From the NCBI RefSeq assembly GCF_018704065.1, contig NZ_JAGUQP010000005.1, positions 38,035 through 102,034 on the forward strand: 64,000 nt of DNA. Reading direction: 5' to 3'. Made by a program: the position numbers and the translations under genes. Source of the DNA: Desulfovulcanus ferrireducens (GTDB lineage Bacteria; Desulfobacterota; Desulfovibrionia; Desulfovibrionales; Desulfonatronovibrionaceae). Positions 1 through 64,000 of this stretch are shown here, piece after piece (the first letter of the stretch is position 1; each line of letters starts with the position of its first letter). Below the pieces are notes generated by a model. It was not told where the DNA came from, searched no databases, and saw only the letters and a list, made by a program, of their open reading frames with translations.

Positions 1-22
1 AGAACAAATAGGGGGTAAGGTT

Positions 23-1216
23 ATGAGTAAGGCAAAATTTGAGCGTAAGAAGCCGCATGTAAATATTGGTACAATCGGTCATATTGACCATGGTAAGACC
101 ACATTGACAGCAGCGATAACAAAGGCGTTGAGCATGAGGGGGGCTGCTGAGTTTGTAGCTTTTGATCAGATTGACAAGGCACCTGAGGAGAAGGAGAGGG
201 GAATTACCATTGCAACAGCTCATGTTGAGTATGAGACAGATAAGCGTCACTATGCACACGTAGACTGTCCTGGTCATGCTGACTACATCAAGAACATGAT
301 TACAGGTGCTGCTCAGATGGACGGAGCTATATTGGTGGTAGCAGCAACAGACGGTCCAATGCCTCAGACCCGTGAGCATATATTGTTGGCCCGTCAGGTA
401 GGAGTACCTAGTCTGGTAGTGTTTTTGAACAAGGTAGATTTGGTAGACGATCCAGAGCTTTTGGAGTTGGTAGAGCTTGAGGTGCGTGAGTTATTGTCCA
501 AGTATGGATTTCCTGGAGATGAGATTCCAGTAATTCAGGGCAGCGCATTGAAGGCGTTGGAGGCAGATAGTGCTGACAGTGAAGATGTAAAGTGCATATA
601 CGAGTTGATGGATGCATGTGACGAGTATATCCCAGAGCCTCAACGTGATATAGACAAGCCATTTTTGATGCCAATAGAGGATGTATTTTCAATTTCCGGT
701 CGCGGTACAGTGGTAACAGGAAGGGTAGAGCGTGGTATTATCAAGGTAGGAGATGAAGTAGAGATTGTAGGAATGAAGGAGACGATGAAGACAGTATGTA
801 CCGGCGTAGAGATGTTCAGGAAGATATTGGATCAGGGAGAGGCCGGAGATAATGTTGGAGTATTGTTGAGGGGTATTAAGAGAGATGAGGTTGAGCGTGG
901 TCAGGTATTGGCAGCGCCCGGTTCAATTACCCCGCATCGTAAGTTTAAGGCAGAAGTTTATGTATTGAACAAGGAAGAGGGAGGTCGTCATACTCCGTTC
1001 TTCTCAGGCTACCGTCCTCAGTTTTATTTCAGGACCACGGACGTAACCGGTGTGGTGACATTGCCCGAGGGAGTAGAGATGATCATGCCTGGTGACAACA
1101 CCACATTTGAGGTAGAATTAATAGCACCTATAGCCATGGAAAAGGGATTAAGGTTTGCTATCCGTGAAGGCGGTAGGACCGTAGGTGCTGGTGTTGTTTC
1201 AGAAATTATGGAGTAG
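23..1216 (+). CDS. tuf: Elongation factor Tu, copy 1
   Basis: This is EF-Tu, the GTPase that delivers aminoacyl-tRNA to the ribosome. The 397-aa length is normal. GHIDHGKT (residues 19-26, P-loop), DCPGH (81-85) and NKVD (136-139) are intact, and domain II has the usual [11 protein letters not shown] and GRVERG segments. The start follows a GGGGGTAAGG ribosome binding site. A second copy lies at 16412-17605; positions 1-1218 match 16390-17607 with four substitutions that I can find. The 22 bases before the ATG reproduce the fusA stop region, so the duplication began inside or upstream of fusA. Codon use (GAG, AAG, TTG, GTA) differs from the A-ending codons of neighbouring genes. Confidence 0.98.
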
Positions 1217-1224
1217 TATAAAAA

Positions 1225-1374
1225 ATGCGTGTGAACATCCTTCTCGCCTGCAGTGCGTGTAAAAGAAGAAATTACGCTACAACTAAGAATAAGAGAAATA
1301 CCACATCAAAGCTGGAGCTCAAGAAATTCTGTCCTTTTTGTGGGAAACATACTCTGCATAAAGAGACCAAGTAA
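1225..1374 (+). CDS. rpmG: 50S ribosomal protein L33
   Basis: This 49-aa ORF starts 8 bases after the tuf stop and encodes [17 protein letters not shown] followed by a basic stretch and [14 protein letters not shown]. The two CxxC pairs mark the zinc-binding form of L33, a small protein of the 50S E-site region. Its position between tuf and secE-nusG is the standard bacterial arrangement. It is read together with the downstream tRNA gene. There is no separate strong ribosome binding site, so expression probably depends on coupling to tuf. Confidence 0.95.
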
Positions 1375-1395
1375 GTAGCGTAATATTAATAGTGC

Positions 1396-1472
1396 AGGCC
1401 AGTAGCTCTAATGGCTAGAGCACCGGACTCCAAATCCGGGGGTTGGGGGTTCGAGTCCCTCCTGGCCTGCCA
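1396..1472 (+). tRNA. trnW: tRNA-Trp (CCA anticodon)
   Basis: A 77-nt cloverleaf can be drawn. The acceptor stem is AGGCCAG/CTGGCCT, the D-arm is GCTC/GAGC, and the anticodon stem CCGGA/TCCGG presents loop CTCCAAA with anticodon CCA. The T-arm contains TTCGAGT, the discriminator base is G, and the 3' CCA is encoded. It sits inside the tuf-rpmG-trnW-secE-nusG transcript and must be cut out of it. secE begins only 5 bases after the CCA end. Confidence 0.97.
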
Positions 1473-1477
1473 TTTTA

Positions 1478-1729
1478 ATGAGCAAACAAATGGCCAAAAA
1501 AAAGAAAAAAGAAGTAGTTGAAAATAAAAGTCTCCTTCAGGAAAAAATCCAGAACTTAAGAGATTTTTTTGAAGAGTCCAAAGGAGAACTGAAAAAAGTT
1601 ACCTGGCCGACAAAGAAGGAGACATTGACAACAAGCGCGGCAGTTTTGCTTCTTGTTTTAGTAGTTTCACTTTATTTGGGCCTTGTGGATCTTGCCCTGG
1701 CCAAAATTATAGAAGCTCTATTATCTTAA
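1478..1729 (+). CDS. secE: Preprotein translocase subunit SecE
   Basis: This is the small essential SecYEG subunit. The 83-aa protein has a Lys-rich N-terminus, the conserved amphipathic segment GELKKVTWPTKKE (about residues 36-48) and a single C-terminal membrane span of Val, Leu and Ala residues. That is the single-span form of most bacteria, not the three-span enterobacterial form. The ATG follows the tRNA by only 5 bases and lacks a clear Shine-Dalgarno; an internal ATG at 1490 is possible. nusG follows after a structured spacer. Confidence 0.95.
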   Translation: MSKQMAKKKKKEVVENKSLLQEKIQNLRDFFEESKGELKKVTWPTKKETLTTSAAVLLLVLVVSLYLGLVDLALAKIIEALLS

Positions 1730-1744
1730 AAAAATAGAGTGGTA

Positions 1745-1812
1745 GTTTAGAGCCTGGGTAAGATAAAAAATAATTTCCAAAAAAGCTTGAGATAATAAAA
1801 CAGGCTCTAAAC
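1745..1812 (+). promoter_or_regulatory. Long inverted repeat in the secE-nusG spacer
   Basis: GTTTAGAGCCTG (1745-1756) and CAGGCTCTAAAC (1801-1812) are perfect 12-bp complements separated by 44 AT-rich bases. In RNA this closes a stem that ends 21 bases before the nusG start. There is no U-run, so it is not an intrinsic terminator. An RNase processing site or a nusG leader structure is inferred. Confidence 0.55.
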
Positions 1813-1833
1813 AAAATATTTAAAAAATACGTT

Positions 1834-2379
1834 ATGAATCCAGAGAAACCAAAGGCCAGATGGTATATTGTTCATACCTACTCTGGGTATGAACAAAGAG
1901 TCGAGCAAACAATTAAAGAAATGATCAGAACCGGACAGGATCAGGGCCTGATTGAGGATGTCATAGTGCCCACTGAAAAAGTGGTCGAACTGGTTAAGGG
2001 CCAGAAAAAAACCTCAACCAGAAAATTTTTCCCTGGTTACGTTCTGGTTAAGATGATTTTTAATGAACATTCTTGGCATTTGGTTCAGTCCATACCAAGA
2101 GTAACGGGTTTTATTGGCGGTAAAAACAGGCCAACTCCCCTGTCAGATAAAGAAGCTGAAAGGATACTGGCCACAGTCGTGCAGAGGCAAGAGCAGCCAA
2201 GGCCAAAATTTCATTTTGAAAGGGGAGACCAAATTAGGGTAATAGATGGTCCTTTTGCTAACTTTGATGGCGTAGTTGAAGAAGTAAATTATGATAAAGG
2301 GAAATTAAAGGTAACAGTTTCCATATTTGGACGCCAAACCCCGGTTGAGTTAGATTTTGTTCAGGTTACCAAAAGCTGA
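1834..2379 (+). CDS. nusG: Transcription termination/antitermination factor NusG
   Basis: NusG binds RNA polymerase and links it to Rho or to ribosomal protein S10. The 181-aa length is typical. The N-terminal NGN domain starts with RWYIVHTYSGYEQ and contains KKTSTRKFFPGYVLVKM. The C-terminal KOW domain (about residues 128-178) has GDQIRVIDGPFANFDG. It is followed 23 bases later by rplK, the usual order. The start lacks a strong ribosome binding site and follows the inverted repeat described separately. Confidence 0.97.
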   Translation: MNPEKPKARWYIVHTYSGYEQRVEQTIKEMIRTGQDQGLIEDVIVPTEKVVELVKGQKKTSTRKFFPGYVLVKMIFNEHSWHLVQSIPRVTGFIGGKNRPTPLSDKEAERILATVVQRQEQPRPKFHFERGDQIRVIDGPFANFDGVVEEVNYDKGKLKVTVSIFGRQTPVELDFVQVTKS

Positions 2380-2402
2380 TTGAATTAAGAGGTAAGTAGA
2401 AA

Positions 2403-2828
2403 ATGGCCAAGAAGGTAATGGCAAAAATTAAATTACAGATTCCAGCAGGATCTGCCAATCCGTCACCTCCGGTTGGCCCGGCACTGGGTCAGCATGGAGT
2501 GAACATAATGGAGTTTTGCAAGGCATTTAATGCCAAAACTCAGGATCAGAAAGGAATGATCATTCCTGTAGTGATTACAGTTTACCAAGATCGTTCATTT
2601 ACCTTTATAACCAAGACACCACCTGCATCTGTACTTTTATTGAAAGCTGCTAAAATTGATAAAGGCTCTGGTGAGCCTAACAAAAATAAAGTAGGTAAGG
2701 TAACTAGGGCACAAGTAGAAGAAATTGCCAAAATTAAAATGCCCGATCTTACAGCGAGCAGTATGGATGCAGCGGTCAGAACAATAATGGGGACTGCCCG
2801 TAGTATGGGTATTGAAGTAGAAAATTAG
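2403..2828 (+). CDS. rplK: 50S ribosomal protein L11
   Basis: L11 forms the base of the GTPase-associated centre with 23S rRNA. The 141-aa protein has the N-terminal signature [20 protein letters not shown] with [15 protein letters not shown], and the C-terminal rRNA-binding domain with [20 protein letters not shown]. The start is preceded by AAGAGGTAAG. It is co-transcribed with nusG upstream and rplA downstream. Confidence 0.98.
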
Positions 2829-2848
2829 GCCGAGAGGAATGGAAAGCT

Positions 2849-3553
2849 ATGCCTAAGCATGGAAAAAAATATAGAAAAGCAAAGGAAAGAATCGATACAG
2901 CAAAAAGATATGCTGTAGAAGAAGCGGTTAAACTGGCACTGGAAACTGCCTATGCCAATTTTGATGAGACAGTTGATATTGCTGTTCGTTTAGGTGTCAA
3001 TCCTAAATATTCTGATCAAATGGTCCGAGGCGCAGTAACTCTCCCACATGGACTAGGTAAAGATGTAAAAGTCCTTGCCTTTTGTAAAGGAGAGAAAGAA
3101 GCCGAGGCCAAAGAGGCAGGCGCTGATTTTGTAGGTGGCGAGGATTTGGTTGAAAAAATTAAGTCTGGCTGGCTAGAATTTGATAAGGCTGTTGCTACAC
3201 CTGACATGATGGCTCATGTGGGTAAAATTGGCCGCATATTAGGACCACGCGGTCTGATGCCTAATGCCAAAACAGGTACAGTAACATTTGATTTGGCTAA
3301 TGCGATTAAAGAGTTGAAAGCAGGTAAAGTAGAGTTTAAGGTTGATAAAGCAGGCGTTGTGCATGCTCCTTTGGGCAAAGTATCTTTTGGCCCTGAAAAA
3401 ATTCTGGAAAACCTAAAAGCATTAGTCGATACTTTACAGAGATTAAAACCAGCATCAGCCAAAGGAACCTATTTTAGAGGCATGGCTGTATCTACTACCA
3501 TGGGGCCAGGAGTCAAGATAGATACGAGTTCCATTAGAAATCTGTTAGACTAG
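2849..3553 (+). CDS. rplA: 50S ribosomal protein L1
   Basis: L1 forms the mobile L1 stalk at the E-site. In many bacteria it represses its own operon by binding mRNA. The 234-aa length is normal. [19 protein letters not shown] and the C-terminal [20 protein letters not shown] are family signatures. It follows rplK by 20 bases with a GAGAGGAATGG ribosome binding region. Confidence 0.98.
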
Positions 3554-3681
3554 ACTTGAGGGTGCTGAAAAAAATCATCCTTGAGTTAAATATAAAGAGT
3601 CAAAGACAACAGGCGGGGTATCCCTTAATTTCCTGTCGAGACCGCTTTGGCTCTAGAAGCTAGATGAAGTGAGGTGAACAG
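3554..3681 (+). promoter_or_regulatory. Putative L10 (rplJL) leader
   Basis: This 128-base untranslated stretch separates rplA from rplJ, whereas neighbouring genes here are mostly 10-30 bases apart. In many bacteria the equivalent region folds into the L10-L12 autoregulatory leader. I did not derive a convincing consensus fold by eye, so the call rests on position and length only. Confidence 0.4.
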
Positions 3682-4203
3682 GTGAACAGGGCAGAAAAAG
3701 CAAAAGTTATTGAAGATTTGCGTTCTAAAGCCCAAAAAGCCAGTATAGCAGTAATTACAGACTTTAAAGGGCTTAAAGTCGAGGAGATGACTGAGCTGAG
3801 AGTCAAGCTCAGGGAAGAGAATGTCGACTATCAAGTGGTCAAAAATACATTGGCCAGGATTGCCTTTGGGGAAACTCAGCATGAAGCCTTAAAAGATCAA
3901 TTTCAAGAATGCTGTGCTGTTGCATTTGGTTATGATGATCCAGTAGTTGCTGCCAAAATTTTGGTTCAATTTGCTAAAAAGAGCAAAAAGTTCAAGACCA
4001 AATGTGCATCCCTAGAAGGTAAATTTTTAGAGCCTGATGCCCTTAAAGAACTCTCTGAGTTACCAAGTAAGGAGCAATTACTAGCCAAGGCTTTGGGTAC
4101 TATGAACGCAGTACCAACCAATTTTGTATCTTTGTTTGCCAATTTACTGCGTAACTTACTTTACGCTTTAAATGCAATTAAAGAGCAAAAAGAAGAGGCT
4201 TGA
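3682..4203 (+). CDS. rplJ: 50S ribosomal protein L10
   Basis: L10 anchors the L7/L12 stalk dimers to L11 and 23S rRNA. The 173-aa protein starts with [18 protein letters not shown] and contains the typical [16 protein letters not shown] and [13 protein letters not shown] segments. The helical C-terminus ([18 protein letters not shown]) binds the L12 dimers. I chose GTG at 3682 as start, after the purine-rich GTGAGGTGAACA. rplL follows 32 bases later. Confidence 0.96.
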
Positions 4204-4235
4204 GCCAAAGCAAAAAAAACTTAAGGAGGAAATAA

Positions 4236-4628
4236 ATGTCCGAAGTTACAAAAGAACAAGTTATTGAATTTATTTCTAATATGACAGTACTTGAACTGGC
4301 AGAGTTCATCAAAGAACTTGAGGATAAATTCGGAGTATCAGCAGCAGCCCCAGTAGCTGCCGTTGCTGCAGTTCCCGGAGCAGCAGGAGGAGAAGCTGGT
4401 GCCCAAGAAGAAGAAAAAACCGAATTTGATGTAGTTTTAAAAGAGATTGGTGGTAACAAGATTGCAGTAATCAAAGCTGTAAGAGCACTAACTGGTCTTG
4501 GCCTTAAGGAAGCAAAAGCCAAGGTTGATGAAGTGCCTTCAGTAATAAAAGAGGCTGTAAGTAAGGAGCAGGCTGAAGAAGCTAAGAAACAGCTTGAAGA
4601 AGCCGGCGCTGTTGTAGAGTTGAAGTAG
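4236..4628 (+). CDS. rplL: 50S ribosomal protein L7/L12
   Basis: This 130-aa protein is the multicopy acidic stalk protein that recruits translation GTPases. It has the N-terminal dimerisation helices, an Ala/Pro/Gly-rich hinge (about residues 38-55) and the globular C-terminal domain with [21 protein letters not shown] strong TTAAGGAGG ribosome binding site precedes the ATG, fitting its need for several copies per ribosome. Confidence 0.98.
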
Positions 4629-4656
4629 GTTTTTTTGTATTATTTAAATTTTTAAG

Positions 4657-4696
4657 TTTAGAGAGCGCAAGTTAAGGGATACTTGCGCTCTCTAAA
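4657..4696 (+). promoter_or_regulatory. rplL-rpoB attenuator or processing hairpin
   Basis: TTTAGAGAGCGCAAGT (4657-4672) and ACTTGCGCTCTCTAAA (4681-4696) form a perfect 16-bp stem with an 8-base loop, followed by an AT-rich run with several T stretches. In other bacteria this spacer carries a partial terminator or RNase III site that lowers rpoBC expression relative to the ribosomal proteins. The same role is inferred here. Confidence 0.75.
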
Positions 4697-4867
4697 CTAT
4701 TTATTATTTTTCATTATCATAATAGATATTGAGCTAAATTACAACTGAAATTTGGCTATATTCTTATCTTTTTTATTTTATTGGTCTGTTTTTAATTGTT
4801 ACAGATCCATAATTCCATCCATTTCCATTAATTAACCTACCCTAAATTTCTCTTTTGAGAGGATAAA

Positions 4868-7800
4868 ATGGTAAAATTTTTAAAAAAATTTGGTGATATA
4901 AAAAATACATTAGAAATACCTCATCTACTTTCATTGCAACTTAACTCATATAAAGAATTTTTACAAGAAGATGTACCGCCTCAAGCTCGTGCAGATAAAG
5001 GATTAGAAGGTGTATTTAGATCTGTATTTCCCATTGAAGATTTTAATAAAACAGCAACTTTAGAATTTGTCAGTTATGAAATAGGAAAACCTAAATATGA
5101 CGTTGATGAGTGTATTTCTAAAGGTCTTACTTATGAAGCACCTATAAGAATTAAAGTTCGACTTGTTGTCTATGATGTCGATGAGGAAACAGATAACAGG
5201 ACTATAAGAGATATAAAAGAACAAGATATATACTTTGGTACAATACCTTTGATGACCCCTAAGGCTACTTTTATCATCAATGGGACAGAGAGGGTCATTG
5301 TTAATCAATTGCAGAGGTCACCGGGTATCATTTTTGAACACGACTCTGGGAAGACTCATACCAGCCGAAAGGTGCTTTACAGCTGCCGGATAATTCCTAT
5401 GCGTGGTTCATGGCTGGACTTCGATTATGATCATAAAGACATCTTATATGTTCGCATAGATAGACGCAGAAAAATGCCAGCCACAATTTTGCTTAAGGCC
5501 ATGGGCCTAAGCAAAGAAGAAATATTAAATTATTTTTACGATAAAGAGGAATTACTTTTTAAAGATGGAAAGGTTTACCGGAAGGTCAACAAAGATCATT
5601 ATCGCAAAGATATTGCCGTTTCAGATATAATTACTCAGGATGGTAAAGTCCTTGTGGAGAAGGGTCGTCCTATTACCAAGAGGGCCTGGAAAGAGATTAT
5701 TAAAAATAATATTGACTTGATTGAGCTTGATTCAGAGCTTTTGCATCAACAATATGTTGCTCATGAAATAATTCACCCAGAAACCGGTGAGGTCTTGGCT
5801 GAACCTGGTGATGCACTTGACCTTTCTTTGATTGAAAAGATTTTTGACGCTAACATTGAAAAAATAGAGATTTTATATACTTCGGGATTAGATGTTTCAT
5901 CTTCTATACGCGATACGCTCCAATTGGATAAGACCACTGATGCTTTGGAAGCCCAAATAGAGATTTATAAAAGGCTACGCCCCAGTTCTCCCCCAACTCC
6001 TGAGATTGCAGCCAGTTTTTTTGATAATTTATTTCGGAATCCTGACTACTATGACTTATCTCCGGTAGGCAGGTATAAGCTAAATTCCCGTTTAGGCCTA
6101 GATTTGCCATTAGACTACCGTACATTATCAAATGAAGACATACTCAGGGCTATAAAAAAATTGACCAAATTGAAAGATAGTCATGGCCCTGGAGACGATA
6201 TAGATCATCTTGGAAATAGAAGGGTGCGACCAGTCGGCGAGTTGGTTGAAAATCAGTACCGCATTGGCTTGGTGCGCATGGAAAGGGCTATAAAAGAGCG
6301 CATGAGCTTGCAGGAAGTAGCTACCTTAATGCCTCATGATCTGATAAATCCAAAGCCCGTTACTGCTGTACTCAAAGAGTTTTTTGGCACTTCCCAGTTA
6401 TCTCAGTTTATGGACCAGACTAACCCGCTTTCAGAGGTAACCCATAAACGAAGACTTTCTGCTCTTGGGCCAGGAGGTTTGACACGGGAACGGGCGGGTT
6501 TTGAGGTTCGCGACGTTCATACTAGTCATTATGGTCGGATTTGTCCTATTGAAACTCCAGAAGGTCCTAATATCGGCTTAATCGTATCACTGACTACTTA
6601 TGCGCAGGTAAATGAATTCGGTTTTATTGAAACCCCTTACAGGGTAGTTAAAAATGGTCAGGTTACAGAAGAAGTCCGCTATCTTGATGCCTCTAATGAA
6701 TTTGGAGAGATTATCGCTCAGGCCAATGCGCCTCTGGACGATGAGGGAAGGTTTAAAAATGAGTTGGTTTCGGCCAGGGTCAATGGCGAGTTTGCCATGG
6801 TCAAAAGGGAAGAAGTGACTTTGATGGATATTTCGCCTAGCCAGATAGTCTCTATCTCTGCATCCCTGATACCTTTTTTGGAGCATGATGACGCAAACCG
6901 GGCCTTGATGGGTTCAAACATGCAACGCCAGGCCGTACCGCTCCTTAAGACTGAACTTCCCTTGGTAGGAACAGGAATGGAAGCTGTGGTTGCCAGAGAC
7001 TCTGGTAGTTGTCTAATCGCAGAAGGTAATGGGGTTGTGCGTTATGTAGATGCAGAGCGAATTGTTGTCAGTTACGAAGATGAAGATATATATCCTGAGA
7101 GTCTTGGAACAGTAAGTTACGACTTACAAAAGTTCCATAAGTCAAATCAAAATAGCTGTTTTACCCAGAAACCTCGAGTCAAAGTAGGCCAAAAGGTTGC
7201 TAAGGGAGACATACTGGCTGACGGCCCTGCCATTCTTAATGGTGAACTGGCTTTGGGTAAGAATTTACTTGTCGCCTTTATGCCCTGGTGTGGATTTAAC
7301 TACGAGGATTCAATTCTTATTTCTGAAAGGATGGTCAAAGAAGATGTTTATACCTCGGTACACATAGAGGAGTTTGAGGTTGTTGCCAGGGATACGAAGT
7401 TAGGTCCTGAAGAGATTACCCGTGATATCCCTAATGTCAGTGAAGATATGCTCAAGAACCTGGATGATAGCGGAATTATCAGGATTGGGGCCAAAGTTAA
7501 GCCGGATGATATTCTGGTAGGTAAAATTACACCCAAAGGCGAAACACAACTTACGCCCGAAGAGCGTTTGCTGCGAGCCATCTTTGGAGATAAGGCCAGG
7601 GATGTTAAGAATACATCATTGAAAGTACCTCCCGGAATTGAAGGCACAGTAATTAACGTTAAAGTCTTTAATCGTAGGTCAGGGGAAAAGGATGAGCGAA
7701 CCAAACTGATTGAAGACTTTGAACTAGAGAAACTTGATCGCAAAGAAGCACAGCATGTTAAGGCCTTGACTGCCCAACTCAGAGATAAGATCTGGAAGGT

Positions 7801-8974
7801 AGTTTCAGGTAAGCGATTGGCAACTTCAATACTTGGCCGCAAAAAAGGTGAGGTGCTGGCAGAAGCAAACAAGCCTCTGAAGAGAGAAGATTTGGACAAT
7901 ATACCGGTTAAAAAGCTTGCTAATGTCTTTGTAAATAAAGAAGTCAATGAAGAGGTAAGTGAGCTTTTGGCCAACTATGAAAACCAACTGCGTTTTGTTA
8001 AAAATATATATGATCAGAAGCGAGACAAGGTTACCGAAGGAGATGATCTACCACCCGGCGTGATTAAAATGGTGAAAGTCTATATTGCGGTAAAGAGGAA
8101 ATTAAATGTCGGAGATAAAATGGCAGGACGACACGGAAATAAGGGTGTTGTCTCTTGTATCCTGCCAGAAGAAGACATGCCATTTTTTGCCGATGGTACT
8201 CCAGTTGATATTGTGCTCAATCCTTTGGGCGTACCCTCACGTATGAATATTGGACAAATAATGGAAACACATCTGGGTTGGGCCGCTAGAGAATTGGGTC
8301 ATCAGCTTGCGGCCATGCTTGAATCTGGTGTTGATATTCAGATGTTGCGTAAAGAGGTTAAAGAGATTTTTGACTCTAAAGAAATCGATGAATTAGTGGA
8401 TAATCTTGATGACGAGGAATTTGTTGAGTCTGTACGGGAACTTCGAAACGGGATAATTACAAAGACTCCTGTATTCGATGGAGCAAAAGAAGAAGAGATT
8501 TGGCGTTGGTTGAAAAGGGCTGGGCTTAGTGATGACGGCAAAGCAATTCTCTATGATGGTCGTACCGGGGAGCCGTTTGATAATCCGATTACAGTGGGCA
8601 ATATGTACATGCTCAAGCTCCATCATCTTGTTGATGAAAAGATTCACGCTCGATCCACTGGTCCATATTCTTTGGTTACTCAGCAGCCCCTTGGTGGTAA
8701 AGCACAATTCGGTGGTCAGAGATTAGGAGAGATGGAGGTCTGGGCAATCGAGGCCTACGGTGCTGCTTATCTCTTACAGGAATTCCTCACTGTTAAATCG
8801 GACGATGTCACTGGTCGTGTGAAGATGTACGAAAAGATAGTTAAAGGAGACAATTTCCTTGAAGCAGGAATGCCTGAATCATTTAATGTTTTGCTAAAGG
8901 AATTAATGTCACTGGGTTTAGATGTTTCATTAATTAAAGATGAGAAGAAAAAAGGGAAAAGGAAGTTACATTAA
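4868..8974 (+). CDS. rpoB: DNA-directed RNA polymerase subunit beta
   Basis: This 1368-aa protein is the beta subunit of core RNA polymerase. The rifampicin region (about residues 505-560) reads [20 protein letters not shown] with [17 protein letters not shown], identical to the wild-type pattern of sensitive bacteria. [16 protein letters not shown] (about 1078-1093) and the C-terminal [18 protein letters not shown] are intact. A spacer of 239 bases with a hairpin separates it from rplL, and rpoC follows after another structured spacer. The first ~450 bases are visibly more AT-rich than the rest. Confidence 0.99.
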
Positions 8975-8984
8975 ATAAAAGAAG

Positions 8985-9041
8985 TGAGCAGGAAATAGTG
9001 TACCAGGGATTGAGTTGATATTAAAATATGTAACCTGCTCA
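8985..9041 (+). promoter_or_regulatory. Inverted repeat in the rpoB-rpoC spacer
   Basis: TGAGCAGG (8985-8992) pairs with CCTGCTCA (9034-9041) across 41 bases in the 131-base rpoB-rpoC spacer. There is no U-run. It resembles the bracket in the secE-nusG spacer, and a processing or mRNA-stability role is inferred. Confidence 0.4.
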
Positions 9042-9105
9042 TTGTATCTAATCCTTAGGTCGATGAAATTTATTTACGAATTACGAAAATAAGAGGGATT
9101 AAATT

Positions 9106-12100
9106 ATGACTCTTGATGATCTTTTCACCCAAAGGGGAAGTGATACCTCTAAGATTACCAGCCAGGAGCTTAAAGGGATAAAAATCAAGATAGCTTCTCC
9201 AGAAAAAATCAGAGAATGGTCGTATGGAGAAGTAAAAAAACCAGAGACCATTAATTACCGAACCTTCAAACCAGAGCGAGATGGTCTGTTTTGTGCTAAG
9301 ATTTTCGGCCCTGTAAAAGATTATGAGTGTAATTGTGGAAAATATAAACGCATGAAGCATCGCGGTATAGTTTGTGAGAAATGTGGTGTTGAAGTCATTG
9401 CATCAAAAGTACGTCGAGAGAGAATGGGGCACATAGAGCTGGCCGCTCCTGTGGCTCATATTTGGTTTTTAAAGAGTTTACCGTCGAAAATCGGTACACT
9501 CTTAGATATGACCATGGCTGAATTGGAGAAGGTCCTGTATTTTGACTCTTATATTGTCCTTGACCCTGGAGCCACAAATTTAACCAAGAAACAGGTCATA
9601 TCTGAAGAGCAATACTTTCAAGTCATTGACCATTATGGAGAAGATGCACTCAAGGTGGGGATGGGCGCAGAAGCCATTAAGGTTTTGCTTGAGGAGCTAG
9701 ATCTGGAAAAGCTGCGCGTAGAACTTCGCGAGGAATCTCTTACTACTCGTTCACAGACCAAGAAAAAGAAGTTAGCCAAACGATTAAAGATAGTAGAGGC
9801 TTTTATTGAGTCCGGTAATAAACCAGGGTGGATGATTATGGAAGTAATTCCGGTTATTCCTCCGGAGCTTAGACCTCTTGTCCCCCTGGATGGTGGCCGC
9901 TTTGCCACATCAGACCTCAATGATCTTTACCGCAGGGTTATCAACCGTAATAATCGTCTGAAAAGACTTATAGAGCTTGGTGCCCCTGATATCATTATTC
10001 GAAATGAAAAGAGAATGCTTCAGGAAGCTGTTGATGCCTTGTTCGACAATGGTCGAAGAGGAAGGGCCATTACTGGAACTAATGGCCGCCCGCTTAAATC
10101 ATTGAGCGATATGATTAAGGGCAAACAGGGCCGTTTTCGTCAGAACCTGCTTGGTAAGCGTGTAGACTATTCAGGTCGTTCGGTGATTGTTGTCGGTCCA
10201 AAGCTGAAGCTACATCAGTGCGGACTGCCAAAGAAAATGGCTCTGGAGTTGTTTAAACCCTTTATTTACTCCAAGCTGGAAGAAAAGGGTTATGCCAGCA
10301 CGATTAAAAGCGCCAAAAAGATGGTCGAGCGCGGCGATGTTGTTGTCTGGGACGTATTGGAAGAAGTAGTTAAAGAATACCCGATTTTATTGAACCGTGC
10401 ACCCACCCTGCATAGATTGGGTATTCAGGCTTTTGAGCCTATCTTGGTTGAAGGCAAGGCCATTCAGCTTCATCCGTTGGTATGTACTGCCTATAATGCT
10501 GACTTTGACGGTGACCAGATGGCCGTACATGTACCTTTATCTATCGAGGCCCAGATTGAATGCCGCGTTTTAATCATGTCCACTAACAATATTCTTTCAC
10601 CGGCAAATGGTTCACCGATCATTGTTCCCACGCAAGATATTGTTTTGGGTTTATATTATCTTACAGTAGAAAGATCGTTTGAAAAGGGTGAAGGCAAGGT
10701 TTTTACATCTCCGGATGAAGTTATTGCTGCATATGATGCTGGATGTGTCGAATTGCATGCTCGAATCAAGGTTCGTATCAACGGAAAAATTGTACCAACA
10801 ACACCCGGGCGGGTTATTGTAGGCGAATTATTACCGGAAAATGTACCCTTTGAACTAGTAAACTGTCTTTTGAGCAAAAAGAATATCGCTCGTTTAGTAG
10901 GTGAAACCTACCGTCGGGCAGGGACTAAAGCCACGGTTATTTTGTGTGATAAGCTAAAAGATTTGGGTTATGAGTACTCTACACGTGCAGGGATTACGAT
11001 TGGTGTAAAGGATTTGAAAATACCAGATAAAAAAGAGGCTATTCTTAGAGCTGCCCAAGAAGAAGCGAATGAAATAGAAAGACAGTACCGTGAAGGTATT
11101 ATCACCAGAACTGAAAAATATAATAAAGTCGTTGACGTATGGACCAAAGCCACCAATGATGTGGCCGCGGAAATGATGAAAGAACTTTCCACTGATATTG
11201 TTAAAGACCCTGTGACGGGTAAAGAAGAAGAAAATATCAGCTTAAACCCCATTTTTATGATGGCTAACTCAGGTGCTAGAGGTAATAAAGACCAGATGAG
11301 ACAGCTGGCAGGGATGCGGGGTTTAATGGCAAAACCATCAGGTGAGATTATCGAAACTCCTATTACGTCAAGCTTCAGGGAAGGACTAACGGTTCTACAA
11401 TACTTTACCTCAACTCACGGAGCCCGGAAAGGTTTGGCTGATACCGCTCTAAAGACAGCTAACTCGGGTTATTTGACCAGACGACTAGTGGACGTTGTCC
11501 AGGATGTTACAATAAGTGAATATGATTGTGGGACAGTTGACGGGATTGAACTTACGCACTTGATGAAGGCAGGAGAGATCAAAGAGCGCCTAAGCGAAAG
11601 AGTATTGGGTCGTATAGCTATGTTTGATGTTCTGGATCCTGAGAGTGGTGAAGTGATAGTGCCTGCCAATAGTATGATTGATGAAGACAAAGCCAAGCAA
11701 ATTGAAGACGCTGGTATCAGTAGTGTAGTTATTCGCTCTACTCTGACCTGTAAAAGTAGGCATGGCGTGTGTTCCTTGTGCTATGGTCGTGATCTGGCCC
11801 GGGGGCATCTAGTCAATGTTGGGGAAGCGGTAGGTATAATAGCTGCCCAGTCCATTGGAGAGCCAGGAACTCAGCTGACTATGCGTACTTTCCATATTGG
11901 TGGTACCGCATCAAAAGAGATTGAGCAGTCCAATATTTTGGCTCAGAATAAAGGGCAGGTAATATTATCCAGGGTGAAAACAGTAGCAAATACCAGAGGG
12001 GAGTCCATGGTCTTGGGTAAAAGCGGTCAAATCAAGATCGTGGATGACCAAGGCCGCGAGAGGGAAAAATATTTCCTGCCTTCCGGGGCCAAACTGTTTG

Positions 12101-13257
12101 TCAAGCACGAGCAGATGGTGGAGAAGGGTCAGCTCCTGGCAGAATGGGATCCATTCAATGAACCTTTTGTTACCGATGTAGATGGATATATTAGGCTGAC
12201 AGATATTATTGAAGGTAGAACTTATCAGGAAAAGGTTGATGAAACTACAAATAAAGCTACTCAGACAATTATTGAATACAGATCCACCAACTACAGACCA
12301 AGTATATCCATCTGCGATGAAAATGGTAACGTGAAAAAAAGACCGGGAACAAACACAGATGCGGTCTTTCAGCTTCCAGTAGGGGCCATTATCATGGTCA
12401 AGGAAGGTGATCATGTTGAAGCAGGTGATGTAATCGCCAGAAAGCCCAGGGAAAGTTCCAAAACCAAGGATATTGTTGGTGGTCTGCCCAGAGTAGCAGA
12501 GCTGTTTGAAGTACGTAAGCCTAAAGATCAGGCTATAGTTTCTGAAATTGACGGTATTGTCTCCTTTGGTCCCGATACCAAAGGTAAAAGGAAAATCATT
12601 GTTACCCCTGAAACAGGTGAGCCGAAGGAATATCTTATCCCCAAAGGTAAGCACATAACCGTTCAGGAAGGTGATTTCGTTGAAGCTGGTGAACTTTTGA
12701 CCGAAGGTAATCCAGAATTGCATGATATATTGAAAATTAAAGGAGAGAAACATCTGGCCAAATACTTAGTAGAAGAAATCCAAGATGTTTATCGTTTTCA
12801 GGGTGTACATATCAATGACAAACATATAGAGATTATAGTTCGTCAGATGTTAAAAAAGGTTAATATCATTGACCCAGGTGATACAGGGTTCCTTGTAGGC
12901 GAGCATGTTGACAAGAATAAGTTCATGCAGGTTAATGCTCGGTGTGTTAAAAAAGGCTTAAAACCGGCTCTGGCTGAACCATTGGTCCTGGGGATTACGC
13001 AGGCGTCATTAAGTACCGAATCATTTATTTCGGCTGCATCATTTCAGGAGACAACGAAGGTTCTTACAGAGGCGGCACTTCTAGGTAAAGTAGACTGGCT
13101 CAGAGGTTTGAAAGAGAATGTCATCGTTGGTCGCCTTATTCCTGCCGGTACAGGGTACAGAGCCTATGTAAATACTGACATAGTTGTCCCGGAGCAGCCT
13201 GAAAAACCTGATAAGTTCTTGGAAGAATTGGAAGAAGAAACTTATGTCTCAGAGTAA
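9106..13257 (+). CDS. rpoC: DNA-directed RNA polymerase subunit beta'
   Basis: This 1383-aa protein is the catalytic beta' subunit. The N-terminal zinc site is [19 protein letters not shown] (from about residue 71). The Mg-chelating loop NADFDGDQ lies near residue 464, the second zinc cluster [11 protein letters not shown] near 880, and the trigger-loop region includes [16 protein letters not shown]. The ATG follows AAGAGGGATTAAATT. The protein ends in an acidic tail. It forms one transcription unit with rpoB. Confidence 0.99.
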
Positions 13258-13381
13258 GGACTACAGCATATATGTCTGATAAAGGTCTGCCAAGCCAGAT
13301 ATCAAAGCTGATTGAGGCCAATGAGTCGTAAGCTTTTGCTAAAAAAATTAAACTTAAAACAGATAAAAATTAAATTAACCC

Positions 13382-13414
13382 TTGACAAGAGGGAGACTAT
13401 AAAATAAGTCTCCC
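13382..13414 (+). promoter_or_regulatory. Candidate promoter and operator ahead of the str genes
   Basis: A consensus -35 hexamer TTGACA (13382-13387) is followed directly by an 8-bp inverted repeat, GGGAGACT (13391-13398) and AGTCTCCC (13407-13414), with an A/T loop. No ideally spaced TATAAT is present; a weak TAAGTC lies 17 bases after the -35. Both a promoter for rpsL and an RNA hairpin read through from rpoC fit. The region also marks the break between the rpo and str groups. Confidence 0.45.
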
Positions 13415-13448
13415 AGGTTTCTGCAAGGTTATTAACGATGGAGGATTT

Positions 13449-13820
13449 ATGCCGACTATCAATCAATTGGTTCGAAAAGCTAGGCAAAAGGTAGTCAAGA
13501 GAAAGAAGAGAGCGGCCCTGCAAGGTTGTCCACAAAAAAGAGGCGTTTGCGTGCGTGTATATACAACAACCCCAAAAAAGCCTAACTCAGCCTTGCGTAA
13601 GGTGGCTAGGGTCAGGCTGACTAATGGGATTGAGGTTACTTCTTACATTCCAGGTGAAGGTCATAACCTGCAAGAGCACTCTGTTGTTCTGGTTCGTGGT
13701 GGTCGTGTTAAAGACCTTCCGGGCGTTCGTTATACTGTTATTCGTGGAACTTTGGATGCTGCTGGGGTGCAAGACAGGCGCAAAAGTCGTTCGAAATATG
13801 GAACTAAGCGACCAAAATAA
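13449..13820 (+). CDS. rpsL: 30S ribosomal protein S12
   Basis: S12 lies at the decoding centre. The 123-aa protein has [32 protein letters not shown] and [20 protein letters not shown]. Lysines at the classical streptomycin-resistance positions are wild type. The start follows GATGGAGG. It begins the str group with rpsG, fusA and tuf downstream. Confidence 0.98.
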
Positions 13821-14312
<492 letters not shown>

Positions 14313-14327
14313 AATTGGAGATTGATT

Positions 14328-16400
14328 GTGGCAAGACTTGTACCTATTGAGAAGCAGAGAAATATTGGGATAATGGCCCACATTGATGCGGGCAAAACAA
14401 CAACGACAGAGCGTATACTTTTCTATACGGGAGTATCCCATAAGATAGGAGAAGTCCATGATGGCGAGGCCACCATGGATTGGATGGAACAGGAGCAGGA
14501 AAGAGGAATAACCATTACCTCAGCTGCAACTACATGTTTTTGGAAAGATCATCGTATTAATATTATTGATACTCCAGGACACGTTGACTTTACTGTAGAA
14601 GTAGAAAGATCCCTGCGTGTGCTTGATGGTGCAATTGCTGTTTTCTGTGCTGTGGGCGGAGTCGAGCCACAGTCAGAAACAGTTTGGCGTCAGGCAGATA
14701 GATATAAAGTGCCCAGGATGGCTTTCGTAAACAAGATGGATCGTACTGGCGCAGATTTTTTCCGTGTTGTCGATATGATTAAAGAAAGGCTGAAAGCCAA
14801 GCCTGTACCCTTGCAAATACCTATTGGTGCTGAGGATAATTTCAAAGGCGTTGTAGATCTTATTCAAGGCAAAGCCATGATCTTTGATGACCAGACCCTG
14901 GGCAAGAAATATGAGTATGTTGATATTCCTGACGAATTAAAAGAAGAAGCAGAAAATTGGCGTCAAGTAATGGTTGAAGCCATTGCAGAAGAGGATGAAG
15001 AATTACTCGAAAAGTATCTGAGCGGTGAAGAATTAGAGCCTGAGGAGTTAAGGGTAGGTATTCGAAAGGCAACGATTTCACTAAAAATATGCCCGGTACT
15101 CTGTGGAGCCGCCTTTAAAAACAAAGGTGTGCAACCTCTACTTGATGCCATTGTCGATTACTTACCCTCTCCAGTAGATATTCCGGCGATTAAAGGAAAA
15201 GATCCGCAAACCGGAGAAGAAATAGTATGTCACGCATCTGATGATGAGCCTTTAAGTGCATTGGCTTTCAAACTGATGTCTGACCCATTTATTGGGCATT
15301 TAACCTTTCTGCGTATTTATTCCGGATATATTCAGACCGGGATGACAGTTGTAAACGCTGTAACTGGGAGAAAAGAGCGTATAGGAAGGCTACTAAAAAT
15401 GCACGCTAATAAGCGTGAAGAGATAAAAGAGGCTTATGCCGGTGATATTGTAGCTGCTGTTGGTCTAAAGTATACTGCAACCGGTGAAACCTTATGTTCT
15501 TTAGAGAGGCCAGTTCTTCTTGAGTCCATGGATTTCCCTGAACCAGTAATTGAAGTTGCAATAGAACCCAAAACAAAAGCAGATCGTGATTCATTAAGTA
15601 ATGCATTGCAGAAATTAGCCAAAGAGGATCCATCTTTTAGGGTTAAGACAAATGAGGAAACAGGTCAGACTTTGATTGCCGGAATGGGCGAGTTGCATCT
15701 CGAGATCATAGTTGACCGCTTAACAAGAGAATTTAAAGTAGATGCCAATGTTGGTCAGCCTCAAGTTGCTTATCGTGAAACAATAACCAAACCCGTCAAA
15801 CATGAAACTAAATATGTTAAACAGACAGGTGGTCGCGGTCAATATGGTCATGTAGTTATTGAAATAGAACCACTTGAGCCCGGATCCGGTTATGAGTTTG
15901 TTAACTCAATTACTGGTGGAGTGATTCCAAAAGAATATATCCCAGCGATAGATAAAGGTATTCAGGATGCTCTACAAAACGGCGTTCTTGCTGGATATCC
16001 TGTAGTTGATATAAAAGTAAACCTTGTTTATGGTTCCTATCACGAAGTTGATTCATCTGAACAGGCCTTTTACATAGCAGGTTCCATGGCCATAAAGGAT
16101 GCATGCCAGAAGGCTGGGCCTGTTCTTCTTGAACCGATTATGTATGTTGAGGTCCTAACTCCTGAAGAGTATCTTGGTGATGTAATGGGCGATATAACCG
16201 GACGCAGAGGAAAAGTTATAAACCTTGAACCACGGCTAGGAACTCAAATCATTAGAGCCCACGTACCATTGAGTAGTATGTTTGGTTACGCCACCGAGCT
16301 TAGGTCCAAGACACAAGGTCGGGCAACGTATACAATGCAATTTGATCACTATGAAAAAGTCCCAGCAGGACTCGCTGAAGAACTTCTGAAGAACAAATAG
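14328..16400 (+). CDS. fusA: Elongation factor G
   Basis: EF-G catalyses translocation and, with RRF, ribosome recycling. [19 protein letters not shown] is the P-loop, DTPGHVDFT the switch II region and NKMD the G4 motif. The C-terminal domains include [12 protein letters not shown]. The GTG at 14328 is preferred over an in-frame TTG at 14322, because TTGGAG lies 7 bases upstream and the protein then starts [12 protein letters not shown] as in the family. Its last codons and stop are duplicated in front of the first tuf at position 1. Confidence 0.97.
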
Positions 16401-16411
16401 GGGGTAAGGTT

Positions 16412-17605
<1,194 letters not shown>

Positions 17606-17609
17606 TACT

Positions 17610-17927
17610 ATGGTAACTATGAATAGAGATCGTATTAGAATAAAGTTAAAAGCTTATGATTATCGTATTTTAGATAAAGCCGTATCAGAGATTGTAGATT
17701 CAGCCAGAAATACCGGTGCTAGCATTGCCGGCCCAATTCCCTTACCAACAAGGATTCATAAAGTGACTGTTAACCGCTCCGTTCATGTAGATAAAAAATC
17801 ACGTGAACAATTTGAAATGCGTGTCCACAAAAGGCTTTTAGATATATTAGAACCGACACAGCAAACCGTAGATGCATTAGGTAAGTTGAATTTACCTGCA
17901 GGTGTTGATGTTGAAATAAAGCTATAG
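17610..17927 (+). CDS. rpsJ: 30S ribosomal protein S10
   Basis: S10 is a 30S head protein and a NusG/NusB partner in antitermination. The product contains [17 protein letters not shown] and the loop [17 protein letters not shown]. The ATG at 17610 lies 7 bases after GGAG at the very end of tuf; a second ATG at 17619 gives the shorter [10 protein letters not shown] form. It opens the S10 operon with only 4 bases between it and tuf, so str and S10 genes are probably one transcript. Confidence 0.96.
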
Positions 17928-17939
17928 TGTGAGGACAAA

Positions 17940-18572
17940 ATGAGCAATAGTTTGGGAATTATCGGAAAAAAAATTGGAATGACAAGAATTTTTGGAGAAG
18001 ACGGATCAGTTATCCCAGTAACTGTTGTCCAGGCTGGTCCTTGTCCCGTGATCCAGAAGAAGACTCTCGATAAAGAAGGATATAATGCAATACAGCTTGG
18101 CTTTGGAGAAGTTCCTGGCCACAAATTAAATAAACCTGAACAGGGTCATTTAAAAAAAGCTGAAAGAGGGTACTTTAAGCATTTAAAAGAGTTTAGAGTT
18201 GACGATGTAGAACAATATGAGCTTGGACAGGATATAACGGTAGAGATTTTTCAGCCTGGTGAAAAAGTTAAAGTAACAGGTACATCTAAAGGTAAAGGCT
18301 TTGCAGGCGTAATGAAGCGCTGGAATTTTGGAGGCTCACCAGCATCTCACGGACATGAGAAGGTACATCGTTCGCCAGGTGCTATCGGACAATGTGCTTA
18401 TCCGAGCAGAGTTTTTAAGGGAAAGAAGATGGCCGGTCATATGGGCAATAGAAAGGTAACATATGTAAACGCTGAAATCGTGGACATTCGACCCAAAGAA
18501 AATCTTATTTTGATCAAAGGTCAAGTTCCAGGCTCAAAGCATAGTTTAGTTATATTACGAAAGAAGAGCTAA
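17940..18572 (+). CDS. rplC: 50S ribosomal protein L3
   Basis: L3 is an early assembly protein near the peptidyl transferase centre. The 210-aa protein begins [18 protein letters not shown] and includes the tip loop with [20 protein letters not shown] and [23 protein letters not shown] precedes the ATG. Gene order rpsJ-rplC-rplD-rplW-rplB is canonical. Confidence 0.98.
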
Positions 18573-18582
18573 GAGGCATAAG

Positions 18583-19203
18583 ATGATAAAGACAAAAGTA
18601 TATTCTCAGGATAATGTTCAAATAGGCGAAATCGATTTGAAAGAGGAAGTCTTTTCAGTTGCTGTTAAGCCTGAAATTTTACATCAAGCTGTCAGATATC
18701 ATTTAGCCGCAAAAAGGTCTGGTACAGCCAGTGTAAAAAATCGTGCCACGATAAGGGGTGGAGGGAGAAAACCTTGGCGGCAAAAAGGAACTGGAAGGGC
18801 AAGAGCTGGTTCAATCCGTTCACCATTATGGAAGGGAGGAGCCGTAGCTCATGGTCCTCAACCACGGGATTATTCTTTTAAATTGAATAAAAAGGTAAGA
18901 CAACTCGCACTTAAGATGGCCTTATCAGCAAAGTATTTAGATGAAAGCTTAAAGGTCATAGAAAAGTTTGAACTTCCGGAGATTAAAACAAAAAAATTTG
19001 TTGAGATAAAAAATAAATTAGGTTTGAAAAAACCCTTGATTGTTCTAGCAGAAAAGTATAACACTCTTGAACTTTCCGCTCGGAATGTACCTGGTGTTCA
19101 AGTAGTTACACAAGATTCTTTAACAGCCTACGATATTTTAAAGCATCAAGAGTTAATATTAGATAAGCAGGCTGTTGAGAAATTGCAAGAGAGGTTAGGA
19201 TAG
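18583..19203 (+). CDS. rplD: 50S ribosomal protein L4
   Basis: L4 lines the exit tunnel and in enterobacteria also represses the S10 operon. The 206-aa protein contains the extended loop with RGGGRKPWRQKGTGRARAGS and the C-terminal globular domain. It starts 10 bases after rplC and ends 2 bases before the rplW ATG. Whether it autoregulates here cannot be read from the sequence. Confidence 0.97.
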   Translation: MIKTKVYSQDNVQIGEIDLKEEVFSVAVKPEILHQAVRYHLAAKRSGTASVKNRATIRGGGRKPWRQKGTGRARAGSIRSPLWKGGAVAHGPQPRDYSFKLNKKVRQLALKMALSAKYLDESLKVIEKFELPEIKTKKFVEIKNKLGLKKPLIVLAEKYNTLELSARNVPGVQVVTQDSLTAYDILKHQELILDKQAVEKLQERLG

Positions 19204-19205
19204 TT

Positions 19206-19496
19206 ATGGATAGTACACAAATACTGATAAAGCCTCTAATATCAGAAAAGGCAACCCTCCTAAAGGATGCTTATAATAAAGTAGTTTTTATTGTTCATCC
19301 TGACGCGAACAAGTATCAGATAAAAAAAGCTGTTGAGTCACTGTTTAATGTAAAAGTTGAAAAGGTAAGTATAGTTCGACAGAAGCCTGTTCTCCGAAAG
19401 AGATTTGGACGCGTAGTTGGTAAGAAATCTGGCTACAAGAAAGCCTATGTTTCTCTTTCAGCAGGCGATAAAATAGAATTTTTTGAAGGGGTATAA
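19206..19496 (+). CDS. rplW: 50S ribosomal protein L23
   Basis: L23 sits at the tunnel exit and docks trigger factor and SRP. The 96-aa protein has the family segments [13 protein letters not shown] and [18 protein letters not shown]. The ribosome binding site AGAGGTTAGGA lies within the end of rplD, so translation is likely coupled. Confidence 0.97.
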
Positions 19497-19498
19497 AA

Positions 19499-20326
19499 AT
19501 GGCTATAAGAAAGCTAAAGCCTACTTCGCCCGGGAGAAGGTTTCAGACAGTATCCACTTTCGAGGAGATTACAAGAACAACCCCTGAGAAGTCCCTTGTT
19601 ATAGGACTTTCAAAGAAAAGTGGGCGTAATAATTTAGGAAGAATTACTTCCCGTCGGCGTGGTGGTGGAAATAAACGTCGATATAGAATAATTGATTTTA
19701 AACGTGATAAATTTAATGTTCCAGCTAAAGTTACCTCTATAGAGTATGATCCAAACAGGAGTGCCAGAATCGCATTATTAACTTACGCTGATGGCGAAAA
19801 GAGATATATATTGGCTCCACTTGGTTTAAAAGTAGGCGATCAGGTGGTAGCAGGTGAAAAGGTTGATATAAAACCAGGAAATGCCCTCCCACTTGCTAAG
19901 ATACCAGTAGGTACGATAGTACATAATATAGAGCTTTATCCAGGTAAGGGCGGTCAATTGGCTCGTTCAGCAGGAACTTATGCTCAGTTGGTAGCAAAAG
20001 AAGGTAAATATGCTTTGCTTAGACTTCCGTCCGGAGAGATGCGAAATGTGTTGGCCTCAAATATAGCTACAGTGGGTCAAGTTGGAAATGTAGATCACGA
20101 AAATATTTCCTTGGGAAAGGCCGGTAGAAACCGGTGGTTAGGTCGTAGGCCAAAGGTAAGGGGTGTTGCTATGAACCCCATTGACCATCCCCTTGGAGGT
20201 GGTGAAGGAAAAAGTTCTGGTGGGAGACATCCTGTATCACCCTGGGGTTGGCCGACAAAGGGTTATAAGACTAGAAATCCGAAGAAGCAGTCAACAAAAC
20301 TAATTGTAAAAAGGCGGACTAAATAA
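19499..20326 (+). CDS. rplB: 50S ribosomal protein L2
   Basis: L2 is needed for subunit association and peptidyl transferase activity. The 275-aa protein contains [19 protein letters not shown], the central [15 protein letters not shown] and the C-terminal [17 protein letters not shown] carrying the conserved histidine, followed by [27 protein letters not shown] supports the ATG. Confidence 0.98.
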
Positions 20327-20338
20327 TTAGGAGTAACT

Positions 20339-20626
20339 ATGCCCAGATCAGTTAAGAAAGGTCCATTTGTTGATGATCATCTGCTAAAAAAAGTAATAAA
20401 GGCCAGAGAAGAACGAAGTAGAAAAGTTATTAAAACGTGGTCAAGAAGATCTACGATTATACCTGAAATGGTAGGTCTTACATTTGCTGTACATAATGGT
20501 AGAAAGTTTATTCCAGTTTTTGTGACAGAGAATATGGTTGGGCATAAATTGGGAGAATTTGCTCCTACCAGAACATACTATGGTCATGCTGCAGATAAAA
20601 AGAGTAAGGCAAAAGGAAAAAAATAA
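20339..20626 (+). CDS. rpsS: 30S ribosomal protein S19
   Basis: S19 pairs with S13 in the 30S head. The 95-aa protein starts [18 protein letters not shown] and contains [20 protein letters not shown] and [13 protein letters not shown], with a Lys-rich tail. Translation starts after TTAGGAGTAACT. It lies between rplB and rplV as in other S10 operons. Confidence 0.98.
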
Positions 20627-20641
20627 TTGAAGGTTTAAATT

Positions 20642-20974
20642 ATGGAAGCAAAAGCTACAGCAAAATATGTAAGGATTTCTCCACGCAAGGCACGTTTAGT
20701 TGCAGAAATAATAAAAGGAAAACCAGTTGAAGAAGCTTTAAATATCTTGAAGTTTACACCTAAAAAGGCTGCAAGGATTATAAATAAGGTTTTAAATTCA
20801 GCCCTGGCAAATGCAGAGCAGAACTATAGTTTAGATATTGATAATCTGTATGTTAAACAGGTAAGGGTCGATGGTGGACCTTCTTGGAAAAGGATTCAGC
20901 CAAGAGCTATGGGTAGGGCATATAGAATCTTAAAGAGAACTAGTCATATCACTGTAATAGTAGATGAGCTATAG
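20642..20974 (+). CDS. rplV: 50S ribosomal protein L22
   Basis: L22 lines the exit tunnel with a long beta hairpin. The 110-aa protein includes [20 protein letters not shown] near the N-terminus and [20 protein letters not shown] at the hairpin, followed by RTSHITVIV. It begins 15 bases after rpsS and precedes the TTG-initiated rpsC. Confidence 0.98.
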
Positions 20975-20986
20975 GAGGGCGAAGTC

Positions 20987-21622
20987 TTGGGTCAAAAAGT
21001 ACATCCTTACGGTTTTCGTTTGGGCTATAATAAGAACTGGTTGTCACGCTGGTATAGCAAATATAATTATCCAAAATATGTCTATGAAGATAAACAGATA
21101 AGAAAATATGTAAAAGGTAAGCTATATCACGCAGGAATATCTAGAATTGAGATAGAGAGAGCAGCAGATAAAGTAAGGTTAATTATAAATACAGCCCGTC
21201 CAGGCATTGTTATTGGCCGAAAAGGCGTAGAAATAGAAAAGCTACGACAAGAACTGAAAAAGAAGTTTAAGCATGATTTTGTAATAGAAGTTAATGAAGT
21301 ACGGCGTCCTGAAACTGATGCTCAATTAGTAGCCGAAAATGTAGCATTGCAGTTAGAGAGAAGAGTTGCATTCCGCCGTGCTATGAAGAGGTCAATAAGT
21401 TTGGCTCAGAAGTTTGGAGCTCAAGGTATAAAAATTTCTTGTGCCGGGAGACTTGGAGGTGCGGAGATAGCCAGAACAGAATGGCAAAGAGAAGGTCGTG
21501 TACCTTTGCATACACTTCGTGCAGATATAGATTATGGTTTTGCCGAAGCCAATACAACTTACGGAGTTATTGGGATAAAGGTCTGGATTTACAAAGGTGA
21601 TATATTAAATGAGGTTAAATAA
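20987..21622 (+). CDS. rpsC: 30S ribosomal protein S3
   Basis: S3 forms part of the mRNA entry channel. The 211-aa product has [20 protein letters not shown], the KH-domain GXXG region in [17 protein letters not shown], and [20 protein letters not shown]. The start is TTG at 20987, preceded by AGGAGGGCGAAGTC; no ATG is available near the conserved N-terminus. The gene ends 2 bases before rplP. Confidence 0.97.
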
Positions 21623-21624
21623 CG

Positions 21625-22035
21625 ATGCTTAGCCCTAAAAAAGTAAAATTTCGCAAACAACAAAAAGGTAGAATCAAAGGAAAAGCCACAAGAGGCACCG
21701 AGATAAATTTTGGTGATGTTGGTTTAAAAGCCTTAGAGCCTGGTAAAATTACAAACCAGCAGATAGAAGCAGCTCGTGTCGCAATGATGCGTCATATAAA
21801 AAGAGGTGGAAAGGTTTTTATACGCATATTTCCTGATAAGCCAATAACTGCCAAGCCAGCTGAAACAAGACAAGGTAAAGGTAAGGGTTCCCCTGTGGGC
21901 TGGTGCTGTCCTGTTAAGCCTGGCAAGATATTATATGAAATAAAAGGGGTAGATATAAATTTGGCTAAAGAAGCCTTGAAAAGGGCATCTTACAAACTAC
22001 CCATAAAAACAGCTATTGTGGAAAAGGAGATGTAA
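21625..22035 (+). CDS. rplP: 50S ribosomal protein L16
   Basis: L16 helps position tRNA in the A-site. The 136-aa protein starts [19 protein letters not shown] and contains [20 protein letters not shown] and the motif [18 protein letters not shown]. It is 2 bases after rpsC and ends directly before rpmC, so the three genes are tightly coupled. Confidence 0.98.
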
Positions 22036-22036
22036 G

Positions 22037-22243
22037 GTGAAAGCTCAAGAATTACGCAATCTTAGCATTGCTGAGCTGCATGATAAGTTAAATGACTTCA
22101 GACAAGAATTATTTAATCTCAGATTTCAGCATGCAACTGCACAACTCGAAAACACACAGCGCATTCCACAAGTAAAAAGAACTATAGCTCGAATATTGAC
22201 AATATTGAGAGAAAAACAAATGGAGTCAGGAGATGACAGATAG
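22037..22243 (+). CDS. rpmC: 50S ribosomal protein L29
   Basis: L29 is a two-helix protein near the tunnel exit. With a GTG start at 22037 the product is 68 aa, beginning VKAQELRNLSIAELHDKL with the later QRIPQVKRTIARILT typical of the family. The frame is open further upstream, but GGAGATGTAAG sits just ahead of the GTG. It overlaps rpsQ by 11 bases. Confidence 0.95.
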   Translation: MKAQELRNLSIAELHDKLNDFRQELFNLRFQHATAQLENTQRIPQVKRTIARILTILREKQMESGDDR

Positions 22244-22502
22244 TAACCTAAAAAAAAGCAATAAAAGAACCCTTGTAGGTTTCGTTGTTAGCGATAAAAA
22301 TGATAAAACAATAGTTGTTCGAGTTGAAACATTGGTTAAGCACCCATTATTGAAGAAGTATATTCGTCGAAGAAAAAAATTTATGGCACATGATCCTAAA
22401 AATGAATGCTCAGTTGGCGATAAAGTCCAAATTATTGAACATCGCCCATTAAGTGCACGTAAAAGATGGCATTTACTAAAAATTATAGAAAAAGCAGTAT
22501 AG
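22233..22502 (+). CDS. rpsQ: 30S ribosomal protein S17
   Basis: S17 is an early 16S rRNA-binding OB-fold protein. The 89-aa protein contains RTLVGFVVSDKNDKTIVVRV, HPLLKKYIRRRKKFMAHDP and GDKVQIIEHRPLSARKRW. The ATG is preceded by GTCAGGAG inside the end of rpmC, so initiation is coupled to rpmC termination. Confidence 0.97.
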   Translation: MTDSNLKKSNKRTLVGFVVSDKNDKTIVVRVETLVKHPLLKKYIRRRKKFMAHDPKNECSVGDKVQIIEHRPLSARKRWHLLKIIEKAV

Positions 22503-22511
22503 AGGTTAACT

Positions 22512-22880
22512 ATGATTCAAGTTCAATCAACACTTGATGTAGCTGATAATTCTGGCGCCAAAAAGGTTGCCTGTATAAAAGTATTGGGTGGCAGTAAAAG
22601 AAGATATGCCCGTATAGGAGATATAATTGTTGTATCTGTTAAAGATGCAATGCCACACTCAAAGGTAAAAAAAGGTGACGTATATAAAGCAGTAATAGTC
22701 AGAACCAAAAAAGAAATTGGTAGACCTGATGGATCATATATACGTTTCGATAATAATTCAGCAGTGTTGTTAAATAAGAATTTAGAACCTATAGGAACAA
22801 GAATTTTTGGACCTGTTGCACGTGAGCTTAGAGCAAAAAATTTTATGAAAATAGTATCACTCGCACCAGAGGTATTATAA
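22512..22880 (+). CDS. rplN: 50S ribosomal protein L14
   Basis: L14 forms inter-subunit bridges. The 122-aa protein opens [20 protein letters not shown] and carries [18 protein letters not shown] and [31 protein letters not shown] precedes the start. It opens the spc group in the usual order before rplX. Confidence 0.98.
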
Positions 22881-22881
22881 A

Positions 22882-23199
22882 ATGGCAAGGAAGATATTAC
22901 AGAACGATAAAGTAATGGTGATTGCCGGCAAAGATAAAAATAAAATTGGAAAAGTTTTAAAGGTGCTGCGCAAGAAAGATAAGGTTATAGTTGAAGGGAT
23001 TAATAAAGTTAAGAGACATGTAAAGCCAAACCCCTACCAGAATCAACAGGGCGGAATCATTGAAAAAGAGGCACCAATTCACATTTCCAATATTGCTTTA
23101 GTGTGTGAATCTTGCTCAAAGCCAACCAGGGTTGGTTTTAAGATTACAGATGGTGGAAAAAAGGTTCGATATTGTAAGAAATGTAACGAGACTATTTAG
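22882..23199 (+). CDS. rplX: 50S ribosomal protein L24
   Basis: L24 is an assembly initiator near the tunnel exit. The 105-aa protein has the KOW segment [20 protein letters not shown] and [20 protein letters not shown]. The C-terminus has two CxxC pairs (CESC and CKKC), a zinc-ribbon-like form seen in many bacteria. It starts one base after rplN. Confidence 0.97.
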
Positions 23200-23210
23200 T
23201 AGGGTTGAAA

Positions 23211-23750
23211 ATGATTAGACTTGAAAAAAAATTCAAAGAAGAAATCGCACCAAAGCTTTTTAAAGAGTTCAATTACAAATCAACAATGCAAGTCCCAACA
23301 ATTAAAAAAGTTTCTTTAAATATGGGACTTGGAGAAGGTAGCCAAAATAATAAGATTATTCAGGATGCGGTTGAAGAGTTAACTTTAATTGCTGGACAAA
23401 GAGCTGTAATAACCAGGGCTAAAAAATCAATAGCAGCTTTTAAATTACGTGAAGGAATGCCCGTTGGATGCAGAGTTACATTGCGCAGGGAAAGGATGTG
23501 GGCCTTCTTGGATAAACTCTTTAATGTTGCCTTGCCAAGAGTAAGAGATTTTCGTGGTGTACCAGATAGAGGATTTGATGGTCGTGGAAATTTTACTTTA
23601 GGTATAAAAGAACATACAATATTTCCTGAGATAGATTTAGATAAAGTAGATCGTGCTAAAGGTATGAACATTACAATTGTGACTACGGCAAAAACTGATA
23701 AAGAAGGCAAAGCTCTTTTAAATTTACTAGGAATGCCTTTTAAGAAGTAA
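23211..23750 (+). CDS. rplE: 50S ribosomal protein L5
   Basis: L5 binds 5S rRNA and contacts the P-site tRNA. From the ATG at 23211 the protein is 179 aa and begins [48 protein letters not shown] and [20 protein letters not shown] are family signatures. An in-frame TTG two codons upstream is less likely because AGGGTTGAAA fits the ATG. Confidence 0.97.
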
Positions 23751-23761
23751 GGAGGTCTGTT

Positions 23762-23947
23762 TTGACTCGTAAAGCCCTAATGGTAAAAGCTAGGAGAAAA
23801 CCTAAGTTTTCAACACGTAAATATAATCGTTGTCCGATATGTGGCCGACCAAGAGCCTTTTTAAGAAAGTTTGGAATATGCAGGATATGTTTCCGTAATA
23901 TGGCTCTAGCCGGTGAACTTCCAGGTGTCCGTAAATCCAGTTGGTAA
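23762..23947 (+). CDS. rpsN: 30S ribosomal protein S14 (zinc-binding short form)
   Basis: This is the 61-aa type Z form of S14, a 30S head protein, with CPICGRP and CRICFRN as zinc ligands. The start is TTG at 23762, 7-8 bases after AAGGAGGT; the first ATG would remove conserved N-terminal residues. No zinc-independent S14 paralogue is seen in the window. Confidence 0.96.
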
Positions 23948-23961
23948 TAGAGGAGAAAAAA

Positions 23962-24345
23962 ATGCCTGTTGTTGATCCAATTGCAGATATGCTAACTAGG
24001 ATTAGAAATGCCTATACGGCATTACATAAAGACGTGAATGTTCCCTTAAGCAAATCAAAACTTGAGATAGCTAATATTCTCAAGCGAGAGGGATTTATAA
24101 CTGATTATTTACCCAGTGAAAGAGAGCTCAAGATTAAGCTTAAATATTTCAAAGGAAAACCAGTAATTAAAGGATTAACTAAAGTTTCAAAACCTGGAAG
24201 AAGAGTTTATGTAAAGGCTGATGAAATACCAAATGTTAGAAACGGTTTAGGAATTTGTATTTTATCTACTTCGCAAGGTATACTAGAGGGAAAAGAGGCC
24301 AAACAAAAGAGAGTTGGCGGCGAATTAATTTGTGAGATCTGGTAG
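23962..24345 (+). CDS. rpsH: 30S ribosomal protein S8
   Basis: S8 binds the central domain of 16S rRNA, and in E. coli it represses the spc operon. From the ATG at 23962 the protein is 127 aa, starting VVDPIADMLTRIRNAYTA after MP. KGLTKVSKPGRRVYVKADEI and GLGICILSTSQGILEGKEAK are typical. AGAGGAGAAAAA precedes this ATG; an upstream in-frame TTG overlaps rpsN and is rejected. Confidence 0.97.
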   Translation: MPVVDPIADMLTRIRNAYTALHKDVNVPLSKSKLEIANILKREGFITDYLPSERELKIKLKYFKGKPVIKGLTKVSKPGRRVYVKADEIPNVRNGLGICILSTSQGILEGKEAKQKRVGGELICEIW

Positions 24346-24356
24346 AGAGGTTTCAT

Positions 24357-24893
24357 ATGTCTAGAATTGGAAAAAAGCCTATTACAATCCCGCAAGGGGT
24401 TGAAGTTAAAAAAGAAAAAGATAGTATTTTAGTAAAAGGCCCAAAAGGGCAGTTGAAAGTACAAACTCATGAAAAAATTGATTACCAAATTGAAGATAAT
24501 CAAATTTTAGTAAAAAGAGTTGATGATACTCGAACTGCACGAGAACAACATGGTCTTAGAAGAACCCTACTTGATAATGCCATTATTGGTGTAAGTAAAG
24601 GATTTACTAAAACACTAGAAGTAGTTGGTATTGGGTACAAAGTCAACGTAAAGGGTAAAACCATTGAACTTAACGTTGGATACTCTCATCCGGTAACAAT
24701 CGATTTGCCTCAAGACATCGACGCTAAGGCTGATGGAAACAAGCTGACTATTATGGGCATTGATAAACACCTAGTTGGTGAATTTGCCGCTAAGGTAAGG
24801 AGAGTTCGACCTCCTGAACCTTATAAGGGTAAGGGCATAAAATATATTGATGAACATATTCGTAGAAAAGCAGGAAAATCAGGTGGAAAGTAG
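24357..24893 (+). CDS. rplF: 50S ribosomal protein L6
   Basis: L6 stabilises the factor-binding region near the sarcin-ricin loop. The 178-aa protein starts [17 protein letters not shown] and contains two related domains, with [20 protein letters not shown] and the C-terminal [32 protein letters not shown] precedes the ATG. Confidence 0.98.
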
Positions 24894-24901
24894 GTAAAGC
24901 T

Positions 24902-25252
24902 ATGAAACTGACAAAAAACCAAGCTCGGAAAAAAAGAAAAATAAGAATCAGAAAAAAAATTTACGGGACCACTGAAAGACCAAGATTAGTGGTATTTAGA
25001 TCAAATAAACATATTTATGCACAAATAATAAATGATCAAGCTGGTCAAACTTTAGCTTCTTTCTCATCTTTAACACTTGAAGAACCTTCCAAGTTAAATA
25101 AAGAAACTGCTGAGTTAGTCGGTCAAAAAATTGCTGAAAAAGCATTAGAAAAGAATATAAAATCAGTAGTTTTTGACCGGAATGGGTATTTGTATCATGG
25201 TCGTGTAAAAGCCCTGGCTGATGGAGCCCGCAAAGGTGGTTTAAAATTTTAA
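24902..25252 (+). CDS. rplR: 50S ribosomal protein L18
   Basis: L18 carries 5S rRNA into the 50S subunit with L5. The 116-aa protein has a basic N-terminus, then [20 protein letters not shown] and the C-terminal [20 protein letters not shown] followed by ARKGGLKF. It starts 8 bases after rplF, and rpsE follows 10 bases later. Confidence 0.98.
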
Positions 25253-25262
25253 GAGGTAGTAA

Positions 25263-25754
25263 ATGCAACACAATGAATTAGAATTAACAGAGAAAATTGT
25301 ATATTTAAATCGAGTTGCTAAAGTTGTTAAAGGTGGTCGCAGGTTCAGTTTTAGCGCCCTAGTCGTAGTCGGAGATGGCAAGGGAAAGGTTGGATATGGG
25401 TTAGGAAAAGCAAACCAAGTACCAGAAGCTATTCGTAAGGCTACAGATAGGGCAAAAAGGAATATGGTAAAAATTGCATTGTCTGGTACAACTATACCAT
25501 TTCAAGTTATTGGTGAGTACGGAGCAGGCAGAGTTCTTCTTAAGCCCGCTAGCAAAGGTACTGGGATTATTGCAGGTGGCCCGGTTCGTGCTGTACTTGA
25601 AGCGGTTGGTGTAAAAGATATATTGACTAAGGCTATTGGCACCAATAATCCTCATAATGTTTTAAAAGCAACAATGGAAGGCTTAAAAGAGCTGACAACT
25701 CCTGAGGAAATTAGTCTTCAAAGAGAAAAAGAAGTACAGTTAATAAAACAATAG
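25263..25754 (+). CDS. rpsE: 30S ribosomal protein S5
   Basis: S5 affects decoding fidelity at the mRNA entry site. The 163-aa protein has [40 protein letters not shown] and [32 protein letters not shown] precedes the ATG. The order rplR-rpsE-rpmD-rplO-secY is canonical. Confidence 0.98.
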
Positions 25755-25763
25755 GTGAAGAAA

Positions 25764-25934
25764 ATGATTAAAGTTAAATTAATCAAAAGCACAATTGGTG
25801 CAAAGCCAAAGCAAAAGAAAACCATCCAAGCATTAGGCTTTAAAAAATTAAATCAGGTGCGTGAACTGCCAAAAAATGAAGCTGTTCTTGGAATGATAAA
25901 AAAAGTTGATAATTTTGTTGAGGTGGTCGAATAA
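25764..25934 (+). CDS. rpmD: 50S ribosomal protein L30
   Basis: This 56-aa ORF begins MIKVKLIKSTIGAKPKQKKT and continues with IQALGFKKLNQVRELPKN, the compact bacterial L30 fold. It starts 9 bases after rpsE with GGTGAAGAAA ahead of the ATG. Its TAA overlaps the rplO ATG by one base (TAATG), indicating translational coupling. Confidence 0.96.
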   Translation: MIKVKLIKSTIGAKPKQKKTIQALGFKKLNQVRELPKNEAVLGMIKKVDNFVEVVE

Positions 25935-26380
25935 TGAAAATACATGAATTATACCCTTTTCAAGAAGAACGAAAGCAGAAAAAAAGAATTGGTCGGGGGT
26001 CAGCAACAGGAACCGGTTGTACAGCCGGTAAAGGTAATAAAGGACAGAATTCACGTGCTGGAGGTGGTGTTCAACCATGGTTTGAAGGCGGTCAGATGCC
26101 TTTACAAAGACGTCTCCCTAAGCGTGGATTTAAGAATCCCTTTCGTACAGAATATGCTGTAATAAATCTGGATAAAATAAGTAAATATTTTAGTGACGCC
26201 AGCGAAGTAGATATAGAAGATATATATAAAAGAGGTTTAGTGAAAAAAAAATTGCCTGTTAAAATTTTAGGAAATGGACAGATAGATAAGCCTATAAAAA
26301 TAACAGCACATAGATTTAGTAAGTCAGCAATAGAAAAAATTAATAAAGCAGGTGGAACTGCAATTTCATTAGAAGGATAA
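25934..26380 (+). CDS. rplO: 50S ribosomal protein L15
   Basis: L15 is a late-assembly 50S protein. The 148-aa protein has RIGRGSATGTGCTAGKGNKG followed by GQNSRAGGGVQPWFEGGQMP and RRLPKRGFKN. The C-terminal ITAHRFSKSAIEKINKAGG is conserved. Its start overlaps the rpmD stop. The C-terminal region is shorter and more divergent than the N-terminal half, as is common. Confidence 0.97.
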   Translation: MKIHELYPFQEERKQKKRIGRGSATGTGCTAGKGNKGQNSRAGGGVQPWFEGGQMPLQRRLPKRGFKNPFRTEYAVINLDKISKYFSDASEVDIEDIYKRGLVKKKLPVKILGNGQIDKPIKITAHRFSKSAIEKINKAGGTAISLEG

Positions 26381-26384
26381 AAGA

Positions 26385-27695
26385 GTGAAACCTGGGATGA
26401 TTGAGAATTCAGGCTTAGCTGAGCTAAAGAAAAGAATTTTTTTTACGTTTCTTTTATTAGCAGTATACAGAATAGGTATACACATACCGGTTCCAGGAAT
26501 TGATGGTAATGCCTTAGCTGATTTTTTTGCAAGTACTCAGAATACATTATTAGGTTTATTTGATATGTTTTCCGGTGGAGGGTTGAGTAAACTCTCCATT
26601 TTTGCTCTTGGTATAATGCCATATATTTCCGCGTCTATTATTTTGCAGTTATTAACAGTAGTAAGCCCAGAACTTTCAAGACTAAGCAAAGAAGAAGGTG
26701 CAGCAGGCAGAAAGAAGATAACTCAATATACTAGATATCTAACAGTATTAATTACTGTAATACAAGGTCTCGGTATAGCAATTGGCCTTGAAAATATGAG
26801 TAGTCCATCTGGTGCTCCTATTGTGTATACTGCAGGATGGTCATTTAGACTTATCACTATTTTAACACTTACTGCTGGAACAATTTTTATAATGTGGCTC
26901 GGAGAGCAGATTACTGAATTTGGGCTTGGTAATGGTATTTCACTTATCATATTTGCAGGTATTGTAGCAAGATTTCCTTCAGCAGTCGTAAATACATTTC
27001 GTTTAATGTCTGCTGGAGAAGTTACTTTATTTGTATTACTTTTTTTGCTTTTAATCATGGCAGGCGTTCTTCTCGGTATCGTTTTTGTAGAACGTGCTCA
27101 ACGGAGGATACCAATCCAATATGCTAAGAGAATGATGGGGCGCAAACTATATGGTGGACAAACTACGCATCTACCACTAAGAGTTAATACTGCTGGTGTT
27201 ATTCCTCCTATTTTTGCTTCATCAATACTCATGTTTCCAGCAACAATTTCAAATTTTTCTCACATTGAATGGTTGAATAAAGTATCTAGTTTGTTTGCAC
27301 CTGGCTCCGTGCTTTATAATATAGTTTTTGTAGCTCTTATAATATTCTTTTGTTACTTTTATACTGCAATCATTTTTGATCCCAAAGATATAGCTGATAA
27401 TCTAAAAAAACAAGGTGGTTTTATACCAGGGATTAGACCTGGGATTAAGACCAAAGAATATATAGACAAAGTTCTTTCCAGGATCACATTTTGGGGTGCA
27501 ATATATATATCTGTAGTTTGTGTCCTTCCTATGATTCTGATAAAACAATTTAATGTCCCTTTTTATTATGGTGGTACAGCACTTCTTATTGTGGTTGGTG
27601 TAGCGATGGACACTATGTCTCAGTTTCAGTCCCATCTTATATCTAGTCAATATGAAGGTTTGATGTCAAAAGCCAAAGTAAAAGGAAGGCGTTAA
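26385..27695 (+). CDS. secY: Preprotein translocase subunit SecY
   Basis: SecY is the channel subunit of SecYEG in the inner membrane. The 436-aa product has ten hydrophobic spans. RIGIHIPVPGIDG, FSGGGLSKLSIFALGIMPYI, WLGEQITEFGLGNGISLIIF and QGGFIPGIRPGIKTKEYI are family signatures. The GTG start at 26385 follows AAGGATAAAA. It is co-transcribed with the spc ribosomal genes and map. Confidence 0.98.
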   Translation: MKPGMIENSGLAELKKRIFFTFLLLAVYRIGIHIPVPGIDGNALADFFASTQNTLLGLFDMFSGGGLSKLSIFALGIMPYISASIILQLLTVVSPELSRLSKEEGAAGRKKITQYTRYLTVLITVIQGLGIAIGLENMSSPSGAPIVYTAGWSFRLITILTLTAGTIFIMWLGEQITEFGLGNGISLIIFAGIVARFPSAVVNTFRLMSAGEVTLFVLLFLLLIMAGVLLGIVFVERAQRRIPIQYAKRMMGRKLYGGQTTHLPLRVNTAGVIPPIFASSILMFPATISNFSHIEWLNKVSSLFAPGSVLYNIVFVALIIFFCYFYTAIIFDPKDIADNLKKQGGFIPGIRPGIKTKEYIDKVLSRITFWGAIYISVVCVLPMILIKQFNVPFYYGGTALLIVVGVAMDTMSQFQSHLISSQYEGLMSKAKVKGRR

Positions 27696-27698
27696 TTT

Positions 27699-28463
27699 TT
27701 GAGAAAGTTTAGAGGTATCTTTTTAAAAAATGATTATGAAATTGGCCTCCTAAGGGAGGCCAATCGTATTGTAGCCCAAATTTTACTAGAACTTGGGGAA
27801 CGCATTAAGCCTGGTATAAAAACAATTTTTCTTGAAAGGTTAGCCATAGAACTTTGCCAAAAATTTGATGTAAAGCCAGCTTTTAAGGGATATCACGGAT
27901 ATCCATATGCATTATGTTGCTCTGTTAATGAGCAAATCGTACATAGCTTCCCTTCCGAGCGAATATTAACTGAAGGAGATATTGTCAGTATTGACATGGG
28001 AGTTATTTATAAAGGCTTCTATGGTGACTCAGCTCGAACTTACCCTGTAGGAACGATAACTCCCGAAGCTTCAAGATTAATAGAGGTTACAGAGGAATCA
28101 CTTTATAAAGGAATAGCAGAAGCAGTTGTTGGGAATGATTTAAACGACATTTCAAGAGCCATACAGACTCATGTAGAAGATAATGGATACTTTGTTATTA
28201 AAAGGTTTGTAGGTCATGGAATAGGAACAAAACTTCATGAGAAGCCAGAGGTTCCAAATTTTGTACCGAAAACTGCCCAGAGGTTACCATTGAAAAAAGG
28301 CATGGTTTTGGCTATAGAACCAATGGTTGCCGTGGGTACAGATCAGGTTGAAATTTTAGCCGATAAATGGACAGCGGTAACAAAAGACAGAAGCCTGTCG
28401 GCTCATTTTGAGCATACTATAGCAATAACAAAACAAGGACCTTTAATTTTAAGTAAACCATAA
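27699..28463 (+). CDS. map: Type I methionine aminopeptidase
   Basis: This enzyme removes the initiator Met from nascent proteins. The 254-aa product keeps the five metal ligands: Asp in [19 protein letters not shown] (two Asp), His in [18 protein letters not shown], Glu in MVLAIEPMV and Glu in [10 protein letters not shown]. The start is TTG at 27699, 3 bases after secY; an ATG further in would cut into the N-terminal helix. The secY-map-rpmJ order is common. Confidence 0.96.
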
Positions 28464-28476
28464 TTTTGGGGGTAAT

Positions 28477-28590
28477 ATGAAAGTAAGACCATCTGTAAAA
28501 AAAATCTGCCCCAAGTGTAAGATTATACGAAGGAAGGGCATTCTCAGAGTTATTTGCGAAAATCCAAGACATAAACAAAGACAAGGTTAG
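28477..28590 (+). CDS. rpmJ: 50S ribosomal protein L36
   Basis: This is the smallest ribosomal protein, 37 aa, beginning [19 protein letters not shown]. It ends with [11 protein letters not shown]. Cys-x2-Cys, Cys and His form the zinc site of the zinc-binding form. TTGGGGGTAAT precedes the ATG. It lies between map and rpsM as in many spc/alpha operons. Confidence 0.97.
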
Positions 28591-28608
28591 ATTTAGGGGG
28601 AAAAAAAC

Positions 28609-28977
28609 GTGGCCAGAATAGCAGGGGTTGAATTGCCAAAAAATAAGAGATTAGACATTGCCTTAACCTATATTTATGGCATTGGACAATCTACAGCTCT
28701 CAAAATTTTAGATGCAACCGGTATAGATTGGACAAAAAAAACTGATGATTTAACACCTGATGATGTTAATCGTATCAGGAACGAGATTGAAAACAACTAC
28801 AAGGTTGAAGGTGATTTGCGACGAGAAGTAGCTGCAAACATTAAAAGGCTAATGGATATTGGTTGTTATAGAGGACTAAGACATAGAAGGGGTTTGCCTG
28901 TAAGAGGACAAAGAACTCATACAAATGCACGGACTAGAAAAGGTCCAAGAAGGTCCATTATTAAAAAGAAAAAATAA
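28609..28977 (+). CDS. rpsM: 30S ribosomal protein S13
   Basis: S13 contacts the P-site tRNA and bridges to the 50S subunit. The 122-aa protein starts with a GTG at 28609 and reads [20 protein letters not shown], then IYGIG, and the C-terminal [20 protein letters not shown] with RKGPRR. AGGGGGAAAAAAAC precedes the start. It opens the alpha group rpsM-rpsK-rpsD-rpoA-rplQ. Confidence 0.98.
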
Positions 28978-28996
28978 ATAGTTTTGGAGAAATGTG

Positions 28997-29386
28997 ATGG
29001 CTAAACCAAAGAAAAGCGGAAAGAAAAAAGAGAAAAAAAATATCCCAAATGGCATAGTCCATATTAATGCTACCTTTAATAATACTATAGTAACCTTTAC
29101 AGATATGAACGGTAATGTTGTAAGTTGGGCTAGTGCAGGGATGGCTGGATTTAAGGGATCAAGAAAGAGTACTCCCTTTGCCGCTCAAAAAGCTGCTGAG
29201 ACTGCAGCAAGAATGGCCCAAGAAAATGGCATGCGTACAGTGGGAATTTTAGTCAAAGGACCAGGTTCAGGACGAGAATCTGCCATGAGGGCTATTAACG
29301 CCGCTGGTTTTAAGGTCACCTTTATCCGTGATGTTACCCCGATACCACATAATGGATGTCGTCCACCAAAAAGGCGAAGAGTGTAA
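28997..29386 (+). CDS. rpsK: 30S ribosomal protein S11
   Basis: S11 lines the platform near the E-site. From the ATG at 28997 the protein is 129 aa. It has a Lys-rich N-terminus, then [40 protein letters not shown] and [30 protein letters not shown] fits this ATG better than the adjacent in-frame GTG. Confidence 0.98.
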
Positions 29387-29399
29387 AGGAGGATAAAAA

Positions 29400-30026
29400 T
29401 TGGCTAGATATACTGAAGCAAAATGTAGATTATGCAAAAGAGAAGGTACTAAATTATTTTTAAAGGGTGACCGCTGCTATACCGACAAGTGTGCATATGA
29501 AAGAAGGGCTTATCCTCCCGGGATGCATGGTAGGATTCGCAAAAAGCCTAGTGATTATGCTATCCAGTTACGCGAAAAGCAAAAAGTAAGAAGAATGTAT
29601 GGTTTATTAGAAGGCCAGTTTAGAAAATACTTTAAAATTGCTGATTCAAAGAAAGGTGTAACAGGAGCTAATCTCCTTATTCTTCTGGAAAGACGATTAG
29701 ATAATGTTATATATCGGATGGGATTTGCAAACTCCCGAAATCAAGCCAGGCAACTAGTACGACATGGTCACTTTATTTTAAATGGTCGGCGTGTAAATAT
29801 CCCATCAATTCTTGTTCGTGAAGGTGATGTAATTGAAGTACGTGAAAAAAGTAAAAAAATTCCAGTAATACAGGAAGCTCAAGAAGTAATTGCCAGAAGA
29901 GGTCTTCCAGGATGGATTGAGGTTGATGAGAAGGCTTTCAAGGGAACTATTAAGTCCCTGCCGACTAGAGAAGACATTACCTTTCCAATTAATGAGCAAC
30001 TAATTGTTGAGTTATACTCCAAGTAA
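29400..30026 (+). CDS. rpsD: 30S ribosomal protein S4 (zinc-binding form)
   Basis: S4 initiates 30S assembly. The 208-aa product starts at TTG 29400 ([20 protein letters not shown]). It has four cysteines in CRLC and [13 protein letters not shown], the zinc-binding form. The S4 RNA-binding domain includes [20 protein letters not shown] and [31 protein letters not shown] is a strong ribosome binding site. Confidence 0.97.
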
Positions 30027-30035
30027 GTAGGTGAA

Positions 30036-31082
30036 ATGATGATTATTCAAAGCAGTGACAAGCTCATTAATACAAGAAATTGGTCTGAACTTGTAAAGCC
30101 AGATCAGCTTGTCCGCGATGCAAAGTCAAATGACTCTTATGGTAAGTTTATATGTGAACCTCTTGAAAGAGGTTTTGGTACAACTATAGGCAATGCTTTG
30201 CGTCGTGTACTACTTTCATCCTTGCAGGGAGCTGCTATTGTAGCCATAAAAATTCAAGGCATTCAACACGAGTTTACAACAATACCTGGAGTAATTGAAG
30301 ATGTTACTGATATCGTGCTTAATTTAAAACAAGTACGATTTGCCATGACAACTGATGAGCCACAAAAGTTGCGGTTGATAGCTAATGAAAAAGGCGAAGT
30401 TAAGGCTTCTGCGATACAAGAAAATCAAAATGTAAAAGTATTAAATCCTGATCTACACATAGCTACTTTGACAGATGATATTGATTTTGTAATTGATATG
30501 GAAGTTAGAATGGGTAAAGGTTATGTTCCAGCTGAAATGCATGAAGGTTTGGATGATCAGATTGGTGTAATCCCAATGGATGCTACTTTTTCACCCATTA
30601 AAAAGGTAGCTTATAGCATAGAGCAGGCTCGTGTCGGCCAGATGACCAACTATGACAAGCTGATTCTGGAGATTTGGACAGATGGTTCCGTGATACCAGA
30701 GGATGCACTTGCTTACAGTGCTAAAATCTTAAAAGATCAATTATCAGTTTTTATCAATTTTGATGAGTCTGTGACAGATGTTCATACTTCAACCTCTAAA
30801 CAAGATGAAGAATTGAATCCGAATCTTTTTAAGACAATTGATGACTTAGAGCTTCCTATGCGGGCAAGCAATTGTCTGAAAGGAGCAGGAATCAACTTGG
30901 TTGGAGAATTAGTCCAAAAAACAGAATCAGAGTTACTCAAGATGAAAAATTTTGGTCGGAAGTCTCTTGATGATATCTGGCGAGTATTAAATAGTTTAGG
31001 CTTGGAATTTGGTATGAAGCTAGAAAATTTTGAAGAAAAATATCAAGAATGGAAAAAGAGGAAGGAAGAAGATGAGGCATAG
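30036..31082 (+). CDS. rpoA: DNA-directed RNA polymerase subunit alpha
   Basis: Alpha dimerises to start core assembly and contacts activators and UP elements. The 348-aa protein has the N-terminal domain with [20 protein letters not shown], a linker near residue 250, and the C-terminal domain with [17 protein letters not shown] and [18 protein letters not shown] at 30036 or 30039 could be used. The last 11 bases overlap rplQ. Confidence 0.98.
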
Positions 31083-31500
31083 AAAATCAGGCAGAAAATT
31101 GAACCGTACATGGGAGCATAGAAAGGCCATGCTTCGTAATATGGCAAGGTCTTTGATTACTCATGAAAGGATTAAAACAACGGTTCCCAAAGCCAAAGAA
31201 CTTAGCAAACTTGCAGATCGCTTGGTTACTTTGGCTTTAAGAGGTGATTTGCATGCCAGACGTCAAGCGTATAAAATTTTAGAAAATCACCAACTTGTTA
31301 AAAAGCTCTTTGATGAGATTGGTCCACGATTTCAAGAAGTTAAAGGTGGTTTCACCAGAGTAGTAAAATTTGCTCAACCTAGAATAGGGGATGCAGCTCC
31401 TATGGCCGTCATTGAGTTTAGCCGGACTGTTGAAACAGTAACTGAAGAGAAGTCTTCAGAAGAAAATAATGCATCGGAAAAGATTGAAGAAAATGTATAA
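31072..31500 (+). CDS. rplQ: 50S ribosomal protein L17
   Basis: L17 is a 50S protein near the tunnel exit. The product starts [20 protein letters not shown] and contains [20 protein letters not shown]. It has an acidic C-terminal extension ([15 protein letters not shown]) beyond the ~120-aa core. The ATG at 31072 lies inside the end of rpoA, preceded by GAGGAAGAAG. It is the last gene of the ribosomal block. Confidence 0.97.
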
Positions 31501-31504
31501 TTAG

Positions 31505-31531
31505 AGAGAGGCCTACAGGCCTCTCTTTTTT
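31505..31531 (+). terminator. Intrinsic terminator after rplQ
   Basis: AGAGAGGCC and GGCCTCTCT form a 9-bp GC-rich stem with a four-base TACA loop, followed by a run of T. It begins 5 bases after the rplQ stop and ends the S10-spc-alpha transcript. Confidence 0.93.
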
Positions 31532-31638
31532 TGTTCTGTACTATAGATATAGCTTATTCCAAAGATTAGCAAATGTAATACGCCTCTCTTCAAACATAAT
31601 CTTTATAATTTAATTTATCTCTTAGGGAATTAGTGACT

Positions 31639-32547
31639 ATGGATTTTAGAAGACTTAAGGCTTTTTGCAAAGTTTTCGAACACCAGAGTTTTTCTCGTGC
31701 TGGTCATGATTTATATTTGTCTCAGCCAACGATAAGCGCGCATATCGCTGCTTTAGAAACCGAATTAGGGGTGAATCTATTTGATCGTACTGCGCGTAGT
31801 GTTATCCCTACTGCTGCGGCACAACTTTTATATTCTAGAGCCCAGGAGATTTTTCAGCTATTGGCCAGGACCAAACAGGAAATCAATGAACTGAAAGACA
31901 ATGTCGCGGGAGAAATAATTGTGGGCGGAAGCACTATTCCGGCAAATTACTTGTGGCCAAAAATTTTAGCCAACTTCCTGGAAAAATTTCCACGTGTTTG
32001 TGTTGATCTCCGTGTTGAAGATTCTAATAATGTATGTTCGATGGTTTTGAATGGCAAATTGGATTTCGGTGTTGTTGGTGGTATTTATGAACATCATGAT
32101 CTTGAACATGAGTTATTGATGAAGGATCATCTGATTTTTGTTGCCCCAATAGCAATGAAAAGTAAACTTCCCCCCAGGATAGTACCTGATAGTTTAAAAG
32201 ACATCCCGTGGATTATGCGCGAAAAAGGTTCCGGTACCAGGCAGGCCATGGAAAAAGCATTAACTAAATCTAATATAGATATTAGAGACTTAAATATCGT
32301 AGCCATGGTTCAGAGTACCGAGGCCCTAATTCGTTGTTTACTTGCAGGGATTGGGATTGGTGTAACGTCCAAGCTGGCTGTTCAGGAATATATCCAAAGC
32401 CAGAAAATGTTTGAGGTCAATGTTGAGGGTATAAACTTGGAAAGAAATTTTTACATTATCAACCACAAGAGGCGCAGCTTGTTTCCAGCGGCTTTAAAAC
32501 TGATTAACTATACCAAAAAGCATGCTAAAGAACTTATCTTTGCTTAA
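31639..32547 (+). CDS. LysR-family regulator, selenium-metabolism type
   Basis: This is a LysR transcriptional regulator of about 302 aa. The N-terminal winged helix-turn-helix is MDFRRLKAFCKVFEHQSFSR with LSQPTISAHIAALE, and the effector domain begins near residue 90. I chose the ATG at 31639 over an upstream in-frame GTG (31633). It lies 21 bases ahead of selD on the same strand, so the two are probably co-transcribed. A LysR family linked to selenium metabolism is known in sulfate reducers; assignment to it rests on sequence resemblance and this neighbourhood, and the effector is unknown. Confidence 0.85.
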   Translation: MDFRRLKAFCKVFEHQSFSRAGHDLYLSQPTISAHIAALETELGVNLFDRTARSVIPTAAAQLLYSRAQEIFQLLARTKQEINELKDNVAGEIIVGGSTIPANYLWPKILANFLEKFPRVCVDLRVEDSNNVCSMVLNGKLDFGVVGGIYEHHDLEHELLMKDHLIFVAPIAMKSKLPPRIVPDSLKDIPWIMREKGSGTRQAMEKALTKSNIDIRDLNIVAMVQSTEALIRCLLAGIGIGVTSKLAVQEYIQSQKMFEVNVEGINLERNFYIINHKRRSLFPAALKLINYTKKHAKELIFA

Positions 32548-32568
32548 GTCTAGTAAGGAAGGCAAATC

Positions 32569-33621
32569 ATGAGTAAAAAGATTCCATTAGTACAGACAGT
32601 CAAGGCTGCGGGTTGAGCTGCCAAAATCCCTCCAGGGGACCTGGAGGAAATATTGCAAGAGTTGAATTTAGACCAGCACCATCCACGTCTTATTCTTGGG
32701 CCGGAAGATTGTGAAGACGCATCCATTATAAGTTTTCCCGAAAAAAAGGCTCTAATTCAGACTGTGGATTTTTTTACACCAATAGTCAATGATCCCTATA
32801 AATTTGGCGAAATTGCAGCGGCCAATGCTTTGTCTGATGTATATGCCATGGGTGGAAGCCCTTTGGCGGCCATGAATATCGTCCTTTTTCCCGTAAAAAA
32901 AATGGACAAACAAATATTAGCAAAAATATTGCAAGGTGGCTTAAACAAAATTAAGGAAGCCGGGGCGATCATGGCTGGAGGACATAGTGTTGAAGATGAT
33001 GAGATCAAATATGGCCTGGCTGTATCCGGAGTCGTTGATCCAGACAGATTTGCAACCAACAAAGGTTTAACCATTGGAGACCAGCTTATTTTGACAAAAC
33101 CCTTGGGGACTGGTGTCCTGGCTACGGCGCTTAAGGCCGAGTTTGGAGATATAAAGAAAATAGAAAATGATTTATATACTTGGGCCGCCCGTTTGAATAA
33201 GTTTGCTGGTCAAGCCATAGAAAAGTTCCGGATTAAAGGAGCTACCGACATAACTGGTTTTGGACTGGGCGGACATGTTCTTGAGATGGCCAGGGCCTCC
33301 AAAGTGGTGGTGGAAATTTATTCTTCAAAAGTGCCTGTTTTAGATTCAGCCAAAGAATTGGCTGCAGTGGGCATGATCCCTGCCGGAAGTTATGCCAATA
33401 AACATTTTTGTGACTGCTCGGTGAGTATTGAAGACGGAGTTGAACCACTGCTTATTGATCTTATTTTTGATGCCCAAACTTCAGGAGGACTTGTTCTGGC
33501 TGTCGCCAAGGAAAAGGTTGATGAAGTTAGTGAGTTTTTAATGGCTAAAGGTGATTTGGCTGAGCACATTGGACAGGTGGTTGCAAGTGATGCTCAGGGT
33601 GGCTTAATTTTGAGACCGTAA
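32569..33621 (+). CDS. selD: Selenide, water dikinase (selenoprotein, UGA = Sec)
   Basis: SelD makes selenophosphate from selenide and ATP for Sec-tRNA and selenouridine synthesis. Read from the ATG at 32569 after AAGGAAGGCAAATC, the protein is 350 aa with an in-frame TGA at 32614-32616. The context is KAAGUAAKIPPGDLEEIL, so Sec sits where E. coli SelD has catalytic Cys17. Downstream are LGPEDCEDASII, DFFTPIVNDPYKFGEIAAAN and AGGHSVEDDEIKYGLAVSG, all SelD motifs. A stem-loop after the TGA fits a bacterial SECIS. Without readthrough, the open frame starts at 32653 and would lose the active site. Confidence 0.96.
32614..32647 (+). promoter_or_regulatory. UGA selenocysteine codon with candidate bSECIS hairpin
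   Basis: After TGA (32614-32616) a perfect 7-bp stem CCTCCAG (32629-32635) and CTGGAGG (32641-32647) presents the loop GGGAC. The first loop G is 20 bases after the UGA, inside the window usually accepted for SelB-binding bacterial SECIS elements, which need exposed G in the apical loop. The element lies within the coding sequence. Confidence 0.8.
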
Positions 33622-33830
33622 TTCGCTATTTATGGTTCAATATGATTAACTTAAGTGGGGATAGTCCTTCCCTGACCTCAACTTCCAGACCCTGTTTTTT
33701 CTAAGCCCCATTTTATGGCGGATAATTGTTCCCTCCCCGCTCTATGTAAGAAGCAATTAAGCAGTTTTAAGCTAGTGGCAGTATGCCGTGAGTTGTCATA
33801 CATTTGAACTTGTAGTTTCGAGTTGCTGGT

Positions 33831-35369
33831 GTGAGAAAAATTAGTATTTATTTGGAATCTTCTCTGGAAACACAAGAGCTTCACTTTGATTCCAGAAAAA
33901 CTTACGCTCAGAACCTGTTTACTTATGGTCTGATTAGAGAACGTCCTTTATGTTCCGGTTTAGGTCTTTGTGGTCAATGTAAAATTAAGTTCGTATCAAA
34001 CTCCCCAAAGCCAAAGCCTAAAGATTTGCAGATTCTTTCTCCTCGGGAGCTTGAACTGGGGTATCGACTGGCTTGTATTCATTTCCCTGAGTCTAATCAA
34101 AAAATAGAAATCCCTTCAACAAAAGGTTACTTTAATTTTTCAAAAAAAAGTCAAAGTCCTGCCGTATGTCTAGGCATTGATCTTGGCACAACAACTATTA
34201 AGTGGGCCCTTATTCATGCAGATAAGGAGGTGAGTAAAGGGCAGTGCCTGAATCCCCAAATGGGAGCAGGTGCAGAAGTTGTGTCCAGGCTTGCCTTTGC
34301 CCTGGAAAGTGAGAAGAACAGGCAATTGTTAACAACTCTGGTACAGGCCAAGGTAGGCCAAATAGTGAGCAAGGCCGGAGAAAATAAGTGTCCCCTTGTT
34401 CTGGCGGGAAATCCGGCCATGATTTACTTGTTTCTTGGACTTGAGGTGCGGGAACTAAGTTTTGCCCCGTTTAATCTTAATTATTGGGGAGGATGTGAAG
34501 AGTTGCTAAATCCAGATATTCCCAAGCTCTATATCCCGCCTCTTCTGGGAGCATTCGTGGGCGCAGATATTAGCGCTGGACTTACTTACATTGAGTTTGA
34601 ACGTGATGAGGATGGTTATCCTTATCTTTTTTGTGATCTTGGCACTAACGGGGAAATGGTTTTGGTCAAAGATAGCCGAACTTTTTTGTGTACTAGTGTA
34701 GCCATGGGGCCGGCCTTGGAGGGAGTAGGGCTTAGATTTGGCAGTGTATTTGGAGATAACGATGTCTGTAGCCGTTTTTTTCTTACACCTTCCGGGCTTA
34801 GCGGCTGGCCGCAAAAAGATTTTCGTATTTCGGGCAGTGGCTATTTGTCTTTGATAGGTATTCTACTTCAGCTTGGCATACTGGATAGAAATGGTCATTT
34901 TCAGGAAGGCCGCCATCCTTTGGCCCGTAAAGTTCAGGCGAGGCTACAGGAAAATAGATTATATTTAACTGAAGAAGTTTATTTAAGTGCGCACGATATT
35001 GAAGAAATATTAAAGGTGAAGGCTGCTTTTAACCTGGCTATTAATTACTTGCTTGAAAAGGCCGGGTTAACATTTAGAGATATAAGAAGAATTTTTATTG
35101 CCGGAGCATTTGGCCAACATGTGCAGGGAGGTTCACTTGAGGAACTAGGTTTTTTACCACAGGGAATGGAGGCCAAAACCAGCTTTGTGGGCAATACTGC
35201 CCTGAAAGGGAGTGTATTACTTTGCCAGGATGAAAGGGCCAGAAATTGGGTGGAAGGGCTTAAAGATAAGGTGCGATATATTAATTTGGCTCACGGAGAT
35301 TATCTGGCTGAGAATTTTGCCAAGCATATGCGGTTTTCTTTTGTTGATGAAGACAGGAGGATTGGTTAA
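33831..35369 (+). CDS. 2Fe-2S/ASKHA-domain protein (DUF4445, corrinoid-activation-like)
   Basis: The 512-aa protein (GTG start) has an N-terminal ferredoxin-like domain with PLCSGLGLCGQCKIKF (Cys-x5-Cys-x2-Cys) and a later Cys in ACIHF, fitting a 2Fe-2S cluster. A large ASKHA-type ATPase module follows, with CLGIDLGTTTIKWALIH (about residues 112-128) and LFCDLGTNGEMVLV. This is the layout of RACo-type reductive activators of corrinoid proteins. No corrinoid protein or methyltransferase gene is adjacent, so the target is unknown. The 209-base gap to selD argues against tight coupling, although both are on the + strand. Confidence 0.8.
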   Translation: MRKISIYLESSLETQELHFDSRKTYAQNLFTYGLIRERPLCSGLGLCGQCKIKFVSNSPKPKPKDLQILSPRELELGYRLACIHFPESNQKIEIPSTKGYFNFSKKSQSPAVCLGIDLGTTTIKWALIHADKEVSKGQCLNPQMGAGAEVVSRLAFALESEKNRQLLTTLVQAKVGQIVSKAGENKCPLVLAGNPAMIYLFLGLEVRELSFAPFNLNYWGGCEELLNPDIPKLYIPPLLGAFVGADISAGLTYIEFERDEDGYPYLFCDLGTNGEMVLVKDSRTFLCTSVAMGPALEGVGLRFGSVFGDNDVCSRFFLTPSGLSGWPQKDFRISGSGYLSLIGILLQLGILDRNGHFQEGRHPLARKVQARLQENRLYLTEEVYLSAHDIEEILKVKAAFNLAINYLLEKAGLTFRDIRRIFIAGAFGQHVQGGSLEELGFLPQGMEAKTSFVGNTALKGSVLLCQDERARNWVEGLKDKVRYINLAHGDYLAENFAKHMRFSFVDEDRRIG

Positions 35370-35579
35370 TGTCCTCCCCCTCTGGCTAGGGGAGAATATT
35401 TAGTCCCTTGTTTTGAGTTTTGTACAGGACTGGTAATCTCATCCAAGAGATATTTACCCTGTGGAATCCCGCAGAAACGGGTTGCCTTTGGTAGCATTAC
35501 ACTGGGCAGGGAGGCATGGAAAAGAAATTTGCTCCCTGTTGTCACATACGACAAGGCTCTACTTTAGGAGAAAATATTC

Positions 35580-36590
35580 ATGAAGACAGCAATATTTGGT
35601 TTTGCCGGCAGTGGAAAAACAGATTTGTTCATGGCTCTGGCTGGGCCGGAAATTGGTATGAATAACAGGGCCATGGTCAAGGTTCCTGAACCGCGGCTTG
35701 AGCCTCTGGCCAGGCTTTTTAACCCTCAGAAGGTAACCCAGACTGAAATTGAATATCTGGACATTCCCGGCGGGGGAGGAAAAGGTCAGGGTCTGGGAGC
35801 CAGGGTGCTAAATGAAATCAGGCCTTATGATTGTTTACTGGCAGTCCTGGATGGATTTAGTGGGGTAAATGACCCCAGTGAGCAGTGGCAGGCCATTGAG
35901 ATGGATTTGATCATTTCTGACCTGGCTGTGGTGGAAAAGAAGCTGGAGCGGATCGCCATGGACAAAAAGAAGGCCAAGCATCTGGTTGACCCCAAAGAAG
36001 AAGAACTGCTTGTTAAGGTACGGGAGTTGCTGGAGTCTGAACAGCCTGTGCGCAAGGAACCTTCACTGGCACAGGCTCATGAACTGAGAGGATTTTGTTT
36101 TTTGTCTGCTAAGCCAATACTTTATGCCTGGAATGTGAGTGAAGACAACATCGGGCAGGTCAAGTTCCCTGAAGAAGAGACCGGTCAGGTGCATCTGACT
36201 GTATCGGCAAAGCTGGAGCGGGAGATGAGAGAACTTACCGATCCGGAAGAACTTCAGATGTTTATGGATGATCTAGGTATTAAGGAGTCAGCCCTGGATA
36301 GGGTTATTTCCAAGACCTATCATTTATTGGGGCTTATTACGTTTTTAACCGCTGGCGAAAAAGAAGTTCGGGCCTGGCCGTTAAAAAAAGGTGCTACCGC
36401 ACCAGAGGCCGCCGGGGTAATTCATTCAGACCTTCAAAAGGGATTTATCCGTGCTGAAGTGCTCTCCTGGGACGATTTTCTAACATACCAGGATTTCAAA
36501 AAGGCCAAAGAACAGGGAGCACTTCGTCTGGAAGGAAAAGACTATATAGTACAGGACGGAGATATTATTACTTTTAGGTTTAATGTTTAG
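35580..36590 (+). CDS. Divergent YchF-like NTPase with C-terminal TGS domain
   Basis: The 336-aa protein starts MKTAIFGFAGSGKTDLFMAL. The P-loop is GFAGSGKT instead of the GLPNVGKST of true YchF/Obg proteins. DIPGGGGKGQGLG is the G3/switch II region, with a Gly-rich stretch. WNVSED matches the NxxE nucleotide-recognition motif that gives YchF its ATP preference. A coiled-coil stretch follows (about 105-165), and the C-terminal TGS-like domain ends DYIVQDGDIITFRFNV. It appears to be a YchF paralogue; its partner and role are unknown. TTTAGGAG supports the start. Confidence 0.75.
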   Translation: MKTAIFGFAGSGKTDLFMALAGPEIGMNNRAMVKVPEPRLEPLARLFNPQKVTQTEIEYLDIPGGGGKGQGLGARVLNEIRPYDCLLAVLDGFSGVNDPSEQWQAIEMDLIISDLAVVEKKLERIAMDKKKAKHLVDPKEEELLVKVRELLESEQPVRKEPSLAQAHELRGFCFLSAKPILYAWNVSEDNIGQVKFPEEETGQVHLTVSAKLEREMRELTDPEELQMFMDDLGIKESALDRVISKTYHLLGLITFLTAGEKEVRAWPLKKGATAPEAAGVIHSDLQKGFIRAEVLSWDDFLTYQDFKKAKEQGALRLEGKDYIVQDGDIITFRFNV

Positions 36591-36674
36591 CTGTGACCAC
36601 AATTTAAAACTCTTTTCCTTCAGCAATTTGACAACACTGAGTAAATCTTTTCTGGCATTTGGTAATTTAATTAA

Positions 36675-36771
36675 GCACCCATTTTACAACGACTGTTTGA
36701 ATAGAATGGCCATTGATTTTTTAAAAGCTTAATTTCAGAACCTGACCATAATATTGGCTAAAAATGAGTGC
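36675..36771. repeat. Small terminal-inverted-repeat element, copy A (degenerate)
   Basis: This ~97-bp stretch starts GCACCCATTTT and ends AAAATGAGTGC, imperfect inverted termini. Its interior shares GAATAG, CATTGAT, TTTTAAA and TTAATTT in order with copy B at 55660-55764. No ORF is inside, which fits a MITE-like non-autonomous element. It abuts the larger repeat starting at 36778. Confidence 0.6.
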
Positions 36772-36777
36772 TGGATA

Positions 36778-37092
36778 GTCTGTGACCAAACCTTGATCAA
36801 ACTCAAAGGCCATCATAATTTTTTTCGATCCCGATTTCTTTCAAGCTGGTGCAAATGCCTGGACCCATCTATAGTTTGCTTGCGGGCAGAGCATAATGGG
36901 GCATTTAGAATGTGAGAGAATATTTTATTTATTGCCGATAGTTATGGCAAATAGTCTCAGATATTTAGGTTTGTCACCCCGATGCTCTGCTTATCCACAA
37001 GCTTCGCCAAGATGGTTTACCCAGCCCTTTACAATGCTTTCAAGAAACCAGGATTTTCAATTTGGTGGGCAAAATTGGGTTTGGCCACAGAC
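36778..37092 (+). repeat. Large palindromic repeat, copy 1
   Basis: Three related stretches occur at 36778-37092, 55471-55839 and 57311-57578, all in the same orientation. Shared blocks include GCAAATGCCTGGACCCAT, GGGCAGAGCATAATGG, CTTATCC(A/G)CAAGCTTCG and CAAGAAACCA(A/G)GATTTTCAAT. Copy 1 begins GTCTGTGACCAAACC and ends with the near-complement of the same, so the unit is one long imperfect palindrome of ~315 bp with no convincing ORF. Together with copy A it fills most of the 547-base gap before trmJ. Confidence 0.75.
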
Positions 37093-37137
37093 TTTGGAGT
37101 TTAGAATTTTGAAATTAGGATTTCGGACTTATAAAAG

Positions 37138-37887
37138 ATGCTGGACAATATTACAGTAGTTTTATGTAGGACAAAGTATTCAGAAAACATAGGGTCTGTG
37201 GCCAGAGCCTGTGTGAATATGGGCTGTCCCAATCTTATCCTGGTCAACCCTAAAGAGTTTGATATGGACAGGGCCCTACCCTTGGCTACTGTCAAGGGGA
37301 AGAAGGTTTTGGAAAGGGCAGAGGTTGTTTCCAATCTGCCTACGGCCCTTGCTTCTTTTCATAAAGTCTATGCCACTACAGCCAGAATGGGCGGTTGGCG
37401 CAAAGGCATACTCATGGCGGAAGAAGCTGCCAAGCGCATGACCGCCGAGATTGAATCTGGTGCAGAGATTGCTATTGTCTTCGGTCCTGAAGATACTGGT
37501 CTGACCAATGAGGAAATTGAGATCTGCGGCTCCCTTATCTCTATCCCGACCATGCCCGACGCCTGGTCACTTAATCTGGCCCAGGCAGTACTTATCATTC
37601 TTTATGAGTGTTTTAAATTAAAGCCGACAAGGAAATTAAGACCTATTATTACTGAAAATTCACGTTTGGCTACTCACGAAGAGCTTTTGACTTTGTATAC
37701 CCATATGCAGCAGGCTTTGCTGGACATTGATTTCCTACGCAAAGACAACCCTGATTATTTTATGATGCCCCTGAAAAGGTTCATGAACAGGCTTGCGCTT
37801 CGGCGAAATGAATTCAATTTACTCATGGGGGTGTGTCGGCAAATCAGGTGGCTGAAATCACAGGTAGATAAATCAAAAAGTGATTGA
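37138..37887 (+). CDS. trmJ: TrmJ-type tRNA/rRNA 2'-O-methyltransferase (SPOUT family)
   Basis: This 249-aa protein is a SPOUT knot methyltransferase. It has ITVVLCRTKYSENIGSVARA at the N-terminus, IAIVFGPEDTGLTNEEI (SAM-binding motif 2) and PTMPDAWSLNLAQAV (motif 3), in the spacing of TrmJ, which methylates the 2'-O of position 32 in tRNA. E. coli TrmJ has nearly the same length. Related rRNA methylases cannot be fully excluded. The start falls about 45 bases after the repeat element, and the gene ends at a bidirectional terminator shared with the porin gene. Confidence 0.87.
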   Translation: MLDNITVVLCRTKYSENIGSVARACVNMGCPNLILVNPKEFDMDRALPLATVKGKKVLERAEVVSNLPTALASFHKVYATTARMGGWRKGILMAEEAAKRMTAEIESGAEIAIVFGPEDTGLTNEEIEICGSLISIPTMPDAWSLNLAQAVLIILYECFKLKPTRKLRPIITENSRLATHEELLTLYTHMQQALLDIDFLRKDNPDYFMMPLKRFMNRLALRRNEFNLLMGVCRQIRWLKSQVDKSKSD

Positions 37888-37890
37888 TTC

Positions 37891-37929
37891 CACAAAAAAA
37901 GGCAAGCATGATGCTTGCCTTTTTTTGTG
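37891..37929. terminator. Bidirectional terminator between trmJ and the porin gene
   Basis: A perfect 17-bp palindrome has GGCAAGC (37901-37907) and GCTTGCC (37913-37919) as core, loop ATGAT, and flanking A7 and T7 runs closed by CAC/GTG. It starts 3 bases after the trmJ stop and lies 22 bases downstream of the convergent gene, so it can terminate both. Confidence 0.95.
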
Positions 37930-37951
37930 GGGTAGTTTGGTAAATTGGTGC

Positions 37952-39205
37952 CTAAAATTTATACCCGATGCTCAAGCCAATGAGATGGCTGTGCCCATTT
38001 TTAAACTCACCTTCGAGGATATAGTCAGTAGTTCTAGCGTCGACATCCCTGTCCTCGATCAACAAATAGGTGTAAGATAGGTCAACCACCCACTTATCCC
38101 AATGAAAACCGGTTCCCAGTCCAAACAAGTGCCTGTTGTTTGCCGGGACCATGTAATCCACATGTTCATCCGGGATAGGGCTTTGATCATAGACATAGCT
38201 GGCACGCAAGTCCACTAACTCATTCAAGCTGTATTCCACGCCGAATTGAAGGCGCCATACATCGTGCCAGTCTTTTTTAGTAGTGGTGGAGGAAGTATCT
38301 CCTGACGGATGGCCTGGTGTTAACGGATCATCATATTCTATTGTTAATTCGTCATAGGTACTCCAGCGAGTATAGACAACATCTGCCTCTAAAGTTAGTC
38401 CTGACATGGGTTCAATCATAATACCCGCGGTAAAGGAATCAGGTAATGTAATATCACCCTTTGCTCCTGTATCTTTGAACCAGTCGGGATATAAAGCGAC
38501 AAAGGCTGCAGGCCGATCAAAAGTTGCATCTCCTCTTACTGTTTGTTCCACCTGGCTTCTGTAAACAATGCCCATGGATAACCAGTTGGTTGGTTTATAA
38601 TGGATGGCAGCGTTAAAGCCGTAGCCCACACTATCACCGACTAGCTTTGCCTGCATATCCTCACCAACTCCGAGGTCTTTCATTTTCTTCTGCGTAAACT
38701 CAAACCACATGGCCTCCAGGCCAAAGGCAAAAGAAAGGTCATCTGTCAGTTTGATAGCCAGATTGGGGTTTACAGATATAGACCTGATTCCGGCATAAGT
38801 TACATTATATCTTCCTGGCCAGTCATCAGGGTATTCACTCCCCAAACCGAATCGAGAAAAGATGCCGAGTCCTAACCAGTAGCGGTCATTCAGCTGGTAA
38901 GTCAGATAAGCGTGTGGAGGCAGCCAGATATTACTTTTAGCTTTAGTGGTTTCTGTGTCCGTGACTACCTCTACTTGCGGGGTAATGGCTGTGAATCCGG
39001 CCATAGCCCTGCCGCCTTCAAGCTGGGTGGTACCAGCAGGGTTAAAGGCCACAGCAGAAGGGTCATCTGCCCGGCCAACAAGTGTTCCCCCCAGTGCGTT
39101 TCCACGCGCGCTCCATTCGTAAATGCCAAATCCTGCACTTTGTACAGGAGATGCCTGAAGCAACCATAAAGCAAGCAGAAATAAAAAAATTTTTTTGGAA
39201 CCCAT
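37952..39205 (-). CDS. OmpP1/FadL-family outer membrane protein
   Basis: From the ATG at 39205 (after GGAGGAGA) the protein is 417 aa. It has a signal peptide (MGSKKIFLFLLALWLLQA, cleavage near SPVQSA-GFG). The mature N-terminus GFGIYEWSARGNALGG with AFNPAG is the FadL/TodX plug signature. Repeated amphipathic beta strands follow, ending LIGLSIGYKF with terminal Phe, typical of Omp85-inserted barrels. The family carries hydrophobic compounds such as long-chain fatty acids across the outer membrane; the substrate here is unknown. The frame is open 13 codons further upstream, but the strong ribosome binding site decides the start. Confidence 0.9.
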   Translation of the reverse strand: MGSKKIFLFLLALWLLQASPVQSAGFGIYEWSARGNALGGTLVGRADDPSAVAFNPAGTTQLEGGRAMAGFTAITPQVEVVTDTETTKAKSNIWLPPHAYLTYQLNDRYWLGLGIFSRFGLGSEYPDDWPGRYNVTYAGIRSISVNPNLAIKLTDDLSFAFGLEAMWFEFTQKKMKDLGVGEDMQAKLVGDSVGYGFNAAIHYKPTNWLSMGIVYRSQVEQTVRGDATFDRPAAFVALYPDWFKDTGAKGDITLPDSFTAGIMIEPMSGLTLEADVVYTRWSTYDELTIEYDDPLTPGHPSGDTSSTTTKKDWHDVWRLQFGVEYSLNELVDLRASYVYDQSPIPDEHVDYMVPANNRHLFGLGTGFHWDKWVVDLSYTYLLIEDRDVDARTTDYILEGEFKNGHSHLIGLSIGYKF

Positions 39206-39676
39206 CTCTCCTCCTAAAAAAAATTGTGGATTAACAATCAACAAATCTACTTTTCAGAACAAGAGAACGGGCTCATTATCTTAATTGGAAAAATGAGGCA
39301 AATAAAAAACTAGGAAAAAAGTTGGGCTTTTAGCTTGTAAATCAACATTTTAACGTGGATGATACAATAATTGGACAAAGTATTTTGCCTGTCTCTCGTC
39401 CCTCCTTTTTTCTTCAATCATAACTTCTTTAAAAAATTTGACTTAAGTCAAGGAAGGTTCTCTGAAAGGTATTGTATCAACTAACGCAACGAAACGGCAT
39501 TATCCGTCTCTAGAGAAGCTTTCAGGGCTGAGAACGTTTTGGGCTATATATGGCCTAAAGAAGCACTGGGACAGTTAATCGGACTGTGATTATGCCTAAA
39601 ACTTTTAAATGGTAGGAGATGTAGGCACAGAGGTATGGGGATTAACCAACAAACACAAAAAAGGAGGTTGGGGAAC
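39206..39676. other. Divergent intergenic region (471 bases)
   Basis: This region separates the porin gene (-) from the DUF6448-like gene (+) and must carry both promoters. The only distinct feature is the palindrome at 39438-39451, given separately. A possible -10 (TATTGT, 39470-39475) lies about 25 bases after its centre. No ORF in it looks coding. Confidence 0.5.
39438..39451 (+). promoter_or_regulatory. FNR/HcpR-like palindrome
   Basis: TTGACTTAAGTCAA is a perfect 14-bp palindrome with the TTGAC-N4-GTCAA layout of CRP/FNR-family operators, including HcpR-type regulators proposed in deltaproteobacteria. Its centre lies about 37-41 bases before a start site implied by TATTGT, the usual class II activator position. 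It is 226 bases upstream of the DUF6448-like gene. Confidence 0.5.
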
Positions 39677-40264
39677 ATGAAGGGAAAAAATTTTGTCGCA
39701 ATGGTAGCAGCGGTTGTCTTTGCCTTCGGTGTGGTGTTGTTTAGGCCGGATTTTGCCGCGGCCCACTGCGACACCCTGGACGGGCCGGTAGTGACGGCTG
39801 CAAAAATTGCCCTGAAAAAGGGTGACGTAACCCCTGTGCTGAAATGGGTGAAAAAGGAGTATGAGGCGGAAATTCGCGATGCATTCAAAAAGACAATGGC
39901 TGTCAGGGGGAAAGGTAAAGATGCAAAGGAATTGGCTGATCGCTACTTCTTTGAAACTCTGGTCAGGATACACCGCGCGGGCGAAGGGGCTCCTTACACT
40001 GGGCTGAAACCTGCCGGAGCAGTGGAACCTATCGTAGCAAAGGGCGACAAGGCCTTGGAAAGCGGTTCGGTTGATAACCTTGTAGAACTCGTGACCAATG
40101 CAGTGGCTAAGGGGATACGTGAACGTTTTACCCATGCCATCGAGACTAAAAAGCATGCTGAGGAAAGCGTAGAGCAAGGGCGTGAGTTTGTAAAGGCCTA
40201 TGTGGAATTCCTTCATTACCTGGAACGGCTGCATATGGCCGTCAAGGGGCATGGAGCTCATTAA
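39677..40264 (+). CDS. Secreted DUF6448-like protein
   Basis: From the ATG at 39677 (strong AAAAAGGAGG upstream) the 195-aa product has a signal peptide: MKGKNFVAMVAAVVFAFGVV, with cleavage near AAA-HCD. The mature protein starts HCDTLDGPVVTAA, a motif I associate with the DUF6448 family. It is mostly helical and rich in His, Lys and Glu, with one Cys next to a His at the new N-terminus and HMAVKGHGAH at the end. A metal- or haem-handling role in the periplasm is speculation. It stands alone on + with its own probable FNR-like control. Confidence 0.7.
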   Translation: MKGKNFVAMVAAVVFAFGVVLFRPDFAAAHCDTLDGPVVTAAKIALKKGDVTPVLKWVKKEYEAEIRDAFKKTMAVRGKGKDAKELADRYFFETLVRIHRAGEGAPYTGLKPAGAVEPIVAKGDKALESGSVDNLVELVTNAVAKGIRERFTHAIETKKHAEESVEQGREFVKAYVEFLHYLERLHMAVKGHGAH

Positions 40265-40342
40265 GAAATAGTCAGGGTAAGCTTTAATGCTGTATGTTGT
40301 AGGTGAACAGGGTCAACTGACTCCTGCATGACTTGAGTTGTT

Positions 40343-40419
40343 CCAGAGCGCAGCGGAGGGAGTTCCTTTGGCGCAAGCCCTGGTTGGGCCAGCGTCAAAG
40401 CCCTCCGTTGACTCTCTGG
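40343..40419 (+). other. Strong multi-segment hairpin
   Basis: Outer arms CCAGAG (40343-40348) and CTCTGG (40414-40419) enclose CAGCGGAGGG/CCCTCCGTTG (40351-40360 with 40401-40410). Inside are CTTTGGCGC/GCGTCAAAG and an apical GCCC/GGGC. Only G-T wobbles break the pairing. A TTTTTT run follows at about 40421. It could be the terminator of the DUF6448-like gene, a small RNA or a REP-like element. Confidence 0.6.
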
Positions 40420-40550
40420 ATTTTTTAGTGCTCAGCCCTTTGTTATACGAAATAGAACAACTGTCGGATACACCTTGCCAAATTTTACTAACTTTAATGT
40501 TTCAAATTCAGGGATTTTTTCCTTGATTTTCTCTACTTTTCCAGCCTTCA

Positions 40551-40597
40551 CCTACTCAACTACTTAACCCAAGTGCAGCCATCGGATGCACTCACCT
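40551..40597 (-). repeat. Short dispersed repeat, copy 1
   Basis: On the - strand this reads GTGCATCCGATGGCTGCACT followed by TGGGTTAAGTAGTTGAGTAG, about 90% identical to 55350-55396 on +. The end contains GTTGAGTAGGTGA heptamer-like reiterations. It carries no coding potential. Confidence 0.65.
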
Positions 40598-40664
40598 TCA
40601 TCTTTCCGGAGATTTTCAATAACGTCCCAGATTTTGGTGAGGTCCAAACTAGTTTTGCGATATC

Positions 40665-41120
40665 TTATGTAAATTTTCTAAGACAAATCAGTTGTGTTTT
40701 TTGCCAACCACACTTTTCATAGAATTTTAGTGCTGGTACGTTGTTTTTATCAGCTAATAATTGAAGCCTGGTCATACCTTGGAGTTTTCCCCACTTTTCA
40801 ATGGAAGCAAGTAAGGTTTTACCAATACCTCTACCTGAATACTTTTTCTTGATAACCATATCTTCGATTAACCCCACAATTCCACCTTCAGCTGTAGAAG
40901 TTAGGGTTTGGATAGAGCACATAGCAACCACTTCATTATTAATAGTGGCGACCATGACACGGCCTTTTTCACTACTAAGCAGTTTTACCAGTCCTTTGCG
41001 TTGCTTTGTTTCGTTGAAGACGAAGTCTTCTTCAATAGAAAATAGTTCTTTTAGAAGTGGTAAAAGAGAATCTATGTCATCTAAAGTAGCTGGTCTAATG
41101 GAAACTTCTTGATTGTTCAT
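40665..41120 (-). CDS. GNAT-family N-acetyltransferase
   Basis: This 151-aa protein transfers an acetyl group from acetyl-CoA to an unknown amine. It begins VSIRPATLDDIDSLLPLLKE. The acetyl-CoA binding motif A is IEDMVIKKKYSGRGIGKTLL (R/Q-x-x-G-x-G/A as RGIGKT), followed by LQLLADKNNVPALKFYEKCG. GAAGAAGGGATAATCA precedes the ATG on the - strand. The gene stands alone between two noncoding gaps, which suggests acquisition as a single unit. The substrate cannot be deduced. Confidence 0.88.
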   Translation of the reverse strand: MNNQEVSIRPATLDDIDSLLPLLKELFSIEEDFVFNETKQRKGLVKLLSSEKGRVMVATINNEVVAMCSIQTLTSTAEGGIVGLIEDMVIKKKYSGRGIGKTLLASIEKWGKLQGMTRLQLLADKNNVPALKFYEKCGWQKTQLICLRKFT

Positions 41121-41499
41121 TGATTATCCCTTCTTCATTTCTAAATGAATATTGTTGGTGAGATTGTTGTATTGGGCCTAACATGTGGCGAGATGGGCCA
41201 TTTCGTAGCCCACGTCTCAAGGTGCGAGGCGAATATCGTGGTTAATAAATTGGGCTGACAGTCCATTTACAACCGCAGGCTTCTGGTTAGTTATTATGTT
41301 AGTAAATATTACCTTCTATTTTTTGACAAGTTACAGTGCCTACAGGTTGAAGTCAATGAGAGTGCAAAATTGAGACTACGGTGTTAAGTTTTGTGGCAGT
41401 ATGTTTATGGTCTTGCGGGATATATGAATGGGTGGCTGATAAAGAGCAGCATTAAACTTATGCTCAGTGGAGTTTTAAGGCTGATTGTAAAACACATTT
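41121..41499. other. Intergenic region with structured segment (379 bases)
   Basis: No gene is visible. Positions 41170-41300 are more GC-rich and self-complementary: GGGCC...GGCCC-type pairs and AGCCCA/TGGGCT recur. They are bounded by GCCTAAC on the left and GTTAGTTATT on the right, loosely like an integron attC site. The rest is AT-rich with no recognisable motif. Confidence 0.3.
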
Positions 41500-42522
41500 T
41501 TACCCTGAAAACAGAATAGAATTGGGTTTGGGGGCTAGCTGAGGACAGGGGGTAAAGGTTTTTTCAATATATTTAATTATATTCTCTTTTGTTTGCACTT
41601 TCATAAATCCATTCAGTATGGAATTGCCAAAGACAAAATTAGCGCAAAAATAGAGGGCGAATTTTTTAAAGAGCTTAATGGCTCGTGTAGGCTCAAAATA
41701 GGTCCACAAAAGTTCAACCATTTTTAAGGCAACTTGCGGATAAAGCTCAGGGTAAGGTTCAAACCCTTCGGTCATCTCGGCAAAAATCCATGGTTTGGCT
41801 ATAGCCATTCTGCCCAGGGCAATTCCGGCACAGTTTGTTGTGTCCAGCATCCGGGCACAGTCCTCAGGGCTAAACACGTTGCCATTACCAAAAACGGGGA
41901 TGGAGACAGCCTTCTGCACTTTCTTTATGTACTCCCATTTGGGTGGACGTGAGCGGCGATCAGGGGCTACGCGGGGATGAAAAATTAAGGCATCCACCCC
42001 GGCCTGTTCAAACTCCTGGGCAAGCCTTATGGCTGGTTCCGGTTTATCTTCCCAACCTGTGCGATACTTAATGATTAAAGGACAGGATACCGCCTCTCTG
42101 ATAGACCTGACAATGGACAGGGCAAGCCCGGGGTCTTTTAACAAAGCTGCCCCTGCATTTTTATGGCAAATGCCGGCCACAGAACAGCCCATATTCACAT
42201 CTACCCCAAAAAGACCTTCACTTTCAATGCGCACGGCGGCTCTGGTCATCACTTCTGGCTCTGATCCATATATCTGACAGACGAGGTGTACTGCCTCTGA
42301 GTCACGCCAGGAAAACACAGGTGATTTATAGCGGTTCTCATGGGGCAGGGCCCTGGCATTGCACATTTCAGTATAGGTCAGGCCATAGCCGCCAAAATCA
42401 TCCAGGATTTCTCTAAAGGCTATGTGCGTTAGACCGGCCATAGGTGCTAAAATGACTCTCTTAGCTATTTCCTTCCGGCCGATTTTTAAGGGAGTGTTTA
42501 GAAAAGATTTTAATGAGTTCAT
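41500..42522 (-). CDS. dus: tRNA-dihydrouridine synthase
   Basis: This FMN-dependent reductase converts uridines to dihydrouridine in tRNA D-loops. The 340-aa protein has VILAPMAGLTHIAFREI, QIYGSEPEVMTRAA, the catalytic-Cys segment VDVNMGCSVAGICHKNAGAA, KYRTGWEDKPEPA, FHPRVAPDRRSRPPKWEYI and GNGNVFSPEDC. Family members usually read NxGCP with a basic residue nearby; here the Pro is Ser. The subclass (DusB-like or other) is not certain. It is a monocistronic - strand gene with large gaps on both sides. Confidence 0.9.
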   Translation of the reverse strand: MNSLKSFLNTPLKIGRKEIAKRVILAPMAGLTHIAFREILDDFGGYGLTYTEMCNARALPHENRYKSPVFSWRDSEAVHLVCQIYGSEPEVMTRAAVRIESEGLFGVDVNMGCSVAGICHKNAGAALLKDPGLALSIVRSIREAVSCPLIIKYRTGWEDKPEPAIRLAQEFEQAGVDALIFHPRVAPDRRSRPPKWEYIKKVQKAVSIPVFGNGNVFSPEDCARMLDTTNCAGIALGRMAIAKPWIFAEMTEGFEPYPELYPQVALKMVELLWTYFEPTRAIKLFKKFALYFCANFVFGNSILNGFMKVQTKENIIKYIEKTFTPCPQLAPKPNSILFSG

Positions 42523-43170
42523 ACTGAAGGCTAAAAGATTAAGAGGTGCAAAGCTAAACAGAAAAGCTACCTCTTAGCCTTTTTATCGTCAATGGTCATA
42601 TGTTGCTAGAGCTTTGGGGCATAACTGGAAAAAATAACAAAATCAAGGAGATGACGAAGCGAGATGGGCTAAGTTTTAGCCACAAATCCCTTATTTTTGC
42701 TTTTTTACCAAGCAGATTATCAATTTTTTAGGCTTCTGGTTTAGTCACTTTTCTGTTGTATTACAGCAGAACCCCAACTGATGATTTTTTCTACTGATAC
42801 TGATTGTTCGCAAGAGAATTGATCTAAATCTATCATCAAGTAAGGCTTGTTGTGCTTCTCAGCATATTCAAGGTCAGGGCTGTTCCTCCGGTAGGAGGGC
42901 TATCCCAAAACGTCAGATACACTGTAAGACTACACAGATGACATGGTGGGAATGAAGTTGTCGTGCTTAAGCCTGCCACCCTTAACAGTTACGGGCGAAG
43001 TATGACTCATAGTTAATCAATGCTTGAATCTTGATTTGATGTCCCACGGTTAACTTGGGGTCACCGTCGATATTGCACTTCTCGAAGGCTTTGCTGGCGT
43101 TGGCTGAGGGCTGTGCCAGAGGCAAGGAAAGTTAGACGGGGCTTGTGGCGTGATGAGTGAGTTCCCGCTA
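42523..43170. other. Intergenic region (648 bases) with possible gene remnant
   Basis: No intact gene is seen. On the - strand, 42982-43131 is an open 49-codon stretch without ATG. It reads like the end of a protein (KAFEKCNIDGDPKLTVGHQI near its middle) and ends ESYFARNC. CCTCCGGTAGGAGG near 42890 is a small hairpin. The stretch separates the R-M island from dus and may be debris from the island's insertion. Confidence 0.35.
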
Positions 43171-43980
43171 TCAGTAATTACTTACAATAACTTCTTTTAT
43201 TTTGCCTCGCCCATTACTCTTACAATTAACAGCCCTATTGGCATAAACAGTGTGAATATTATATTCCTTATACAAATTCAACACAAATTCAGTATATGAA
43301 TTAGATAGCATCCATAAAACGCCTTTATCAGTTAACTTATCGCATACTTCTTTTAGTATAAATTGCATATCTACATCAAAACCGTTTTGTGTGTAGGCAG
43401 TAAAGTTTGACGTGGCATTAAGAGGGACATAAGGAGGATCAAAGTATACAAAATCTTTCGGATTGGCAAAATCAAGGACAATAGAAAAGTCAGCATTCAC
43501 AATTTCAGTTTTTTGCAAAGCTTGGCTGCACGCTCTAAGATTTTCAGCATCACAAATTTTAGGATTTTTATATTTTCCAAAAGGGACGTTAAACTGACCC
43601 TTGCTATTTACCCGATAGAGCCCATTGTAACATGTCTTATTAAGATAAATGAACCTGGCCGCTTTTTGTAGTGCTGGCAATCTGTGGTAATCAGGTTTTC
43701 TGTCCATGTCTCTGGTTTGGTAATAACAAGTCTTTGTATTTTTATATTTGGAAAGCTCTTTAATAAGTTTCTCAACATAGTCCCTGACTATTTTATATAC
43801 ATTAATTAATTCTGAATTAAGGTCAGCAATAAAAGCTTTTTCTGGTTTTAAAGCAAAAAATAAGGCTCCCCCGCCAACAAAAGGTTCAAAATATCTGTTA
43901 TAGGAGCTGGGCAAACGTTTTTGTAATTCGTCCGCAAGCTGTCTTTTTCCGCCTACCCATTTGATGAACGGTTTACACAT
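43171..43980 (-). CDS. Dam-type DNA adenine-N6 methyltransferase (D12 class)
   Basis: The 269-aa protein is an alpha-class adenine methylase. FIKWVGGKRQLADELQKRLP is at the N-terminus, FVGGGALFFAL is the SAM-binding FxGxG motif (about residues 34-44), and VYFDPPYVPLNATSNFTAY holds the catalytic DPPY (about 178-181). GATC-type specificity is typical of the family but not provable here. AAAAGGAATATAAAAA precedes the ATG. An in-frame 29-codon ORF ends one codon before this ATG. It is the last gene of the mod-res-dam group. Confidence 0.92.
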   Translation of the reverse strand: MCKPFIKWVGGKRQLADELQKRLPSSYNRYFEPFVGGGALFFALKPEKAFIADLNSELINVYKIVRDYVEKLIKELSKYKNTKTCYYQTRDMDRKPDYHRLPALQKAARFIYLNKTCYNGLYRVNSKGQFNVPFGKYKNPKICDAENLRACSQALQKTEIVNADFSIVLDFANPKDFVYFDPPYVPLNATSNFTAYTQNGFDVDMQFILKEVCDKLTDKGVLWMLSNSYTEFVLNLYKEYNIHTVYANRAVNCKSNGRGKIKEVIVSNY

Positions 43981-43983
43981 TTT

Positions 43984-44073
43984 TTATATTCCTTTTACCT
44001 CAACTCCATTGCCCTGTTTCAGGGCAAAGAACTGGTAATTCCATGGGATAAGTCTCAGTTTCAGCTCAGACAT
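43984..44073 (-). CDS. 29-aa ORF between res and dam, same frame as dam
   Basis: ATG at 44073 overlaps the end of the helicase gene by 13 bases. The ORF encodes MSELKLRLIPWNYQFFALKQ and ends GNGVEVKGI. TAA (43986-43984) is followed by one codon and then the dam ATG in the same frame. It could be a coupling peptide, or the start of a longer dam-linked protein broken by a stop codon. TGCCCTG/CAGGGCA (44010-44026) forms a small hairpin inside it. I recognise no family. Confidence 0.45.
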   Translation of the reverse strand: MSELKLRLIPWNYQFFALKQGNGVEVKGI

Positions 44074-46562
44074 TCGCAGGCACAGGAACTATACGCATTG
44101 CTTTTTTTGAAATTGTAGAATTTGCGACAGTATCTTTTCAACAGGTCTGCTGCAATCTCCTGCCATAACTGTACCTTCTCAAAACTCGTAAACTCCAACA
44201 TGTGCTCAGGAATAAACAAGTCATACCAATCGTTTTGAGAAAGCAGCTCCCGAATTGAATCACGGCTGATTTCAAGATTGTACATGGCATTCTGTTTTTT
44301 GAAGTGAAGCAATTCCATGTAGAGCCGGTCGTAATCAAGAAACTTGAGATTTTCAGGCTTCAGGTAAGTGGGTTCAAGTGTATTACCCTCGTCCGAATGC
44401 AGAGCGTGCCGCTTCGTCTTGCTGTCCAGTCGGCCATACCAATCAGCCGATACTTTAGTCCGAATATTTTCACAGCGATGAAGGTTCGCTTTTACTTCCT
44501 TTTTGAAATCCGCCATATCTTTTTGAGGCAGGATAATTTTCTGCTCAGTCCGGGCCAGGTTTTTGATTGTTGGGAGAGAATTGGCTTCTATCTTCTTTTC
44601 AGATAGCATATCTTCTTCATCGATATATTCATTGAACGCTTGCATATAGTCGGCTCGTATCCCGAACACATTCAATGTCTCAAGTTCTTCGATAAACTCT
44701 GGATGTTCAACATCAGGTATATGCCTGCTTCGCTTCAGACAGAAGTTCAAACCTTTCAGACGTACCCCGCGACCGAAAAGCTGTATGATCTGGGAACCTT
44801 CTTTGCGGCCTACGTTAATCAAACCCATGCAGCTCACCCGCCAGCAGCTCCAACCTTCCGTAAATTTTTTTGCTCCAATCAGAAGCCGGATTTTACTGTT
44901 ATGGGACTTGATATTGTCAAAGAGGGAAACAGAAAATTGCTGTTCAGAGCAGACAATAGTTTTCCCGTGCTGCTCCTGAAGCAAATTCCAGAGTTTTTTT
45001 GGCTCTCCCACATTGATGACCCCAAAATACTCGCCCCCTTCGCCCACGCGTAGCCCTATTTCATTGCCGCTGCCCTCGAGATAAACAGCATGTAAAAGGC
45101 CGCGTCCGGCTGTATTGAAAACAACACGAAGAATATCCCGGAAAAGACGCGTGGCCGAATCAGGTTCGGTAGGTGAAAACAGCTTTCGGACATAGTTAAA
45201 CGCATTACGGAAAACCAGTCCTTCACTGTCGTACAATTCGTCCAGCTGGCGAAGCAGCAGAACAAGGTGGTGAATGCTGGTCTGCTCATCGGTCACGAAG
45301 TCCGCAAAGAAGCGAAGAGCAGTGACCACATCGGTGTCATGGGTTTGCCGGCGGTGTCCGGTTACAGAACCACCCACAAATACCATCAATGGGTCATCAA
45401 CCAGATAGGAAACGTATTTGCGGTGGTTGTCCCGGTACAGACGGCATTGTTGGTAAAAACGAAGCAGGCAGGCTGTAAGATACAGCTTGTGAAGCTCATC
45501 CTGACTGGCGCTGCCATCCTGGCTAAAGTTCAGAATATGAAAATCCTTCCCATAACCATCACCGAAGAAGAACTTGTATGAGTAGTCAAAGAGGATGCTC
45601 TTGGCATAAAGCTGGCTCATCTCTTTTTGTTTCGCACCTGAAAGAGCGTTAACGGATTGGCCGAAAGTAGCGGAATATTCAAAAGAAAAGCCTTCGGCGC
45701 AGAGCTGCTGGCGTTTGTTGAACCATTCGTCTCCCCCAGAACCACGGTGACCTTCGTCAACCATGACTACATTATTCCGTGAGAATTGTTCTACGGCTAC
45801 AGTACTAACGCCGGTTTTTTCTTTTAGTTTTGTAATTTCAATAATCTCAACAAGAAAAAGATTATGCCGGTTCTGGTCCGGCTTATAGCGCATAGCAGGG
45901 ATGCCAGATAGACTGAACTCGTCAATGTGCTGATTGGTAAGTCCTTCATTAGGTGTGATGAGTAGATACTTGTTGAGGAAGCGAGTCAATTTGCGTTTTT
46001 CGAGGTAATGTTTCAATTGAAGAATATTACAGTGCATGATCAGAGTCTTACCGCCGCCGGTGGCAATCCAGAAGGCAAGTTTTGTTAAATCCTGTTCAGT
46101 GTATAGTTGAATCCGGTCTGACGCAGCCCCGCGTTCAGTGAAACGATGGTTGAAGGTTTTGCGGAACGTATTAAGTTCATCCAGGAGCGTTGTTGTCTGC
46201 TGTTGTTTGTCACGGGTCCAACGGTCCAGGTAGTATTCCGTGAAGAGTAGGGCCAGATACTGAAAGTAAAGCGGAAAAATATCGCGATGCTCTTTGAACC
46301 TTCGATTTTTTGTGATGGCTTGCCAATGTTCAAAAATGTTCCGGTCGTATTCCATCAGGAGGTCGTTGGTGAGCGCGCGTTTTTCAGGCAGGCACACCTC
46401 CAGCTGTCGGCGGAAGTAAAAGACATTCTGCTCGTCCCAGCCGTTTTTTTCATTCCGGAGAACCCGGCTGAGGTGCTTCATCCCATGTTTGGTGTCATTG
46501 TAGCCCAGTTGTCTGAAAAGCCATTCGTTCAGCACCAGGCGTTTATCGAGTTTCACAGCCAT
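44061..46562 (-). CDS. res: Type III restriction-like DEAD/DEAH helicase, C-terminus apparently missing
   Basis: The 833-aa protein is the Res-like partner of the upstream methyltransferase. Superfamily 2 motifs are present: LAFWIATGGGKTLIM (Walker A, near residue 170), VVMVDEGHRGSGGDEWF (DExH-like, near 268) and QIIQLFGRGVRLKGLNF (motif VI, near 595). Relatives I know of continue past the LLKRYCRKFYNFKK segment into a PD-(D/E)xK nuclease domain. Here the protein ends 15 residues later in a Ser/Cys-rich tail (SNAYSSCACECLS), so the nuclease domain seems lost. It starts 12 bases after mod with AAGGAG. Confidence 0.8.
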   Translation of the reverse strand: MAVKLDKRLVLNEWLFRQLGYNDTKHGMKHLSRVLRNEKNGWDEQNVFYFRRQLEVCLPEKRALTNDLLMEYDRNIFEHWQAITKNRRFKEHRDIFPLYFQYLALLFTEYYLDRWTRDKQQQTTTLLDELNTFRKTFNHRFTERGAASDRIQLYTEQDLTKLAFWIATGGGKTLIMHCNILQLKHYLEKRKLTRFLNKYLLITPNEGLTNQHIDEFSLSGIPAMRYKPDQNRHNLFLVEIIEITKLKEKTGVSTVAVEQFSRNNVVMVDEGHRGSGGDEWFNKRQQLCAEGFSFEYSATFGQSVNALSGAKQKEMSQLYAKSILFDYSYKFFFGDGYGKDFHILNFSQDGSASQDELHKLYLTACLLRFYQQCRLYRDNHRKYVSYLVDDPLMVFVGGSVTGHRRQTHDTDVVTALRFFADFVTDEQTSIHHLVLLLRQLDELYDSEGLVFRNAFNYVRKLFSPTEPDSATRLFRDILRVVFNTAGRGLLHAVYLEGSGNEIGLRVGEGGEYFGVINVGEPKKLWNLLQEQHGKTIVCSEQQFSVSLFDNIKSHNSKIRLLIGAKKFTEGWSCWRVSCMGLINVGRKEGSQIIQLFGRGVRLKGLNFCLKRSRHIPDVEHPEFIEELETLNVFGIRADYMQAFNEYIDEEDMLSEKKIEANSLPTIKNLARTEQKIILPQKDMADFKKEVKANLHRCENIRTKVSADWYGRLDSKTKRHALHSDEGNTLEPTYLKPENLKFLDYDRLYMELLHFKKQNAMYNLEISRDSIRELLSQNDWYDLFIPEHMLEFTSFEKVQLWQEIAADLLKRYCRKFYNFKKSNAYSSCACECLS

Positions 46563-46574
46563 AGTGCTTTCTCC

Positions 46575-49500
46575 TTACAGGCTTTCCACATCAAACATCA
46601 GGTTAAGAAATACTTCTTCGGTGAGCATGATCTTATTGTGCGGATCATTCAGTGTGGTGTCGCCGTTGATATAGATCGCTTGGTATTCAGTATCCGCCGG
46701 GTTAATGCGAAGAGTTCCGGAAACGAATTCTTCCAGGGCGGCGTTGTTCTTCTCCTTCACATTCCGCCAAATGACCAGCACGGTTTCTCCCGCCGGGTTT
46801 TCACCCTCGATGGTCAGGAAGCCGTCCTTTATGCGCACTTTCCGTACCCGTAACCCCAGCAGGTAGTTGAAAGTGTCGGGCAAATCTATTCTTTTCGGTT
46901 CCGCCTTCCCTGTTTCGCGAGTGTAGATTTTTAGCATGCAGTTGAACGGATCTTCAAAATGGTCAAGCTTGAGGAGTGAGCCGCGGGTCTCCACATCCAG
47001 CATGTAATGAAGCAAGTACTCTTCCTGCACTTCTTCCATGAGGCCCAGTAGGTCTACTTGTCGGTCTTCAAACTCTAGATTGTTTAGGGTGTCTTCGTAG
47101 CTCTCCAGGCGGATATATTTGAAGCAGTGACTTACGCCTGTCTCTGGCGCGGTTGGTTTACCGTCTAACCAATCCTTTGAGTAAATGACTTTTTGAATAC
47201 GCGGCTTGAGCACCGTGTCAAAATAGTCACCCATCTCCACAAGGATATACTTCCGTTTCCCGCCATCCTCGCGGTTGAGATTGACAACTGCATGGCCGGT
47301 TGTGCCGGAACCGGCAAAGTAGTCGAGAATAAAGTCAGTTGAATGGTGAGTGGTTGGCAAACCAATAAGATATTGGAGCATTTTTACTGGTTTAGGTCTG
47401 CCGAATATCTCCTTACCAAACATTGAGGCAAGGCTAGCAGTGGCATTGGAGACAGTCCCGAATTTAGGAAGTAATGTACTTGGAGTGATGCGAGTTCTTT
47501 TTTTGGTAATTTTAAGTTTGCCAGTTCTAGTGAAGAAAAAACCTGTAACTTCCTGGCCTTTAGAATCGTAAACAGGTCTGTTTCCATAGAAAAATTGCTC
47601 CATTTGTTTCTTCTGGGTCCAACCAGCCTTTAATGTTACAGGATACTTTAATTTTCCAGCTTCACATACCATCCTCCCCCTCACCAAAGTAACTTTTTCC
47701 ATACCACCCCAAGTCCCTGAAAGATCAACTCCATCATCAGCTAACCACGGCACACCTGCTGGAAAATCAAATTCACTCTCAGGATTTGCTCTTGATATTT
47801 TTTTCATAGCGCCGGCTTCAATTTTTCCGTCGCCTCCTTCAAAATTATCTAACTCGTTGCTGGGAATAAGAGAATAGACTTGAACATATTCATGATAAGG
47901 TGAGAACAAACCGTTCTGTTGGCTATGTTGAGTGTTCCAGATCAACTCGGCAACAAAGGAGTTCGGACCAAGAACAGTATTAGCCACATGTCTCAATGTT
48001 GCGACCTCATGCTCATCGATACTGATAAATAAAAGTCCGGTTGAGTGTTGTAACCTGGAGGATAATGAAAGACGATCACTGAGCAATGTTGCCCATGATG
48101 AGTGTTTATAGCCATCCTTGTAACGGAAGTCGTCTTTTTTTGTATTATATGGCGGATCAATATAAATACACTTCACCTGTTCCCGGTATCGTTTCTGCAA
48201 CAGATTTAAGGCCTGAAAGTTTTCCGAGTGGATCAGCAGACCGTCGATTTGTTCGTCTATATCTTCAATAGAGGCAAGTAGTTTGTATTTGAATTTTTCC
48301 GGGTAGAAGGCTGTATCGAGCACCATATATTGCTTTTCTTTAAGCAACTCCGGAGATGGCGTTTCAGCTTTTCCGATAAAGCCAAGTTTACGCCATTCTT
48401 CCCACTGCCGCTCGTTTTCTACAATCACGGGATAAAGTTCCTCTGGCACTCTATCCAGAGTTATGCAGTAGTTTGTTTCCACAACAAATTTCTTTTTCAG
48501 CCACAGTTTTTTTTGGAAATCCTCGAACTGGGCCAAAAAATCGATCAAATCCTTTGCCACGGCACGGATTGCCTTGATCTTACGGATTTCACCTTCCAGA
48601 TAGTTTGCTGGGCGGTTGTCCACGTCATCCAGGTACATCACTTCGTTTTTAATGTAGAAATCCAGCTCCTGCCTTAAAAATCCGCCAAGATCTTTGTGGA
48701 TAAAATAGTCGCCTGTGTTTTTCTTTGTGAAGTTCTGCAAATGTTTTTGAAGAATCGTCCTGGTATTCTTGCCGGTGTATGTTTGATCATCGGCCCATAG
48801 ACTTTTCTTCCACCTCGCAGGTATTTTAGCCTCGATAGCAGCTTCAAGTCTCTCTATTACCTGTTTTGCTGTTGGTTTACGGTCAAAAATTTTAAAATGA
48901 AACGGAATGACCAGCGTGTCATCTGTGGTTTCAATGTCTGCTTCTTCATCAAGGACGAAGGCCCTTACAGCCTTGTTATTGTTTTGAACCGCATCCATGC
49001 GCGTTAGTTTAAATTTTACTCGGAGCTTGTGGCCCTTTTCCTCTATGGTGAAGGTGTAGTCTTTCAGGTCTTCCGAGGACTTGATGTAATATTGATCTTT
49101 GTTGGCCCAATGGAGTATGATTTCCTCCCCGTTGTAAGGAATGGCGTATTTTTGCTTGTTGCTGTAGCGCCGAAGCGACATGAAATCGCCGCTTTCATAA
49201 TAGCGGCTGAAGAACTCATAGAGATGAGAATAGACTTCGGCTTCCAGACGGTTGGCATCAACAGACTGTTGAGCTGACTCAAACCGTTCCATGTATTGCT
49301 TCCCAAGAGGGAGGGATTGCCGCTTTTTCGCAAGTGCTCCGTCAGGTTCAAAAGCATCAACGCCGAACGAAGATCCACACTGTTGGCGCACCTCCTTGAG
49401 TTTGTCCTGAGCGTTGTTTTGAGCCAGATCGCTTAAAACTTGTCTAACTTTTTCCGGTAGTCGTTTATGCAAGTATTCATGAATTTGCTTATGTTTCTTC

Positions 49501-49592
49501 TTTATGATCCGGTGAATGCCAAAATCCAGGTTTGCCTTGTCGAGCTCAAAAAGTTCCTCCAGCTTGGCGACAAGTTCATCGAATTTATTCAT
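46575..49592 (-). CDS. mod: Type III-like site-specific DNA adenine methyltransferase
   Basis: The 1005-aa protein has a long N-terminal region beginning NKFDELVAKLEELFELDKAN, with LDFGIHRIIKKKHKQIHEYL. The methyltransferase core has CIYIDPPYNTKKDDFRYKDG (DPPY near residue 479) and, later, FILDYFAGSGTTGHAVVNLN (FxGxG near 758). DPPY before FxGxG is the beta-class order of type III Mod proteins, with the target recognition region between. LLFISIDEHEVATLRHVAN is also typical. It is the first gene of the island. Specificity is unknown. Confidence 0.88.
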   Translation of the reverse strand: MNKFDELVAKLEELFELDKANLDFGIHRIIKKKHKQIHEYLHKRLPEKVRQVLSDLAQNNAQDKLKEVRQQCGSSFGVDAFEPDGALAKKRQSLPLGKQYMERFESAQQSVDANRLEAEVYSHLYEFFSRYYESGDFMSLRRYSNKQKYAIPYNGEEIILHWANKDQYYIKSSEDLKDYTFTIEEKGHKLRVKFKLTRMDAVQNNNKAVRAFVLDEEADIETTDDTLVIPFHFKIFDRKPTAKQVIERLEAAIEAKIPARWKKSLWADDQTYTGKNTRTILQKHLQNFTKKNTGDYFIHKDLGGFLRQELDFYIKNEVMYLDDVDNRPANYLEGEIRKIKAIRAVAKDLIDFLAQFEDFQKKLWLKKKFVVETNYCITLDRVPEELYPVIVENERQWEEWRKLGFIGKAETPSPELLKEKQYMVLDTAFYPEKFKYKLLASIEDIDEQIDGLLIHSENFQALNLLQKRYREQVKCIYIDPPYNTKKDDFRYKDGYKHSSWATLLSDRLSLSSRLQHSTGLLFISIDEHEVATLRHVANTVLGPNSFVAELIWNTQHSQQNGLFSPYHEYVQVYSLIPSNELDNFEGGDGKIEAGAMKKISRANPESEFDFPAGVPWLADDGVDLSGTWGGMEKVTLVRGRMVCEAGKLKYPVTLKAGWTQKKQMEQFFYGNRPVYDSKGQEVTGFFFTRTGKLKITKKRTRITPSTLLPKFGTVSNATASLASMFGKEIFGRPKPVKMLQYLIGLPTTHHSTDFILDYFAGSGTTGHAVVNLNREDGGKRKYILVEMGDYFDTVLKPRIQKVIYSKDWLDGKPTAPETGVSHCFKYIRLESYEDTLNNLEFEDRQVDLLGLMEEVQEEYLLHYMLDVETRGSLLKLDHFEDPFNCMLKIYTRETGKAEPKRIDLPDTFNYLLGLRVRKVRIKDGFLTIEGENPAGETVLVIWRNVKEKNNAALEEFVSGTLRINPADTEYQAIYINGDTTLNDPHNKIMLTEEVFLNLMFDVESL

Positions 49593-50000
49593 ATTTTGGT
49601 TCCTTCAGCAGATTATAATTCATACTTCGAACTATACCGCCATCGAATCAACCTGGTTTGAGACGACATTTTAAAATTGCCTCAAATCTGAGGCGATGAG
49701 TTAATGGTTTTTGTGGTTCTACCTAAGAACATTCAAGGTGCGTTTGCCCTGCAGGTTGTGGTTTCCGGCATGGAAGAACTGCCCATGATGGGGTAAGTGT
49801 CATGTTTCTCCTGATTACGAAGCAGTTTTGTAATGCTTTTCCTGGGACTGGAGTTTTTTTACCTAGCCTGTTAGAAGTTTTCGTTACAGCTTTAGCAGAA
49901 TGGCATTTTCCCGATTTTGACCTGTCACCTGCTTTCTGCTAGTCAACCTCAACTCATCATAGGGTGTACACTTGAATCTGGTTTCCTTGGGGGACATATT
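49593..50000. other. Intergenic region between mod and argB (408 bases)
   Basis: The region must hold the - strand promoter of the R-M island and the + strand promoter of argB. A small hairpin GCCTCA/TGAGGC occurs at 49679-49694. An ORF of 30 codons at 49704-49796 (MVFVVLPKNIQGAFALQVVV, ending SGMEELPMMG) reads like the tail of a lost gene but lacks a ribosome binding site and a family. Nothing else is recognisable. Confidence 0.35.
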
Positions 50001-50879
50001 ATGGAACAAGAAAAGTTAAATGCCAAGATTTTATTAGAAGCATTACCTTATATCCGCGAGTTCTATGGGCAGACTATAGTCATCAAGTATGGTGGTCATG
50101 CCATGATTGATGACTCTTTAAAAAAGAGCTTTGCCTTAAATGTGATCCTGCTAAAATATATCGGTTTGAATCCTGTGGTGGTTCATGGTGGAGGTCCGCA
50201 GATTGGAAAGATGCTCGATCAGTTGGGCATTGCCTCTCAATTTCGTGAGGGTCTGCGGGTCACTGATGCGGCGACCATGGATGTTGTGGAGATGGTCCTG
50301 GTGGGCAAGGTAAATAAGGAGATTGTAAATTTGCTCAATCTCCATGGAGGAAGAGCAGTTGGATTTTCGGGCAAAGATGGTCGCATGATCAGGGCCAGGA
50401 AGTTAGAAATGGTCATCAATAAAAAAGATGCGCCCCCGGAGATTATTGACCTTGGCAAGGTAGGCGAAGTGGTTGATGTGGACATAACCCTGATTAAATC
50501 TATACAAAAGGAAGGATTTATTCCCATTATTGCACCTGTGGGTGTTGATGAAGAGGGTGAAACCTATAATATTAACGCTGATTTTGTGGCCTGTGCTGTA
50601 GCCTCAAGCCTAAAGGCCAAGAAATTGATTTTACTTACGGATGTTCAAGGCGTCCTGGATGAAGATGGGCAGATTATTTCTTCCCTGAACAAGAGAGAGA
50701 CTGTAGAGCTTATTGAAAGCGGTATAGCCAGAGGCGGAATGATTCCTAAGCTCAAGTGCTGTCTTGAGGCTGTTGAATCCGGTGTTGAAAAGGCACATAT
50801 CCTTGATGGTCGTGTTGAGAATTCAATAATTCTGGAGCTCTTTACCCGGGCTGGAATTGGCACAGAAATATATGGATAG
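50001..50879 (+). CDS. argB: Acetylglutamate kinase
   Basis: ArgB phosphorylates N-acetylglutamate in arginine synthesis. The 292-aa protein has [40 protein letters not shown], and the C-terminal [13 protein letters not shown] with [21 protein letters not shown] chose the ATG at 50001 after TTGGGGGACATATT; the longer open frame adds 28 residues without family support. Its stop overlaps the next gene by 8 bases. No other arginine genes are adjacent. Confidence 0.97.
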
Positions 50880-52587
50880 AGTCAGGAGTCGAGAGTCAGG
50901 AGTCAAAGATAAAGGGTCAGAAACAACTCGCGACTCTCAAGTATCAGAATCTAAAGATTCGAATATTTACAAAGAGTTAGCCTTAACTGTTCCGGATAAT
51001 GCCCATGGCCAGAGGCTGGATGTATTTTTGTTCTCCTTAGGCCTGGAAGGAGGCGTGGCCAGGGCCAAAGTACAGAAGTGGATCAAGCATGGACTGGTCA
51101 CTATTAATGGAAGGCCTATTACCAAGCCCAGTTTTAAAATCAGCCATGGCCAGGAAATAAGAGTTTTACTGCCTTTCCACGAAGGAGAGAATAAAGCGGA
51201 CCCAATCTCTGGACAACTTGACGTTGTTTATGAAGACCAGCATATTCTGGTCGTAAACAAACCTGCCGGACTTACGGTCCATCCTGCACCAGGAGAAGAA
51301 GGCCCGACCTTGGTCAATTTTTTGGTCTATAATTATCCCCGGTTAGCTCAAAAAGATTCTGATCGTCCGGGCATTGTCCATCGTTTGGATAAAGATACTT
51401 CCGGCCTTATGCTTATTGCCTTGACTGAGCAGGCCAGGTTGAAGCTGGTTCAAGATTTCAGCGCCCGTCAAGTACATAAGGAGTACCTTGCTTTGGTTTT
51501 TGGGGTACCAGCGGGTGATGAGGGTGAGATTGACTTGCCTATCGGCAGGCATCCGAGACATAAAACCAAAATGGCCGTGGTAAAAAAAGGTGGGCGCACG
51601 GCCCTATCCAGATATACGGTGGTTTTAAAAGATAGACTAGGTATGTGGAGTCTTTTGCGGGTGAAAATTTTTACCGGCCGGACCCACCAGATTAGAGTGC
51701 ATCTATCGCACTTAGGTCATCCAATAATAGGCGATAATGTTTATGGGGGGACAAATTTCAGCTTGTTGGGTGATAGGGGAAAGAGTGCGTCAAGTTTGTT
51801 CAAAAGGCAGCTTCTTCATGCCTGGTGTTTAGGCTTTAGCCACCCGGAATCCGGAGAAGAAATGGAATTTACTTGTCCTCCGCCCAAGGATTTCTGGCGC
51901 GCTCCTTTGCTCTTGAAGCGGGAGACACAGCGAATAGTGCTTACTGGAAATCCTGGCAGTGGCAAATCAGAAGTGCTTAAATGCTTTAGAAAATTCGGGG
52001 TCCCTGTCTTTAGTGCTGATGAAGAGGTTGCCGAGCTGTATCAGCCTGGAGGAGATGGTTGGTTTATTCTCCGACAGAGGTTTGGACAGGAATTTATTGC
52101 ACCTGAGACAGGAGAAGTGGACAAAAAAAAGTTGTTCGCGGAAATGGTGGCGAGCGATAGCTTTCGCAGAGAAGTTAATGCCCTTATCCATCCCCTGGTT
52201 GAATTCAGATTGCGCAACTTCTGGGAGAAACATAAAAGACAAAGAGTATGTGTGGCTGAAATCCCCCTGATATTAGAAGCTGGCTGGAAGATGGATGGTT
52301 TGATTTTAGTAGGTGTATTTTGTCCTGACGAGCAGCGTAAGCAAAGGCTGCTTGCCAGAGGATGGGCAGAGCAGCAGATGGCACAGATTGAATCATGGCA
52401 CTGGCCGCAAGCTGATAAACTGCGTAAGTGTCATTTGATTATAGATAACAGTAATGATTTGTCCGCTCTGGAGCAGAAAGTTTTGGCCCTTAGCAATATT
52501 TTAAAGACTTTGCGTCAAAAAAGAGTCCGCCATCTTAAAAAAAGACTGGACGTTTTTTATCGGTCAGCCTCCTTTCTGGAGAACTAA
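50872..52587 (+). CDS. rluD-coaE: Fusion of RluD-type pseudouridine synthase and dephospho-CoA kinase
   Basis: The 571-aa protein joins two enzymes. The N-terminal part has an S4 domain (about residues 48-100) and the RluA/RluD catalytic motif [20 protein letters not shown] (catalytic Asp near 173), for pseudouridine in 23S rRNA. From about residue 355, [18 protein letters not shown] opens a CoaE domain with [13 protein letters not shown] and [13 protein letters not shown], the last step of CoA synthesis. The usual DADxIAR is SADEEVAEL here. Such fusions occur in Desulfovibrionales. The first ~40 residues come from a repeat-rich stretch (two GAGTCAGGAGTC copies), so the true start is uncertain; a TTG at 50857 is also in frame. 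Confidence 0.92.
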
Positions 52588-53319
52588 ATGATTCCCTTAA
52601 GAGACAGTATCCCCAATGTGCACCGGCCAGTCATGGTTTGGACCATAATTGCTGTTAATACTATTGCTTTTTTGTTTGTCCTGGAATTAAATCATTTTCA
52701 ACTGGTGAAATTTTTCCATCTTTTTGGGGTTGTTCCTGCAAGATTTACCCATCCTGAATGGGCCAGGTGGATGGGCTATCCGGATGGCGGTTATATATCT
52801 TTGATAACGCACATGTTTTTGCACAGTGGTTGGCTCCATTTTTTGGGTAATATGTGGACATTGTGGATTTTTGCAGACAATATTGAGGACGTAATGGGGC
52901 CTTTCAGGTTCCTTGTCTTTTATCTTTTATGTGGTCTTTGTTCCTTGTTGATTCATTTTTTATTTAACATGGACTCCGCCGTGCCAGTTGTCGGGGCTTC
53001 GGGAGCCATTGCCGGGGTAATGGGTGCCTATTTTTTACTTTATCCCCACGCAAAGGTAGTGACATTTATTCCAATATTTTTTGTGCCTTATATTTTTGAA
53101 CTGCCTGCTCTTATTTTTTTGGGTTTTTGGTTTCTTATTCAAATTATATCGGCTATTTCTTCGAATGTTTTTTCTTCTGCAGGTGGGGGAGTGGCCTGGT
53201 GGGGCCATGCAGGCGGTTTTTTAGCTGGCATGCTCTTGCTCTCCCTTTTTAAAAATGAGAAAAGATGCTATTATTGTTATAAACAAAAAGAAAGTGATCA
53301 TAATTTTCATCTAAAATAG
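52588..53319 (+). CDS. Rhomboid family intramembrane serine protease
   Basis: The 243-aa inner membrane protein has about six spans. HMFLHSGWLHFLGNMWTLW is the conserved H-x-x-x-H...N region, VVGASGAIAGVMGAYF carries the catalytic Ser (GASGA), and VAWWGHAGGFLAGMLL carries the catalytic His. A short cytoplasmic tail has CYYC. The substrate is unknown. The ATG follows the previous stop directly, so the gene is translationally coupled to rluD-coaE. Confidence 0.93.
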   Translation: MIPLRDSIPNVHRPVMVWTIIAVNTIAFLFVLELNHFQLVKFFHLFGVVPARFTHPEWARWMGYPDGGYISLITHMFLHSGWLHFLGNMWTLWIFADNIEDVMGPFRFLVFYLLCGLCSLLIHFLFNMDSAVPVVGASGAIAGVMGAYFLLYPHAKVVTFIPIFFVPYIFELPALIFLGFWFLIQIISAISSNVFSSAGGGVAWWGHAGGFLAGMLLLSLFKNEKRCYYCYKQKESDHNFHLK

Positions 53320-53400
53320 GCCAAAAGTAGAGAATGTTTTTTTTGCCTTTGGTGAAATAATTGGTTAAAATTTTTTTATAAAAAATTAAGAGGGATGGCT

Positions 53401-54159
53401 ATGCTAAAAATTGAAGACCTGCATGTTAATGTAGGAGGAAAAGAGGTCTTGAAGGGGATAGATCTCCATATTGAAGATGGAGAGACCTTTATTTTGTTTG
53501 GCCCCAATGGTTCTGGCAAAACAACTTTGCTTATGACTATTATGGGTTTTGCCGGGTATGAGGTGACGCAAGGCAGAATTTTATTCAAGGGTAAGGATAT
53601 AACCGATTTGCCCACTTATGAAAGGGCCAGAATGGGGATTGGCATGTCCTTTCAGCGCCCACCGACCATCCATGGCTTAAAGACCAGAGATTTGGTTCGG
53701 TTGTGTGCCCGGGACAGGGAAATAGATGTAGAAGATTTGGCCAGGAAGGTCAATTTTGAAAATTTTTTAGACAGAGATATAAATGATGGTTTCTCAGGGG
53801 GTGAAATAAAGCGTTCGGAGTTGCTGCAACTCATGGCCCAGGAACCTGATTTGGTTCTTTTTGATGAGCCAGAGTCAGGAGTGGATTTGGAAAACATGGC
53901 CCTGATTGGCAAGATAGCCAAGGCTCTTTTGGATGGTTCCTTGGAGCCCAGCCCTGCGGTTTGTATGAAAGACCTGAAAGCGCAGAAAAAGACTTCCGGG
54001 CTGATTATTACTCATACCGGATATATTTTGGACTATGTTAATGCTGACAGGGGGAAGGTCATGTTTCAGGGGCGACTTTGTTGCGAAGGCCGGCCTAGAG
54101 ATATTTTGGATCATATCAGTAAATATGGTTACAAGGAGTGCGTCAGATGTCTGAGTTAA
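53401..54159 (+). CDS. sufC: SufC-like Fe-S assembly ATPase
   Basis: SufC powers Fe-S cluster assembly on the SufB/D scaffold. The protein has Walker A FGPNGSGKTTLLMTIMG, the signature FSGGEIKRSELLQLMA and Walker B LVLFDEPESGVDLENM, followed by the switch TH. It matches the SufC type of archaea and anaerobes (FDEPESGVD). ATG at 53401 is preferred to 53395, because AAGAGGG lies 7 bases before it. The downstream SufB-like gene overlaps its end by 13 bases. No sufS, sufE or sufU follows. Confidence 0.93.
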   Translation: MLKIEDLHVNVGGKEVLKGIDLHIEDGETFILFGPNGSGKTTLLMTIMGFAGYEVTQGRILFKGKDITDLPTYERARMGIGMSFQRPPTIHGLKTRDLVRLCARDREIDVEDLARKVNFENFLDRDINDGFSGGEIKRSELLQLMAQEPDLVLFDEPESGVDLENMALIGKIAKALLDGSLEPSPAVCMKDLKAQKKTSGLIITHTGYILDYVNADRGKVMFQGRLCCEGRPRDILDHISKYGYKECVRCLS

Positions 54160-55328
54160 AAAATGATAAAACTCCCCAGGTGGATTTGAGCGTATATAAT
54201 TTTGATCAGGCTGAAAGTCCGATGCTTCCCGATTTACGTCAGCTTGACTCTGAGGATCGGGCTGAGTTGCTCATGGCTGGAGTGGATGTAGAAGAGGAGC
54301 AAAGGAGCGGGACTTATCTTCAGATTGATCATAGTAGTGTGCATTGCAGCTCTCGCCGCCAGGGCGTGGAAGTGTTGAGTATTCAGAAGGCCCTGGAGAA
54401 ATACGATGGTCTGCCAGAATATTATTGGCAGGCAGTGGATAAAGACAAGGATGAGTTTACAAGGGCTGCAGCAGAAAAGCTTCACGGCGGGTATTTTATT
54501 CGCACTGAAAAAGGGGCGAAAATAGAGGAACCAGTGCAGTCCTGCCTGTTTATCAAGGGGCAAGACGTAGCCCAAAGTGTGCACAATATCATCGTAGTGG
54601 AAGAAGATTCAGAAGTACACATTATCACTGGTTGCGCTACGTCACATAAAGTTCGTTCTGCCCTGCACTTGGGTATTTCTGAGTTTTTCATCAAAAAGGG
54701 CGGTAAATTGACCTTCACCATGATTCACAATTGGGGAGATGAGGTCACTGTCAGACCCAGGACCGTAGGTATTGTTGAAGAAGGTGGGGTGTTTGTAAGC
54801 AACTATATTTTGTTGAAGCCGGTCAAGTCTGTGCAGTCATTCCCGGCCATTTTTCTTAATGGCAGGGGTGCAGTGGCTAGATTTAACTCTATTTTGGTCG
54901 CGCCTCAAGGAACGCACATTAATTCAGGAAACAAGATTGTGCTCAATGCGCCTGAGACCAGAGGGGAGATTATATCCCGGGCCATTACAACCGGAGGGAC
55001 AATTATTGCTCCGGGAGTAATTGAGGGCAATGCAGTGCCTGTGCGGGGTCATTTAGAATGTAAGGGTTTGATTTTAAACGATGGTGTAATTCACGCTATT
55101 CCGGAACTTAAGGGAACCAAGTCCGGAGTTGAGCTCTCTCATGAGGCGGCTGTGGGCAAGATTGCCCAGGAAGAGATAGAGTACTTGATGGCCAGGGGAC
55201 TGGACGAGGATGAAGCTACTTCCACTATTGTCCGCGGTTTTCTCAACGTGGATATTATGGGCCTGCCCAAAGAACTCAAGGAGAGCATAGATAAGACTAT
55301 AGCTGAAAGTGAGAAAGATATGTTTTAG
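54147..55328 (+). CDS. sufB: SufB/SufD-like Fe-S scaffold protein
   Basis: The 393-aa protein has the SufBD beta-helix core and the C-terminal signature GVELSHEAAVGKIAQEEIEY with LMARGLDEDEATSTIVRGFL. AAGGAG at 54133-54138 fits the ATG at 54147, inside the sufC end. With sufC it forms a two-gene set, the layout of the minimal SUF-like (SmsCB) systems described for archaea and anaerobic bacteria. An equivalent of SufS must be elsewhere, or sulfide may serve directly as sulfur source; that part is inference. Confidence 0.92.
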   Translation: MSELKNDKTPQVDLSVYNFDQAESPMLPDLRQLDSEDRAELLMAGVDVEEEQRSGTYLQIDHSSVHCSSRRQGVEVLSIQKALEKYDGLPEYYWQAVDKDKDEFTRAAAEKLHGGYFIRTEKGAKIEEPVQSCLFIKGQDVAQSVHNIIVVEEDSEVHIITGCATSHKVRSALHLGISEFFIKKGGKLTFTMIHNWGDEVTVRPRTVGIVEEGGVFVSNYILLKPVKSVQSFPAIFLNGRGAVARFNSILVAPQGTHINSGNKIVLNAPETRGEIISRAITTGGTIIAPGVIEGNAVPVRGHLECKGLILNDGVIHAIPELKGTKSGVELSHEAAVGKIAQEEIEYLMARGLDEDEATSTIVRGFLNVDIMGLPKELKESIDKTIAESEKDMF

Positions 55329-55349
55329 CTCTAAGGCTAGGGGGAAAGG

Positions 55350-55396
55350 GGTGCATCCGATGGTTGCACTTGGGTTGAGTAGTTGAGTAGGTGAGT
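55350..55396 (+). repeat. Short dispersed repeat, copy 2
   Basis: GTGCATCCGATGGTTGCACT followed by TGGGTTGAGTAGTTGAGTAG matches the complement of 40551-40597 with few changes. TGAGTAGTTGAGTAGGTGAGTGGTTGA contains tandem-like heptamers, split here as TGAGTAG, TTGAGTAG and GTGAGTG. It lies just after the sufB stop. Confidence 0.65.
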
Positions 55397-55470
55397 GGTT
55401 GACTAGGAAGGACGGTCAGTGGACGTGGGATTCCGTAGAAGAATTTTCCCCTGATTGCTGCCAGATTCTG

Positions 55471-55839
55471 GATTTTTCAATCCAGGTTTCTTTCATACTG
55501 TTGCAAATGCCTGGACCCATCTATAGCTTGCTTCTGGGCAGAGCATAATGGGACATTTTGGATAGATGAATATTCTTTTCATTATTAATAATTATGGCAG
55601 ATAGCGTCAGTCAGATATTTGGCTTTGTCGCCCCGATGCTTTGCTTATCCGCAAGCTTCGTCCCGCACCCATTTTGAGTGGGTATCTGAATAGCGATGAG
55701 CATTGATGGTTTTAAAGTTAATTTTTTGCTTTGCCACAAAAGTTGCCGAAAATGGGTGCGGGACTACCCAGCCCTTTGCAATGCATTCAAGAAACCAAGA
55801 TTTTCAATCTGGCAGTAAAAATGGAGTTTGGCCACAGGC
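55471..55839 (+). repeat. Large palindromic repeat, copy 2 (interrupted)
   Basis: This is the same family as 36778-37092. TTTTTCAATCCAGGTTTCTT near the left end and CAAGAAACCAAGATTTTCAA near the right end are imperfect inverted repeats of each other. The centre is interrupted at AAGCTTCG by the 105-bp element at 55660-55764. The right end overlaps the apparent N-terminal extension of the next gene. Confidence 0.72.
55660..55764. mobile_element. MITE-like element with 16-bp perfect terminal inverted repeats, copy B
   Basis: GTCCCGCACCCATTTT (55660-55675) and AAAATGGGTGCGGGAC (55749-55764) are exact inverted repeats bounding 105 bp with no ORF. It interrupts the large repeat, since copies 1 and 3 read CTTCGCCAAGATGG at this point. 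About ten bases of the host repeat are missing, so it is not a simple clean insertion. A degenerate relative lies at 36675-36771. Confidence 0.72.
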
Positions 55840-55866
55840 TCTAAAAAAGCTACAAGGGAAACTGTA

Positions 55867-56316
55867 GTGCCAGGATATAAAGGACACCTGCTGGGGAGCT
55901 TAGCGCTTTCCGGTTCAGCAGTAGCCGCGGCTTTTTGGTTCGGGCAGATTCACCTGGACCTGAAAATTATTTTTATCCTTTTGTGTATATCTTTACTTGC
56001 CTCTTTATTTCCGGATGTAGATACTGATTCTAAAGGTCAGAACTTATTTTACGCTCTTTTAGTTGCTTTGGATCTGGGCTTAATGATTAAGGGACTATAC
56101 AAATGGGCGGCTATTCTGGGCTTTTGCGCCATGTTGCCTGCCTTGGGGCATCACCGGGGATGGACTCATACTTGGTGGGCCATGTTTCTAGTCCCTTCAG
56201 CTATTCTGGTCCTGCCCATGATTTTTTATAATATTTCCATAGAAAAGCTCCTGCCCTATTATCTGGCCGCGATCGTTGGTTATTTTTCACACCTCCTTTT
56301 GGATCGCAAGTTCTAA
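55867..56316 (+). CDS. DUF457-type membrane-bound metal-dependent hydrolase
   Basis: The protein is about 149 aa with four hydrophobic spans. It has HLLGSLALSG near the start, LFPDVDTDSKGQNLFYALL (Asp-rich motif), LGHHRGWTHTWWAMFLVPS (His-rich motif) and YFSHLLLD at the end. These are the conserved ligands of the YdjM/DUF457 family, whose activity is not established. I chose GTG at 55867 (AAGGGA 8 bases upstream). A TTG at 55828 would put the N-terminus inside the repeat. It converges with the next gene with a 4-base overlap. Confidence 0.8.
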   Translation: MPGYKGHLLGSLALSGSAVAAAFWFGQIHLDLKIIFILLCISLLASLFPDVDTDSKGQNLFYALLVALDLGLMIKGLYKWAAILGFCAMLPALGHHRGWTHTWWAMFLVPSAILVLPMIFYNISIEKLLPYYLAAIVGYFSHLLLDRKF

Positions 56317-57095
56317 TCTTGTTTTTCCCATAGTAATAAAAAGTGCGCGCCCCATAAGATGAGGATCATGTTGGCGTTTAGCCAGAGCAAAAATAAAATG
56401 ATTGAGGACAAAGTGCCGTAAATCAAGCTGTAATTGGGTTGAGTCCATAAGATGTGTGTGAAGAATTTGGTAATCAGTTGGCTTACTAAGGATAAAGCAA
56501 GGGAAAGGATAAAACTTGGAACAGTGGCGAATCTTTTTTGTGGCAGGATTTGATATAAAGAAAAGATAAGCAAGGCAAAACCCAACCAGGTCCAGATGTC
56601 GGGAGTCATACCCGGGGGGATAAAACGCGCCGGTATATAACTCAAAACATGCATGATAAGCATAAGGATAATGAAGCTTATACCCAAAAAAGGGCCTATG
56701 AGCCAGGGTAGAGGCAGGCGCCAATATTGTTTTTTGATGGGTCTATTATCGATGTAGTTAAAGCTTATTTGCAGGGCATGAAAAAATAAACCTGCGCTCC
56801 AGAAAATAAAAATAAAACTGATCCAGCTAAGTCTTGGGGCCATGTTTAAAAATTTATTTAGTTGCAAGGTAACGATTTCTTTTGCCCAGGGCAGGATGGC
56901 CAATTTATTTTGAATAAATTCTTGAACCTGTATGGTGTCGCCCCAGATTAGGCCGGCCAGGGATACCAGGAGAAAAATTAAAGGGATAAATGAGAGCAGG
57001 GCATAAAAGGTCAGACCAGCAGAGTGTAAAAAGCCCTGCTGGCGCGAAAAGTTTTTCGAGCCTAGAAAAATAGCTTGAGTTAACCTGGTCCACAT
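56313..57095 (-). CDS. YihY/UPF0761 family inner membrane protein
   Basis: The product is about 260 aa with six hydrophobic segments, including GLTFYALLSFIPLIFLLVSL and GTLSSIILFLLWLNANMILI, the signatures of the YihY (formerly RNase BN-like, BrkB) family. Its function is unknown; it is not a ribonuclease. ATG at 57095 (MWTRLTQAIFLGSKNFS) matches the family N-terminus. The frame is open to an ATG at 57167, but neither start has a strong ribosome binding site. The two 3' ends overlap by 4 bases with the + strand neighbour. Confidence 0.85.
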   Translation of the reverse strand: MWTRLTQAIFLGSKNFSRQQGFLHSAGLTFYALLSFIPLIFLLVSLAGLIWGDTIQVQEFIQNKLAILPWAKEIVTLQLNKFLNMAPRLSWISFIFIFWSAGLFFHALQISFNYIDNRPIKKQYWRLPLPWLIGPFLGISFIILMLIMHVLSYIPARFIPPGMTPDIWTWLGFALLIFSLYQILPQKRFATVPSFILSLALSLVSQLITKFFTHILWTQPNYSLIYGTLSSIILFLLWLNANMILILWGAHFLLLWEKQD

Positions 57096-57167
57096 GGTCA
57101 GGGCCTTATTATTATGTGTGGTGGATGGCAAATTTGGTTGCCCACGGTTTTTTGTTTGTCTATCCAT

Positions 57168-57859
57168 CAGCCAAGAGGTCCAGTCTCCAGTTTTTATAAA
57201 ACTCCATTACTTCCAGTAAGTTTCATGGGTCCAGTTTTCTTGTTTTTTAATAAGTTGAGCATCATGAAAACTTCTTCTTGTTTTATTAAGAAAGCAACTT
57301 CTCATAATTTTTTTCAATCCTGGTTTCTTTCATGCTGGTGCAAATGCCTGGACCCATACTATAGCTTGCTTGCGGGCAGAGCATAATGGGACATTTTGGA
57401 TAGATGAATATTCTTTTATTGTCGATAGTTATGGCAGATAGTACCAGATATTTAGCTTTCTCGTCCCGATACTCTGCTTATCCGCAAGCTTCGCCAAGAT
57501 GGCTTACCCAGCCCTTTGCAATGCATTCAAGAAACCAAGATTTTCAATCTGGCAGTCAAAATGAGGTTGGGACACAAACCCTACTGTTGAAACTTTTTTC
57601 TGTCTCTTATTAAACATAAATCTCATTGGATGCGAAAAAATAAATTGAAAATCACATACTTTTTTACCTTCTTTTCCTTGAAGAGTAAATCGGGTTGTTG
57701 AGTTGGGGGGGTGTTTGTTGAATTTATAGAAGATAGGTGGCATTAAGCGAAAAGTTTCTGACTGAGTCAGAATACGTGTGTAAAAAATCGCTTCACATCC
57801 GGGTTGGATAAAAAAATTACAACTTTTAACAAATTACATCTATCACGAAAGGAGAGAAA
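57168..57859. other. Intergenic region (about 690 bases) with large repeat
   Basis: The region contains copy 3 of the large repeat (57311-57578). The stretch 57708-57859 is conserved in front of the decayed paralogue at 60681-60825. It probably holds the promoter of the 97-aa gene: CTGACTGAGTCAG (57758-57770) is a small dyad. No gene is seen. Confidence 0.55.
57311..57578 (+). repeat. Large palindromic repeat, copy 3
   Basis: This is the uninterrupted relative of copies 1 and 2, with TCAATCCTGGTTTCTTTCAT on the left and CAAGAAACCAAGATTTTCAA on the right. The internal AGCTTGCTTGCGGGCAGAGC is mirrored by GATACTCTGCTTATCCGCAA. It would fold into one long imperfect hairpin. There is no credible ORF. 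Confidence 0.72.
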
Positions 57860-58153
57860 ATGGCTGAGAACATTGATGATTTAACTATCAATTGGACTGA
57901 TGAAGACGGGAACCTGGTGGTCAAGGAGTTGAAAAAAGAGGTCTTGACCCGCGGTGCATGGACCACGATTATGTATGCGTATCAAGAGATGGACCGTAAA
58001 ACAGGAGATTATGGACCAGTTAAGTTCAGGGTTGTGCGTTATCAGAAACGCAATGGACGATTTACCCCCCAGTCTAAGTTCAATATTTCGTCCATCAAGC
58101 AGGCTGGGGAAGTGGTCAGGATTTTGAGTCAGTGGGTTGAAGAACTTGGGTAG
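57860..58153 (+). CDS. Conserved-looking 97-aa protein of unknown function
   Basis: A strong AAAGGAGAG precedes the ATG. The protein begins MAENIDDLTINWTDEDGNLV and continues with GAWTTIMYAYQEMDRKTGDY. It then has FRVVRYQKRNGRFTPQSKFN and a C-terminal helix KQAGEVVRILSQWVEEL. The strand-strand-helix end vaguely resembles PC4-type nucleic-acid-binding coactivators, but I cannot confirm that. A decayed paralogue with conserved upstream DNA lies at 60826-61122, so the gene has been duplicated. It is monocistronic. Confidence 0.82.
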   Translation: MAENIDDLTINWTDEDGNLVVKELKKEVLTRGAWTTIMYAYQEMDRKTGDYGPVKFRVVRYQKRNGRFTPQSKFNISSIKQAGEVVRILSQWVEELG

Positions 58154-58189
58154 AAGAAGGAGATAAGGAATATTAAGTTTACTTTTCTT

Positions 58190-58238
58190 ATATCAGTCGC
58201 TATACCGACTGATATTGGGGTATAATCAGTCGGTATAG
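58190..58238 (+). promoter_or_regulatory. 14-bp inverted repeat operator-like site
   Basis: CTATACCGACTGAT (58200-58213) and ATCAGTCGGTATAG (58225-58238) are perfect inverted repeats 11 bases apart. A third, imperfect unit ATATCAGTCGCTATA (58190-58204) overlaps the first. The right arm ends 9 bases before the ATPase start codon, so a bound protein or RNA hairpin would cover the ribosome binding site. Confidence 0.65.
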
Positions 58239-58247
58239 GGGGAGAAA

Positions 58248-59573
58248 GTGGATAAGGAAAAAATCATAGAAATTTTAAACCAGTGGAATTTCTGGAACAG
58301 AGAATTGCCTGAGACCTATCCCAGAACAGGCTATGAACATGAGATAATAAATAAAGCAAAGGCTGATGAAATTCTTATTATTCAGGGAGTTCGAAGAAGC
58401 GGCAAGTCTACTCTTCTTATTAATTTTATAAGACATTTGATTGAAAATAAGGTCAAAAAAGAAAATATCTTATTTGTCAATCTGGAAGATCCTGGATTTG
58501 CAACTGATTTAAACCTGGATTTACTTGAACAAATTAAGGAGGCTTTTGTCTATTATCTGGCGCCTGATGAGAAGCCTTATATTTTTCTGGATGAAATTCA
58601 AAATATTCCAGGTTTTGAAAAATGGTTGCTTAAAGAGTATGAATTAAAAAAATCACATCTTTTTGTAACGGGTTCCAATGCAAAACTTTTAAGCAAAGAA
58701 ATTGGCTCTCTTCTTAGCGGACGATACTTAAACATAGAAGTAATGCCTCTTAGTTTTAAAGAATTTTTGGTTTTTAACAATTTAAAAATTAACACAAAAC
58801 TGGATTTTATAAATAATAGATTGATAATAGAGAAATTTTTTGAGAGGTATATGCAATATGGAGGATTTCCCAGAGTAGTTTTAATTCCTGATTGCGAACT
58901 AAAAGATGAAGAATTAAAGGTATATTTTGATTCAATTCTGCTCAGAGATATTGTTGCCAGATATAAACTGGATAATTTTAAAGTTCTTGAAAAGATAGCC
59001 ATCAGGATGCTTTCTTCAATTTCCAATATAGTCTCACTGAATTCTTTGAAAAAATCATTAAATTTATCCTTTAATTTAGTTAATAATTATGTTGAATTTC
59101 TTGAAAATGCCTATATGATATTCAGGGTTCCCCTGTTTGCATGGTCGTTAAAAAAACAACAGGCCAATCCCAGAAAAATATATGCTATTGATACCGGTCT
59201 TGCCAGAAGAGTTTCTTTTGCAGTAGGTAAAAATGAAGGTTTTTTGCTTGAAAATATCATTTTTTTAGAGCTCAAACGCAGGTTTAGCGAAATTTATTAC
59301 TTTAAAACTTCACGAAATTATGAAGTTGATTTTTTAATCAAAGAAAAGGAAAAGATAACTCATCTGATACAGGTCTGTTTGAGTTTACAGGATGAAAAAA
59401 CAAAAAAAAGAGAATTCAGAAGCTTGGTAAAAGCTAAAGCTGAATTGAAATATACGGATAATATCAGGCTTAGTGTATTAACTAAAGATAGCAGCAGAGT
59501 AGAGATGTTTGAAGGTGAAAAAATTGAAGTTGTTAATGTATTGGAATGGTTGCTTTGGGAAACGGGAGAATAG
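58248..59573 (+). CDS. AAA-type ATPase with DUF4143 domain
   Basis: The 441-aa protein (GTG start) has the Walker A motif IIQGVRRSGKSTLLINFI (about residues 41-58), Walker B PYIFLDEIQNI, and the sensor-like FVTGSNAKLLSKEIGSLLSG with RYLNIEVMPLSFKEFL. The C-terminal DUF4143 part has YAIDTGLARRVSF and RNYEVDFLIKEKEKITHLIQ, a nuclease-like ExD...Q pattern. Such proteins (COG1373 type) are scattered by transfer and their role is unclear. AT-rich composition and an own operator-like repeat support acquisition. Confidence 0.87.
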   Translation: MDKEKIIEILNQWNFWNRELPETYPRTGYEHEIINKAKADEILIIQGVRRSGKSTLLINFIRHLIENKVKKENILFVNLEDPGFATDLNLDLLEQIKEAFVYYLAPDEKPYIFLDEIQNIPGFEKWLLKEYELKKSHLFVTGSNAKLLSKEIGSLLSGRYLNIEVMPLSFKEFLVFNNLKINTKLDFINNRLIIEKFFERYMQYGGFPRVVLIPDCELKDEELKVYFDSILLRDIVARYKLDNFKVLEKIAIRMLSSISNIVSLNSLKKSLNLSFNLVNNYVEFLENAYMIFRVPLFAWSLKKQQANPRKIYAIDTGLARRVSFAVGKNEGFLLENIIFLELKRRFSEIYYFKTSRNYEVDFLIKEKEKITHLIQVCLSLQDEKTKKREFRSLVKAKAELKYTDNIRLSVLTKDSSRVEMFEGEKIEVVNVLEWLLWETGE

Positions 59574-59616
59574 GAAGAAGCAAGGAAATAACACTTCAGT
59601 TTTAATTTTCTGCAGA

Positions 59617-59670
59617 GGCGAACCATTGTATATCTGTAAATCCGCAAGGATAGGCGCAGAATGGTTCGCC
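59617..59670. other. Inverted repeat after the ATPase gene
   Basis: GGCGAACCATT (59617-59627) and AATGGTTCGCC (59660-59670) are perfect 11-bp inverted repeats around 32 bases. No U-run follows directly, so it is not a classical terminator. It could be the outer end of a small element or a weak terminator for the convergent genes. Confidence 0.45.
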
Positions 59671-59731
59671 CTGATTAAGTTTATGCCTTTTTTACCCACT
59701 CAGCCAGCATCTTTTACTTGACCACGTCACC

Positions 59732-60376
59732 TCAAAGATTCCCCAACATGACTTTATGCAAAGCGGCATAGACAAAATAACATGCAAAAATCACTAGAAA
59801 GGTTGCGCATGTCCCGATTATCCCTCTATAGAGTCGATCGCTCAAAAAGTGCCTGCCCTTCCCGACAGCCACAGAAACCGCGGCATACCAGGCGAAATCG
59901 GCCAAAATATGCCCGGTGAAGAAAAAGAAGATACCCCACATACCAAATTGCCTCGAATGTAGAAGATAACCAAGCCCAATTGTTGCCCACCAAATTAACC
60001 AGTATGGATTTGCTATGCTCAATAGTGCCCCGGTAATTACCAAGTGACCACGCTCTTCCGTCCCTGCATCCCATGATAAACTCAAGGTTGGGAGTGTGCG
60101 AAACATTCCGATAGCCATCCAAAACAGAAACCCGGCACCTGCTATAGCAATAACGATAAAGACCTCATCTAGCATTAGAAACGGAGCCAGTCCCAGTAAT
60201 AGTGCGATCACCAATGCCAGTTCAAGAAGGCTGTGACCAATCATAAGCAACGGCCCGGCGATAAAGCCTCGACGAGAGCTTTCACTAACAGAAGCGGTCA
60301 GCAATGGCCCCGGCATCATTGCGCCGGATAGGGCAATTACAAAGGAAGAAAAGAAGATAGTGAGCAGTGTCAACAT
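59732..60376 (-). CDS. LysE-family translocator (amino acid exporter-like)
   Basis: The 214-aa protein has six hydrophobic spans. FVIALSGAMMPGPLLTASVS near the N-terminus matches the GPxxP-type region of LysE/RhtB exporters. Later there are GFIAGPLLMIGHSLLELALV and LSIANPYWLIWWATIGLG with the conserved NP. The substrate is unknown. AAGGATAATTTCACTC precedes the ATG on the - strand. It lies between the ATPase and the decayed copy of the 97-aa gene. Confidence 0.88.
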   Translation of the reverse strand: MLTLLTIFFSSFVIALSGAMMPGPLLTASVSESSRRGFIAGPLLMIGHSLLELALVIALLLGLAPFLMLDEVFIVIAIAGAGFLFWMAIGMFRTLPTLSLSWDAGTEERGHLVITGALLSIANPYWLIWWATIGLGYLLHSRQFGMWGIFFFFTGHILADFAWYAAVSVAVGKGRHFLSDRLYRGIIGTCATFLVIFACYFVYAALHKVMLGNL

Positions 60377-60825
60377 GAGTGAAATTATCCTTGGTTAAAA
60401 GTCTAACGAGAAAGCTCGCATGCTGCCAACCGCAGGCCCGAAGGGCAAGGACATATCCATCAATTTTAAAGTCTTCAATATCTGAATAAAATATATTCTC
60501 AAAACAGCTCACAAAAAAGTTTTTTCTCAACCTATATTTATTTCGTGTAAATTTTACTATTTTTTTCTGAAATATTCCAGTGGAATAATGGCTTTTCCAA
60601 ATAAGATATTTAATTGGTTTATAAAAAACGTCAAAGTCCTTAACGTTATGGAATATATGGATTTGTTGAGTTTGTCGGTTGTTTGTTGAATTTATAGAGG
60701 ATAGGTGGCATTAAGTGAAATGTTTCTGAGTGTGTCAGGACACGTGTGTAAAAAATCGCTTCCCATCTGTCTCAGATAAAAAAATTACGAATTTTAATGA
60801 ATTATCAATCACGAAAGGATAGGAA

Positions 60826-61122
60826 AAGGCTGGGAGCATTGATGATTTAACTAGCAATAGGGCTGATGAAGACGGGAATCTGGCTGGTCAAGGAGTAGAA
60901 AAAGAGGTCTTGACACGCGGGGCATGGAGCACAATTATGTATGCATATCAAGAGTTGGATCGTGGAATAGGGAGCTATGGGCCGGTTAAATTCAGGGTTG
61001 TGCGTTATCAGAAGCTAAATGGACGATTTAGCCCCCAGTCTAAGTTTAATATTTAGCCCATAAAACAGGCCCACTAGATCATCCAAACTTTAACTCAGAG
61101 GGTTAAAGAACTCAACAATTGA
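60826..61122 (+). pseudogene. Decayed paralogue of the 97-aa gene
   Basis: This region aligns along its length with 57860-58153. The start codon is AAG (60826-60828). An extra base after AATCTGG and a lost A in the later A-run shift the frame for about eight codons and then restore it. In-frame TAG stops occur at 61054-61056 and 61075-61077. The 150 bases upstream, including GATAGGTGGCATTAAG, GTGTGTAAAAAATCGCTTC and ATCACGAAAGGA, also match. Most codon changes outside these defects are mild, so decay is fairly recent. Confidence 0.85.
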
Positions 61123-61153
61123 CTTTTGACATAGTTTAATTAGGTTAAATGAT

Positions 61154-61468
61154 ATGAGCGAAAGTATATCAGATGGACAGGTCCTAACCGGAACAGTTAT
61201 AGAGGAAGATTTGGAGGAGCCACGGCGGTATAAAGTTCTATTACATAATGATGATTATACAACCATGGAATTTGTTGTCTATGTCCTAAAAAAAGTCTTT
61301 CATAAGACCGAGGCCGAGGCTCACCATATCATGATGAGTGTTCACAAGAATGGAATTGGTGTGTGTGGGGTGTATCCTAAAGAAGTGGCCGAGACCAAAG
61401 TTGCGATGGTCCGCCATATGGCCCGCAAAGAAGGTTATCCTTTGAAATGCACGATGGAAGAGGTGTAA
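61154..61468 (+). CDS. clpS: ATP-dependent Clp protease adaptor ClpS
   Basis: ClpS captures N-degron substrates and hands them to ClpAP. The 104-aa protein has a flexible N-terminus (about residues 1-22) and the core RYKVLLHNDDYTTMEFVVYV with HNDD/T-x-E-F that binds the N-terminal residue. HHIMMSVHKNGIGVCGVYPK and VAETKVAMVRHMARKEGYPL follow. Its TAA is directly followed by the clpA ATG, so the two are coupled. Confidence 0.96.
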   Translation: MSESISDGQVLTGTVIEEDLEEPRRYKVLLHNDDYTTMEFVVYVLKKVFHKTEAEAHHIMMSVHKNGIGVCGVYPKEVAETKVAMVRHMARKEGYPLKCTMEEV

Positions 61469-63721
61469 ATGTTAAGTAAGGAATTGGAGAAAATTATTGG
61501 CCTGGCTATTCAGGAAGTCAAAAAAAGACATCATGAATTTTTAACTTTGGAGCATATTCTGTATGCCTATACCCTGGATGAGAAGGGAAGAGCTATCCTG
61601 GAAGATTGTGGGGTAGATTTGACTAGGTTAAAGAATCAACTGGAGCGTTTTTTTATTGAACACCTGGAAGTCCAGCCTTCTTCCCAAGAACGAGAAATTA
61701 TTCAGACCGTGGGTGTGCAACGGGTGATGCAAAGGGCCATAATGCACATCCAATCAGCAGGGAAAAACATGGTTCAGGCTGGAGACCTTCTTGCAGCCAT
61801 GTTTGAGGAGGAAGACTCTTTTGCTGTTTATTATCTTCGTACCCATGGCCTGACCAGGCTGGATGTATTGGAATATATTTCTCACGCGATGGAAGAAGAT
61901 AGCCCTGGCTCTTCTTGTCCAGGATGTTCAGATCAGGAGAAGAGATCTGGAGAAAAGAGCGCGCTGGCTTTATATACAGTTAACCTGGTTGAAAAGGCCC
62001 AAAAGGGCTTGATTGACCCGTTGGTAGGCCGAGAAAGGGAGCTGAAAAGAGTAATTCAAGTCCTTTTGCGGCGCAGAAAAAATAATCCCATTCTGGTTGG
62101 AGAGCCAGGCGTTGGAAAAACAGCCATGGCCGAGGGTTTGGCTTTGAAGATTGCCAGTGGCGAAGTGCCTGAGTCTTTTCTGAAAACTCAGATTTATGCT
62201 TTAGATATGGGAGCGTTACTTGCCGGGACCAAGTTCAGAGGTGATTTTGAGGCCAGGCTAAAGGGAGTGATTAAGGAGCTGAAAGAGATCCCGGGCGCGA
62301 TATTGTTTATCGATGAAATTCACACCATTGTTGGGGCCGGGGCGACCACTGGCGGCTCAATGGACGCTTCTAATATTCTGAAGCCGGTTCTTGCTTCAGG
62401 AGAGATTCGGTGCATTGGTTCAACCACTTATGAAGAATATAAACTTCATTTTGAAAAAGATCGGGCTTTGTCCAGAAGGTTTCAAAAGATTGAGCTGTCT
62501 GAGCCCACCATTGAAGAAAGCATAGAGATTTTAAAGGGGCTCAAGCCCTACTATGAAAAGTATCATAAGGTTAAATACATGCCCTCAAGCCTAAAGGCTG
62601 CCGTGGAGCTTTCAGCCCGGTTTATTAATGATCGTTATCTTCCGGACAAGGCCATTGATGTCATGGATGAGGCCGGGGCTTATTTTATGCTTGAAGGAAC
62701 TATAAAGGGCAGGAAGCAGGTCACTCCGCGCGATATTGAAAAGGTTGTGGCCCGCATGGCTCGTATTCCTTCTCGCCAGGTGTCTACATCAGACAGGGAA
62801 AAACTTTTAAATTTGGACAAGGAACTGAAAAAGGTCATTTTCGGTCAAGACAAAGCCATAGAACTTTTGACCAAGGCTATAAAGCGGGCCAGGGCAGGAC
62901 TGAGAGATGTGCACAAACCCACGGGGTCATTTCTAATGATTGGTCCCACGGGTGTGGGTAAAACAGAGCTGGCCAAGCAACTAGCCAACACGATGGGGGT
63001 AAAATTTGTTCGATTTGATATGAGCGAGTACATGGAAAAACATGCTGTGGCTCGCTTGATTGGCGCACCTCCGGGCTATGTTGGTTTTGACCAGGGGGGG
63101 CTACTCACTGAGGCCATTCGGAAAAATCCTTACTGTGTTCTACTCCTGGATGAAATAGAAAAGGCCCACCCAGATATGTTTAATATACTTCTCCAGGTTA
63201 TGGATCATGCAACGCTCACTGATAATACCGGGCGGACGGCAGATTTTCGACATGTTATACTGCTGATGACTTCCAATGCCGGAGCCAGGGAAATGGAATC
63301 GAGAGCCATTGGTTTTGGTCAGGAGGATGAGGCGGATAAAGTTCAAAAGGCCATGAAGGCAGTGGAAAAACTGTTCAGTCCTGAATTTCGCAATAGATTG
63401 GATGCGGTCATTCCCTTTGGTAGCTTAAGTCAGGAAATTATGGAGATGATCGTCGATAAATATCTTGCTGAATTAAATGAGATGCTCACTGCTCAAAAAG
63501 TCCAGGTCCAACTCACTTCTTCAGCTAGGTCCTGGCTGGCTAAAAAGGGGTATGATCCTGATTTTGGAGCCAGGCCCTTGGCTCGGGTTATGCAGGAAGA
63601 GGTCAAAGACATTTTGGCTGATAAGCTCCTTTCCGGAAAGCTGGATAAAGGAAAGAAGATACTCATAGACCTGGATGAGAAGCAGGACCAACTCAGTTTT
63701 AGGATTCTCCCATTGAAATAA
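61469..63721 (+). CDS. clpA: ATP-dependent Clp protease ATP-binding subunit ClpA
   Basis: This 750-aa double-ring AAA+ unfoldase feeds ClpP. The N-domain (1-140) starts [21 protein letters not shown]1 has [20 protein letters not shown] (near residue 210) and [21 protein letters not shown]2 has [20 protein letters not shown] (near 490) and [20 protein letters not shown]. There is no ClpB-type middle domain. clpP is not in the window. aat follows on the same strand. Confidence 0.97.
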
Positions 63722-63833
63722 CTTGTTTGTGAGCCTGGTTCCTCATGAGCTTTCCCAGATTCAATTACCTGCTTTATCCTGTTTTTGACTACCATTATTC
63801 CACATGGTCTATTGGTTTTAGCAATAGCTGAAC

Positions 63834-64000
63834 ATGACAGTTTTTTACCTATCCAAAGAACCTATTTTCCCCCACCCAAGGTTTTCTGACCCGGATGGGC
63901 TTTTGGCCGTGGGTGGGGATCTGTCTATAGAGCGTCTTATTTTGGCCTATTCCCAGGGTATTTTTCCCTGGTATAGCCCAGGAAATCCTATTCTCTGGTG
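63834..64000 (+). CDS. aat: Leucyl/phenylalanyl-tRNA-protein transferase (5' part)
   Basis: The first 55 codons are present, and the window end cuts the gene. [40 protein letters not shown] and [14 protein letters not shown] are the conserved N-terminal part of Aat, which adds Leu or Phe to N-termini starting with Lys or Arg. Next to clpS and clpA it completes the bacterial N-degron pathway. The 112-base gap after clpA suggests either readthrough or its own promoter. Confidence 0.94.

Follow-up and report, generated by a model that had tools for sequence, protein, structure and literature searches.

The genome of Desulfovulcanus ferrireducens carries a large family of palindromic repeats, three copies of which lie in the 64,000-bp stretch of DNA analysed here (the window). 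As the best explanation for the evidence as a whole, we conclude with high confidence that this family is a MITE, a non-autonomous DNA transposon that contains no genes. The family has TIRs, a target-site duplication of fixed length, a small size without a transposase gene, many dispersed intergenic copies, and an empty spacer in a genome of the same genus. It is an ordinary MITE in kind, with unusually clear anatomy. The family is also new: a search of open-licence papers found no published description of it, and there was no homologue outside this genome among those sampled.

The initial annotation had reported three related palindromes in the window. The palindromes and their relationship were confirmed, but the family is larger than the three copies it had stated, as blastn of the genome with copy 1 gave at least 50 matches (40 of 251 candidates scored) and the stretches fetched around such matches held at least 82 two-ended copies. 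The three window copies do share sequence blocks in a single orientation, with 82-88% mutual identity across most of their length by blastn, whereas the limits first given for copy 1 (36778-37092) had to be replaced by those in Table 1. Copy 2 lacks roughly 10 bp of the element at the site of its palindromic insert.

Table 1. Coordinates of the element copies and their parts in the window.
Feature	Position	Strand	Basis or remark
Copy 1, complete element, subfamily A, 319 bp	36776..37094	+	TIR scan, target duplication, alignment A1
Left TIR, copy 1	36776..36792	+	2 mismatches to GAGYYTGTRGCCRAACC
Right TIR, copy 1	37078..37094	-	1 mismatch
Left target-site duplication TGGA, copy 1	36772..36775	.	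flank comparison
Right target-site duplication TGGA, copy 1	37095..37098	.	flank comparison
Conserved central stem, left half (TTGCTTGCGGGCAGAGCATAATGGG), copy 1	36876..36900	+	coordinates from blastn between window copies
Conserved central stem, right half, copy 1	36976..37002	+	coordinates from blastn between window copies
Copy 2, left end lost, right TIR kept, nested palindrome inside	about 55473..55841	+	blastn and TIR scan
Palindromic insert of ~104 bp in copy 2 (CCCGCACCCATTTT...AAAATGGGTGCGGG)	55661..55764, edges approximate	.	gap between blast pieces 55473-55660 and 55765-55840, plus sequence
Right TIR, copy 2	55825..55841	-	1 mismatch
Copy 3, no recognisable left TIR, right TIR degraded	about 57302..57581	+	blastn and TIR scan
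Degraded right TIR, copy 3	57565-57581		3 mismatches; TIR scan

Other repeats are present in the same region. Another palindrome type (GCACCCATTTT...) directly adjoins copy 1 (36672-36771) and is also found within copy 2 (55661-55764); GCACCCATTTT was tried as a marker of this nested type and rejected, since its enrichment failed the control (17 occurrences vs 24 for the reversed sequence). At 59970-59996, a 27-bp match to the right arm of the element lies on the minus strand and is perhaps a remnant. A 105-bp repeat unrelated to the element occurs at 57695-57799 and 60663-60767 (88.6% identity), and a 44-bp repeat occurs in opposite orientation at 55351-55394 and 40548-40591 (95% identity). 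Part of the latter, GTTGAGTAGGTGAGTG, was found 10 times in the fetched stretches and 0 times when reversed.

The ends of the element are sharp when copies are aligned with their flanks, and they consist of a 17-bp TIR, GAGYYTGTRGCCRAACC. Across the genome that carries the window (2.59 Mb in 60 contigs), the first 16 bases of the TIR occur with up to 2 mismatches at 303 or more sites (152 and 151 on the two strands), compared with 10 (7 and 3) for the reversed control, and the full 17 bases with up to 1 mismatch occur at 99 and 103 sites, compared with 0 and 0. The 505 kb of fetched stretches contain 213 TIR sites with up to 3 mismatches, which form 83 inward-facing neighbouring pairs. One pair of 2402 bp (contig C8) was set aside before the count, leaving the 82 two-ended copies, a number that is a lower bound and a non-random sample in that the stretches were picked by blastn or TIR matches. 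Orientation could be assigned for all but three of these copies. The BLASTN comparison with the genome that the initial annotation had proposed revealed many further copies with conserved ends.

The proposed search for target-site duplications was likewise positive. Exact 4-bp duplications flank 52 of the 82 pairs, compared with 4.4 expected when flanks are re-paired, and 70 pairs match at 3 or more of the 4 positions; 30 pairs have no exact duplication, and 12 do not match at even 3 of 4. When duplication lengths from 2 to 11 were compared in the first 31 pairs, only 4 stood out (19 observed vs 1.0 expected). The target is AT-rich, with TTAA and TTTA the commonest among the 52 exact duplications. 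The 4 bp on the left flank are dominated by T, T/A, A/T and A in that order, and the base before them is T or C in 72 of 82 copies; the insertion target consensus is Y-TWWA-R. Ectopic recombination was considered as the cause of missing duplications but is not supported: only 3 of 56 long copies had arms that were clearly mixed, and a duplication is present at two of the three.

These features bear on whether the repeats could instead be a palindrome family of the REP/REPIN type, moved by a tyrosine transposase (RAYT/Y1). Such a family would likewise be palindromic, intergenic and high in copy number, and REP-like palindromes do occur elsewhere in this genome and within the element itself. However, Y1 transposition is not known to leave a target duplication, whereas the element has one of 4 bp together with 17-bp TIRs. 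Its normal length of about 316 bp also stands against the 20-40 bp given for REPs where PMC3733652 describes them. We regard a REP/REPIN origin of the family as extremely improbable.

An empty spacer was found in a same-genus genome (82% complete), in which the genes flanking copy 1 are present at 88% and 84% nucleotide identity, the spacer between them is 191 bp long, and the element is absent. A different inverted-repeat-like sequence, GATGAAGGAGGAAGGATGAAGG..., is present in that spacer at about 1320-1500 of locus L270. The comparison with relatives suggested at the outset was also run, and blastn with copy 1 found no match in 60 relatives, the same-genus genome among them. In an order-level sample of 297 genomes including this one, 15 others had short fragments of 22-46 bases (E 4e-5 to 0.008), which we took as chance, as we did the TIR matches with up to 1 mismatch in 41 of 395 genomes of a phylum-level sample, where the other genomes had 1-2 each compared with 88 and 95 here. 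Copy 1 had no match in plasmid and phage records, and a 24-base pattern from the central stem had 0 matches in viral contigs. A TIR scan of viral contigs gave 35 stretches with one match each. The corresponding scan of genome contigs gave at least 120 stretches from unrelated phyla, with a single match at each listed locus; this is about chance level, and the scan was discarded.

Within its own genome, the element is intergenic: no called gene contains any of the 82 copies, and 2 of them reach over the edge of a gene, as judged with a crude gene caller whose called coding fraction of the fetched stretches was 0.50. The absence of a conserved ORF noted initially was upheld by stops in every frame in six-frame translations of both subfamily consensuses. 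The same annotation had placed the copies only upstream of genes, which is true of the three window copies but is not a trait of the family, given that, of the 48 copies flanked on each side by a called gene, 35 are in tandem, 7 in divergent and 6 in convergent spacers. In tandem spacers, 21 elements point along the genes and 12 point the opposite way, which is no strong bias.

Between its ends, the element is a long imperfect hairpin, as originally proposed. Copy 1 folds far better than its shuffles (RNA z -3.9, DNA z -4.0; 0 of 100 shuffles as good). Alignment A1 covers 39 copies from the 306-326 bp class; the fortieth was omitted for its ambiguous orientation. On this alignment, a 56-pair structure has 95.8% of cells paired, whereas shuffles reach 94.1% and sliding one side leaves no more than 51.7%. 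Cells changed on both sides of a pair number 76, compared with 31 in shuffles (0 of 500 as high). In contrast, the number of pairs changed on both sides is 8, a value that 46 of 500 shuffles also attained, and most of the compensatory counts reflect a single split of the family into subfamilies A and B. Identity between A and B is 0.92 and 0.87 in the left and right halves of the central stem, 0.50 and 0.65 in the left and right outer arms, and 0.78 and 0.90 in the TIRs. Both arms belong to one subfamily in 52 of 56 long copies, and a tree of the outer arms separates A from B and resolves little else. Because most copies diverge by 10-25%, recent movement of the family is not demonstrated.

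The hairpin stability, the excess of compensatory changes and the better conservation of the central stem relative to the outer arms would all suit a family of structured RNAs or regulatory hairpins, selected on transcripts and spread by duplication rather than transposition. Several observations argue against this reading, namely the sharp ends with their 4-bp duplications, the two-ended copies of 36-101 bp that have no conserved stem although ends and duplications are intact in copies without it, the lack of a strong gene-strand bias, the number of changed pairs, which some shuffles also attained, and compensatory counts that mostly reflect one subfamily split. Furthermore, the element matched no Rfam family at the gathering cut-off, with one chance-level match (E 4.8) below it; across the window, Rfam identified only a tRNA. 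Together, these results make a structured RNA very unlikely as the primary identity of the family, and of the two possibilities raised by the initial annotation it is the non-autonomous mobile element that is borne out, by its TIRs, duplications, dispersal and empty spacer.

If the family is a MITE, the compensatory changes could still have arisen by copying from arm to arm, through template switching or inverted-repeat conversion, and not by selection for pairing. Four stem pairs switch jointly between A and B (61-299, 64-296, 84-277 and 122-232 in alignment A1), which are the tracts expected of such copying. Nevertheless, the arms are imperfectly complementary and have similar unpaired positions in both subfamilies, which, to judge from the alignment, repeated copying would erase. 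We consider arm-to-arm copying possible, if somewhat unlikely. Given the compensatory changes in the stem, the hairpin may have a role, as DNA or as RNA.

The 82 two-ended copies span 36-800 bp, with a mode at about 316 bp, and fall into size classes of 36-88 bp (5 copies), 98-101 bp (11), 120-181 bp (10), 306-326 bp (40), 366 bp (1), 473-485 bp (10) and 518-800 bp (5). The short forms have lost a near-symmetric internal segment of the hairpin, often with short direct repeats at its two edges. Each of the 26 copies under 200 bp was fitted to the A or B consensus with a single internal deletion; under the null chosen, on which the test depends (uniform midpoints with both TIRs kept), the mean distance of deletion midpoints from the hairpin centre is 9.6 bases, compared with 20.0 expected, and 0 of 20000 draws were as low. 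The centring persists when the 13 distinct junctions are counted once each (p 0.0008), and the symmetry is approximate, most offsets being positive. Ten short copies have in common a junction at the 7-bp direct repeat GATTTCT, and three have one at the direct repeat ACCCA. Since the partners of each junction repeat sit roughly opposite each other in the two hairpin arms, we infer that polymerase slippage across the folded hairpin caused the deletions. Alternatively, the 98-101 bp class could descend from a single short form that was mobilised, and not from recurrent deletion, which would also account for the ten copies with the common junction; mean identity of the short-class arms is 0.80 among themselves and 0.79 to long A copies, a difference too slight to separate the two origins.

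Longer forms carry additional palindromes. In the 473-485 bp class, the apex holds a REP-like palindrome with TGTCATTGCGAG; this sequence has 58 occurrences in the fetched 505 kb, and its reversed control has 1. This core occurs with both A and B arms at much the same junction, and therefore points to recombination or to a repeated origin of these forms. Further palindromic inserts are present in some of the longer copies. One insert of ~240 bp with CTGAATCCGTGAAA-like ends was seen within two element copies (L027:1999-2610 and G000:C6:80468-81267).

An autonomous partner sharing the same ends, which MITEs commonly but not necessarily have and which had been suggested as a check, was not found among the four transposase families searched. 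None of the 83 TIR pairs in the fetched stretches encloses a transposase, and the only pair longer than 900 bp, the one on C8, had no long ORF in the part that was read. PF01609 has four matches in the genome, none of them flanked by family TIRs with up to 3 mismatches, the TIR-like sites nearby having 4-5; PF13751 and PF13586 have 0 matches in the genome, and PF13701 has one degenerate fragment below the cut-off. Two candidates were rejected: a degenerate transposase fragment on C11 has no family sequence beyond 19 bases nearby, and the similarity at a transposase remnant (L200) comes from an adjoining partial B-type copy and not from common ends. At G000:C6:25870-28451, two genes for DDE_Tnp_1-domain transposases of 605 and 323 aa (L198 and L199) stand back to back. 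The start of the TIR resembles the GAG-CTGT-like ends of IS427/IS1031-type elements of the IS5 family. Those elements produce duplications of 2-3 bp, in contrast to the 4 bp seen here, and PF13586 is without a match in this genome.

In the mechanism that we propose, a transposase encoded elsewhere would recognise the 17-bp TIRs, and the element would insert at AT-rich intergenic sites with duplication of 4 bp, for which the ends, the duplication and the target have been observed directly. The sequence between the ends forms one long imperfect hairpin with the central stem as its best-kept internal part, and slippage at short direct repeats that face each other across the two arms would delete the middle and keep the ends. 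In the 473-485 bp class a REP-like palindrome occupies the apex, and some copies have taken in other palindromes. The family may now be stranded, or may be served by a transposase outside the four families searched.

Among known elements, RUP, ERIC and Correia elements are short, non-autonomous and stem-loop forming, have AT-rich intergenic targets, and produce TA duplications. By description, the present family differs from them in its 4-bp duplication. The QMITEs of Coxiella burnetii, also compared by description, are like the present family short, non-autonomous and stem-loop forming, with AT-rich intergenic targets, in the account given in PMC10969869. The closest comparison found is the Chunjie MITE of Geobacter uraniireducens, again by description only; the sections of PMC10969869 that deal with it report tens of intergenic copies of 178-235 bp with TIRs and direct repeats, and many partial copies. 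On that account, both are bacterial MITEs with tens of intergenic copies, varying sizes and many partial members, and they differ in size and in the number of size classes. A near-symmetric deletion series down to 36 bp and subfamilies with compensatory differences are found in the present family and not in those sections on Chunjie (PMC10969869).

We also raise, as a speculative and on balance unlikely idea, that the hairpin is a working part of the transposon, with a central stem under selection (for example, extruded as DNA at replication and then recognised, or acting as RNA) and the same hairpin shrinking the element stepwise from the middle (about 480, 316, 160, 100 and 36 bp) with its ends kept. 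If this were true, one family would descend a repeatable ladder of shorter, end-intact forms. A single genome here offers enough copies with intact ends and duplications to read how a bacterial MITE decays, and the 26 deletions, with about 13 distinct junctions, provide a natural family in which replication slippage driven by a hairpin can be measured. Whether a MITE hairpin is selected is a testable question raised by the compensatory differences between the subfamilies, and the nested palindromes in the spacers of this genome could pass for RNA genes.
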